Source: a virus
Length of the DNA: 35,660 nt
Reading direction: 5' to 3' (one strand)
IMG/VR virus record: IMGVR_UViG_3300042292_000237
Location: 1-35,660 of that record
Of this stretch, positions 1 to 35,660 are shown piece by piece (position 1 is the stretch's first letter; every line of letters starts with the position of its first letter). Below the pieces are notes generated by a model. It ran no database searches. It was not told the origin of the DNA and saw only the letters and a list, made by a program, of their open reading frames with translations. Both the position numbers and the translations under genes were made by a program.

Positions 1-127
1 GCATTGCGTGTAATTGGGTCTTTTATTGCATTTAAACCTTGTAATGTTTTTTCAAACAATGCGGTTTCATCAAGGCGGCGTAAATCTGAAACTGAAATGC
101 CAAGTTTTTCAAATGATTCTCGCCCTT
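1..127. repeat. Terminal direct repeat, left copy (contig overlap)
   Basis: These 127 bases are identical to 35534-35660. An exact repeat of 127 bases matches a common assembler k-mer length, so it is most likely the overlap left when a circular contig is written linearly rather than a biological terminal repeat. The tape-measure reading frame continues across the joined ends. Confidence 0.95.
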
Positions 128-470
128 TGTCGCTACCATTTGCGGCTTCATCAATTTTGGCTGTTAATGATGAAAATAATTTACCTGTGTTTTCGCTATT
201 GCCACCGCTAACAGATAAGGCTTCAGATAATTTAAGAACTGTGCCAACAGCAACATCATTTGCTTTTGCTGTGTCGTTTATGCTGTCGGCATATTGAATA
301 GCATTAACAGCCGCACCAACTAATGCTGTGCCTAATGCCGCTACGCCTAATTTTGAACTAATTGTTGATGATGCAAATCCACCAAGTTTAGATTGTGCTA
401 AACCCAAGCCCTGATTAAATTGGGCTGAATCTAATCCTAACACTACACCTAATCTTGATACGATTGCCAT
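1..470 (-). CDS. Tape measure protein, N-terminal part (continues at 35533)
   Basis: This is the 5' part of the tape-measure gene, which sets tail length and is ejected through the tail tube. I translated the minus strand from the ATG at 470-468. It begins MAIVSRLGVVLGLDSAQF, the usual opening of lambda-like tape measures, and runs without a stop to base 1. On the circular molecule it continues at 35533 and ends at 34003, giving 2001 nt and 666 residues. By the rule of about 0.15 nm per residue that predicts a tail near 100 nm. A GGAAT Shine-Dalgarno-like sequence precedes the ATG. The gene follows the G/GT chaperone genes, as in other long-tailed phages. The gene is split only by the contig ends. 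Confidence 0.9.
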   Translation of the reverse strand, partial: MAIVSRLGVVLGLDSAQFNQGLGLAQSKLGGFASSTISSKLGVAALGTALVGAAVNAIQYADSINDTAKANDVAVGTVLKLSEALSVSGGNSENTGKLFSSLTAKIDEAANGSDKGRESFEKLGISVSDLRRLDETALFEKTLQGLNAIKDPITRN

Positions 471-472
471 GA

Positions 473-817
473 TTATTCCTTTTTAAACTTATCCATACTA
501 AAGCCCTGCGCTTGCGTCATAAATGTTAGTAAAGCCTGACTAGCATTTGGTGGCTGTATTGGAAACATATAACCATAAACACTATTTAAAACATTTTTTA
601 ATTCATAAGGCTGGCTATTTGGCGCACGCATATAATTAAAAACGCCTGCCGTTAAATTGCCCATCGTTTGCAATAAACCATAATTTCCTATTGCGCCGTC
701 AGCAAACATAACGGTTATTTCATTTAATGTTGATTCATCTAATTCGGCAATGCTGTCTTGCGTATGTCCGTTGAAAATCATTGCCGCTTTCACTTGCGTT
801 CGCAACGAACCTGTTAC
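473..817 (-). CDS. Tail assembly chaperone T extension, made by -1 frameshift from G
   Basis: This open frame lies between the chaperone G gene and the tape measure and sits exactly -1 relative to G. It has no convincing start: the first candidate is a TTG at 805-803 without a good ribosome site. Read after a slip at 817-823, it adds 114 residues to G, giving a GT protein of 273 residues that would recruit tail tube subunits to the tape measure. An in-frame stop at 824-826 just upstream means the frame can only be entered inside the short window 814-823. Its size, position and frame match the T part of G/GT chaperones in lambda and HK97. It is likely expressed only as the fusion. Confidence 0.85.
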   Translation of the reverse strand, partial: VTGSLRTQVKAAMIFNGHTQDSIAELDESTLNEITVMFADGAIGNYGLLQTMGNLTAGVFNYMRAPNSQPYELKNVLNSVYGYMFPIQPPNASQALLTFMTQAQGFSMDKFKKE

Positions 818-823
818 TTTTCC
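798..823 (-). promoter_or_regulatory. Programmed -1 frameshift signal (slippery site plus hairpin)
   Basis: On the minus strand the heptamer GGAAAAG (817-823), in G-gene phase G GAA AAG, is followed directly by the G stop codon TAA (814-816). It differs by one base from lambda's GGGAAAG. Six bases after it a perfect five-pair stem-loop, GTTCG-TTG-CGAAC (798-810), can form at the distance usual for a stimulatory structure. The -1 frame is closed by TAA at 824-826, so the slip must happen here. The P-site slip from GAA to GGA is imperfect, so efficiency cannot be judged from sequence. Confidence 0.8.
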
Positions 824-1293
824 TTAATAGCCTTGTAATCTGGCGATATAACTTCGCTTATTTTATCAATAAATTGAATTTGTATGGATAAAGGAAATTC
901 TTCTTCAATATCAGCATATTCTAAATCGGTTAAAGATTGCCCATCTTCAGGTATTAAAAATTTAAAATATTCAACAATTCTATGTTGCAAAATAACTTTA
1001 TTACGGGCGGCTTCCATCATTGACCGACCATCAACAATCACATCTTTATCGCTGTAAACAACGCCATCGGGGTTAGTATCTTTAATGCTGACCAAATCAT
1101 AGGTCATGCTTTTAAATGCCGCATCAACTAAATCTTGGTTTGGATTTTTAAAATAATTATAAATGGCTTCAATTTCATGCACCGCAGGAACGCGAACGCG
1201 AAATGTATGGTCGCCTAAAACAAATGTGCGCGTCATTACTGACAAACGATTTTCTTGATACTTGCTACCTAATGCCGATGCTATCTTACTCAC
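814..1293 (-). CDS. Tail assembly chaperone (G-like)
   Basis: This is a 159-residue protein placed between the tail tube/gp10-like genes and the tape measure, where long-tailed phages encode their tail assembly chaperone. It probably coats the tape measure during assembly and is absent from the virion. The start is GTG at 1293-1291, preceded by AGGAG at 1303-1307 with a nine-base spacer. It overlaps the stop of the gene before it by four bases (GTGA). The strongest evidence is the slippery site at its 3' end leading into the T frame. The C-terminal half is acidic and alpha-helical in composition, as in this family. Assignment rests on position and the frameshift more than on sequence similarity. 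Confidence 0.85.
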   Translation of the reverse strand: MSKIASALGSKYQENRLSVMTRTFVLGDHTFRVRVPAVHEIEAIYNYFKNPNQDLVDAAFKSMTYDLVSIKDTNPDGVVYSDKDVIVDGRSMMEAARNKVILQHRIVEYFKFLIPEDGQSLTDLEYADIEEEFPLSIQIQFIDKISEVISPDYKAIKEK

Positions 1294-1814
1294 AATGATT
1301 TACTCCTATATTTTAGTATATTTTGATTTAGTATTTCACCTAATTTTGTTGCCACCATAGGTGATTGGCTTTCTAATGATACTCGCATAAATGGTTGCGC
1401 CGTCATTTTTGCTGTGCCAAATTCATTTGCAACAGCCCTTGCGTCATATAATGAATTTTTGCTTGCATAAACCTTTTGTTTTTCACTTCTTGTCATACCA
1501 GCAGTTTGCTGTCTTAATTTTTTAGGAATTGGTTTTGTTGTAACAATAGCAACGACAGAATCACCTTGATTAATATATTTAGATTTTTTATCATTCCTAG
1601 TAGGTCGGCGTGCAACAATTGTTAATGTTCTTTCAAGCAATCCTGTATCTTTTGGCGATAAACTTTTTGCCATAGCCAAAACGGGTTTCATTGCTTCACG
1701 AACGGATGGAATTAAAACTTTTGAACGCGCTGTTTTATCACCTATTTCATTTTCCAAATCTTGAAAAAGTTGCAAGGTTTCTTTTAAGCCAGTTATTTCA
1801 AAAGTTGTTGCCAT
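1290..1814 (-). CDS. HK97 gp10-like tail/neck protein
   Basis: This 174-residue protein resembles the HK97 gp10-like family, small proteins of the head-tail joining region. It opens with a FEITGLKETLQLFQDLE helix, then LSPKDTGLLERTL, and a C-terminal VANEFGTAKMTAQPFMR segment. The KDTG and E(F/Y)GT...QPFMRP motifs are typical of the family. Its place after the tail tube gene is slightly later than in HK97. The ATG at 1814-1812 shares one base with the preceding stop (TAATG), and the 3' end overlaps the chaperone start, so the genes are translationally coupled. The role in this phage is inferred from family and position only. Confidence 0.75.
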   Translation of the reverse strand: MATTFEITGLKETLQLFQDLENEIGDKTARSKVLIPSVREAMKPVLAMAKSLSPKDTGLLERTLTIVARRPTRNDKKSKYINQGDSVVAIVTTKPIPKKLRQQTAGMTRSEKQKVYASKNSLYDARAVANEFGTAKMTAQPFMRVSLESQSPMVATKLGEILNQNILKYRSKSL

Positions 1815-2035
1815 TAGTCAGCCTTAATTAACTTTTGATAAATGTTGTTGTTTAATGAAACAACATAATCCACCACTTCATCGGGCGACATTTTGTCTGC
1901 ATGATTAGCGGCTATTTCATGAACCAAGTTAATACCAGTTAGGCGTTGCTGTGCAAAGCCAAACCAGTTTTTTTGCCCACTACCTGCTTGCGCTATCAAA
2001 AACCCAAGCAGGTCATTCTGCGATTTAATTTCCAT
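1814..2035 (-). CDS. Hypothetical protein, tail region
   Basis: This 73-residue protein sits between the tail tube gene and the gp10-like gene and is coupled to the latter through TAATG. The sequence is mostly helical, with a central SPDEVVDYVVSLNNNIYQKL segment, and has no membrane segment or Cys cluster. I do not recognise a family. Position suggests a small tail assembly factor. A hairpin lies just upstream at 2054-2075. Confidence 0.65.
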   Translation of the reverse strand: MEIKSQNDLLGFLIAQAGSGQKNWFGFAQQRLTGINLVHEIAANHADKMSPDEVVDYVVSLNNNIYQKLIKAD

Positions 2036-2053
2036 TATCTTATCCTATAAAGT

Positions 2054-2075
2054 AACAACCCCTTTCGGGGCTGTT
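2054..2075 (-). terminator. GAAA-loop hairpin after the tail tube gene
   Basis: On the minus strand AACAGCCCC-GAAA-GGGGTTGTT forms a nine-pair stem (one G-U) closed by a GNRA-type loop. On the plus strand the same stem has an A-C mismatch, so leftward RNA is favoured. Only a weak T-rich stretch follows, so it may be a leaky terminator or an mRNA-stabilising 3' structure for the highly expressed tail tube gene. Confidence 0.5.
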
Positions 2076-2078
2076 TAA

Positions 2079-2573
2079 TTAAGCGTTATTTGACCAACCA
2101 AATTGGTTGCCACGCGGATGGATGGTGAACATACATTTCGCTTCAGCACCTACGCTTGAATCAATTTGGAAATTACTTACACGCGCATTGAAAGCATAAT
2201 AAACAATATTTGTGCCATCGGTTGCTGAAATAATAAATGTGCGGTCAATAACACCTGAATAAGCATCGCCACGAATTAATAACAATTGCGTATCGGCAGG
2301 ATTCCATGCCGCAGTAATTGACATTGATGTTTGTGCATTTTGAACAGGTATTTTATCGCCTGTGCGTGAACCAGCAACGCCAAATGATGCTACTGCGTCA
2401 TCTGTGCCAAATGCAGGAATGTTTTCTACCGGTATAACATTGGCAGGAATAGCAAGTGCGGCAACGGTAGCAACAGTTGATAATGCGGCAACAGTTAAAG
2501 GTGTTGGTGTTGCAGTTGGCTGGCAATATAGGGTTGCGGAAAAGCCTGGTAATACTTTATTTGGTAATGCCAT
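2079..2573 (-). CDS. Major tail tube protein (probable)
   Basis: This 164-residue protein is the likely tail tube subunit. It lies between the tail terminator gene (2611-3027) and the chaperone genes, the standard location. It opens MALPNKVLPGFSATLYCQP and is beta-rich, with Ala/Thr/Val-rich segments and a central SMSITAAWNPADTQLLLIRGDAYSG motif. This resembles tail tube proteins of the SPP1/HK97 type, where a target structure is stripped of charge in loops. No signal peptide or membrane segment is present. The hairpin just after the gene suits an abundant transcript. It is slightly short for the family, but no other gene nearby could serve. Confidence 0.75.
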   Translation of the reverse strand: MALPNKVLPGFSATLYCQPTATPTPLTVAALSTVATVAALAIPANVIPVENIPAFGTDDAVASFGVAGSRTGDKIPVQNAQTSMSITAAWNPADTQLLLIRGDAYSGVIDRTFIISATDGTNIVYYAFNARVSNFQIDSSVGAEAKCMFTIHPRGNQFGWSNNA

Positions 2574-2610
2574 GATAATTAATCCTCATTAAAATTAAAA
2601 AAATCGTATC

Positions 2611-3027
2611 TTATGATGGAATGTAAATAGTGCAATCCATGTAAATGCTGTGCAAATTTATTTCATTGTCATAACTATTATAAAGCCAATTTACATCTGC
2701 TTTAGAAATTTGGAAACCTGTAACGCCCCCAAATTGCCCAGCATATCCATGCAATGCTTGTATTATTGTGTTTGACAGATTAAAACCATCTGCCATATTA
2801 GTTGTAAATATACTAATTTGGAATGTCGGTGAATCCGCGCCTTTATTACTCTGATAAATACCAGTATAAACAGGTTGGTGAACATCCCTTAATTGCCATG
2901 TTATAAATTTTGTTTCGGTTGCCCAATTACGATTAAAATTTGCATAAACAGGAACAGGCGTTGCAATGCTTGTTAATTGCGCCTGTATTGCCCTTGCATA
3001 ATTACTAACATTATTTTGCGTTGTCAT
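2611..3027 (-). CDS. Tail terminator protein
   Basis: This protein caps the tail tube and joins it to the head neck (lambda gpU/HK97 gp10-neck class, DUF3168-like). I choose the ATG at 3027-3025 because it lies one base after the stop of the head-closure gene and follows an AAAGGC ribosome site. The longer frame to 3075 lies wholly inside the preceding gene. From this start it is 138 residues: an N-terminal helix (NVSNYARAIQAQL), then strands such as PVYANFNRNWATETKFITWQL, and a C-terminal strand typical of the fold. Position between head closure and tail tube supports the call. Confidence 0.7.
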   Translation of the reverse strand: MTTQNNVSNYARAIQAQLTSIATPVPVYANFNRNWATETKFITWQLRDVHQPVYTGIYQSNKGADSPTFQISIFTTNMADGFNLSNTIIQALHGYAGQFGGVTGFQISKADVNWLYNSYDNEINLHSIYMDCTIYIPS

Positions 3028-3028
3028 G

Positions 3029-3373
3029 TTAAGCCTTTGTTGCAGGGTCAGAACGGTAGCACATAAATGTAACACTCATTCTATCATTGCTTTCAATTAC
3101 ATCTGTTATTCGCCATTCATTACCGCGCCAAGTTACGCTGTAATTATTTTGCCCATCAGCAATTGTTTTCATGTTGGGCGTGTAATTAAATTTGAAAGTA
3201 ATCAAATCAGAATAAACACGATAACGGTCAGTAATAGCAACCGAATTTTTAACTTCGGAAACTAATGGTCTGCCAACAAACCAAAGCGTTGTTGTTGTCG
3301 TATATTCGCCAAAACTATCAACACCAAAACTTAGCGTGTTAATGTTTACATTTTCAAACCGCGCAATAGCCAT
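3029..3373 (-). CDS. Head closure / head-tail joining protein
   Basis: This 114-residue protein belongs to the SPP1 gp16-like head-tail joining group, which forms the stopper ring closing the portal channel. The YSVTWRGNEWRITDVIESNDRMSVTFMC segment (about residues 78-106) matches the family pattern of a WRI/WRV strand followed by a late strand with a polar turn. An unusual Thr run (about residues 25-29) lies in a loop. It is separated by only three bases from the connector gene upstream and by one base from the tail terminator downstream. The order portal, protease, capsid, connector, closure, terminator, tube agrees. Confidence 0.75.
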   Translation of the reverse strand: MAIARFENVNINTLSFGVDSFGEYTTTTTLWFVGRPLVSEVKNSVAITDRYRVYSDLITFKFNYTPNMKTIADGQNNYSVTWRGNEWRITDVIESNDRMSVTFMCYRSDPATKA

Positions 3374-3376
3374 TTG

Positions 3377-4027
3377 CTACATCACCAAAGGCTTATATTG
3401 TCTAAGCAATACATCCACCCCAAATGGTATTGTTTGTAAAGCCCCAGCCGTTGTTTCGCTTCTGTTGTTATATAGATGCGTAAGCAATAACAACCCTGCT
3501 TGTTTGATAATAGGGTATTGCGCCAAAATGCTGGAATTGATTGTGTAATTGCAAACAACAGGCGATGTCATAAATGTATTAAGGTCGGTAGGCAAATCAT
3601 TAAGAATTACTTTATTACCTGTAACATCATAAAAATATGAACTAGTCGCAACAGTTGTTAAAACTGGTGGGCTTGCATCGCTATAATATTTAACGCTGTT
3701 TATGGTAACGCCATTTTGTGAAACTTCAGGCAAATCCAATGTTAGCGGCGTGCCATATAAAGCAGACGCGCCATAATAAACAGTATAAGACTGATTAAAA
3801 ATTGGTAAACCCAAATAATCTTCAATGTGCATTCGCACCGCAACTTCTAAATCACTTAAATAACTATCCTGTGATTCATCGCCAAACAAGTTTAATTGAT
3901 TGGTAATTTCATCTAAGGTTAGCCATTGTGTTTGTAAATCGCGGCTTGTTTGAACAACCTTATCATAGTTAAATGGATTGCGCGTTGGCGCAAGATTTAC
4001 TACACCACTAATGTTGTTCACCGCCAT
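3377..4027 (-). CDS. Head-tail connector protein (gp6-like adaptor)
   Basis: This 216-residue protein is the adaptor ring that binds the portal after packaging, of the HK97 gp6/SPP1 gp15 group. The N-terminal half has the family's helical core: WLTLDEITNQLNL, then YLSDLEVAVRMHIEDYLGLPI. The C-terminal helix IIKQAGLLLLTHLYNNR ends with the usual FGVDVLLRQYKPL. A beta-rich insertion of about 90 residues lies between these parts, longer than in minimal gp6 proteins but common in phages of this type. The gene starts two bases after the second capsid gene stops, so it is likely cotranscribed with it. Confidence 0.85.
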   Translation of the reverse strand: MAVNNISGVVNLAPTRNPFNYDKVVQTSRDLQTQWLTLDEITNQLNLFGDESQDSYLSDLEVAVRMHIEDYLGLPIFNQSYTVYYGASALYGTPLTLDLPEVSQNGVTINSVKYYSDASPPVLTTVATSSYFYDVTGNKVILNDLPTDLNTFMTSPVVCNYTINSSILAQYPIIKQAGLLLLTHLYNNRSETTAGALQTIPFGVDVLLRQYKPLVM

Positions 4028-4029
4028 GA

Positions 4030-5070
4030 TTAAACGCCTTTCAAGTAAACACCAGCAAACACATCACGAATTGTGCTTGCCATCCGCATTTCAGCGTAAA
4101 TGGTAACAAAACCGGCTTGAGTTTGGTCAAAGCGTTTAATGTTCATTGTTTCAGCATCGGCAATAGTTAAAAACCTATCCCAGTTTGCTAATATTAATGG
4201 AATTGCGCCAACGGCAGGTGCGTCTAAATACGGATTAGGTATGACGGGGAAACCAAACATATAACCAACCGCCGCACCATCTTCATTACCGGCTTCAATA
4301 AACATTGGCGAACCACCTGTTGAACTTTTCAATTTACGCAAAGTTGCAATTAAGGTTGGGTGAATATGCCATGCTGTTGTTGGCATTGACCAATATTGTG
4401 CCGGCAAGGCATTAGCAATGTTAGCAATGCTGTCGTATGTTGGTGCAGTTGTGCTTGATTCAATCGTTAAAACAGTATGTAAACCATTAGTAATTGCTGT
4501 TCCGCTTGTGCCAAAGGCGGCGGCTGAAGTGCTGGTTGGGTATGATGTTAAACCACGCAAACCATTTTCTGCACCTGTAACTGTGGTTGTTGAACCTGAT
4601 TGGTCATCATTAACAGCCATAGACTCCGCTTCAATTTGACTAAACTCAAAAGCAAGGTCTTCAACAATTTCCAATTCCAAGCCATTTACATCGCTTAAAA
4701 TTGCACTACGAATTGGCAACTGTGCTGATATAACACGAACTGGCAACTGCCAAATGCTTGTGTCAATGTTTGGTGAACCACTATTAGGATTAACTGTATA
4801 ACCCCAAGGGTCTGTTGCATCTGCGGCATTACCGGTTTTAGCAACAAACTGAATATCTGAACCTGTAATGGGCATTTGTCTTGCGCCCAAACGGAATGGG
4901 TTTGCATAACGCAATTTAGCAAAAGCGTCATCAAAATAGGTGCGACCACCAACATTTGAACCGCTTCCAGTAATCGCGCTTGCCTCTTTAACAACTTTTA
5001 AATCAACGGTGGCTTCACCATCAATTAAGGCAGTTTTAATGCCATCTAAAACTCTTTCAGCGATTTTCAT
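4030..5070 (-). CDS. Second major capsid protein paralog (HK97 fold, no delta domain)
   Basis: This 346-residue protein is a clear relative of the capsid protein at 5133-6479. Shared blocks include ASA(I/L)TG, GGRT, a DTSIWQ motif, GLRGL, LPxQYW and a C-terminal RFDQTQ/RYDQTL followed by GFVT/GFIT and VRDxFAG. It lacks about 75 N-terminal residues of the first copy, i.e. the coiled-coil scaffold segment, and starts just before the processed core. It may form pentons or another minor shell position, or be a second hexamer protein. The ATG at 5070 has an AAGGAC ribosome site. A strong terminator separates it from the first copy, so its expression is probably lower or separately driven. It is intact and not a pseudogene. 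Confidence 0.85.
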   Translation of the reverse strand: MKIAERVLDGIKTALIDGEATVDLKVVKEASAITGSGSNVGGRTYFDDAFAKLRYANPFRLGARQMPITGSDIQFVAKTGNAADATDPWGYTVNPNSGSPNIDTSIWQLPVRVISAQLPIRSAILSDVNGLELEIVEDLAFEFSQIEAESMAVNDDQSGSTTTVTGAENGLRGLTSYPTSTSAAAFGTSGTAITNGLHTVLTIESSTTAPTYDSIANIANALPAQYWSMPTTAWHIHPTLIATLRKLKSSTGGSPMFIEAGNEDGAAVGYMFGFPVIPNPYLDAPAVGAIPLILANWDRFLTIADAETMNIKRFDQTQAGFVTIYAEMRMASTIRDVFAGVYLKGV

Positions 5071-5089
5071 TTTGGTATGTCCTTTAGGT

Positions 5090-5123
5090 AAAAAAAAGGG
5101 ATGGCAACTTTTGCCACCATCCC
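5090..5123 (-). terminator. Strong intrinsic terminator between the two capsid genes
   Basis: On the minus strand GGGATGG pairs with CCATCCC around a GC-containing inner stem (5098-5123), directly followed by eight T residues (5097-5090). This is a textbook rho-independent terminator for leftward transcription. It lies between the stop of the first capsid gene and the ribosome site of the second. Confidence 0.88.
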
Positions 5124-5132
5124 TAACCCGTA

Positions 5133-6479
5133 TTAAGCGTTTGCTGTTCCAGTAGAACGGAAACGAACACCTGCGAATGGGTCACGAACTGAAGTTGCTA
5201 GTCGTTTTTCGCCGAAGAAAGTGATAAAACCGGGCAATGTTTGGTCATAGCGACGCAATACCATGTTTAATCTATCAACGATTGTGTAGAATTTATCCCA
5301 ATCGCCAAAGAACATTGGATATTTGCTAACTGTGCCTGCCGCGCCTGTTGCAGTTTGTGATGGTGTGTCTAAATATTTATTGACAACAACATCAAAACCT
5401 AACAATGAACCAACAATGCCATCTGTGCGTGATAAACCATCAACATAAATTGGGCGACCTTGTAAATCTGTTAAACCGCGAATTGCTTGTAGCAAAATTG
5501 GGTTAATAACAAATTTGGCTGATTCAGTCCAATATTGTTGTGGCAATGAATAAACAAAGTTAATCACATCTTTATAAGTGATGTTGTTTGCGCCAACTGT
5601 GTTTGCATTGGTTGTTAATTGGTCATAAGTAGCAAGTGAGTGTAAACCTGTTGCTGAACCTGTGCCGCTTGAACCAAATGCCGCAGTTGAACAAGTGCCG
5701 CCTGTGTAAGTTGAATTTGCACCTGCATATTGGTCTAAACCGCGCAAGCCATCAGCACCACCAGTTGCAACGCTAGTGCCAGAGCCAGTTTGGTCATTAT
5801 TGGACACCATACTTTGGGCTTCTGTCTGAGCGAATTCCGCGAGCATGTCATCTACAACATTGGCTTCTAAACCATCAATATCATCCAAAGCCGCAGTACG
5901 GATTGGGAATTGAACATTTAGGTCTTTTAAAACAATTTGCCAAATGCTTGTATCTTCAGTTGTTGCCGCGCCATTGTTCTGAATAGCATATCCCCATTGA
6001 GCGCCAGCATTGCCAGTTTTTACGCGGAATTGGTATGAAGAACCATCGGTTGTTACTGTGCGGCAAATGCCACGCAATGGGTTAGCCAAACGCAATGCAA
6101 CAAATACTGGGTCATAGGCTGTGCGACCACCTTGGTTATTACCGCCACCGGTCAATGCTGAAGCCTCTTTCATGTAAGCCGCATATTGGCTGTCATCTTC
6201 AAACATTTTTAATTCTTTTTCGGTGCGACCATTTTCTTTATGGAATTTGGCAAGTTGTTCTTTAACCATTTTATTCACATCGCCGCGAACGGTTTTTTCA
6301 ATTTTTAAGATTGATGGTGCTGGATTGATAGATGCTACTTTGGCTTCCAAAGCGGCAACTTTTTCAGAAAAAGATGCTTCAACAGCATCCACTTTGGCTG
6401 TTACTGATTCAGTAACTTTAGCAATTTCAGCAATGTTATTTGCTTCAATCGCGTCTAACTTTTCAATAATTTCAGACAT
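5133..6479 (-). CDS. Major capsid protein (HK97 fold, with N-terminal delta domain)
   Basis: This 448-residue protein is the main capsid subunit. Residues 1 to about 55 are a heptad-rich coiled coil (EIAKVTESVTAKVDAVEASF), matching the HK97 delta domain that acts as an internal scaffold. Charged helices continue to about 104. The core begins near EASALTGGGNNQGG and carries family features: a DTSIWQ strand, the long helix region VVDDMLAEFAQTEAQSM, LPQQYW, and a C-terminal MVLRRYDQTLPGFITFFGEK. The protease gene just upstream would remove the N-terminal segment. The ATG at 6479 follows a GGAT site. A terminator ends this unit at 5123-5090. A paralogous copy follows. Confidence 0.93.
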   Translation of the reverse strand: MSEIIEKLDAIEANNIAEIAKVTESVTAKVDAVEASFSEKVAALEAKVASINPAPSILKIEKTVRGDVNKMVKEQLAKFHKENGRTEKELKMFEDDSQYAAYMKEASALTGGGNNQGGRTAYDPVFVALRLANPLRGICRTVTTDGSSYQFRVKTGNAGAQWGYAIQNNGAATTEDTSIWQIVLKDLNVQFPIRTAALDDIDGLEANVVDDMLAEFAQTEAQSMVSNNDQTGSGTSVATGGADGLRGLDQYAGANSTYTGGTCSTAAFGSSGTGSATGLHSLATYDQLTTNANTVGANNITYKDVINFVYSLPQQYWTESAKFVINPILLQAIRGLTDLQGRPIYVDGLSRTDGIVGSLLGFDVVVNKYLDTPSQTATGAAGTVSKYPMFFGDWDKFYTIVDRLNMVLRRYDQTLPGFITFFGEKRLATSVRDPFAGVRFRSTGTANA

Positions 6480-6483
6480 AATT

Positions 6484-7284
6484 TTATCCTTTAATTCGTT
6501 TATTAAGTTGTTTTAACAATTCACGCTTATTTAATTCGGCAAGAATTGTTTCATTAACCGCCGCGTCTGATTCACTCAAACTTGGTGGCGTTTCAACAGT
6601 TTCATTACCTACATCACGCAGTTTAATTACTTTGTTGAAGATGCTAGATGCGGCGGTTGCGTGCATCTTGGTCAGTCCTGCATCACGCAAAACAGATTCT
6701 ATTTCCTTAAGGTTAATTGAGCCATCAGCGCGATAAACATTTTCTAATTTGTTTATGTTGGCTTCAGGGTTGTTTGGGTGCATAACAATTGATACTTCGC
6801 GCAAGCCACCTTTAGTGATTTGAAAATAACCTTCATCATAAGCAGGGTCTTGTGGGTTCATAACTTCGTTATTAGCGTTTACCATGCAATATTCATCTGC
6901 GTATGCGCCAACCGAAACACCGCCAATCATGTTTGGTGATTCTTTCATAATAGTATAAAGGTCTTTGCCAACGCTTGTATTAGTAAATAAACGACCTTTA
7001 CCGGTCATGCCTACATCGTCAAATTCAAACATTGTCCACTCGCCAACCGGCAAAGATTCATCATTATGTTGAAAATACATTGGCAATGGTTTGCCCATTT
7101 CAGCGTAACCTGCCGCCCATTCCTTAAATGCTTCAGGCTGATAGTTAAAACGCCTGCCATCTGCACCTTCGCGTGCGCCCCATGTTGTCAAAACGGCTTC
7201 AATTGTTCCGCACATTTCGGCTTCATCGGCACTCACGCCTAAAGCAACTTCGCTTTCATAAAAAAACTTAACATCTTTAGCCAT
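6484..7284 (-). CDS. Prohead maturation protease (HK97 gp4-like, S78 serine protease)
   Basis: This 266-residue enzyme cleaves the delta domain of the capsid protein inside the prohead. The catalytic triad can be seen: His73 in MYFQHNDESLPVGEW, Ser124 in MIGGVSVGAY, and Glu163 in GGLREVSIV, with spacing like that of HK97 gp4. The C-terminal quarter after the MHPNNPEANI strand is charged and helical and may target the enzyme to the scaffold. It lies four bases before the capsid gene and is coupled to the small frame 7277-7411, whose end it overlaps. A GGGG ribosome site precedes the ATG. Confidence 0.9.
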   Translation of the reverse strand: MAKDVKFFYESEVALGVSADEAEMCGTIEAVLTTWGAREGADGRRFNYQPEAFKEWAAGYAEMGKPLPMYFQHNDESLPVGEWTMFEFDDVGMTGKGRLFTNTSVGKDLYTIMKESPNMIGGVSVGAYADEYCMVNANNEVMNPQDPAYDEGYFQITKGGLREVSIVMHPNNPEANINKLENVYRADGSINLKEIESVLRDAGLTKMHATAASSIFNKVIKLRDVGNETVETPPSLSESDAAVNETILAELNKRELLKQLNKRIKG

Positions 7285-7411
7285 GAATAATAACCCCTTT
7301 ATTTTCCATACCGTTTGTTTTAAACGGCATTGTAACGCGCTTGTCTGCCGCTTGCTTCATTTGAACGGTTAATAATAATAATCTTAATTCTTTCAACTCT
7401 TTTTTTGTCAT
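7277..7411 (-). CDS. Small hypothetical protein (44 aa)
   Basis: This frame of 44 codons fills the space between portal and protease. Its ATG (7411-7409) shares a base with the portal stop (TAATG) and its stop overlaps the protease start by eight bases, the tight coupling seen throughout this operon. The peptide begins MTKKELKELRLLLLTVQMKQ, amphipathic and basic, ending GVIIHG. No family is recognised. It could be a real small head-assembly factor or merely a translational link to the protease. Confidence 0.5.
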   Translation of the reverse strand: MTKKELKELRLLLLTVQMKQAADKRVTMPFKTNGMENKGVIIHG

Positions 7412-8820
7412 TATGCTTTGCCTGCTTGACCAGTTTTGCCAACGCTTGATGTATTGCCACCGCCGCCAGTATCTTGTGGCGAACTGCCTGCAATCGTTGT
7501 TGTTGGTTTACCTGTGTCTTTTAATGCGTTTGCGCCTTCTATTTCAGCCCTGCCAAGATATGCACGCGCTTCATTAGGCGTTAATATACCGTTATTGACA
7601 CCAGCCACCACATAATTCATTTGGTCAAGCGGTGCGCCGCTTAAAAATGATTCTGTTTGAAATTCAACGCATAAGTTTGGATAACCTTGCAATAAACTTT
7701 GTTTCAGTTTTTGCTGAATGTTTACCAACATTGGGAAAATGGTTGATTTATAGAATTCATCAAGCATTGTTTGGCTATTGTTAAATTTGCCATCTTCAAT
7801 AGATAACATTGCAACTGGAACACCAAATAAACCGCATATACGCTTCATTGTTTGCATTTTAAGATTGGCACAATCAGCGTCTTGCAAATTAAGCATATCA
7901 ATTGGCAAATATTTCATGCCATTATCAAGCAACATGGATTGACCAGGCTTACTTAAATCTGTTGGGCGTGAACCCGTCATGCTTGACCATGCTTCTTTAA
8001 GCCTTGCCGCAATTTCCTTATATTTTGTATCAGGAATTACTTGGTCTGTAACAAACATTCCACTTGGCTTAGCGCCATTGGTCATTATAAAGTTTGCATA
8101 AAGGTCAATATCTTGGTCAAGCGACACTAATTCAACCGCTAAAATGCCTTTGTTAAAACCTGCTGAACCTTGCCATGCCGCTTCTTTTAAATGAATAACT
8201 TGATGCGCTTGCAATGGTGCATCTTTACTAAAACCGTATGATGGTGTTGAAAGCCTATATGTTGGATAACGGGTTGGCGTTATGGTTGCGCTAATAAGCG
8301 TGCTATCTAATACATACATTTCCAATGGTGTTTGTTGGCTGTTTTCTTGGTCTTTGCGCCATAAAACAGTAAACACTTCGCCGGATAAATCAAGCCACAT
8401 ACAGAATTGATACCAAAATTCATATTGGCTTTGGAAATGATTGGGTGCTTGCAATAAGGCTAGAACAGATTTCGCTTTGGCTTTATCGCGTGCTGAAACT
8501 TTATCGCTTAAACAAGCATCAACTAATGAACCATCATCGGTTGTTGCCATAATTTTAATGGGTAATTGTGCAAGTGCGCGTGCTTTAACGCCAACGCAAG
8601 ACATAATTGTTGAATTTCGGCTTAAAACCGACATATCCACCAAGCGACCTGCTTCATTGGCACTTGATGTTGTTACATATAATAATTGGCTGGATGATGC
8701 GTATTGTTTTGCACCAGCATTGCGGATAATGTTATTACCAAGGGCGGTTTGCCCAAAAAGCGTATTGCTTTCTTTGGCGTTTGTCTGCGATTTTCTTTTG
8801 AATATATCTAGAATAGCCAT
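7411..8820 (-). CDS. Portal protein (HK97 family)
   Basis: This 469-residue protein forms the dodecameric ring at the packaging vertex. It begins MAILDIFKRK and has the HK97 portal pattern: SVLSRNSTIMSCVGVKARALAQLPIKI near the N-terminus, a long helical stem, KMQTMKRICGLFGVPVAMLS around the crown, and GILTPNEARAYLGRAEIEG late, all typical. The C-terminal tail is Gly/Thr/Ser-rich and disordered. Length matches the family. It lies nine bases after the large terminase stop. The order terminase, portal, protease, capsid is canonical. Confidence 0.92.
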   Translation of the reverse strand: MAILDIFKRKSQTNAKESNTLFGQTALGNNIIRNAGAKQYASSSQLLYVTTSSANEAGRLVDMSVLSRNSTIMSCVGVKARALAQLPIKIMATTDDGSLVDACLSDKVSARDKAKAKSVLALLQAPNHFQSQYEFWYQFCMWLDLSGEVFTVLWRKDQENSQQTPLEMYVLDSTLISATITPTRYPTYRLSTPSYGFSKDAPLQAHQVIHLKEAAWQGSAGFNKGILAVELVSLDQDIDLYANFIMTNGAKPSGMFVTDQVIPDTKYKEIAARLKEAWSSMTGSRPTDLSKPGQSMLLDNGMKYLPIDMLNLQDADCANLKMQTMKRICGLFGVPVAMLSIEDGKFNNSQTMLDEFYKSTIFPMLVNIQQKLKQSLLQGYPNLCVEFQTESFLSGAPLDQMNYVVAGVNNGILTPNEARAYLGRAEIEGANALKDTGKPTTTIAGSSPQDTGGGGNTSSVGKTGQAGKA

Positions 8821-8829
8821 GTTAATCCC

Positions 8830-10488
8830 TTATAAACTACGAAAACCGTATGAAGATGAAGCCAAGGGATTATCAAGTGAACAGTGCATTGCGATAATCA
8901 GGGCAATAATGCCATCAACCTTTGCTGATTTATCCGCTTCGTTCTTACGCACCTTGATATTCCCGTTTACATCTTCATAAACTTCGCAGTTGCCTAACTG
9001 CCAACCTACAAATGGGTTGCCATCGTGTCTTATGAATTGCGACATTACCAGTTTTTCTATGTGCTTGGATGGGTTACTTAAAACCGCCATTCCTTGCCCA
9101 ACCTTTTTGACTGGTATGCCAGCATCGTGTAAACGCGCAATTAAAGATGCGGCGTTATAAGCATCATAGCCAACTTCTTTAACATTGTAAAGTGTCGCTT
9201 GACTTTTTATATAATCGCTTATTTCGCGGTCATCCATTACATTGCCTTGGGTAATATGCAATATGCCAGAACGAACGGCTTGGTCAAACACATCGCGGTA
9301 ATGTGTAGGCACTAATGCTAATCCATCTTCAGGCAAGAAAAATTTAAATTCTGCATGGTAATCTTCATTGCTGTATCGTTTAAGCGTGCAAACAGCGTTT
9401 AAATCGCGTGTGGCGGCAAGGTCAAAGCCTATAAATACCGATTCAGGCTCGCCTTTGTTTTCACCAATGCTATTATCCCAATATTGCCTATCAAGCCATG
9501 CGCTATTAGCAGATACATAAACATTAAGTGTTTTGCATAAGAATTCATTTAATGCGGCAGGTTTTAATTTTGCTTGTTCGCATCTTTCAGCAATAGCGTC
9601 TTGATAAATGCTAATTCCGTGCATGGGATTTGCTTTTGCCCATGTTGTTGGGTCACGCCAATCATCTTGTGGGTCAAGCCCATATAATAATCCAAACCAA
9701 TGTGGGTTGTCTGACGCATCGCCATGCAACATTGCTTCAAACATTTGCATATCTTCATAAAACTTTGTATCTTTTGTAAAACTGGCAGTTGTAATATAAA
9801 TTCTAAGTGGATTGCGACGCGCAACCATACCTGAATGAATAACCTCAATGCTGTTCCTATCTATAATCTGTGCGGCTTCATCTACTATGGCGCAACTGGC
9901 GTTTTTCCCATCGCCCGATTTTTTATTATCGCGTGATAGGGCTTTAAACATAGATTGCAAATCATTGGTTTTTTTAATTTCATATTTGCTAACATCAAAT
10001 ACATTTTTAACTTCAGATGGCATGTTTTCAACAAAACCTTTTGCGGCATCAAAAACAATAGTTGCCTGTTCGCGATTGGTAGCCAATGTAAATACTTCAG
10101 CACCGGCTTCGCCAAATTGCAATTCATAAAGGCTAATTCCTGCGGTGAATGTTGATTTACCTGCTTTGCGTGGAATAAAAATTATTACATCTGTTACCAT
10201 GCGTTTTTCATGGTCTTTTTTACTGCGGAAACCATAAATGGCGCAAATGGCAAAAATTTGGAAAGGTTCAAGAATTAAAGGTTTGCCTGCATCGGCGCCC
10301 TTGGTGTGTTTTAGCGTGCCAAAAAATTCCAGCACATGTTCTACATATTCGGCAACAAATTCATATTGCCATTGTTTATCTTCAAGTTGGTTTAAAAATC
10401 GTTGGCAAGTTAATTTAACATTATTGCAAACAATAATATTTCCTTTAACTACATCTATTGCATAAAAAATTCCATCTTCTAATTTCAT
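8830..10488 (-). CDS. terL: Terminase large subunit
   Basis: This 552-residue packaging motor has both terminase domains. The ATPase has a Walker A-like PRKAGKS (106-112), Walker B CAIVDEA (199-205) with the catalytic acid, and a coupling motif YITTASF (about 231). The nuclease has Asp356 in FIGFDLAATRDLNAV, a second Asp in VKEVGYDAYNAASL, and a third in KVDGIIALIIAMHC. It fits the Terminase_1 family used with HK97-type portals, often in cos-packaging phages. The ATG overlaps the small-subunit stop by four bases (ATGA). Confidence 0.94.
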   Translation of the reverse strand: MKLEDGIFYAIDVVKGNIIVCNNVKLTCQRFLNQLEDKQWQYEFVAEYVEHVLEFFGTLKHTKGADAGKPLILEPFQIFAICAIYGFRSKKDHEKRMVTDVIIFIPRKAGKSTFTAGISLYELQFGEAGAEVFTLATNREQATIVFDAAKGFVENMPSEVKNVFDVSKYEIKKTNDLQSMFKALSRDNKKSGDGKNASCAIVDEAAQIIDRNSIEVIHSGMVARRNPLRIYITTASFTKDTKFYEDMQMFEAMLHGDASDNPHWFGLLYGLDPQDDWRDPTTWAKANPMHGISIYQDAIAERCEQAKLKPAALNEFLCKTLNVYVSANSAWLDRQYWDNSIGENKGEPESVFIGFDLAATRDLNAVCTLKRYSNEDYHAEFKFFLPEDGLALVPTHYRDVFDQAVRSGILHITQGNVMDDREISDYIKSQATLYNVKEVGYDAYNAASLIARLHDAGIPVKKVGQGMAVLSNPSKHIEKLVMSQFIRHDGNPFVGWQLGNCEVYEDVNGNIKVRKNEADKSAKVDGIIALIIAMHCSLDNPLASSSYGFRSL

Positions 10489-10961
10489 TTTTTGGTAACT
10501 TTAACGCCAGACAATAAACTTCCATAAGTTGTATCGCTTATAGTGCCTTTTCTATCAAACTGGCTTTTAGGTGTTAAGCCCAATTCATTCATTAATACCA
10601 CAATCTTATTAAGCGAATCTTTCATCACGCTAACATAAGGGTTTGCGCCCATTGTTTTACCATTATTAAATGTTGTAACAATACCATTTGTTTTAATACC
10701 TTTTTTGCAACGAATATACATAGACATTTGGTCAGCCAGCATTTGTAAAATATGCCGATGTTGTTCTGCGCCTATTGAATATGTTTCCCATAGAAAATCT
10801 GATGTTTCTTTAATAAATCTTTTTTCATCCCAAGCATCAGGACTATCAATCCATTCTGAAAATGGTATTCTTTTACGAACATTTTCAGGCAATATTGAAC
10901 CTTGATTTAATCCTTTAGTGCCGCGAACAATATGCAATTCTGGTGGCAATTTATTTGACAT
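10485..10961 (-). CDS. terS: Terminase small subunit (P27-like)
   Basis: This protein recognises phage DNA for packaging. I choose the ATG at 10961-10959 with a GGAA site eight bases upstream; the longer frame to 10973 would use TTG. From here it is 158 residues, beginning MSNKLPPELHIVRGTKG and then ENVRKRIPFSEWIDSPDAWD, the opening of P27-type small subunits. A helical middle part and a basic tail (GVKVTKK) follow. It overlaps the large subunit by four bases and the ABC-GNAT gene before it by eleven, so all are translationally linked. Confidence 0.8.
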   Translation of the reverse strand: MSNKLPPELHIVRGTKGLNQGSILPENVRKRIPFSEWIDSPDAWDEKRFIKETSDFLWETYSIGAEQHRHILQMLADQMSMYIRCKKGIKTNGIVTTFNNGKTMGANPYVSVMKDSLNKIVVLMNELGLTPKSQFDRKGTISDTTYGSLLSGVKVTKK

Positions 10962-12108
10962 TATTATTTCCAATGTATTTAAAAGAATAAGTTTTTACAT
11001 TTAATCTAAACCCAAAAGAATTTTCGTTACTTTCACTATTTATTCTAGTAAATTTAGATTTACCTCTTTTCATATTTCCGCCAACGGTTACTTTATGTTT
11101 TCTTTCAACAGCATTTAATTTCCAATTTTTATCCTTGTTTAATGAATTAAAAACTGGCGCACTAGAAAATTTACCCATAACTTCATAATTTTTATTTTTA
11201 ATAATTTCTGAACATATATTTAAAAAATGAACACCTAAACCAAATCCACAATAATCCGGATGTATAACCAATCTATTAAAATGTAATATTAATTTTGCAT
11301 TTGGTCTTTTAGGAACATAATTTGAAAAAGCCAAAAATCCAATTTCATTCATTCCATCATATAATGCAAAATAATAGGCTTTTCCACCAGCCAATCTATC
11401 GCTTAAATAGTGATACTTGCTAAAATAAGCCCATGAACTTCTGTTTGTTTCTTTAATTGTAAATTGTAATTGTTCTGTTCGTTTATAAGTTTGCCAAAGC
11501 GACCTCCTATTTTCATAGGTTTGTTTATTAGCATCAATAATCCAATCAGGATTTAACCATTCAATTACATCGTAATGGCATGATAATAAAATTATTTTTG
11601 TATCTATTTTTCTTGCGTGTTTTTGTATGCAATGCGACATTACTTTTGCAATGGTTCTATCAACAACAGATGTCCATTCATCAATAATAATTATTTGTTT
11701 ATCCATTCTCGCCATTTGCAATGCACATTCAGCACGCGCCCTTTGCCCATTGCTTAATGTTTGGGCTGGTCTTATCCAGCATGGCACACTTGTTAATCCA
11801 ACACCGCAAAGCATTGCGGCACATTCGTCATAACTATATTTATCAGGAAATTGTTCTATAACAGGAATTTTTGGATTTAAAATTTCATCAAAACAATCAT
11901 CCCCCCATATATGTTTTGCCAATGTTGTTTTACCGCTACCCGATGCGCCAACAATTAAACCAATATTAAATTTAGTTTCTATATCTGCTGAAACATTAAA
12001 TTCATGTATTGATTTTTTTTCTGCATCAATATCTAAACTATTAGCGGCTTTAACACATTTGAATGATGTTGAAACAGGCGAAATTAGTTTTAACTTAAAA
12101 TTTTGCAT
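10951..12108 (-). CDS. ABC-type ATPase fused to a GNAT/Mom-like domain
   Basis: This 385-residue protein has two parts. Residues about 45-205 are an ABC ATPase without membrane segments: Walker A GASGSGKT (54-61), signature LSNGQRARAE (118-127), Walker B IIIIDEW (139-145) and H-loop His178. Residues about 215-345 resemble a GNAT acyltransferase, with the acyl-CoA-binding-like RLVIHPDYCGFGLG (279-292). The KYHYLS segment (231-236) recalls the His-Tyr-containing region of Mom-like DNA modification enzymes. It overlaps the ParB-like gene by 19 bases and the small terminase by 11. A role in DNA modification or protection coupled to packaging is an inference; a protein-modifying role is also possible. 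The ATG at 12108 follows AGAGG. Confidence 0.75.
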   Translation of the reverse strand: MQNFKLKLISPVSTSFKCVKAANSLDIDAEKKSIHEFNVSADIETKFNIGLIVGASGSGKTTLAKHIWGDDCFDEILNPKIPVIEQFPDKYSYDECAAMLCGVGLTSVPCWIRPAQTLSNGQRARAECALQMARMDKQIIIIDEWTSVVDRTIAKVMSHCIQKHARKIDTKIILLSCHYDVIEWLNPDWIIDANKQTYENRRSLWQTYKRTEQLQFTIKETNRSSWAYFSKYHYLSDRLAGGKAYYFALYDGMNEIGFLAFSNYVPKRPNAKLILHFNRLVIHPDYCGFGLGVHFLNICSEIIKNKNYEVMGKFSSAPVFNSLNKDKNWKLNAVERKHKVTVGGNMKRGKSKFTRINSESNENSFGFRLNVKTYSFKYIGNNNVK

Positions 12109-12635
12109 TGGAAACCTCTATTTTGCATTTCTTCAAAAATTAATTCCAATTCCCTTTCATCAACACATTCAATCATTAATAAGTTTTTAGATTCATTAAT
12201 TACTGAATTTTCATCTTTCATTTCATCGTCATTTTCAAATTCAAATTCTTTTAATTCATCTTTGCTAAAACCAAGCAAATCAACATTAAATCCAAATTCT
12301 TTTAAATCTGTTATTTCAATCCCAAGCAATTCATTATCCCAACCTGAATTTAATGCCAATTTATTGTCGGCAATAATGTAGGCTTTCTTTTGCATTTCGG
12401 TTAAACCATCAAGTTGAATGGTGGGCACTTCTTTTTCACCAAGCAATCGGGCGGCTTGCAACCTGCCATGCCCAGCAATGATTCCGTTTTCGCCATCAAG
12501 CAATAAGGGATTAGTCCAACCAAACTCTTTTATGCTTGACGCAATTTGTTGCACTTGGTCAAAACTATGTGTCCGACTATTGTTAATGTATGGGATTAAT
12601 TCATCAATTTTTTTATATTCTATTTTTAATTTCAT
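12090..12635 (-). CDS. ParB/sulfiredoxin-domain protein
   Basis: This 181-residue protein has a ParB N-terminal-type domain (residues 1-95) with the hallmark GIIAGHGRLQAARLLG (51-66) followed by NKLALNSGWD, as in phage ParB-like proteins usually attached to DNA methylases. Here no methylase domain follows. Instead there is an acidic linker and a small C-terminal module (LLMIECVDERELELIFEEM) also seen at the ends of such fusions. The domain may hydrolyse nucleotides or bind DNA. It overlaps the ABC-GNAT gene by 19 bases, so they probably act together. AAGGAAAAGATA precedes the ATG. Confidence 0.82.
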   Translation of the reverse strand: MKLKIEYKKIDELIPYINNSRTHSFDQVQQIASSIKEFGWTNPLLLDGENGIIAGHGRLQAARLLGEKEVPTIQLDGLTEMQKKAYIIADNKLALNSGWDNELLGIEITDLKEFGFNVDLLGFSKDELKEFEFENDDEMKDENSVINESKNLLMIECVDERELELIFEEMQNRGFQCKILS

Positions 12636-12741
12636 TATCTTTTCCTTTTTTGTTTAGACTACCTACCTTCCGAACTCCATTTGCACAAAATTGGGTGCGC
12701 AATTGCTTGCTAAGCATCTTATAAAATTTTAAGTTATTCAT
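12613..12741 (-). CDS. Short basic peptide (42 aa), tentative
   Basis: This ATG frame starts eight bases inside the end of the winged-helix gene and ends inside the ParB gene start, filling an otherwise empty 98-base gap. The product begins MNNLKFYKMLSKQLRTQF and is rich in Lys and Arg. A GGGCAATAA site precedes the ATG. Overlap style fits this operon, but the peptide is short and unrecognised, and the stretch could equally be untranslated leader for the ParB gene. Confidence 0.35.
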   Translation of the reverse strand: MNNLKFYKMLSKQLRTQFCANGVRKVGSLNKKGKDNEIKNRI

Positions 12742-13165
12742 TTATTGCCCATTTTTTTGCATTATTTGACATAAAGCCTTGATGCACTCTGCCTGCGCGT
12801 GGAATGATGTTTGTATAACCTAATTTAATCATAAGCGTTATATCCATATCAGGCACATCGGGTAATGGTTCTTCAGGTTGTTCTATGTTCCTTGCAGGGT
12901 CGCGGTATCGCCATACATAAGGTTTATCGCTTATGGTTGTATAACCACATGACCATTGCCCATTATATTTTGCCACCCGTTCATGTTTAGATATATAGCC
13001 ATCTTCAACTAAATTAAGCAAATGAATATTAATGCCTTGGCATGGTATGTTTAAGCGTTCTGCTATTTGTCTGATAGTTAATATATCGTAATGGCACGCA
13101 TCAATTATTGCTTGACGGGTATGTGTTGATTTTTCTATTCTAACTTTACTGCGTGCCTTGCCCAT
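12734..13165 (-). CDS. Winged-helix DNA-binding protein
   Basis: This 143-residue protein has an N-terminal winged helix-turn-helix: ILTIRQIAERLNIPCQGINIHLLNLVEDGYI at about residues 28-58 reads as helix, turn, recognition helix and wing, in the style of transcription factors that sense promoter DNA. The rest, with a Pro/Glu-rich linker (about 90-105) and a C-terminal TNIIPRAGRVHQGFM, is unfamiliar. It is the only clear sequence-specific regulator candidate in the genome and may time late leftward genes. It begins six bases after the HNH gene stops. Confidence 0.6.
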   Translation of the reverse strand: MGKARSKVRIEKSTHTRQAIIDACHYDILTIRQIAERLNIPCQGINIHLLNLVEDGYISKHERVAKYNGQWSCGYTTISDKPYVWRYRDPARNIEQPEEPLPDVPDMDITLMIKLGYTNIIPRAGRVHQGFMSNNAKKWAINE

Positions 13166-13171
13166 TATGTT

Positions 13172-13585
13172 TTATCCTATTGTCCTATTATAATCAGCAT
13201 CGGTATATGTATGCACCCCATCTGCTGTGTAATACAAATATTGCCCATGCGATTCCATTTGTGTCTTTAATGTATGGCACGATTGGCACAATGATTGGAA
13301 CAGGTTGCGCTTAAACTTATCATTGTTTTGCCTATGTGGAAACACATGGTCTATATGTTCCGCTTGCACCACCTTACCTGCACATAAACATCCAGCACAT
13401 AATGGCTGTTGGCTTAATTGTGCCGCCCTTTGTCTTTTCCATGCGGCTGTTGAATATAGTTTGCTATTAGCCTTACCCTTTTCGGTTATGCCGCCACCAT
13501 GTTCAACACAAAAGCAAGACCGCGTTGTTTTAGGGTTATTGCATCCTAATTCGCGGCACTTATTATTTTTTGGAACTGTCGGCAA
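13172..13585 (-). CDS. HNH endonuclease
   Basis: This 137-residue protein has an HNH motif with zinc-binding cysteines: CAGCLCAG, then AEHIDHVFPHRQ (catalytic His pair), an Asn in KRNLF, and SLCQSCHTLKT. Small HNH enzymes near terminase genes are needed for cos cleavage in HK97-like phages, which suggests cohesive ends. Here it is separated from the terminase by the winged-helix, ParB and ABC-GNAT genes. The N-terminus has its own Cys cluster (CRELGCNNP, CFCVEH). The only start in frame is TTG at 13585-13583, inside the previous gene by 23 bases, so translation is probably coupled. Confidence 0.85.
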   Translation of the reverse strand: MPTVPKNNKCRELGCNNPKTTRSCFCVEHGGGITEKGKANSKLYSTAAWKRQRAAQLSQQPLCAGCLCAGKVVQAEHIDHVFPHRQNNDKFKRNLFQSLCQSCHTLKTQMESHGQYLYYTADGVHTYTDADYNRTIG

Positions 13586-13757
13586 TTGGGTTTAATTTGG
13601 CTAATACTAATAATACTGTTTGTTCAACTGAACCGTCTTTAGCATCGGCTAATGCTTTTGCTACATCGGCAGGGTCTAATTTATAACGCTGTGCATCTTC
13701 AACAATGCTACGGTTAGTGCTAACAAGTTGCTTTATTGCGGCTTGAACTTCTTTCAT
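13563..13757 (-). CDS. Small helical hypothetical protein
   Basis: This 64-residue protein is helical, with an AQRYKLDPADVAKALADAKDG segment and an Ala/Leu-rich C-terminus. It overlaps the HNH gene by 23 bases and follows an AGGGGA ribosome site. Position next to HNH and terminase functions suggests a packaging or nuclease partner, but I recognise no family. Confidence 0.65.
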   Translation of the reverse strand: MKEVQAAIKQLVSTNRSIVEDAQRYKLDPADVAKALADAKDGSVEQTVLLVLAKLNPIADSSKK

Positions 13758-13767
13758 GATATTCCCC

Positions 13768-14154
13768 TTACTTTAAAAATGTTAATTTATATATTGTGCT
13801 GTTGATTAAATTTAAAATGCTATCCACTTCATTTTGCAATTCGCTGTCATTACCAATTACTGAACGATTAAGCGTTACATAAACTGACAATGCCTGTAAT
13901 TCTAATAAGCCTGTGTCGGCTGGTTTAATATATTCAACAGGGTATTGCACAATGCCATGCTTGCCTTGATAGGATTCAATTAAGCCATCGGTTAATTCAA
14001 CCACTTCATCATAAAATGAATTTAATGCTTGGTGTTCGCTGTAACTGCGTGATTGCAAGTGCAATATGTGTGTGTTGGTTGCCGAGTGCAATAGCGTTAA
14101 AAAGAACGCACCAACAGTTAATTGCGCTTCGTTAATAGTAAATGTCTGTTTCAT
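13768..14154 (-). CDS. DUF5856 family protein
   Basis: This 128-residue all-helical protein matches the DUF5856 pattern of many phages: LLHSATNTHILHLQSRSYSEHQALNSFYDEVVELTDGLIESYQGK at about residues 21-65, with conserved His and Glu residues that in this family look like a four-helix, possibly metal-binding (Dps-like) bundle. The function is not established. The ATG overlaps the stop of the Ref-like gene by four bases. It is intact and of normal length. Confidence 0.7.
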   Translation of the reverse strand: MKQTFTINEAQLTVGAFFLTLLHSATNTHILHLQSRSYSEHQALNSFYDEVVELTDGLIESYQGKHGIVQYPVEYIKPADTGLLELQALSVYVTLNRSVIGNDSELQNEVDSILNLINSTIYKLTFLK

Positions 14155-14441
14155 ATTTCGCCCCTTAAAATCTTTGTGGTGTGTTCAAGCAATTCGGTTT
14201 CCGTTCCATACTTGACTTCAAATGCCGTTTTTCCCGAATGGAATGCCACAGCGTAACCGCCATTTGTATGATGTAACGGGCATAAGGGTATTGCCAATAA
14301 ATAATGCGACCTTTGTGCCATGCCTACACCATGCCTAATGTGATGTATGTGTGGCATTGTATAACCGAACCCCTCGCGTTGGCAAACTATACATCCAATC
14401 TGACTTAACTTATCGTAATGCTGGCGTTCTGCTTTTGTCAT
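14151..14441 (-). CDS. Ref-like HNH recombination nuclease
   Basis: This 96-residue protein resembles the Ref family (phage P1 recombination enhancement function), RecA-directed HNH nucleases. It shows CIVCQREG (Cys17, Cys20), HIHHIRHGVG, then IPLCPLHHTNGGYAVAFHSG and a C-terminal YGTETELLEHT, the usual order. It lacks the long N-terminal arm of P1 Ref, as many phage relatives do. It lies one base from the NinB-like gene stop and overlaps the DUF5856 start, within the replication/recombination part of the leftward operon. Confidence 0.72.
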   Translation of the reverse strand: MTKAERQHYDKLSQIGCIVCQREGFGYTMPHIHHIRHGVGMAQRSHYLLAIPLCPLHHTNGGYAVAFHSGKTAFEVKYGTETELLEHTTKILRGEI

Positions 14442-14747
14442 TTAATCTTGCAACCATATATTGTGTTCAGCCGCCCATCGTTCTACGCGTGCCATAAAAT
14501 CATTCAATTCAGCAACATTGCAATCAGCCGTTGATTTTAATTCGGTTATGACTTTGCCATTTGATGCCCTGTATTCATTATAGCCAAGGTATCTATCCTT
14601 GAACATTACTTTCCACCAATGGTGGTTATGGTAAAGCCCATCTGCGGCTGGCACATTGGCGGCAATTTCGGTAAACAATAAATGCAATCGGTTATTTTGC
14701 GGTAATGACCGTTTAGGTTCTTGACCGCATTCTTTACATTTTGCCAT
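14442..14747 (-). CDS. NinB-like recombination protein
   Basis: This 101-residue protein resembles lambda NinB (Orf), a single-strand-binding recombination mediator. RSLPQNNRLHLLFTEIA near residue 13, then WWKVMFKDRYLG, and a C-terminal LNDFMARVERWAAEHNIWL agree with that family. An N-terminal CKECGQ pair precedes the domain, as in some phage relatives. It may load annealing proteins onto SSB-coated DNA and would complement the Sak/YqaJ pair on the other strand. Start and stop are tight against neighbours. Confidence 0.68.
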   Translation of the reverse strand: MAKCKECGQEPKRSLPQNNRLHLLFTEIAANVPAADGLYHNHHWWKVMFKDRYLGYNEYRASNGKVITELKSTADCNVAELNDFMARVERWAAEHNIWLQD

Positions 14748-14916
14748 TGTTTATTTCCTGTGCTTTAGCCTTTGCATCATTGGCGCTGTCAAAATAACCA
14801 TAATTAGTGTTTTTATTTGAAAGCCCATATTTAACGGTTCCATCCGCTTTATAATATTTAGCAATAAACCAATTATCGGATTTAATGCAATAATTATCTA
14901 ATTTAAGCCATTTCAT
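14734..14916 (-). CDS. Small hypothetical protein (60 aa)
   Basis: I start this at the ATG at 14916 because an AGGAAG site precedes it by nine bases; an upstream ATG at 14937 would add seven residues. The product, MKWLKLDNYCIKSDNWFIAK onward, has strand-like YGLSNKNTNYGYFDSANDAK and a helical end with an Ala/Lys pattern. Similar short phage proteins exist but no function is known. It overlaps both neighbours by 14 bases, consistent with a coupled operon. Confidence 0.6.
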   Translation of the reverse strand: MKWLKLDNYCIKSDNWFIAKYYKADGTVKYGLSNKNTNYGYFDSANDAKAKAQEINNGKM

Positions 14917-15325
14917 ATTGCATGGCTTCCTGTGCATATTTCAAACTAATTTCTGGAAAATTTTGTGGATTAGCAATAATGCGCTTTGCCCATGCTTTAT
15001 GGTCTGTTTTTGGTTTAAGTTTTTTAGCAACAAACTTTGTTAATTCTTCAACATGTTTTTTATTTTCTTCATAATTAACTGGCGATGGCAATGCAAAGTA
15101 AACTTCTTCCCTTGGCTTGCATAAAGCAATAATATCGGCAGGCTGTGGCAATTTGTTTGGTGTATCAGTCCAAATATCAAATGCTTTGCCAACAATGCTA
15201 AATTCAAAGCGTTCTAATTTATGCCACCATATACGCAACATTTCTTTTTCGGGTGCGCTTTTGTTATATATGGCAAATACCGCATTAACCATATCTGCAA
15301 ACGGTCTTTTATCTGTATCAATCAT
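14903..15325 (-). CDS. Probable replicative helicase loader/inhibitor (G39P-like)
   Basis: This 140-residue protein has a helical N-terminal domain: FADMVNAVFAIYNKSAPEKEMLRIWWHKLERF, then AFDIWTDTPNKLPQPADI, similar to the helicase loader-inhibitor type of SPP1 G39P. These bring DnaB-type helicases to the origin. The C-terminal half is Lys-rich and probably flexible. It follows the O-like gene directly, the place of lambda P. As no phage helicase is seen, it would recruit the host helicase. Similarity is at the pattern level, so confidence is moderate. Confidence 0.6.
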   Translation of the reverse strand: MIDTDKRPFADMVNAVFAIYNKSAPEKEMLRIWWHKLERFEFSIVGKAFDIWTDTPNKLPQPADIIALCKPREEVYFALPSPVNYEENKKHVEELTKFVAKKLKPKTDHKAWAKRIIANPQNFPEISLKYAQEAMQYEMA

Positions 15326-15334
15326 ATAGTTTCC

Positions 15335-16033
15335 TTAAAATGGGTTCATATCAATAATGGGTTGTTCATCTTGCCAACGCCCTTGATTTAAATATGTTGC
15401 TGGATTTGGAATATATTGCCCATCATTCTTGCGCCATTGGTCTGATTCCCTTTGCCATTGTAATGCGTTTAATACATCATCAATTTTTACATTTGCTTTT
15501 GCCCACGATTTAGCCGCTGCACCTTTACCAATTTTCTTTGGGTATGCTTGCCAAAATTCTTGAAATTCAGCATCAAGCGATTTATCGCGTAAAGGTTTTA
15601 TATTGGTTAATAGTTTATGGTTAATGGTTAATGGTTTATGGTTAAGGTTAAGTTCGCTTTCATTTGGGTTTTTATAATTAACCGATTGGGTTTTATCCTG
15701 CGCTGTGCTTAACTTTGCTGGTCTGCCCCCCAGTTTACCATTTTCTTTATTTTTGCCTGCTTTAGCATGAAATTCAAGTATTTCCACTTCAATGCGATTA
15801 TGAACATAACCTTTTTCTTTTAATTCAAAAAAATCATTTAATACATTTTCAACCAAATTAACCATATCAAAACCTAAAGATAAGCGTCTAATAACCAATT
15901 GGGTTTCTTTGGGTATTGGATGTTCATCTAAATAATACCAATCAATTAAACTGCGATATATATAGTGTTCTGTTGGATTTAAATGTGTCGTATCTTTCCG
16001 ATAATCTGCGATATTAAATTTATAATAGTGCAT
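15335..16033 (-). CDS. DUF1376 O-like replication protein
   Basis: This protein probably starts replication. From the ATG at 16033 with a GGGAC site it has 232 residues; an in-frame GTG at 16060 is less likely because family members begin MHYYKFNI. The N-terminal part (MHYYKFNIADYRKDTTHLNP, then HYIYRSLIDWYYLDEHPIP) is the DUF1376 winged-helix-like domain. The C-terminal FQEFWQAYPKKIGKGAAAKSWAK domain is common to phage replication initiators. The linker is coded by tandem heptamers (15605-15652), so the gene may contain its own origin, as lambda O does. Confidence 0.78.
   Translation of the reverse strand: MHYYKFNIADYRKDTTHLNPTEHYIYRSLIDWYYLDEHPIPKETQLVIRRLSLGFDMVNLVENVLNDFFELKEKGYVHNRIEVEILEFHAKAGKNKENGKLGGRPAKLSTAQDKTQSVNYKNPNESELNLNHKPLTINHKLLTNIKPLRDKSLDAEFQEFWQAYPKKIGKGAAAKSWAKANVKIDDVLNALQWQRESDQWRKNDGQYIPNPATYLNQGRWQDEQPIIDMNPF
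15605..15652. repeat. Iteron-like heptamer array, candidate replication origin
   Basis: Six contiguous seven-base units (GGTTAAT, AGTTTAT, GGTTAAT, GGTTAAT, GGTTTAT, GGTTAAG) plus a shortened seventh lie inside the DUF1376 gene. They encode a repeated NHKPLT/NHKLLT linker between the two protein domains. This is the same arrangement as the origin iterons in lambda O. Function is inferred. Confidence 0.55.
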
Positions 16034-16052
16034 TTGTTTGTCCCATGAAAAA

Positions 16053-16129
16053 GGCTTCACCTGCTAACTCCACTTTTTTAAGGTGGTTGGAAGAACGGTC
16101 TTAGTAACCGCCAGTTAGCATGTGAAGCC
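16053..16129. repeat. 77-nt near-perfect inverted repeat with inner hairpins
   Basis: Arms 16053-16069 and 16113-16129 pair at 16 of 17 positions. Between them are two smaller hairpins, CCAC/GTGG around a T-run (16070-16086) and CGGT/ACCG (16096-16110), so the whole can fold as a three-way junction. It lies between the VRR-NUC stop and the DUF1376 start, outside the preferred coding start, and could be a structured leader RNA or part of the origin. Confidence 0.6.
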
Positions 16130-16141
16130 CTACTAAAGTTA

Positions 16142-16157
16142 ATCACTTCCAAGTGAT
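16142..16157. promoter_or_regulatory. Short palindrome, possible operator
   Basis: ATCACTT-CC-AAGTGAT is a seven-base dyad with a two-base centre, between the 77-nt inverted repeat and the end of the VRR-NUC gene. No second copy was noticed, so a protein-binding role is only a suggestion. Confidence 0.3.
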
Positions 16158-16179
16158 GACTAATATTAAATTAAAGTTT

Positions 16180-16530
16180 TTATTTTCGCAAGTAATTATT
16201 TATTGCATCTTTTGCTTCATCAAAACCATAACAAATAATAGATTGATAACCCATAAATGTTGCCGCTTTTATAAATTCTTTTTGACTATCTGAAACACGA
16301 CCGCCTTTAACTTTCATTTCAATCCATAACCCATGATAACCATACATTGGTATCATTAAAAATAAATCAGGAACTCCAGCCAATACACCTTCTTTTTTTA
16401 ATTTAACGGCTGTTCCTATATTGCGAACGCCGCCATTTGGTATGGCAAACAAATAACTGGCATATTGCCTATGCTGAAGCCTAAACCAATTTATAACAGC
16501 CACTTGTTCTTGATGTTCATTCATTTTCAT
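16180..16530 (-). CDS. VRR-NUC domain nuclease
   Basis: This 116-residue protein is a stand-alone VRR-NUC (PD-(D/E)XK) enzyme: Asp55 in GVLAGVPDLFL, Glu71-x-Lys73 in HGLWIEMKVKGG, and Gln83 in VSDSQKEF. Such phage enzymes act on branched DNA, probably resolving recombination or packaging junctions. IPNGGVRNIGTAVKLKKEG before the active site is typical. It is the first leftward gene beside the control region. No clear Shine-Dalgarno site precedes the ATG, so the start could be the second Met (residue 3). Confidence 0.85.
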   Translation of the reverse strand: MKMNEHQEQVAVINWFRLQHRQYASYLFAIPNGGVRNIGTAVKLKKEGVLAGVPDLFLMIPMYGYHGLWIEMKVKGGRVSDSQKEFIKAATFMGYQSIICYGFDEAKDAINNYLRK

Positions 16531-16567
16531 TAAATTATTTTAACATTAAAAAAATTTAAAATAATCC

Positions 16568-16596
16568 TTGCGATACAATTAAACTGCATTTAATAT
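16568..16596 (+). promoter_or_regulatory. Probable sigma70-type promoter for the rightward genes
   Basis: TTGCGA (16568-16573) and TAATAT (16591-16596) are separated by exactly 17 bases, each matching four of six consensus positions, about 50 bases before the first rightward gene. A five-base dyad overlaps the expected start point. The divergent block organisation requires a rightward promoter here. Confidence 0.5.
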
Positions 16597-16599
16597 GAA

Positions 16600-16615
16600 G
16601 TTGTGGTTAGACAAC
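16600..16615. promoter_or_regulatory. Dyad near the rightward transcription start, possible operator
   Basis: GTTGT-GGTTAG-ACAAC is a five-base perfect inverted repeat with a six-base centre, overlapping the predicted start of rightward transcription. A repressor site is plausible but unproven. Confidence 0.3.
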
Positions 16616-16623
16616 ACACAAAC

Positions 16624-16646
16624 GGAAACCAAAGGAAACTAAAATG
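16624..16646 (+). repeat. Duplicated GGAAAC leader/ribosome site, copy 1
   Basis: GGAAACCAAA followed by GGAAACTAAAATG forms a doubled purine-rich leader ending in the start codon of the first rightward gene. Two further near-identical copies precede the next two genes. Confidence 0.7.
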
Positions 16647-16970
16647 ACATATTCATCACTTACCGAAATTCACACACTTGCAAAACAAGCGGCAATTGAA
16701 GCAGAAGCCGTCTTTATGGAACAATATGGCGAACCTGCATATTGTGGTTTTGCTTGGGTTAAATTAATGTTAGACGGTCGCAAACCATACACCAAAGAAT
16801 TACTTAAACAAGGCATTATTAGCAAAGGTTGGAACAATGGTTATATTATTTGGAATCCAACAGGCAATGGTACTCAATCAATGGATGTTAAAGAAGCAGG
16901 CGCAATGGCTTATGCTAATGTGATGCAATCTTTTGGCATTAGGGCATACGCTGAATCACGCGCAGATTAA
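16644..16970 (+). CDS. Conserved phage hypothetical protein
   Basis: This 108-residue protein is the first gene of the rightward block and probably early. It has EPAYCGFAWVKLMLDGRKP in the middle and ends with TQSMDVKEAGAMAYANVMQ plus GIRAYAESRAD, a pattern I associate with small phage proteins of unknown function. It is soluble with mixed alpha/beta character. The doubled GGAAAC leader gives a good ribosome site. Confidence 0.75.
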   Translation: MTYSSLTEIHTLAKQAAIEAEAVFMEQYGEPAYCGFAWVKLMLDGRKPYTKELLKQGIISKGWNNGYIIWNPTGNGTQSMDVKEAGAMAYANVMQSFGIRAYAESRAD

Positions 16971-16994
16971 TTAATGGGGCGCAAGTCCCAATTT

Positions 16995-17017
16995 GGAAAC
17001 TAAAGGAAACTAAAATG
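16995..17017 (+). repeat. Duplicated GGAAAC leader/ribosome site, copy 2
   Basis: GGAAACTAAA followed by GGAAACTAAAATG repeats the leader of the previous gene almost exactly, including the start codon. Confidence 0.7.
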
Positions 17018-17248
17018 AAACTTAAATTAATTGCATCAAACATGACGGAAATATCAATTAATAGTGTTGGAACTATTTTATTCAGTTATGAAACGCCAGT
17101 AGCCGCAATGACTCCCAATGGAACATTTAGAACTTCAAAAAAATGGAGTAGCACAACTTCATTTCATATTAATAAATGGTTGCGAACAAATGGATTAATA
17201 GCACAAGAAGCCCCTCAAGAATTTTTTGATAATTTATTAGGAAACTAA
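17015..17248 (+). CDS. Small phage protein of unknown function
   Basis: This 77-residue protein has strands VGTILFSYETPVAAMTP followed by KKWSSTTSFHINKWL and a C-terminal PQEFFDNLL. The pattern of a 'FSYETPVA' strand, a Ser/Thr-rich turn and 'HINKWL' recurs in small phage proteins, function unknown. It uses the second copy of the doubled leader. Confidence 0.7.
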   Translation: MKLKLIASNMTEISINSVGTILFSYETPVAAMTPNGTFRTSKKWSSTTSFHINKWLRTNGLIAQEAPQEFFDNLLGN

Positions 17249-17261
17249 GGAAACTAAAATG
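17240..17261 (+). repeat. Duplicated GGAAAC leader/ribosome site, copy 3
   Basis: GGAAACTAA followed by GGAAACTAAAATG is the third copy, one base shorter than the other two, again ending in a start codon. Confidence 0.7.
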
Positions 17262-17564
17262 ACTAAAATGAAATATATACGCCCTATATTTGATGATGAT
17301 TTTTCTGAAGATATACCTGCCAACATTGCAGACCTTGTTGAACAATATTTAATTAATTCCCCAAATTTATCTGACTATGTTGAAGAAACTGATTTAATCA
17401 GCGACCAAGTGCTTGTCATTCTTTATGATGCCAACGATGATAAATTGGGTCGTATCCGCGATTTATATAATAGCAAAATTAGAGATATGGCTGATTTTGT
17501 TGAAGCCAATTATGATTGCGATGGCTTTGCCCGTTGGATGCTTAATGAAGTAAAGGATTGGTAA
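17259..17564 (+). CDS. Acidic hypothetical protein
   Basis: This 101-residue protein is strongly acidic (for example FDDDFSEDIPANIADLVEQY) and probably helical. It ends with CDGFARWMLNEVKDW. Highly acidic early phage proteins sometimes mimic DNA to block host nucleases, but no motif supports that here. The stop shares a base with the next start (TAATG). Confidence 0.65.
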   Translation: MTKMKYIRPIFDDDFSEDIPANIADLVEQYLINSPNLSDYVEETDLISDQVLVILYDANDDKLGRIRDLYNSKIRDMADFVEANYDCDGFARWMLNEVKDW

Positions 17565-17689
17565 TGAAAGATTATAAAAACTTAATTGTAAAATCTGAAA
17601 CAAATTGGATTCATATTGCCATTGAAACCATTTGCTTTATAGGTAGCATGATAGCAATAGGCTTTTTGCTTTGCTTGCTGTCTGCTTAA
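17564..17689 (+). CDS. Small membrane protein (41 aa)
   Basis: This short frame is coupled to the preceding gene by TAATG. The product starts MKDYKNLIVKSETNW and then has one membrane-spanning segment, about residues 20-40 (ICFIGSMIAIGFLLCLLS), giving an N-in or N-out single-pass protein. No family is recognised. As an early gene it could act on the host membrane, but nothing further can be said. Confidence 0.55.
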   Translation: MKDYKNLIVKSETNWIHIAIETICFIGSMIAIGFLLCLLSA

Positions 17690-17705
17690 CATTAAAGGAT
17701 AAAAC

Positions 17706-17897
17706 ATGGAAATAGTTAAAAAATTAAATCAACAACTTGATATGACAATGATTGTTGATGAAGATGGCGATTTATTGCTTTTAGATGAAGATGACAATAT
17801 TTGTTTCAGAATTGATTATGATTATGTTTGGATTTTTATTGGAAAAATAATTGAATCGCTTGAAAAATTTGATAAAGAAAAGGATAAAACAATATGA
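17706..17897 (+). CDS. Small acidic hypothetical protein
   Basis: This 63-residue protein is acidic in its first half (DEDGDLLLLDEDDN) and has a hydrophobic VWIFIGKIIESL helix near the end. An AAAGGAT ribosome site precedes it, and its stop overlaps the annealing-protein start (ATGA), so it may belong to the recombination group. No family is recognised. Confidence 0.6.
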   Translation: MEIVKKLNQQLDMTMIVDEDGDLLLLDEDDNICFRIDYDYVWIFIGKIIESLEKFDKEKDKTI

Positions 17898-18418
17898 CCT
17901 ATGCAAAATTAAGGGCAATTAATGTAAATGCCCAAACTGAAAAAAAAGGCAATTTAACCTATTTGTCATGGACTTGGGCGGTTGATGAATTATTGCAAGC
18001 CGATGAAACCGCAACATGGGATTTTCCCGAACCAAAATATTATGGCGAAACAATGATGGTATTTTGCAATGTTACCGCTTTTGGCAAAACAATGAAAATG
18101 CAATTGCCTGTTATGGATAATCGCAATAATGCTATTTCCAACCCTGATGCAAGAAAAATATCAGACGCATCCATGCGTTGTCTTGCCAAATGTATTGCTT
18201 GCTTTGGCATTGGTTTATACATCTATGCCGGTTCTGATTTGCCGCAATTGGATGCTGAAGAATATGCCGCTAGATTAAATGCCTGCGTAACATTAGCAGA
18301 ATTGCAAGAAGCATATTTATCAATTGTTCCATTATTTAAAAATGATGCAGAATCGCTTTCCATTATTACAAAAGTTAAAGATTTAATGAAAACCAAATTA
18401 ACAAAGGATGCCAAATGA
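17894..18418 (+). CDS. Single-strand annealing protein (Sak type, DUF1071)
   Basis: This 174-residue protein is a phage single-strand annealing recombinase. The GNLTYLSWTWAVDELLQ opening (about residues 19-36), AFGKTMKMQLPVMDNRN and SDASMRCLAKCIACFGIGLYIYAG are the conserved blocks of the DUF1071/Sak family. It would anneal ends resected by the YqaJ exonuclease coded 390 bases downstream. The start overlaps the previous stop (ATGA) and follows AAGGATAAAAC. Confidence 0.86.
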   Translation: MTYAKLRAINVNAQTEKKGNLTYLSWTWAVDELLQADETATWDFPEPKYYGETMMVFCNVTAFGKTMKMQLPVMDNRNNAISNPDARKISDASMRCLAKCIACFGIGLYIYAGSDLPQLDAEEYAARLNACVTLAELQEAYLSIVPLFKNDAESLSIITKVKDLMKTKLTKDAK

Positions 18419-18558
18419 TTATTACCAGCCTTTACAAATTAGCACCACCAAGCCCTCGCCTTGTTGAATTGCGTGAAAAGAAAGTAGCCGCATGCAAACA
18501 AATGATGGGTGAAAAATGGTTGTTTGCTCAACAAGTTCAAAGAAAGGATGCAAAATGA
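18415..18558 (+). CDS. Small hypothetical protein (47 aa)
   Basis: This frame begins in an ATGA overlap with the annealing-protein stop and ends in an ATGA overlap with the next gene. The product starts MIITSLYKLAPPSPRL and continues with Lys-rich helices. An AAAGGATGCC ribosome site precedes it. No family is recognised, but the coupling on both sides supports translation. Confidence 0.55.
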   Translation: MIITSLYKLAPPSPRLVELREKKVAACKQMMGEKWLFAQQVQRKDAK

Positions 18559-18812
18559 CCGAACAATTACCCAATTCTGAAATGCAATTATTAATTGCTG
18601 ATGCTGTGCGTTATCGTTTTTTACGCGATATTGCGCCTGCAATTACAAAAGAATGTATTGCTAATAAAGATTATGATTGGTCGCTTCATGTTGGTTTTGA
18701 TTTTATTGCTTATACACGCCAAGATGGAACAATTGACGCTGTTTATGGGCAAAATTTAGATGATGCTATTGATGCTGAACTTTTTAATGCTATCAGCAAG
18801 GAAACGCCATGA
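18555..18812 (+). CDS. Small hypothetical protein in the recombination group (85 aa)
   Basis: I use the ATG at 18555, which overlaps the previous stop by four bases and follows AAAGGATGC; a longer frame to 18516 would lie inside that gene. The product has ADAVRYRFLRDIAPAI then TIDAVYGQNLDDAIDAEL, a pattern seen in small phage proteins annotated as unknown. It overlaps the exonuclease start by four bases. Possibly an exonuclease accessory protein. Confidence 0.65.
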   Translation: MTEQLPNSEMQLLIADAVRYRFLRDIAPAITKECIANKDYDWSLHVGFDFIAYTRQDGTIDAVYGQNLDDAIDAELFNAISKETP

Positions 18813-19432
18813 ATGAAATCCAAGGTTCAGATGCGTGGTTTCAAGCCCGTTTAGGCAAAGTCAGCGCAAGCCGATTATCCGATGTATTGGCAACCGTTAA
18901 AACAGGCGAAGCAGTAACGCGCCGCAATTATCGTATGCAACTGGTTTGTGAACGCTTAACGGGGCGCAAAGCAGAAACTTATACCAATGCCCATATGGAA
19001 CGCGGAACTGCCTTAGAACCGCTTGCAAGGGCTTCATATGAATTAAAAAAAGGCATTATGGTTGATGAAGTTGGATTTGTTCAACATCCAATTATTGAAA
19101 TGTCAGGCGCAAGCCCCGATGGGTTGGTTGATGGGGGTAGTATTGAAATCAAATGCCCAACGCCAGCCAATCATCTTGAAACAATGTTGCGCGGAACAGC
19201 CCCAAGTCAATATATTGCCCAAATGCAATGGCAAATGGCTTGTTTAGGCGATACCTATAAATTTGTGGACTTTGTGTCCTATTGCCCCGATGTGGGTGAA
19301 GATTTGGAATTGTTCATTGTTCGCGTTCTGCGCGATGATGAATATATTGCAGAAGCAGAAAAGGCTGTTATTGCTTTTCTAAATGAAGTGTCGGAAACAT
19401 TTAATCAATTAAAGGAACTCAAATGGCTATAA
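18809..19432 (+). CDS. YqaJ-family recombination exonuclease
   Basis: This 207-residue enzyme is a lambda Exo-type alkaline exonuclease, which chews one strand to feed the annealing protein. The YqaJ fold is plain: GSDAWFQARLGKVSASRLSD at the start, Glu70 in ERGTALEPLA, Asp104 in SGASPDGLV, Glu113-x-Lys115 in GSIEIKCP, and Gln138 in QYIAQMQWQM. Length is usual. It overlaps its upstream gene by four bases and the SSB-like gene by ten. Confidence 0.93.
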   Translation: MNEIQGSDAWFQARLGKVSASRLSDVLATVKTGEAVTRRNYRMQLVCERLTGRKAETYTNAHMERGTALEPLARASYELKKGIMVDEVGFVQHPIIEMSGASPDGLVDGGSIEIKCPTPANHLETMLRGTAPSQYIAQMQWQMACLGDTYKFVDFVSYCPDVGEDLELFIVRVLRDDEYIAEAEKAVIAFLNEVSETFNQLKELKWL

Positions 19433-19689
19433 CCCATGAATTAATATCACGCGGCGAAACTTATAAAGATAAAAACGGCGATGAAAAAACACGCTGGATT
19501 AGATGCGGTGTTGTAATGGACACTAAATCGGGCGGTCAAGCAATTCACCTTGAAAGTTTGCCAATCAATTTTGATGGCTGGTTAATGATGAAAGAACCTA
19601 TGCCAAAGGAAAACCAAAAACCTTATAGCAAATCGGGTTCGGTTTCTGAAAAACCAATTGAAGAAATTGAAAGTGATATACCCTTTTAA
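19423..19689 (+). CDS. SSB-like small protein with acidic DIPF tail
   Basis: This 88-residue protein has a short beta-rich body (KTRWIRCGVVMDTKSGGQAIHLESLP) and a tail ending ESDIPF. The acidic DxIPF tip is the docking site by which SSB recruits recombination and replication proteins. The body is too short for a full OB domain of E. coli SSB, so it may be a minimal single-strand-binding protein or a partner that mimics the tip. It lies directly after the annealing and exonuclease genes. AAGGAACTCAA precedes the ATG. Confidence 0.6.
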   Translation: MAITHELISRGETYKDKNGDEKTRWIRCGVVMDTKSGGQAIHLESLPINFDGWLMMKEPMPKENQKPYSKSGSVSEKPIEEIESDIPF

Positions 19690-19708
19690 TAATACCGTTT
19701 TAACCAAC

Positions 19709-19722
19709 AGCCCTTCGGGGCT
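19709..19722 (+). terminator. TTCG-loop hairpin, possible weak terminator
   Basis: AGCCC-TTCG-GGGCT forms a five-pair stem with an extra-stable UUCG loop, followed by TTT then AAGGAC, the ribosome site of the next gene. The short T-run suggests partial termination or an mRNA-protecting structure. Confidence 0.45.
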
Positions 19723-19735
19723 TTAAGGACAAGAT

Positions 19736-19909
19736 ATGATAATAACTGAAGAACAATTTGATGAAACGATTGAACGCGCATTTACACGCGGCATGGAATT
19801 TCAAAAGAAAAATCAGCAAAATTTGGAAAAAGCGTGGTTTGATATTGGTTATAATGCAGGTTTAAAAGTTGCTAGACTTAATAATAAATGGGATTATGAG
19901 TTGCTATAA
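19736..19909 (+). CDS. Small hypothetical protein (57 aa)
   Basis: This frame follows a clear AAGGAC ribosome site. The product (MIITEEQFDETIERAF, then KAWFDIGYNAGLKVARL) looks helical and soluble. It opens the second part of the rightward block, after the hairpin at 19709-19722. No family is recognised. Confidence 0.6.
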   Translation: MIITEEQFDETIERAFTRGMEFQKKNQQNLEKAWFDIGYNAGLKVARLNNKWDYELL

Positions 19910-19935
19910 TCCAACTATTAAATTGGAAAATAGTA

Positions 19936-20058
19936 ATGAATAAACTGTGTATGTCATGTCAAAAAATGCCGGCAATCAAAAAGGTTGGTTGTCGGGTTTT
20001 ATGCAAAAACTGTGTTGATGCTAGGAACAAAGCAATTATAAAGGCTAAAAAATTATGA
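19936..20058 (+). CDS. Zinc-ribbon-like small protein (40 aa)
   Basis: This short protein has paired cysteines (CMSC at 5-8; C19; CKNC at 23-26) and a basic tail ending KAKKL. The pattern fits a treble-clef or ribbon zinc site that could bind nucleic acid or a host protein. It overlaps the next frame by four bases (ATGA). Confidence 0.55.
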   Translation: MNKLCMSCQKMPAIKKVGCRVLCKNCVDARNKAIIKAKKL

Positions 20059-20225
20059 ATGGATGCCATAGCGATTTAGTGCCTAACCGTTGTCAGCATG
20101 ATTTAGTGTTTCATAGCGATGGCAAAACATCATGGTCTTATATCTTTACGCGCGATTGCCAATACACCAAGCAGGGCATTGCTGATAACGGTTGCGATGG
20201 ATGCAAGCAAAAACATGATAGTTAA
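20055..20225 (+). CDS. Cys/His-rich small protein (56 aa)
   Basis: This frame begins in an ATGA overlap and contains five cysteines (4, 13, 35, 47, 50) with several histidines, possibly metal binding. It ends eleven bases into the nuclease-like gene. It has the same Cys-rich character as its upstream neighbour. No family is recognised. Confidence 0.5.
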   Translation: MNGCHSDLVPNRCQHDLVFHSDGKTSWSYIFTRDCQYTKQGIADNGCDGCKQKHDS

Positions 20226-20676
20226 ATTAAGCGATACCGAAATAAATTTAATTCATGTCATAGGCACAATGCGTTTTAACATAACAAGCGAACAAGGAAC
20301 TGACCGCAACCAGTCCGGTGCTAATGGTTTGAATATGTCTATTGATGGCGTAATGAGTGAATATGCCGTTGCCAAATTGTTAAATGTGCATTTTGATTTT
20401 AATTGCGACTTTAGAAAGTTTGGTGCTGACCTTATAGGTAGAACTGGCAAAACGATTGATGTAAAATCAACAAGAAAACAAGGCGGAAATCTTAATGCTG
20501 TAAAATGGTCGGAAAATAAACCAGCCGAAATCTTTATACTTACTGAAATTGGTTTGGATTTTGTGGATGTTGTTGGCTTTATTAGTCGTGAAGATTTTTT
20601 GATTGATGCCAATTTAACGGATGTTGGCAATGGCGCATTTTATAGTGTGCCGCGCAATAAATTAAGGGCAATATAA
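20215..20676 (+). CDS. PD-(D/E)XK nuclease-like protein
   Basis: I start this at 20215 since the longer frame (to 20119) would overlap the Cys-rich gene for 107 bases. The 154-residue product has a nuclease-like core: Glu49 in MSEYAVAKLLNV, Asp72 in FRKFGADLIG, and Asp82-x-Lys84 in TIDVKST, followed by a Gly-rich turn and strands. This spacing matches PD-(D/E)XK enzymes. It may be a homing-, restriction- or recombination-type nuclease. It is coupled by TAATG to the next gene. Confidence 0.6.
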   Translation: MIVKLSDTEINLIHVIGTMRFNITSEQGTDRNQSGANGLNMSIDGVMSEYAVAKLLNVHFDFNCDFRKFGADLIGRTGKTIDVKSTRKQGGNLNAVKWSENKPAEIFILTEIGLDFVDVVGFISREDFLIDANLTDVGNGAFYSVPRNKLRAI

Positions 20677-20930
20677 TGAGTAAAAACGATATAACTGGCG
20701 ATGCAATTGTTAGCAAATTTAGCAACACTTATGCCGATAAATACGATGCTATTTTTAGGCATAAAGATTTAGCCAAATGTGCAGGGCAAGCCCCCGATGG
20801 AACTATGATTTGTGCTTACAGGGAACAATGCAAACGCTATGTAATGCCAACAAGCGAACATCAAGCATGGACTGAATTTTGGAAAGGCGGCGATGATTGT
20901 GCAAGTTATATTAGCGTTCCAACTCTATAA
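20676..20930 (+). CDS. Small Cys-containing hypothetical protein
   Basis: This 84-residue protein is the last rightward gene. It has four spaced cysteines (CAGQ, CAYREQC, CASY), suggesting a metal site, and ends SYISVPTL. Its 3' end overlaps the end of the leftward outer spanin gene by 20 bases, so the two blocks converge with no clear terminator between them. Confidence 0.6.
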   Translation: MSKNDITGDAIVSKFSNTYADKYDAIFRHKDLAKCAGQAPDGTMICAYREQCKRYVMPTSEHQAWTEFWKGGDDCASYISVPTL

Positions 20931-21096
20931 TATACGCACCAAGTTTTTCCGCATTGCCCCGATCTAAGCAAATGCCACCATCAACTTGTTTTTGAATCTG
21001 AAGCGTTGGCTTGGTTGGTTTTTTCTGTATTGGTATCTGTTGGCACGCTGTTAAAATGACCATCAAACCAATCGGCAGGATTTTTAAGTAATTCAT
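20911..21096 (-). CDS. Outer-membrane spanin lipoprotein (Rz1-like)
   Basis: This 61-residue protein has a signal segment (LPIGLMVILTACQQ) with a lipobox, giving a mature lipid-modified Cys18, followed by a Pro/Gln/Lys-rich stretch as in Rz1. It would join the inner spanin to fuse the two membranes at lysis. A strong AAAGGAACGCG ribosome site precedes the ATG at 21096. Most of the gene lies inside the inner spanin gene in another frame, the classic Rz/Rz1 arrangement. Confidence 0.82.
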   Translation of the reverse strand: MNYLKILPIGLMVILTACQQIPIQKKPTKPTLQIQKQVDGGICLDRGNAEKLGAYIIELER

Positions 21097-21190
21097 CGCG
21101 TTCCTTTTGCGCTTTTAATTGTTCGCGCTGAACCGCCCACTTAACAATAAGTAAAAGCAGGCGGTCTATTATGTCAAATATCTTAAACAT
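20981..21190 (-). CDS. Inner-membrane spanin (Rz-like)
   Basis: From the ATG at 21190 it is 69 residues: MFKIFDIIDRLLLLIVKW is a membrane anchor, then a charged helix (AVQREQLKAQKERDELL) and a flexible tail (NTEKTNQANASDSK). This is a short form of an inner spanin. An upstream GTG at 21214 is possible. The start overlaps the holin stop by eight bases. It embeds the Rz1-like gene in another frame, which supports the pairing. Confidence 0.7.
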   Translation of the reverse strand: MFKIFDIIDRLLLLIVKWAVQREQLKAQKERDELLKNPADWFDGHFNSVPTDTNTEKTNQANASDSKTS

Positions 21191-21359
21191 TGCCCTTATC
21201 TTTGGTAAATACACCCAAAACGCCCATTAAGGCTAATCCTGCGCTTACTATGGCATTAACTTGATCAGGTGATAGTGCAACCCCAACCGCCGTTAATAAA
21301 GCCGTCAGACCTCGCCATGTTGATGGTTCTTTTAGTCGTTCTAGTAGATATGATTTCAT
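21183..21359 (-). CDS. Small holin
   Basis: This 58-residue frame begins MKSYLLERLKEPSTWRGLTA and has two hydrophobic segments, LTALLTAVGVALS and VNAIVSAGLALMGVLGVF, separated by a short polar turn, with a charged end (TKDKGNV). Such two-pass proteins next to endolysins are phage holins. The ATG overlaps the endolysin stop by four bases (ATGA). Confidence 0.75.
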   Translation of the reverse strand: MKSYLLERLKEPSTWRGLTALLTAVGVALSPDQVNAIVSAGLALMGVLGVFTKDKGNV

Positions 21360-21772
21360 AATGTTTTTCCCTTTTGAAAATCAGCCAACGATAATCCGCC
21401 TGTAAACTGACAATGTGCGGTTTCCTTAAACTTGCCAGCCCATGCGCCAGCCCATTCTAACCCAAGCGATTGCGCGATGCGACCACACTTAGAAAACAGA
21501 CCAGCGTCATTCCAAACACACTTGCCACCAACGATAGGCACAAAATCAAAAGCAACCCGATAATTGTGAAAGGATTGCCCAGCCTTGGCATTGGTAACGA
21601 TATTGCCCTTAGTCGTGCGCCCTTGTGCATATAAAGCCTTTTGTGATTCCATGTCGCGGTAAGTGCTAGTTATTAAAACATCAATGCCCACCGCATCGCA
21701 GGCATGAATAAACTGTTCGCATAGCCCTTTAACTTTAGGGTGCAAATCTTCTAGTTTGCGGCTGTTAATCAT
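21356..21772 (-). CDS. Endolysin, M15 family peptidase
   Basis: This cell-wall hydrolase is an L-alanyl-D-glutamate or D-Ala peptidase of the M15/VanY type. From the ATG at 21772 with a GGAAA site it is 138 residues. Zinc ligands are visible: His69 and Asp76 in SFHNYRVAFDFVP and His120 in KETAHCQF, with a catalytic Glu nearby. ITSTYRDMESQKALYAQGR is the usual substrate-binding start. It has no signal peptide, so release depends on the holin at 21183-21359. Confidence 0.9.
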   Translation of the reverse strand: MINSRKLEDLHPKVKGLCEQFIHACDAVGIDVLITSTYRDMESQKALYAQGRTTKGNIVTNAKAGQSFHNYRVAFDFVPIVGGKCVWNDAGLFSKCGRIAQSLGLEWAGAWAGKFKETAHCQFTGGLSLADFQKGKTL

Positions 21773-21998
21773 TGCGGCGTTTTTCCAGTATGTCAAATAA
21801 ACGGGCAATCATGTCTTTTAATTCCTTAACATCTTGCCTGTAATCGTCTTTAACAACATATTCTTTTGGCAATTCTTCACGCAACTTTGCAAGGTCGCTT
21901 TTTAAATCTTTAACCGCCGCCCATAATTCACGCAAAAACCAACCAAGGATTAACCCTGCGGATGAAAATAAAAGGTTAAGTAATGATTGGGTGTCCAT
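21765..21998 (-). CDS. Small membrane-anchored coiled-coil protein, lysis region
   Basis: This 77-residue protein has an N-terminal membrane segment (LLNLLFSSAGLILGWFL) and a long charged helix (KDLKSDLAKLREELPKEY, then DVKELKDMIARLFDIL). Similar small proteins stand before endolysins in many phages and may be accessory to holin or endolysin. It overlaps the endolysin start by eight bases. Confidence 0.7.
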   Translation of the reverse strand: MDTQSLLNLLFSSAGLILGWFLRELWAAVKDLKSDLAKLREELPKEYVVKDDYRQDVKELKDMIARLFDILEKRRND

Positions 21999-22007
21999 GA
22001 AATAATC

Positions 22008-24590
22008 CTAAATTGGGTAAACTAAATCAACACGGGTATTTACGGCAACCCCTGTTGCAAATACAACGCTTGTGCCGCTTGTTACTGTTACATCTGAACC
22101 ATTAACCATTTTTATCCCATTAGCAAACACATCAATCTTGCCGCTAGTGTATGCGGTAGTTGGTGTAAATGTTGTTTGTGATGCTGTTGCAGTAAAACTT
22201 TGGTAAATCATGTCGGCAGTAATGCTTAAATTGCCGCCAAGGGTTAAGTTGCCACTTGTTGTTACTGTGCCTGTAAGCGTTAGCCCTGAAACTGTGCCTG
22301 TGCCGCCAACCGATGTAACTGTTCCTGTGTTGCTAGTTTTATTATTAAAAGTTGTCCAATCAGCCGCGCTTAACGCACCACGATTTGTTGCCGATGCGGT
22401 TGGAACTTGCAATGTAATAACAGGCGTTGTTGTGCCAGTTGCAACAGTTGATGATAAATCCGTTCCTGTTGTGCCAAGCGTTAAAGCCGCAACCGATGTA
22501 ACCGTTCCGTTGCCTGTTCCCCTTGCGTTTATTTGACCTTGAATTTTACCAAGCCCTGCAAGCAAAGTATCTGTTGCCGCTAGTGCTGTGTTTGTGCCAA
22601 CGGTGTAACCTGTAATTGCCGATGCAAGTGCAATGTAATTGCTTGGGTTTGTTGCGTTGTATGGCGTAAAACCTAAAGCCGCTTGTTTGCCATTAAAGGT
22701 GTTCCAATCAGTTGATGTTAAGTAACCATTAACAGATGTTGTTGCCGCCGCCATGCTTATTGCAGGGGTCGCGCCACCGCTTGAAACAACGGGTGCTGTG
22801 CCTGTAACCGATGTAACCGTTCCTGAACCTGTGCCTGCACCAATAGCCGTTCTAAATGTTGCCGCGTCTAATGATGAAACGGTGTTGTCCGCGTTCATGC
22901 GTGGGAATGTAATTGCGCTTGGGTTAGTTAGCGTAAAGAAGTTGCTACCAACCGTTGTTGCACCTAGGTTTGTTCTTGCGGCAGTATTTGTTGTTGCGCC
23001 TGTGCCACCGTTGGCAATAGCAACCGTGCCTGTTACATTTGCCGCATTGCCGCCAATAGATAAACTTGTTGCCGTTCCTGTTAATCCCGTTCCTGCGCCA
23101 ATATGATTTGATGCAGTTACTGAACCAACGGCTGTAAAATTACCATTATCAACAAAACTAAATCTTGCTGTTGGCGTTCCAGCCACACTAGTCATAAAAC
23201 GATAAGTCCAACCAGTATTATCACCAAACTGCAAATAAACTGTATTAGGGCTTGTTGCATTATTTAATATGTAATTACCTGTAATGCTTCCACCGCTTAA
23301 ATTTCCTGCACTTGTAGCCGTTGCCGCATTGCCTGTGGTGCTTTGGTTAAGCGTTGGAATGTCTGCCGCTACAATCGCACGGAATGTTGGAACGCCTGCT
23401 GTGCCATTGGGTGCGGCTAAAACAAAGTTTGCGGTCTTGCTTGCATAAGGGTTTTGGGTATCGCCATAACCTGCGGATAAACTAATTGCAGGGGTCGCAC
23501 CGCCTGTTGATGCAACAGGGCTTGTGCCTGTAACGCTAGTAACTGTGCCAGCGTTTGTTGCGGCAATGGTTATTGAACCTGCCCCATTTGTAACGCTAAT
23601 GCCTGTGCCTGCCGTTATGTTGGCATTTTCCCATACACCTGCAACTGCGTCATAAATCAGCGTGTTGCCCGATGCCGCGCTTGTAATTAGCACATTATGT
23701 AATTCGTCTAATTCCCAACCGTTGTTTATGTTTACAAACACTTCACCGCTTGATGCGTTTACTTTAATAACCCAACCAAGGGCAACGGTGTGGGCTGGCG
23801 CGGATGGTCGCGTGGCTGTGAATTGACCTGCCGTTTGGGATAAATAGATTGGTGCGCCTGCGGTAAATGCGCTTGTGTTAATGCCACGAACAAAGCCAAA
23901 TGTTGTAACGAATCCCTCTGCGCCATTGGCAATATCTTCAGTCGCAATGCCTAATGTTGGTGCTGATAAGGCTTCGCTATCTGCGTCTGCTAATGAAACG
24001 CTTGGGCGTTGCCCTTGTGCGCCTGATACGGCAACAACAGAACCGTTGGTAATAGTTACCCCTGTTCCGTTGTAAACAAGTGCAACATTTTCTTGTCCAA
24101 GTTGTAAAGCAACATCGGTATCAAGATTGATTGTTGGGCTTTTGTTTCCACTATCCCAATACATTGCGCCCGTTACCGTTGGAACGGTTGGCGTTAAACC
24201 AAATTGAACGCTGTTTGCGCTTACAATGTTGCCTGTATCGTCTAGCGTTACAGTTGAATTTTGAATAACTTTGCCTGTCGTGCCATCAAACCTAGTAATG
24301 GCATTGTCAGTTGATGATGCCGCACCTGTTACATCGCCTGAACCTGCGCCACTAGCATTAACCCATGCTGTGCCATTCCAAGATAAGCCTTGACCTGTTG
24401 TTGGTGAAGTTATAGTTACATCGCCAAGGGCTGACAATACGCCAGCCCCGACTTGAACAACGGCTGTGCCATTATTGATGTAAACCTTTTTGTCTGCCAT
24501 GTTTACGCCTAATTCACCCGAAACTAATTCGGATGTGTTAGGCACTTTGCTTGCGGTATTACTGCGTTTTGGTTTTATCGTATTAGCCAT
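22008..24590 (-). CDS. Long tail fibre protein
   Basis: This 860-residue fibre begins MANTIKPKRSNTASKVP, an N-terminal motif also at the start of the next fibre (24631-25830) and probably the attachment module. The middle is a low-complexity Gly/Thr/Ala/Val beta-structure with repeated GTVTSVTGT...GGATPAIS units (from about residue 348 on). The C-terminal part, QSFTATASQTTFTPT and DVFANGIKMVNG, matches modules in the tip protein at 28871-32245. It probably binds host surface receptors. An AAAGGGAT site precedes the ATG. Confidence 0.82.
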   Translation of the reverse strand: MANTIKPKRSNTASKVPNTSELVSGELGVNMADKKVYINNGTAVVQVGAGVLSALGDVTITSPTTGQGLSWNGTAWVNASGAGSGDVTGAASSTDNAITRFDGTTGKVIQNSTVTLDDTGNIVSANSVQFGLTPTVPTVTGAMYWDSGNKSPTINLDTDVALQLGQENVALVYNGTGVTITNGSVVAVSGAQGQRPSVSLADADSEALSAPTLGIATEDIANGAEGFVTTFGFVRGINTSAFTAGAPIYLSQTAGQFTATRPSAPAHTVALGWVIKVNASSGEVFVNINNGWELDELHNVLITSAASGNTLIYDAVAGVWENANITAGTGISVTNGAGSITIAATNAGTVTSVTGTSPVASTGGATPAISLSAGYGDTQNPYASKTANFVLAAPNGTAGVPTFRAIVAADIPTLNQSTTGNAATATSAGNLSGGSITGNYILNNATSPNTVYLQFGDNTGWTYRFMTSVAGTPTARFSFVDNGNFTAVGSVTASNHIGAGTGLTGTATSLSIGGNAANVTGTVAIANGGTGATTNTAARTNLGATTVGSNFFTLTNPSAITFPRMNADNTVSSLDAATFRTAIGAGTGSGTVTSVTGTAPVVSSGGATPAISMAAATTSVNGYLTSTDWNTFNGKQAALGFTPYNATNPSNYIALASAITGYTVGTNTALAATDTLLAGLGKIQGQINARGTGNGTVTSVAALTLGTTGTDLSSTVATGTTTPVITLQVPTASATNRGALSAADWTTFNNKTSNTGTVTSVGGTGTVSGLTLTGTVTTSGNLTLGGNLSITADMIYQSFTATASQTTFTPTTAYTSGKIDVFANGIKMVNGSDVTVTSGTSVVFATGVAVNTRVDLVYPI

Positions 24591-24630
24591 TTGGCATCCC
24601 TTTGTTTGCTATATAGCAGGGTTGATTAAA

Positions 24631-25830
24631 TTAGAATGTGCCGCCGTCAATAGTTATACCATCAAAGGTTGTTAGGTTGGTAATTGAACCACCTGTAATA
24701 GCAACCGTTCCAGCATTTTGCGTGGACATTGTGCCAAGACCGCTAACTTGCGTGTTAGCAATAGCAATCGCTTGTGCTGACAAAGCCGTTAATTGACCTT
24801 GTGCATTTACGGTTGCTGACAATGTGTTGCTTGCTGAACCATAAGAACCTGCGGTAACGGCAGTATTGGTAATGCTAAATGTGCCGCCTGTTAGCGTTAA
24901 GCCTGTGCCTGCGGTGTATGTGCCTGCACCACTAAACTGAACAAAGTTGATTGGCGTTGTGCCAAGTGTGCCGCCTGCTTGTGCAGTTGAAACCCAACCT
25001 GTATCGGCTTGCGTTGTGCCACCTTCAATAAATGTAAATGCGTTTGGCACTTCAGCCCAAGCATCCATATCAAGTGCGCGTGTCCATGCACCTGCGGCAA
25101 CTAAATAAATACCGTTGTTTTGTGCGGCAGTTTGATTTTTAACCAACACCCTGTCGCCTGCAATAACAGCAACGCCATCAATGGTTTGTGTGCCTGACAA
25201 AGTAATGTTTGCAGTTGTAGCCGCAACGCATGATGCTTTAGGGTCTAAACCTTGTGCAACGCTATCAACATACTGTTTTGTTGCCGCGTCTTGTGCTGAT
25301 ACGGGATCGGCAAGACCAGTAATTTTAAAGCCACCAAAAGCGTAATCAGCAGTTGGAACGGTTAAGTTGTTAATGTTTGCGGTTGTTGCGGCAGTAACTA
25401 AACCTTTGCCGTTTACAGTAACGCGCATAAATTGACCAACATTGCTATTAACAGTTGCAAGCGTTAAGGCTTGGCTGTAATTGGCTGTGCCATCAAATGT
25501 GCCTGAAGCAGTTGCATCGCCTGTTAAAGCGATTGTGCGTGCTGTTTGCAACGCTGTTGCTGTGCCAGCATTGCCGCTTACTGAACCCGTAATAGTGTTG
25601 CTAAATGTTTTTGTTCCACCAACAGTTTGATTGGTTGATGTATCAACAAATGCGCCGTTACCTGCAATGGCAATAATGCTAGTTGCTGAACCGCCTGAAC
25701 CGCCTGTGCCTGTGCCGTAATAAAGTATATTGGATGCTTCGTTAAATGCTAATTCAGCGTTTTCCAATGTTGTTGGTGCGCCTGCTCCACCACTACTTGC
25801 CCTGCGTTTGATTCGTATTGTATTTGCCAT
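24631..25830 (-). CDS. Second tail fibre protein
   Basis: This 399-residue protein begins MANTIRIKRRASSG, like the long fibre. The middle has GTATALQTARTIALTGDATASGTFDG and a KITGLADPVSAQDAATKQYVDS segment common in tail fibres, followed by repetitive GTGLTLTGGTF-type beta-structure. It lacks a clear C-terminal chaperone or glycosidase domain. It may be a partner or alternate fibre to the 860-residue protein. An AAGGA site precedes the ATG. Confidence 0.8.
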   Translation of the reverse strand: MANTIRIKRRASSGGAGAPTTLENAELAFNEASNILYYGTGTGGSGGSATSIIAIAGNGAFVDTSTNQTVGGTKTFSNTITGSVSGNAGTATALQTARTIALTGDATASGTFDGTANYSQALTLATVNSNVGQFMRVTVNGKGLVTAATTANINNLTVPTADYAFGGFKITGLADPVSAQDAATKQYVDSVAQGLDPKASCVAATTANITLSGTQTIDGVAVIAGDRVLVKNQTAAQNNGIYLVAAGAWTRALDMDAWAEVPNAFTFIEGGTTQADTGWVSTAQAGGTLGTTPINFVQFSGAGTYTAGTGLTLTGGTFSITNTAVTAGSYGSASNTLSATVNAQGQLTALSAQAIAIANTQVSGLGTMSTQNAGTVAITGGSITNLTTFDGITIDGGTF

Positions 25831-25843
25831 GATAATTCCTTAA

Positions 25844-26137
25844 TTAAAAATTGCCGCCATCGCTTATTTCAGTTTGATTTACATTATTCCATTGGTTAGT
25901 GCCAAACATAACCACATCGCGTGGCTGTATGCTTGACATAACAACGGGATAACCGCCTATATAATCACCACCATCGCGTCCTGCAACCCCACGATTGATT
26001 TGAACAATCTGATTTGGTGTGGGTATAACTTCAAGATTGATGTTATTGCCACCTGATACATTGACGGATAGGTTGTTTGCGTCTTGAACCGTTACATTGG
26101 TGTTGCTAGGAACGGTCTGAACATTAAATGTTGCCAT
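25844..26137 (-). CDS. Small tail-associated hypothetical protein
   Basis: This 97-residue protein has an Asn/Val-rich beta-like N-terminal part, a short GVAGRDGGD motif and a C-terminal end TEISDGGNF that resembles the ends of fibre proteins. It probably forms part of the fibre assembly. It lies eight bases from the next gene. Confidence 0.65.
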   Translation of the reverse strand: MATFNVQTVPSNTNVTVQDANNLSVNVSGGNNINLEVIPTPNQIVQINRGVAGRDGGDYIGGYPVVMSSIQPRDVVMFGTNQWNNVNQTEISDGGNF

Positions 26138-26145
26138 AAGCCCCC

Positions 26146-26640
26146 CTACACTTTAACGATTGCGTCTGAACGCACAATAAATAGTAAAAATATAATGTTA
26201 TCTTCAGCAGGAATTGAACCGCCGCCGCTTGATGGGAAACTTATTTTAATGCGCCCTGAAAAGCCTGCACCGTTTACGCTGTCAATAGCAAGGCTTGGAT
26301 CGCTTGCAACGGCAAGCCATGATGTATCATCAATGATTAAAGTAAACGAACCTGTTGTGTCATTACGGTTAGCAATGGTCAATGGTATTGCTGTGGGTGT
26401 GGGTGTGTAATCGCCAATGTCAAATGAAAGCCCATAACGGGAATCTTGCACATTGGTTAAGGTTCTGCGGATAATTTGCGCGTCTATGGTTGCGCCTAGT
26501 AAACTAACTGGCGAAACACCATCTTCAGCCGTTAGCGTTAAATTCCAAAAGGTCTTTTGCTGATAGACTAATTCGCCTGTGATACATGGGTTGTCAAAAC
26601 CCGAAACTTGGGTAATGCTGTTTTTGTTAAATACTGCCAT
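26146..26640 (-). CDS. Tail-associated beta-rich hypothetical protein
   Basis: This 164-residue protein is beta-rich: FWNLTLTAEDGVSPVSLLGATID, then SFTLIIDDTSWLAV and a hydrophobic end (NIIFLLFIVRSDAIVKV). Similar proteins follow tail tip genes in phages with several fibres. A structured leader (26662-26692) and a possible promoter lie just before it. Confidence 0.65.
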   Translation of the reverse strand: MAVFNKNSITQVSGFDNPCITGELVYQQKTFWNLTLTAEDGVSPVSLLGATIDAQIIRRTLTNVQDSRYGLSFDIGDYTPTPTAIPLTIANRNDTTGSFTLIIDDTSWLAVASDPSLAIDSVNGAGFSGRIKISFPSSGGGSIPAEDNIIFLLFIVRSDAIVKV

Positions 26641-26661
26641 AATTTTCCCCTACAAGGTAAT

Positions 26662-26692
26662 GACGCGCCGATGCCCTCACCGAAACGCGGTC
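26662..26692 (-). promoter_or_regulatory. GC-rich leader hairpin before the fibre/lysis unit
   Basis: On the minus strand CGGTG-AGGG-CATCG forms an inner five-pair stem, extended by GCG/CGC and GAC/GTC after a TTT bulge. It is a GC-rich island in an AT-rich stretch, about 20 bases before the next gene, and could stabilise or regulate the mRNA. Confidence 0.4.
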
Positions 26693-26716
26693 TTATATTA
26701 TCTTATAGGTTAAAAC

Positions 26717-26746
26717 ATTGTAGCACTTATTTAAAATAATCACCAA
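26717..26746 (-). promoter_or_regulatory. Possible extended -10 promoter for the fibre/lysis genes
   Basis: On the minus strand TGCTACAAT matches an extended -10 element (TGnTAtAAT-like), with TTGGTG 18 bases upstream. It sits at the end of the oxygenase gene and would start transcripts near 26710 toward the fibre and lysis genes. Confidence 0.4.
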
Positions 26747-27863
26747 CCATCCAAGTAACAACAGTATAGCGAATTCCTTTTGTAACAGGTTCAACACCAT
26801 GTAACATAAAAGACGGGAACACAATTACATCGCCTTTGCTTTGTTTTGGATAAAATTTTTCATGTCCGTTTTGAATAAAGAATTTTCCACCCTCAAAATC
26901 ATCATTTAGTATTGCTAATACTGTAAGTTTTCTACATTCATTTGAATGTTTATGAACAGTATCAGTATGCGCTTCATATTTACCATCAATTTCATACATT
27001 AAAAATTCAGTTTGATTTGAATGTGTAATGTCATATTTCCAAAATTGATTGTTTAGATTTAATCCTAATGATGTTAGCGTTGCCCCAATTCCTTGATTCA
27101 TTGGCAATGGCAACCTTTGAACATTACGAATATCTAAATTAAGATTTTTTCCACCATCGCCAATATAAGGCAATTCTTTTTTAACTTCTTTTTTTGAGTA
27201 TTCAGCAATTATGTTATCGCAAAATTGTTCTGAAACAGCATTTGGAATTGTGTAACCACTTTCAAAACATTTTTCTTTTTTTAATTCAGTCCTGCTAATT
27301 CCTAAAGATTCGCGCTTGTCGTATTTCCAATCAGCGTATATTCCATTTGCATCAACATAGTGTAAAAACACTTGCGCTTGCCAATTACCTTCAAAATACG
27401 ATTCACGCCAATGATATTTTTCTAAGCCTTTATAAAGAACTACATCGCCAATGCCCATGTCAATTTTTGTAGCGTTTGTTTTGTCTTTATTGTCGCCCAT
27501 ATAAATAGACCAAACATTGCCATCAAAACCTAATGTAATTGTTGCAGATATTTCGCAGGCTTCCCTATCTACATGAACTTCTAAAACTTCACTTTGTGTA
27601 TCATATAAACGCGCATAACTATATGTTGGATAAAGTTGCTTGCCGCAAGCCTTTTCAAAATAAGGCAAACAGTATTCTAATAATTTATCAAAAACTAATT
27701 CACCATGAACACCTTGTGATTTTGGACATTGCCAATCTTTGACTGTTTTATTTTCACTAATTAGTTTATGTAATTCATCAATCAATTCATCGCATGAAGT
27801 TTTTGGTAAAAAATTCTGCAAGTGAACATACTTATTTTGTTCAAAAAATTCTATTGTATTCAT
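26727..27863 (-). CDS. Tandem two-domain 2-oxoglutarate/Fe(II) oxygenase
   Basis: This 378-residue protein has two oxygenase-like halves. The N-terminal half has His97-x-Asp99 in LEVHVDREACEIS and a distal His151 in KYHWRES, but no obvious cosubstrate Arg. The C-terminal half is a complete prolyl-hydroxylase-like domain: His299-x-Asp301 in YEAHTDTVH, His355 in SFMLHGVEP and Arg365 in GIRYTVVTW. The substrate is unknown. Its position within fibre genes suggests a role on surface proteins, sugars or host metabolism; the family is frequent in aquatic phages. Start at 27863. Confidence 0.82.
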   Translation of the reverse strand: MNTIEFFEQNKYVHLQNFLPKTSCDELIDELHKLISENKTVKDWQCPKSQGVHGELVFDKLLEYCLPYFEKACGKQLYPTYSYARLYDTQSEVLEVHVDREACEISATITLGFDGNVWSIYMGDNKDKTNATKIDMGIGDVVLYKGLEKYHWRESYFEGNWQAQVFLHYVDANGIYADWKYDKRESLGISRTELKKEKCFESGYTIPNAVSEQFCDNIIAEYSKKEVKKELPYIGDGGKNLNLDIRNVQRLPLPMNQGIGATLTSLGLNLNNQFWKYDITHSNQTEFLMYEIDGKYEAHTDTVHKHSNECRKLTVLAILNDDFEGGKFFIQNGHEKFYPKQSKGDVIVFPSFMLHGVEPVTKGIRYTVVTWMVGDYFK

Positions 27864-27892
27864 GTCTTATCCTATTTTATTTTATGTATTTT

Positions 27893-28111
27893 TTAAACTT
27901 CAGGGTCAGGCGGTATAGGTTTTAATTGGCAAGATTGTGTTTCCGTTTGAAAATACCAATCTTGTGCATTTACATCATCCGCACATTCAATCCAATATAA
28001 AGGCGGCGCAACCTCAAAAGGCGTTTGTGCCACTTCTGCAATTCTTTCACCAATTAAAGTGCCATCGTAAGAATAAACTAATTCATTTGGACTTATTAAA
28101 GCATTATTCAT
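27893..28111 (-). CDS. Small hypothetical protein in fibre region
   Basis: This 72-residue protein has PPLYWIECADDVNAQDWYF in the middle and a Pro-rich end (KPIPPDPEV). Such small proteins follow adhesin genes in many phages, perhaps as fibre assembly factors. I recognise no catalytic motif. Confidence 0.65.
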   Translation of the reverse strand: MNNALISPNELVYSYDGTLIGERIAEVAQTPFEVAPPLYWIECADDVNAQDWYFQTETQSCQLKPIPPDPEV

Positions 28112-28121
28112 ATATTACTCC

Positions 28122-28862
28122 TTACCATTCAACAATAACAATACCAGCCGCGCCTGCACCGCCAGCACTTGGTGAATTGCCAGCCGTGCCACCTATACCG
28201 CCACCACCATACAAAAGACCTGCACTTGCAATGGCTTTAGCCCCATTACCAAATCCACCACCACTATCACCACCAAAACTACCAGTGCCTGACCTTTGAC
28301 CTGGTGCGCCACTCATAGCATATCCTAATGGTGATGTTCCGCTTCCCCCTGTGCCAGCCGTTCCAGTTACACCTGAAGTGCCGCCTGTTGCTGACGCTAA
28401 AGTGCTAAAAGATGAAGTTTGCGTTGCCCCACCTACTGTTACAGGATAAGGGGTGCTAGAAGAAACTGAATATACCCCAATAGCACATCCACCACCACCA
28501 CCGCCAGCACCATTAGCAGGGGTTGGAGTTATTGGTGCTGGGGTTGTATAAGCATTTGCACCTGTGCCGCCACCGCCTACAACAGTAATTTTTACTTTTG
28601 TGGTTGATGCTGGTGTTGTAAATGCGCCTGAAGTCGTAAATACTTGCATATTTGAAAAGCCACCTGCCGCACCATTTGATGCGGCTGTAACGCGACCTTT
28701 AGCATCTACCGTAACGCTTGCGCTTGTATATGAACCAGCCGTAACACCAGTATTAACTAAATTAGCGTCAGGTATAGTGCCGCTTAAACCGCTTGTTGTT
28801 TCAAGTTGCCCTGATGTATTAACCTTATTGGCTAATTGACTTAAATTAAATGCTTGTGTCAT
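28122..28862 (-). CDS. Glycine-rich tail adhesin
   Basis: This 246-residue protein starts MTQAFNLSQLANKVNTSG and has a TVDAKGRVTAASNG segment common in fibres. From FTTSGAFTTPASTTKVKITVVGGGG onward it is extremely glycine-rich (GAGGGGGG, GGDSGGGFGNGAK, LLYGGGGIGG), ending GIVIVEW. This matches glycine-rich phage adhesins that build a lattice of polyglycine helices with variable receptor-binding loops. It lies right after the tip protein. Confidence 0.8.
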   Translation of the reverse strand: MTQAFNLSQLANKVNTSGQLETTSGLSGTIPDANLVNTGVTAGSYTSASVTVDAKGRVTAASNGAAGGFSNMQVFTTSGAFTTPASTTKVKITVVGGGGTGANAYTTPAPITPTPANGAGGGGGGCAIGVYSVSSSTPYPVTVGGATQTSSFSTLASATGGTSGVTGTAGTGGSGTSPLGYAMSGAPGQRSGTGSFGGDSGGGFGNGAKAIASAGLLYGGGGIGGTAGNSPSAGGAGAAGIVIVEW

Positions 28863-28870
28863 TTTATCCC

Positions 28871-31800
28871 CTATGCCGCACCGACTGATGCGAATGTTTG
28901 TTGTTGCATAATACTAGAACCGTTTGTGTTTGTTGCCAATGTATAGTTGTTAGTGCCTATTGTATAGTCTGTTGCCTGCCGCATTAAAGCCCCATTTATG
29001 TATAAAGCAAATGATAAAGGGTTGAAATTGAATGAATATGTTACTACACCGCTAGACGCATAGGCAACAACATTTGATATTGTGCCTGTTGGTGTTGTTA
29101 AGTTGTTTGCGCTAAATTGTATCATAGTCATTTTGCCCGTTGCCGCAGATGGTAAGTTTGCTATTGCGCCGCTTGTAATATCATAATCTTGTTCGTTTAT
29201 AACTGCGCCATTCAAAAACAATAATTCATAGGCACTATGCACCGCCCATGTTGTTGGCGTATAACTAGCCGCGCTTGTTAAATCAAAAGCCCAACGGCTA
29301 AACACGCGGTATGAACTACCTGCCGCCCTGTATTGATATATAACCGCCCCTGCCGTTACAGTAACGCTTGTTGAAAATGTAATAGTGCGCGTTGAATAAT
29401 TTACGCCTGTTACTGTGTATTGTGTTGGCGTTCCCGTATTGGCAAATGTAATCTTGTCGCCTACATCAATTAACTGCCAAGGCATTGTTGATGCGTTCCA
29501 AACAACCGTATTAGTTGATGATGATGCAACCGTTAAATTGATTGTGGTGTAAGTTATAGCCGCCGCAACCGCACGCATTGAAATGCAAGTAATAACATCG
29601 TTTAAATTTGCGCCAACGCTTAATGTAAAGGTTGTGCTTGTTTCAGTATATTCGCTTGGGTCAAGTAACAATCCATTTTTAAAGATTAAGTCTTGCCCTG
29701 TTATATAACCTGATACCCTAGCCGTTGGCGTAAATACGGTTTGACCGCTTGTTGCTGTAAAGGCTTGTTGATTAAAATAAAAATTATCAGGCGGTGAAAA
29801 GCCAACAATCCGCCCATAAATATCAACGGTTATGGTTGCGGCTGAACTTGTAAATTGTGAAGCCCCGTCAGGGAATGTTAAGAATTCAGCCAATGATGCA
29901 ACAAGTTGTCCGTCAGGCGTGTTCGTAACGGCAATTTGACCTGCGCTTGCCGATGGCATACCTGTGATAATTGTTTGACCTGTTGCTTTATCTAAATCAA
30001 TTATGTTTATGCCGTCAGGTAATGCTGACCAAATACGAAAATCAAACTTACTTATTGTTGTTGGCACAAATGCGCCACCGCTACCAGCCACATCCGTTCC
30101 ACCAGCATAAGTAGCAAAATCTGAATCAAAGCCAAACTTGCGGTTTGCATAATTGATGTATGCTAAGTAAATGTTAGTGCCAAAAGCAGGGTCGGCTAAA
30201 TACCATTTATAATTGCTTGCAGTTAATGATGGCGAACTTGTTGTTTGGTTATATAAACCAAAGTAAGTTTTATTGCGTGGATTTAAACTAAACCCTGTGC
30301 CTGTAATGCTATCAGCATAAGCAATAGACAAATACTGCGATTCATATTGAAATGTTGTTGGTCGCCATTGCAAGACGCTTGATGCCAATGAAAAATCACT
30401 TGATGCAATACTGTTTACCATGCGACTAAAGAAATACCAGTTGCCAGCAGGAATGTTAAATAATTGAACCGCAGGCATTAAAACACCTTGACCATAAGGG
30501 TCGCCGTTAGCATTAACTTCAGTTATGCCTGCAAATATGCGTTGCGCCGATGTTGGAAATTGAAAGTTTGAATACCAAACTTCAGCGTATTGCGTAATGC
30601 CTGCGGTTGAACTTGTAACCATTACATTAAAAGCAGGGTTAGCCGCGCTTGGTAATGGCGTTGCAATATATGGTGGCGGAACTACACCAAAAGTAATTGG
30701 TGAACCAATGCCTGTGTTAGGTGCTGGCGCAAATTGCGTTATACTTTTGTCATCGTAAACCTGACTATTAAATTCCATTAAACTTAATGTGGCTGTTACT
30801 TGACCGCTATCATTAAATTTTTGCGTTACCTTACCAATACGGAATTGTTTTGCAACCCAGCCATAATTTGAATTAGTAACAGTAACAATATCGCCTGCGT
30901 CAAGTTGCAAGCCTGTGTAATCTATGTCCACTTGCACTTGCAAATCTTCACGCGCCGCTTCTAAAAAGCGATTGGCTAAATACTGTGCTTGCACATTGTT
31001 GTTGCAAAGAACAAGGCTAACAGATTGCTTATTTACAGGTTCATTAGGAAATAGCAATGCAGGGTTAATAACAGCCAAATCAAATGATGCGCTGTTAAAA
31101 CTATCTTGCGCTGTGCTATCAGGGTATTTAACTTCAATAATGTTAAATGAATTTGATAAATCAATAGGGCTAATTGAAATAGCAGACACCATGTTGCTGT
31201 CGTTTATATCCATAGCAATAGTGTTAGTTGGCGTTTGAACAATAACACCCCATAACGATGTGATTTCAGAATAACGAATTAAACAATCGCAACAGTCTGC
31301 CATTGCTTGTATGTTGTTCATTATCTTAGCGGCGGTGTCAATCGTGCCATTAAACTTAAATCGCGATTGTGTTGTTGGAAATCCACCGCTTGATGTATAA
31401 GTGAATGTTGCGTTTGAATAAGCGTTTAAAGCCGCGATGCTTGCTGTGTCTATATTGTCAATAGATATTGCCGCACCATACCTTGTGCTAGTCAAATAAT
31501 CTTGTATGCAATCGCCTGCCGAATTACGCGGATTGATAACTTGGAATCGTGTTTGATTTAATGAAACAAGATTGCGTGATTGGCTGTATTTCAAATGAAC
31601 AATAGCAAACGCGCAATTAGTCATTAACTTGGAAGCGTTCCAAGTATAAACAAGACCAGTTGTTTGCATTACCTGAATTGCAGTTGAACCACTATTAGTT
31701 GGCGTTCCTGAACCATTGCGATATAAATATATGTCCATGTAGCCTGACACATCTTGCGTTAGCCCTGTGCTTTCATCAAGCAACCCTGTTACTTTGTAAG

Positions 31801-32245
31801 TTTCGCCAACGGTTGTGCTAAACACACATTTTTTACCGCCCCAATAAACATCGCCAAAAGTAAATACATCGGGCGTTCCACCAGTTTCGGTATTGGTAAC
31901 TTCGCTTAACGCCATAACCCAATACAAATCTTGGTTGTCTTGACTAATAGACATATCGGTAATAATACCGCCAACCCATGCTGAACCATAAACAACAGGC
32001 AATTTGTTATCGCCAGCAGGCGGCACTTGCTGACGGTTGCCAACATTTGGTTCAGTTTGTTGATTAGGTAAGTTTGGCGCAAAGATTTTTGAAATAATCA
32101 TTGATGCAACCATATTGATTGCAAATGCCACTACTGCCGCTTGAAATCCTGTAAGCAATAATGAACCAGCAATAATTGAACCAACCGCAAAGGCTGGTGC
32201 TGTATAGGTAAACCAAATTATAAAAAGCAGTAAAAATTTAATCAT
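28871..32245 (-). CDS. Tail tip / host specificity protein (J-like)
   Basis: This 1124-residue protein is the largest in the genome and the central tail tip. It opens with a hydrophobic stretch (LLLFIIWFTYTAPAFAVGS) and a second membrane-like segment, as in many J-like proteins, then PAGDNKLPVVYGSAWVGG. A tail-hub core with LQVQVDIDYTGLQLDAGDIVTVT (about residues 440-460) follows. The C-terminal third has repeated strands of the type 'FxNGxLLxxxDYT' (three copies), matching a module in the fibre at 22008-24590. It probably binds the receptor or triggers release. It overlaps the GNAT gene by four bases. Confidence 0.85.
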   Translation of the reverse strand: MIKFLLLFIIWFTYTAPAFAVGSIIAGSLLLTGFQAAVVAFAINMVASMIISKIFAPNLPNQQTEPNVGNRQQVPPAGDNKLPVVYGSAWVGGIITDMSISQDNQDLYWVMALSEVTNTETGGTPDVFTFGDVYWGGKKCVFSTTVGETYKVTGLLDESTGLTQDVSGYMDIYLYRNGSGTPTNSGSTAIQVMQTTGLVYTWNASKLMTNCAFAIVHLKYSQSRNLVSLNQTRFQVINPRNSAGDCIQDYLTSTRYGAAISIDNIDTASIAALNAYSNATFTYTSSGGFPTTQSRFKFNGTIDTAAKIMNNIQAMADCCDCLIRYSEITSLWGVIVQTPTNTIAMDINDSNMVSAISISPIDLSNSFNIIEVKYPDSTAQDSFNSASFDLAVINPALLFPNEPVNKQSVSLVLCNNNVQAQYLANRFLEAAREDLQVQVDIDYTGLQLDAGDIVTVTNSNYGWVAKQFRIGKVTQKFNDSGQVTATLSLMEFNSQVYDDKSITQFAPAPNTGIGSPITFGVVPPPYIATPLPSAANPAFNVMVTSSTAGITQYAEVWYSNFQFPTSAQRIFAGITEVNANGDPYGQGVLMPAVQLFNIPAGNWYFFSRMVNSIASSDFSLASSVLQWRPTTFQYESQYLSIAYADSITGTGFSLNPRNKTYFGLYNQTTSSPSLTASNYKWYLADPAFGTNIYLAYINYANRKFGFDSDFATYAGGTDVAGSGGAFVPTTISKFDFRIWSALPDGINIIDLDKATGQTIITGMPSASAGQIAVTNTPDGQLVASLAEFLTFPDGASQFTSSAATITVDIYGRIVGFSPPDNFYFNQQAFTATSGQTVFTPTARVSGYITGQDLIFKNGLLLDPSEYTETSTTFTLSVGANLNDVITCISMRAVAAAITYTTINLTVASSSTNTVVWNASTMPWQLIDVGDKITFANTGTPTQYTVTGVNYSTRTITFSTSVTVTAGAVIYQYRAAGSSYRVFSRWAFDLTSAASYTPTTWAVHSAYELLFLNGAVINEQDYDITSGAIANLPSAATGKMTMIQFSANNLTTPTGTISNVVAYASSGVVTYSFNFNPLSFALYINGALMRQATDYTIGTNNYTLATNTNGSSIMQQQTFASVGAA

Positions 32246-32676
32246 TGCAACCAGCCTTCTTCTATTTTAGTAAACCCAAATTTTTCATATTTAATGTCAG
32301 GGCTAGTAATCATCTTGTTCATGGTAAACAATTTAATCCTGCCCTCATCTTTTAACTTATTGGCGTGCAAGACATACGCGCTTAAAAGCCTATAACCAAC
32401 GCTTGTGTTTCTGTTTTCAGGCTTAACATACCAAGCCAATTCATATAACGCAAAGGTTTTGTCGCACCATATTGTTGGCTGAATTACACCAATAATCATG
32501 CCAACATTTTCTTCAATATATATCACGCCTTGACCAGCAATAATTGTATCTAATAAGCGGCTTATATATTCAACATTGTTTAAATCTTTATATTGCTGAA
32601 TAGGGCTTTCATCCCTAAACATTCGCATCAAATCCATGATGCCATCTTTATCAAACTTGTTGGCAAGCCTTATCAT
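32242..32676 (-). CDS. GNAT acetyltransferase in the tail operon
   Basis: This 144-residue protein has a GNAT fold pattern: MIRLANKFDKDGIMDLMRMF, then VIYIEENVGMIIGVIQP, then ELAWYVKPENRNTSVGYRLLSAYVLHA (acyl-CoA motif with NTSVGYRLL in place of the usual RGxGxG) and YEKFGFTKIEEGW. Small GNATs are common next to tip genes of phages. It could modify the tip protein or a host target. It overlaps both neighbours by four bases. Confidence 0.78.
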   Translation of the reverse strand: MIRLANKFDKDGIMDLMRMFRDESPIQQYKDLNNVEYISRLLDTIIAGQGVIYIEENVGMIIGVIQPTIWCDKTFALYELAWYVKPENRNTSVGYRLLSAYVLHANKLKDEGRIKLFTMNKMITSPDIKYEKFGFTKIEEGWLQ

Positions 32677-33302
32677 GTTCTATAAACTTTAGGGTCTTTG
32701 TCTTTACCAAAAAAGTAATTGATAGATTGAATAAAATTTACACGATTCATTGATGTATCGCCTGCGCTAAAAAATTGCCAAGCATTATCGTTGGTATATC
32801 GCCCTGCCGTTCTGTTTTGTAGAATAATTTGTATGCTTGATGCGCTTACATTTATTGTGCCAACAAACAAACGCAATTCTTCCATCCATTGTTCGCTAAT
32901 AGTGAAAGCATTTATATATCCTGTAAAAAACTTATAAAGCCCGTTATCGCCACCAGTTGTAATTAACGCATTGTTTGTGTCAAAGAACCCATGCCACATT
33001 TCAATTTTTGAACCTTTGATGTTTTGCCCTAACACCCAACCAAGCAATGCCGTATCAATACCAACAAGCGTAACCGATGTTTCATTTGCGGTTGATTTAA
33101 TGTCGCGCTGAACATCGCCAATTTGCACCAAGGCTGATAAGCCATTAAATGTTTGCGGTATGCCACCAAGCGTTACGGTTATGTCATAAGGGGCTGTTGA
33201 AAATAACGATACGGTTTCAATGCCAGCAACCACCGTTGTAACGCGCACAAAGTCCGCTAGGCGAATGTTATTTGTATTTTGTAAGGGAACTATGTTCTGC
33301 AT
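32673..33302 (-). CDS. Tail hub-associated protein
   Basis: This 209-residue protein lies between the distal tail protein and the tip. It has LADFVRVTTVVAGIETVSLFSTAPY, then KIEMWHGFF, FFTGYINAFTISEQWMEEL and a C-terminal SIQIILQNRTAGRYTNDNAW. This pattern recurs in tail genes of long-tailed phages (DUF1833/DUF2163-like hub region). It overlaps its upstream gene by one base and the GNAT gene by four. I rate it as a tail hub component. Confidence 0.68.
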   Translation of the reverse strand: MQNIVPLQNTNNIRLADFVRVTTVVAGIETVSLFSTAPYDITVTLGGIPQTFNGLSALVQIGDVQRDIKSTANETSVTLVGIDTALLGWVLGQNIKGSKIEMWHGFFDTNNALITTGGDNGLYKFFTGYINAFTISEQWMEELRLFVGTINVSASSIQIILQNRTAGRYTNDNAWQFFSAGDTSMNRVNFIQSINYFFGKDKDPKVYRT

Positions 33303-33997
33303 TATAAAACCGCTTCAAACGCTTTAAAAGTGCCGTTCCATGCAATGAAACTGTCATTGGTCATTGGCACTAAAGTATAAGTTGGATATTCACGCAAGAT
33401 AACGCAAAAGGTTGTGCCTGTAAATGTGCCGCCACCTAAAGCAATGGTCGTTCCATATTGACCAATTACACATTGCATAGGGCTTGTTAAGGCTGTAATT
33501 AAATTACGGTGAACGGGAATGTTTACAGTTGATTCGCTACCACGCAACACATCTGCGGTTGCAATATAGGCATAACGACCTACTTGGCAAAAATCACCTG
33601 TTCTAACAATAACTGTGCTTGTTGTAATACTTGGACTAAGCGCAGGCAAAGCCCCTAAAACCAATGTTTTATTTGCGCTTGATGTTTGCCATAGGCATGA
33701 ACTTATTTGTGCGCTAGAAAGTTGCCCTTGATAGGCAATATAATTAACCCATCCAGTTGAACCAAAGTTTAGATATTGTTCCGTTGCTTTGTCGGCTTCA
33801 CGCAATGCACTAAGCAAAGGGCGATTTTGGCTATAAAGTAAATATGCCATTGGCTTAATGTCAAAGCCAAAAGGTTGAACGGTAAGAATTTCCGATGTGC
33901 TTATGCGTTGGTTGCGCGATACTACTTGCCCAATAAAACGCTGATCGTTAATCCCAACACTTTCTGCAACCGATAAAATTGTGTTTAATGTAGCCAT
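33302..33997 (-). CDS. Distal tail protein
   Basis: This 231-residue protein is the first gene after the tape measure, the position of Dit-like proteins that start the tail tip. It has NDQRFIGQVVSRNQRISTSEILTVQPFGFDIKPMAY near the N-terminus and a beta-rich rest. Its length and place match, but the sequence is not close to well-known Dit proteins. It is five bases from the tape measure stop. Confidence 0.65.
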   Translation of the reverse strand: MATLNTILSVAESVGINDQRFIGQVVSRNQRISTSEILTVQPFGFDIKPMAYLLYSQNRPLLSALREADKATEQYLNFGSTGWVNYIAYQGQLSSAQISSCLWQTSSANKTLVLGALPALSPSITTSTVIVRTGDFCQVGRYAYIATADVLRGSESTVNIPVHRNLITALTSPMQCVIGQYGTTIALGGGTFTGTTFCVILREYPTYTLVPMTNDSFIAWNGTFKAFEAVL

Positions 33998-34002
33998 TTT
34001 AT

Positions 34003-35660
34003 TTACCTTGATTGTGGCAAGCCGCGTTGTGCTGATTGATTAGCGGCAAATATAGCGTTCTTATTTTTAGCAAGGAACTGAACACCGCTTTGTGTGTCAA
34101 TCGCGTTCATGTTTTGAATTACCGTTCCATTATAAACTGTTTGTGGCTGACCGCCCATCATTGATGATAACTGATTGTTTGGAATGATTGTGCCGGCTGT
34201 GCGTGGAACAAATAATTCTGCACCGCGTTCGCCAACTAAACTTGGAACGCCAACTGGCGGTTCGCCACCATCGGCAAAAAAGCCACCAAGCAATCCTGCG
34301 CCATTATTAAAATCTGTTGAACTGCTAAACAAACCACCAATGCCACCACCGCCGCCGCCACCAAATAAACCAAATAAACCACTCATTTGCGATTGCATTG
34401 AAAAGCGCAATAAATCTTTAATCATACTGCCAATTAAATTGCCAAATGAAAGTTTGCCAGTTTCAACAAATCTATCTAATGCGGATGTCATGCTGTTGGT
34501 CATGTTGTTAAATAATTCAGCACCAATAGCCGCGCTATCTTGCGACCTTTCAATAAAGTTATTGTATGCTTTATCCCAACCTGCTTGAAAAGTGTTTTGC
34601 GCCCGTTCGTTTAATTCCTGCGCTTTAATGCGATTCATTTCAGCATTAGCAAAATTGGAAATATATCTTTCATCAAAACCTTGTTTTTGCATATCTAAAA
34701 TCTTTTTCTGCAAATCAAAGTATTCCAATGCCAACTGAACTTGAGTATCGCTTAAACCAACCATTTGACGTTCAACATCTAAGCGTTCGGTTGCAACTTG
34801 GCTGTTATAAATTAAATCATTAGCCTGCTTTGCCATTTCCAATCGCTTGGCTTCAAATTCAACCGAATATTTTGCGGCATCAACTAATCGCGCCGCATTT
34901 AATAATCTTTGTTGTTCTTCTGCGCTTGTGTGTTGATATTTTTTACCTTGTTCTAATTCAATGTTGATTTTTTCAACTTCAGTTAATACTCTGCCAGCCG
35001 CATATCTTTGTGCATCATAAGCAATAACTTGGTCTGCCAATGATTCTTTTTGCTTTTTCATTTCATCGGCTAATTTTTGTGCATCTGATTTTGCTTTTTC
35101 TGCGGCTTTATCTTTTTTGGCTTGTTCTTTATCGCTTAAATCTTGACCGCGAACACCGCCTGCTTGATATTCGGATGGCAAATTAAATGAACCAAATGCA
35201 GGGTCATCGCCAATGCGTGGCGCATTGCGTGGTGTCCACATTCCACCGCCATTTTTAGCGCGGTTTGCTTTATCAATAGCCTTGGTTAAATTATCCCAAC
35301 CAAAGATTGCGGCATTTAAAAAAGTAACTGAATTGGATAATGCAGGGGCTAGATTTGTGGCTAATGATGTGCTGACGCGTTTGGTAAAAATATCCATTTT
35401 ATCAATGGCATCGCCAATATCTTTAAAAGCCTGTTCAGCATCATCAAACTTGCCAGCGTTATTAAAATAACTATCAGCAACGCCTTTCATATCCACATTT
35501 TTTGCGGCTTTACCAAATACTTCCATTGCAAGGGCATTGCGTGTAATTGGGTCTTTTATTGCATTTAAACCTTGTAATGTTTTTTCAAACAATGCGGTTT
35601 CATCAAGGCGGCGTAAATCTGAAACTGAAATGCCAAGTTTTTCAAATGATTCTCGCCCTT
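34003..35660 (-). CDS. Tape measure protein, C-terminal part (continues from base 1)
   Basis: This is the rest of the 666-residue tape measure that starts at 470. On the circular molecule the unique coding sequence here is 34003-35533; bases 35534-35660 duplicate 1-127. The part shows long coiled helices (for example DKEQAKKDKAAEKAKSDAQK), a small-residue stretch (LFGLFGGGGGGGIGG, probably a membrane-active or flexible segment) and a typical C-terminal LVGERGAELFVPRTAGTIIP, as in many phage tape measures. Ends QRGLPQSR. Confidence 0.92.
   Translation of the reverse strand, partial: GRESFEKLGISVSDLRRLDETALFEKTLQGLNAIKDPITRNALAMEVFGKAAKNVDMKGVADSYFNNAGKFDDAEQAFKDIGDAIDKMDIFTKRVSTSLATNLAPALSNSVTFLNAAIFGWDNLTKAIDKANRAKNGGGMWTPRNAPRIGDDPAFGSFNLPSEYQAGGVRGQDLSDKEQAKKDKAAEKAKSDAQKLADEMKKQKESLADQVIAYDAQRYAAGRVLTEVEKINIELEQGKKYQHTSAEEQQRLLNAARLVDAAKYSVEFEAKRLEMAKQANDLIYNSQVATERLDVERQMVGLSDTQVQLALEYFDLQKKILDMQKQGFDERYISNFANAEMNRIKAQELNERAQNTFQAGWDKAYNNFIERSQDSAAIGAELFNNMTNSMTSALDRFVETGKLSFGNLIGSMIKDLLRFSMQSQMSGLFGLFGGGGGGGIGGLFSSSTDFNNGAGLLGGFFADGGEPPVGVPSLVGERGAELFVPRTAGTIIPNNQLSSMMGGQPQTVYNGTVIQNMNAIDTQSGVQFLAKNKNAIFAANQSAQRGLPQSR
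35534..35660. repeat. Terminal direct repeat, right copy (contig overlap)
   Basis: These 127 bases are identical to 1-127 and cover the same part of the tape-measure gene. Removing one copy closes the molecule at 35,533 bp. Confidence 0.95.

Follow-up and report, generated by a model that had tools for sequence, protein, structure and literature searches.

A ParB and ABC ATPase–GNAT pair beside phage terminase genes as a probable, exchangeable DNA-modification cassette

What is a ParB-like protein, together with an ABC ATPase fused to an acetyltransferase-like (GNAT) domain, doing directly in front of the terminase genes of a phage? The arrangement is found in a 35,660-base IMG/VR virus record, the whole of which is referred to here as the window, and all genes of the cassette lie on its minus strand. 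The pair is a real, conserved and swappable cassette. We consider it probable that it serves late-region modification of phage DNA, with ParB as an adaptor and the GNAT domain carrying out an ATP-driven acylation of a DNA base.

An acylating role for this family was predicted long ago. According to PMC7824862, which cites Iyer et al. 2013 (NAR 41:7635), a GNAT domain coupled with an ABC ATPase was predicted to place an as yet uncharacterised acyl group on a DNA base, and pT24 was named as an example phage. The link to base modification made in a preliminary description of this DNA is thus present in the literature. The pT24 protein is homologous to the window ABC-GNAT (34% identity, E = 3e-42, tblastn), and the family of Iyer et al. 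2013, PHROG 11143, has the same domain order. Our literature search found no paper reporting chemistry for any ABC-GNAT member, nothing on the restriction behaviour of Leptospira LE3/LE4 DNA, and nothing on COG2401.

Layout of the locus and its two proteins

On the minus strand, the genes run in the order small winged-helix protein (12734–13165), ParB/Srx (12090–12635, 181 aa), ABC ATPase-GNAT fusion (10951–12108, 385 aa), P27-type TerS (10485–10961; PF05119, E = 5e-13), TerL (8830–10488; TerL_nuclease 3.9e-40, TerL_ATPase 4e-28), portal, protease and two tandem major-head-protein-like genes. The ParB and ABC-GNAT ORFs overlap by 19 bases (12090–12108). For TerS, the ORF tool picks a TTG at 10973, and the ATG at 10961, which stands behind TTGGAAATAATAATG, is the likelier start; from this ATG, TerS overlaps ABC-GNAT by 11 bases. 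ORF coordinates and start context therefore confirm the gene order and the two overlaps reported in the preliminary description. Promoter and terminator scanning of positions 8500–16600 found no more signals than would be expected in shuffled sequence, which gives no ground for drawing an operon boundary. Elsewhere in the window, the adjacent genes at 4030–5070 and 5133–6479 each hit phrog_10, a family of major head proteins (E = 3e-19 and 2.5e-33). A 378-aa protein of the tail region (26727–27863) draws PHROG matches to ferrochelatase, 2OG-Fe(II) oxygenase and endonuclease V; as these conflict, the family names are probably misapplied.

The ABC-GNAT protein matches phrog_11143 (function unknown) over the whole length of the profile (residues 12–382, E = 3e-78) and has the composition of that family, with the ABC domain N-terminal and the GNAT domain C-terminal in one chain. 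An AlphaFold2 model built on 61 homologues (pLDDT 89) splits into an ABC ATPase (residues 1–204; 11497–12108, minus strand) and a GNAT domain (residues 214–383; 10960–11469, minus strand). The ABC domain matches PF00005 (E = 3.9e-7) and superposes on MalK (2awn) with Z = 14.5 and 3.0 Å over 177 residues. Its motifs comprise Walker A GASGSGKT (54–61), signature LSNGQ (118–122), Walker B DE (143–144), D-loop SVVD (147–150) and the H-switch H178, and the catalytic residues G54, G59, K60, L118, S119, G121, D143, E144, D150 and H178 are present in all 61 homologues. Pfam recognises the GNAT half weakly (E = 0.009) and its fold is clear, with residues 214–381 giving Z = 14.4 to 1y9k (3.3 Å over 138 residues) and Z = 14.0 to RimI (5isv). 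Residues W226, H233, Y234, R279, P284 and G288 of this half are invariant (61/61), and W329 is nearly so. The acyl-CoA loop is CGFGLG (287–292); its G-x-G-x-G/A pattern is kept in 55 of the 61 homologues, which makes an acyl-CoA donor likely.

The window ParB matches phrog_620 (E = 4e-55). Its N-domain (residues 1–130; 12246–12635, minus strand) has the ParB/sulfiredoxin fold, superposing on CDP-bound ParB (6sdk) with Z = 13.6 and 1.5 Å over 92 residues, and its nucleotide pocket is conserved among homologues (box-II arginine R58 in 42/45, N91 in 41/45, G55 in 45/45), placing the protein in the ParB/Srx superfamily. Profile matches and model fold searches hence bear out all three domains named in the preliminary description, and, of the structural comparisons proposed there for the GNAT half, the one with GNAT folds gives a clear match. 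We also considered a MADS defence system and rejected it: PADLOC assigns mad3 (7.9e-13) only to residues 113–219 of ABC-GNAT, which is part of the ABC domain, and mad8 more weakly, while the N-terminal part of ParB matches its MTase_II model (5.8e-36).

The fold of this ParB also matches partition ParBs and Noc, which might suggest a partition or transcription-control module, unrelated to modification and near the terminase by chance. We regard this as extremely improbable. The 181 residues comprise ParB-N, short helices and a 33-residue tail, with no HTH or ParA-binding region; the NCBIfam parB_part model scores 21 bits against a cut-off of 58, and there is no parA among the neighbour genes examined. 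Furthermore, the recurrent association with modification enzymes and the specificity of the tail, both described below, are far from chance.

The GNAT half compared with Mom and ordinary acetyltransferases

The GNAT half had been described as carrying a Mom-like HY region. The HY pair itself stands: H233-Y234 (codons at 11407–11412, minus strand) is invariant in 61/61 ABC-GNATs, HY occurs in 83/83 Mom sequences, and in both families an invariant arginine follows. Kinship with Mom is only partly supported, with a weak profile match and a retained CoA loop. The Mom family model PF25680 finds no match in ABC-GNAT at E = 0.1, whereas the Mom proteins of loci L124 and L169 give 7e-55 and 5e-44. Alignment of the GNAT half with Mom by hhalign places the HY pairs in the same frame, weakly (P ~0.002, probability 12%; the ABC half as control gives P = 0.067), and we do not assign ABC-GNAT to the Mom family. 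Nor is R279 retained as a Mom-specific catalytic residue, as an arginine before the acyl-CoA loop is also common in ordinary GNATs. Mom (8bv8) is not among the matches listed in the fold search of the ABC-GNAT model, an absence that does not argue against a common fold.

Mom (phage Mu; PF25680; PDB 8bv8) is, like ABC-GNAT, a GNAT-superfamily protein with the invariant H-Y and following arginine, and it occupies the same ParB-linked, pre-terminase slot in Psychrobacter phage Y8A. It differs in having no ABC domain and no acyl-CoA loop: PRNSESRA takes the place of the loop, and G-x-G-x-G/A occurs anywhere in only 12 of 83 sequences. That ABC-GNAT works like Mom is plausible from the shared H-Y pair.

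A different reading is that the GNAT domain acetylates proteins and thereby adjusts packaging or host factors such as terminase, nucleoid proteins or RNA polymerase, while ParB and the ABC domain do the targeting or serve as a motor. Consistent with this, the matches listed in the fold search of the ABC-GNAT model include RimI and other ordinary GNATs, the canonical acyl-CoA loop is kept, and the gene adjoins the terminase. Acetylation of RNA polymerase by a phage GNAT has a precedent in Rac of phiKMV-like phages, cited in PMC7824862. The evidence that weighs against this reading comes from the genes that replace ABC-GNAT in related phages.

Conservation and exchange at the pre-terminase slot

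ABC-GNAT homologues were found in 62 phage records by tblastn and in more than 590 viral contig stretches by profile scan. Loci were examined as the best 80 of each scan, a partly redundant and related set, so the numbers below are counts and not frequencies. ParB abuts or overlaps ABC-GNAT in 67 of the 76 viral loci with upstream sequence, an adjacency far beyond chance, and the commonest overlaps are of 22 bases (31 loci), 19 bases (10) and 4 bases (9). TerS or TerL is frequently the next gene after ABC-GNAT. With the wider set of seeds, a TerL gene is found no more than 2.5 kb downstream in 52 of 64 loci (36 of 64 with the initial seeds). The succession of ParB, ABC-GNAT and terminase genes is seen again in Pasteurella Pmp13, Leptospira LE4, Streptococcus Javan523 and MismyG, Lactococcus P335, Gordonia Yago84 and Pseudoalteromonas SL25. 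The survey of neighbours suggested in the preliminary description therefore yields both the pairing and a coupling to terminase genes that is conserved across unrelated phages. There are exceptions, with some ABC-GNATs lacking ParB or lying away from the terminase (P12024S, PX29, vB_VmeM-32, EastWest). In bacterial genome contigs, ParB is adjacent in 53 of 76 ABC-GNAT loci with upstream sequence (best 80 of the scan); among named hosts, Pasteurella testudinis and Psychrobacter pygoscelis are the closest.

Several lactic and streptococcal phages encode the ABC and GNAT parts as two ORFs, with a 4-base overlap in P335 and Vinitor-27. Loci L007, L008, L010 and L020, from phages of streptococci, lactococci and Oenococcus, have separate ORFs, which overlap by 4 bases in L008 and L020, and such split ORFs are annotated as siderophore transporter or methylase, labels that are misleading. 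In the large phage Cyrano (L023:3605–6520), two ParB-like genes precede a free-standing ABC gene and one with the annotation MK0520-type acetyltransferase, a distant version of the set with no terminase adjoining in the stretch seen.

In two Mu-like phages, ABC-GNAT follows the tail genes, the com-mom position of Mu. One clade (L264–L343; Mu-like, Porphyromonas and Gordonia phages) has a formyltransferase gene (PF00551) directly 3' of ABC-GNAT in 45 of the 70 loci whose sequence extends far enough downstream (e.g., L009:6056–6529, L016:6074–6691, L015:1823–2473). This neighbour suggests a second modification step. Should this enzyme work on the product of ABC-GNAT, one may speculate that the acyl group carries an amine to which a formyl group is added.

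Strong indirect evidence on function comes from close relatives that lack ABC-GNAT. Loci L106, L107/L427, L108, L110/L426 and L428 are ~90% identical to the window in DNA from portal through TerL, with TerS at 85–91% and the ParB N-domain at 82–88%. By blastn, homology stops at window positions 12228–12249 and resumes at 10961–10975, which delimits an exchangeable segment of approximately 10972–12240 (minus strand) holding ABC-GNAT and the ParB tail. Both are missing from these relatives, and an N6/N4 DNA methyltransferase fused to the ParB N-domain stands in their place. The inserted methyltransferases are of at least two unlike kinds: those of L106 and L110 are 31% identical, that of L107 has little or no similarity to either, and PF01555 is found in the L106 and L107 proteins. 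A parallel exchange is seen in Psychrobacter, where phage Y8A reads ParB, Mom, TerS, TerL and a P. pygoscelis prophage reads ParB, ABC-GNAT, TerS, TerL. Between the two, ParB (residues 3–123), TerS and portal are 73%, 66% and 58% identical, and the partners are unrelated. A more distant relative, L431, has TerL-region DNA 70% identical to the window. Ahead of its window-related TerS, the stretch L431:707–3129 encodes a protein resembling PAPS reductase, a second ParB-like protein, a small protein resembling GNATs and a small ORF rich in Cys, which make up another cassette type at the same place.

We also collected the window ParB's 80 nearest relatives, whatever their partner, which gave 79 new loci. 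Nine stand beside ABC-GNAT, 51 are long ParBs with a C-terminal extension, 17 are short ParBs with another gene adjoining, and two lie at a contig edge. Pfam analysis of the 68 non-ABC proteins returned N6_N4_Mtase (51), C5 DNA methylase (5), Mom (2), TET-associated glycosyltransferase (TAGT; 2), PAPS reductase (1) and histidine phosphatase/nucleotidyltransferase (2). The gene flanking ParB on its opposite side served as a control (95 genes) and showed no such DNA-modification family among the 25 families listed; four further families of one member each lay outside that listing. In a scan starting from Mom (best 80), ParB lies directly upstream in 76 of 78 loci. On a tree of ParB N-domains, parsimony counts 34 label changes between ABC-GNAT and other partners, and 41 against 71 shuffled when weak nodes are collapsed; as the domain is short, these counts are suggestive only and not proof. 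The two phosphatase-type proteins (L112:5731–6696, L113:5737–6699) combine a histidine-phosphatase and a cytidylyltransferase-like domain beside ParB in the DNA-modifier slot, and are possibly an undescribed modification enzyme.

The tail of ParB follows its partner. ParBs linked to ABC-GNAT end in a 33-residue segment with a β-α-β pattern (by eye), in the window residues 149–181, SKNLLMIECVDERELELIFEEMQNRGFQCKILS (12093–12191, minus strand), modelled with pLDDT ~93–97 over most of its length. A tail HMM trained on 23 ABC-GNAT-linked ParBs matched 64 of the 66 such ParBs kept out of training and, in the formyltransferase clade, 43 of 44 (107/110 together), always within five residues of the ParB C-terminus. 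It matched none of 51 methyltransferase-fused, 17 separate other-partner and 76 Mom-linked ParBs (0/144 together). The tail is thus specific to ABC-GNAT, and it moves together with ABC-GNAT in the allelic exchange. It is a candidate docking segment, probably taking the place of a covalent fusion.

These exchanges bear directly on the protein-acetyltransferase reading. The slot in relatives, sometimes with near-identical flanks, holds DNA methyltransferases, Mom, TAGT or PAPS reductase, and no known protein modifier was among the occupants found; we consider that reading unlikely. That near-identical phages carry a DNA methyltransferase here, and a Psychrobacter phage Mom, instead supports the DNA-modification role put forward in the preliminary description. 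The exchange shows the purpose of the slot, and from its position there we infer that ABC-GNAT itself modifies DNA.

Proposed mechanism and implications

In phages, ParB folds commonly occur as fusions with DNA methyltransferases; a conserved arginine allows ParB folds to bind a range of NTPs, and GTP is bound by one bacterial fusion of ParB to an acetyltransferase (PMC12704722). Non-specific DNA nicking is reported for a ParB-methylase of Bacillus cereus, and other members of the ParB/Srx superfamily act as NTPases and DNases (PMC5512222). The last findings, along with the retention of R58 and N91 in nearly all homologues, would also fit a restriction-modification-like system, in which ParB would be the active weapon, nicking or cleaving competing or unmodified DNA under NTP control, and ABC-GNAT would shield self DNA. 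Against this, no additional nuclease domain is present, and a ParB fused to or swapped among many modification enzymes fits an adaptor equally well. We hold this effector role to be quite unlikely; it overlaps with our preferred explanation, since DNA modification is part of both.

In the preferred explanation, ParB/Srx would be a shared nucleotide-binding adaptor that brings a modification enzyme to phage DNA, with its 33-residue tail docking ABC-GNAT. The ABC domain, with its invariant catalytic residues, is expected to be a soluble ATPase, very likely an ATP-sandwich dimer, and its ATP cycle may open, flip or clamp DNA for the attached acyltransferase. The GNAT domain, whose fold and CoA loop are observed, would move an acyl group from an acyl-CoA donor to a base of the phage DNA, and the H-Y pair and R279 may line or build the active site. 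The translational overlap with TerS argues that the cassette is late and that DNA would be marked before or during packaging, a timing suggested by synteny; the marked DNA would then be protected from restriction in the next host.

Related systems share parts of this arrangement. Phage ParB-N6/N4 DNA methyltransferase fusions (PHROG 498; PMC12704722; B. cereus, PMC5512222) have the ParB N-domain, locus, TerS and TerL in common with the window, but their modification domain is SAM-dependent and fused, whereas ABC-GNAT is a separate protein beside a ParB with its own tail. The phosphorothioate and deazaguanine systems with DndB/DndD and DpdB likewise have ParB-superfamily and ABC ATPase accessories (PMC10853773, PMC12839542). 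They differ in a coiled-coil ABC family and other chemistry, and the window cassette contains no sulfur or TGT gene.

A broader proposal, which we advance tentatively and at somewhat less than even confidence, is that in many phages the pre-terminase position is a standard socket. A constant ParB/Srx would act as an NTP-gated DNA-loading adaptor for exchangeable, unrelated modifiers, namely methyltransferases, Mom, a glycosyltransferase, the PAPS-reductase type and, with its own docking tail, ABC-GNAT. The latter would write a new ATP-driven acyl modification, perhaps N-formyl-aminoacyl in the formyltransferase clade. As far as we have checked, the new evidence is that ABC-GNAT takes part in allelic exchange, that the ParB tail is specific to its partner and that Mom and ABC-GNAT share a slot, while the prediction of DNA acylation by ABC-GNAT is itself long known.

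The ABC-GNAT family has been a prediction only for more than ten years, and the natural swap with a DNA methyltransferase or Mom is the nearest sequence equivalent of a genetic experiment. It makes the question directly testable, by comparing virion DNA across phages with different cassettes. If the model is correct, these phages would carry a new DNA base modification that requires an ABC ATPase, and the common, unexplained phage ParB proteins beside the terminase would gain a function. The type of ParB tail would then be a simple signature predicting a phage's kind of modification.
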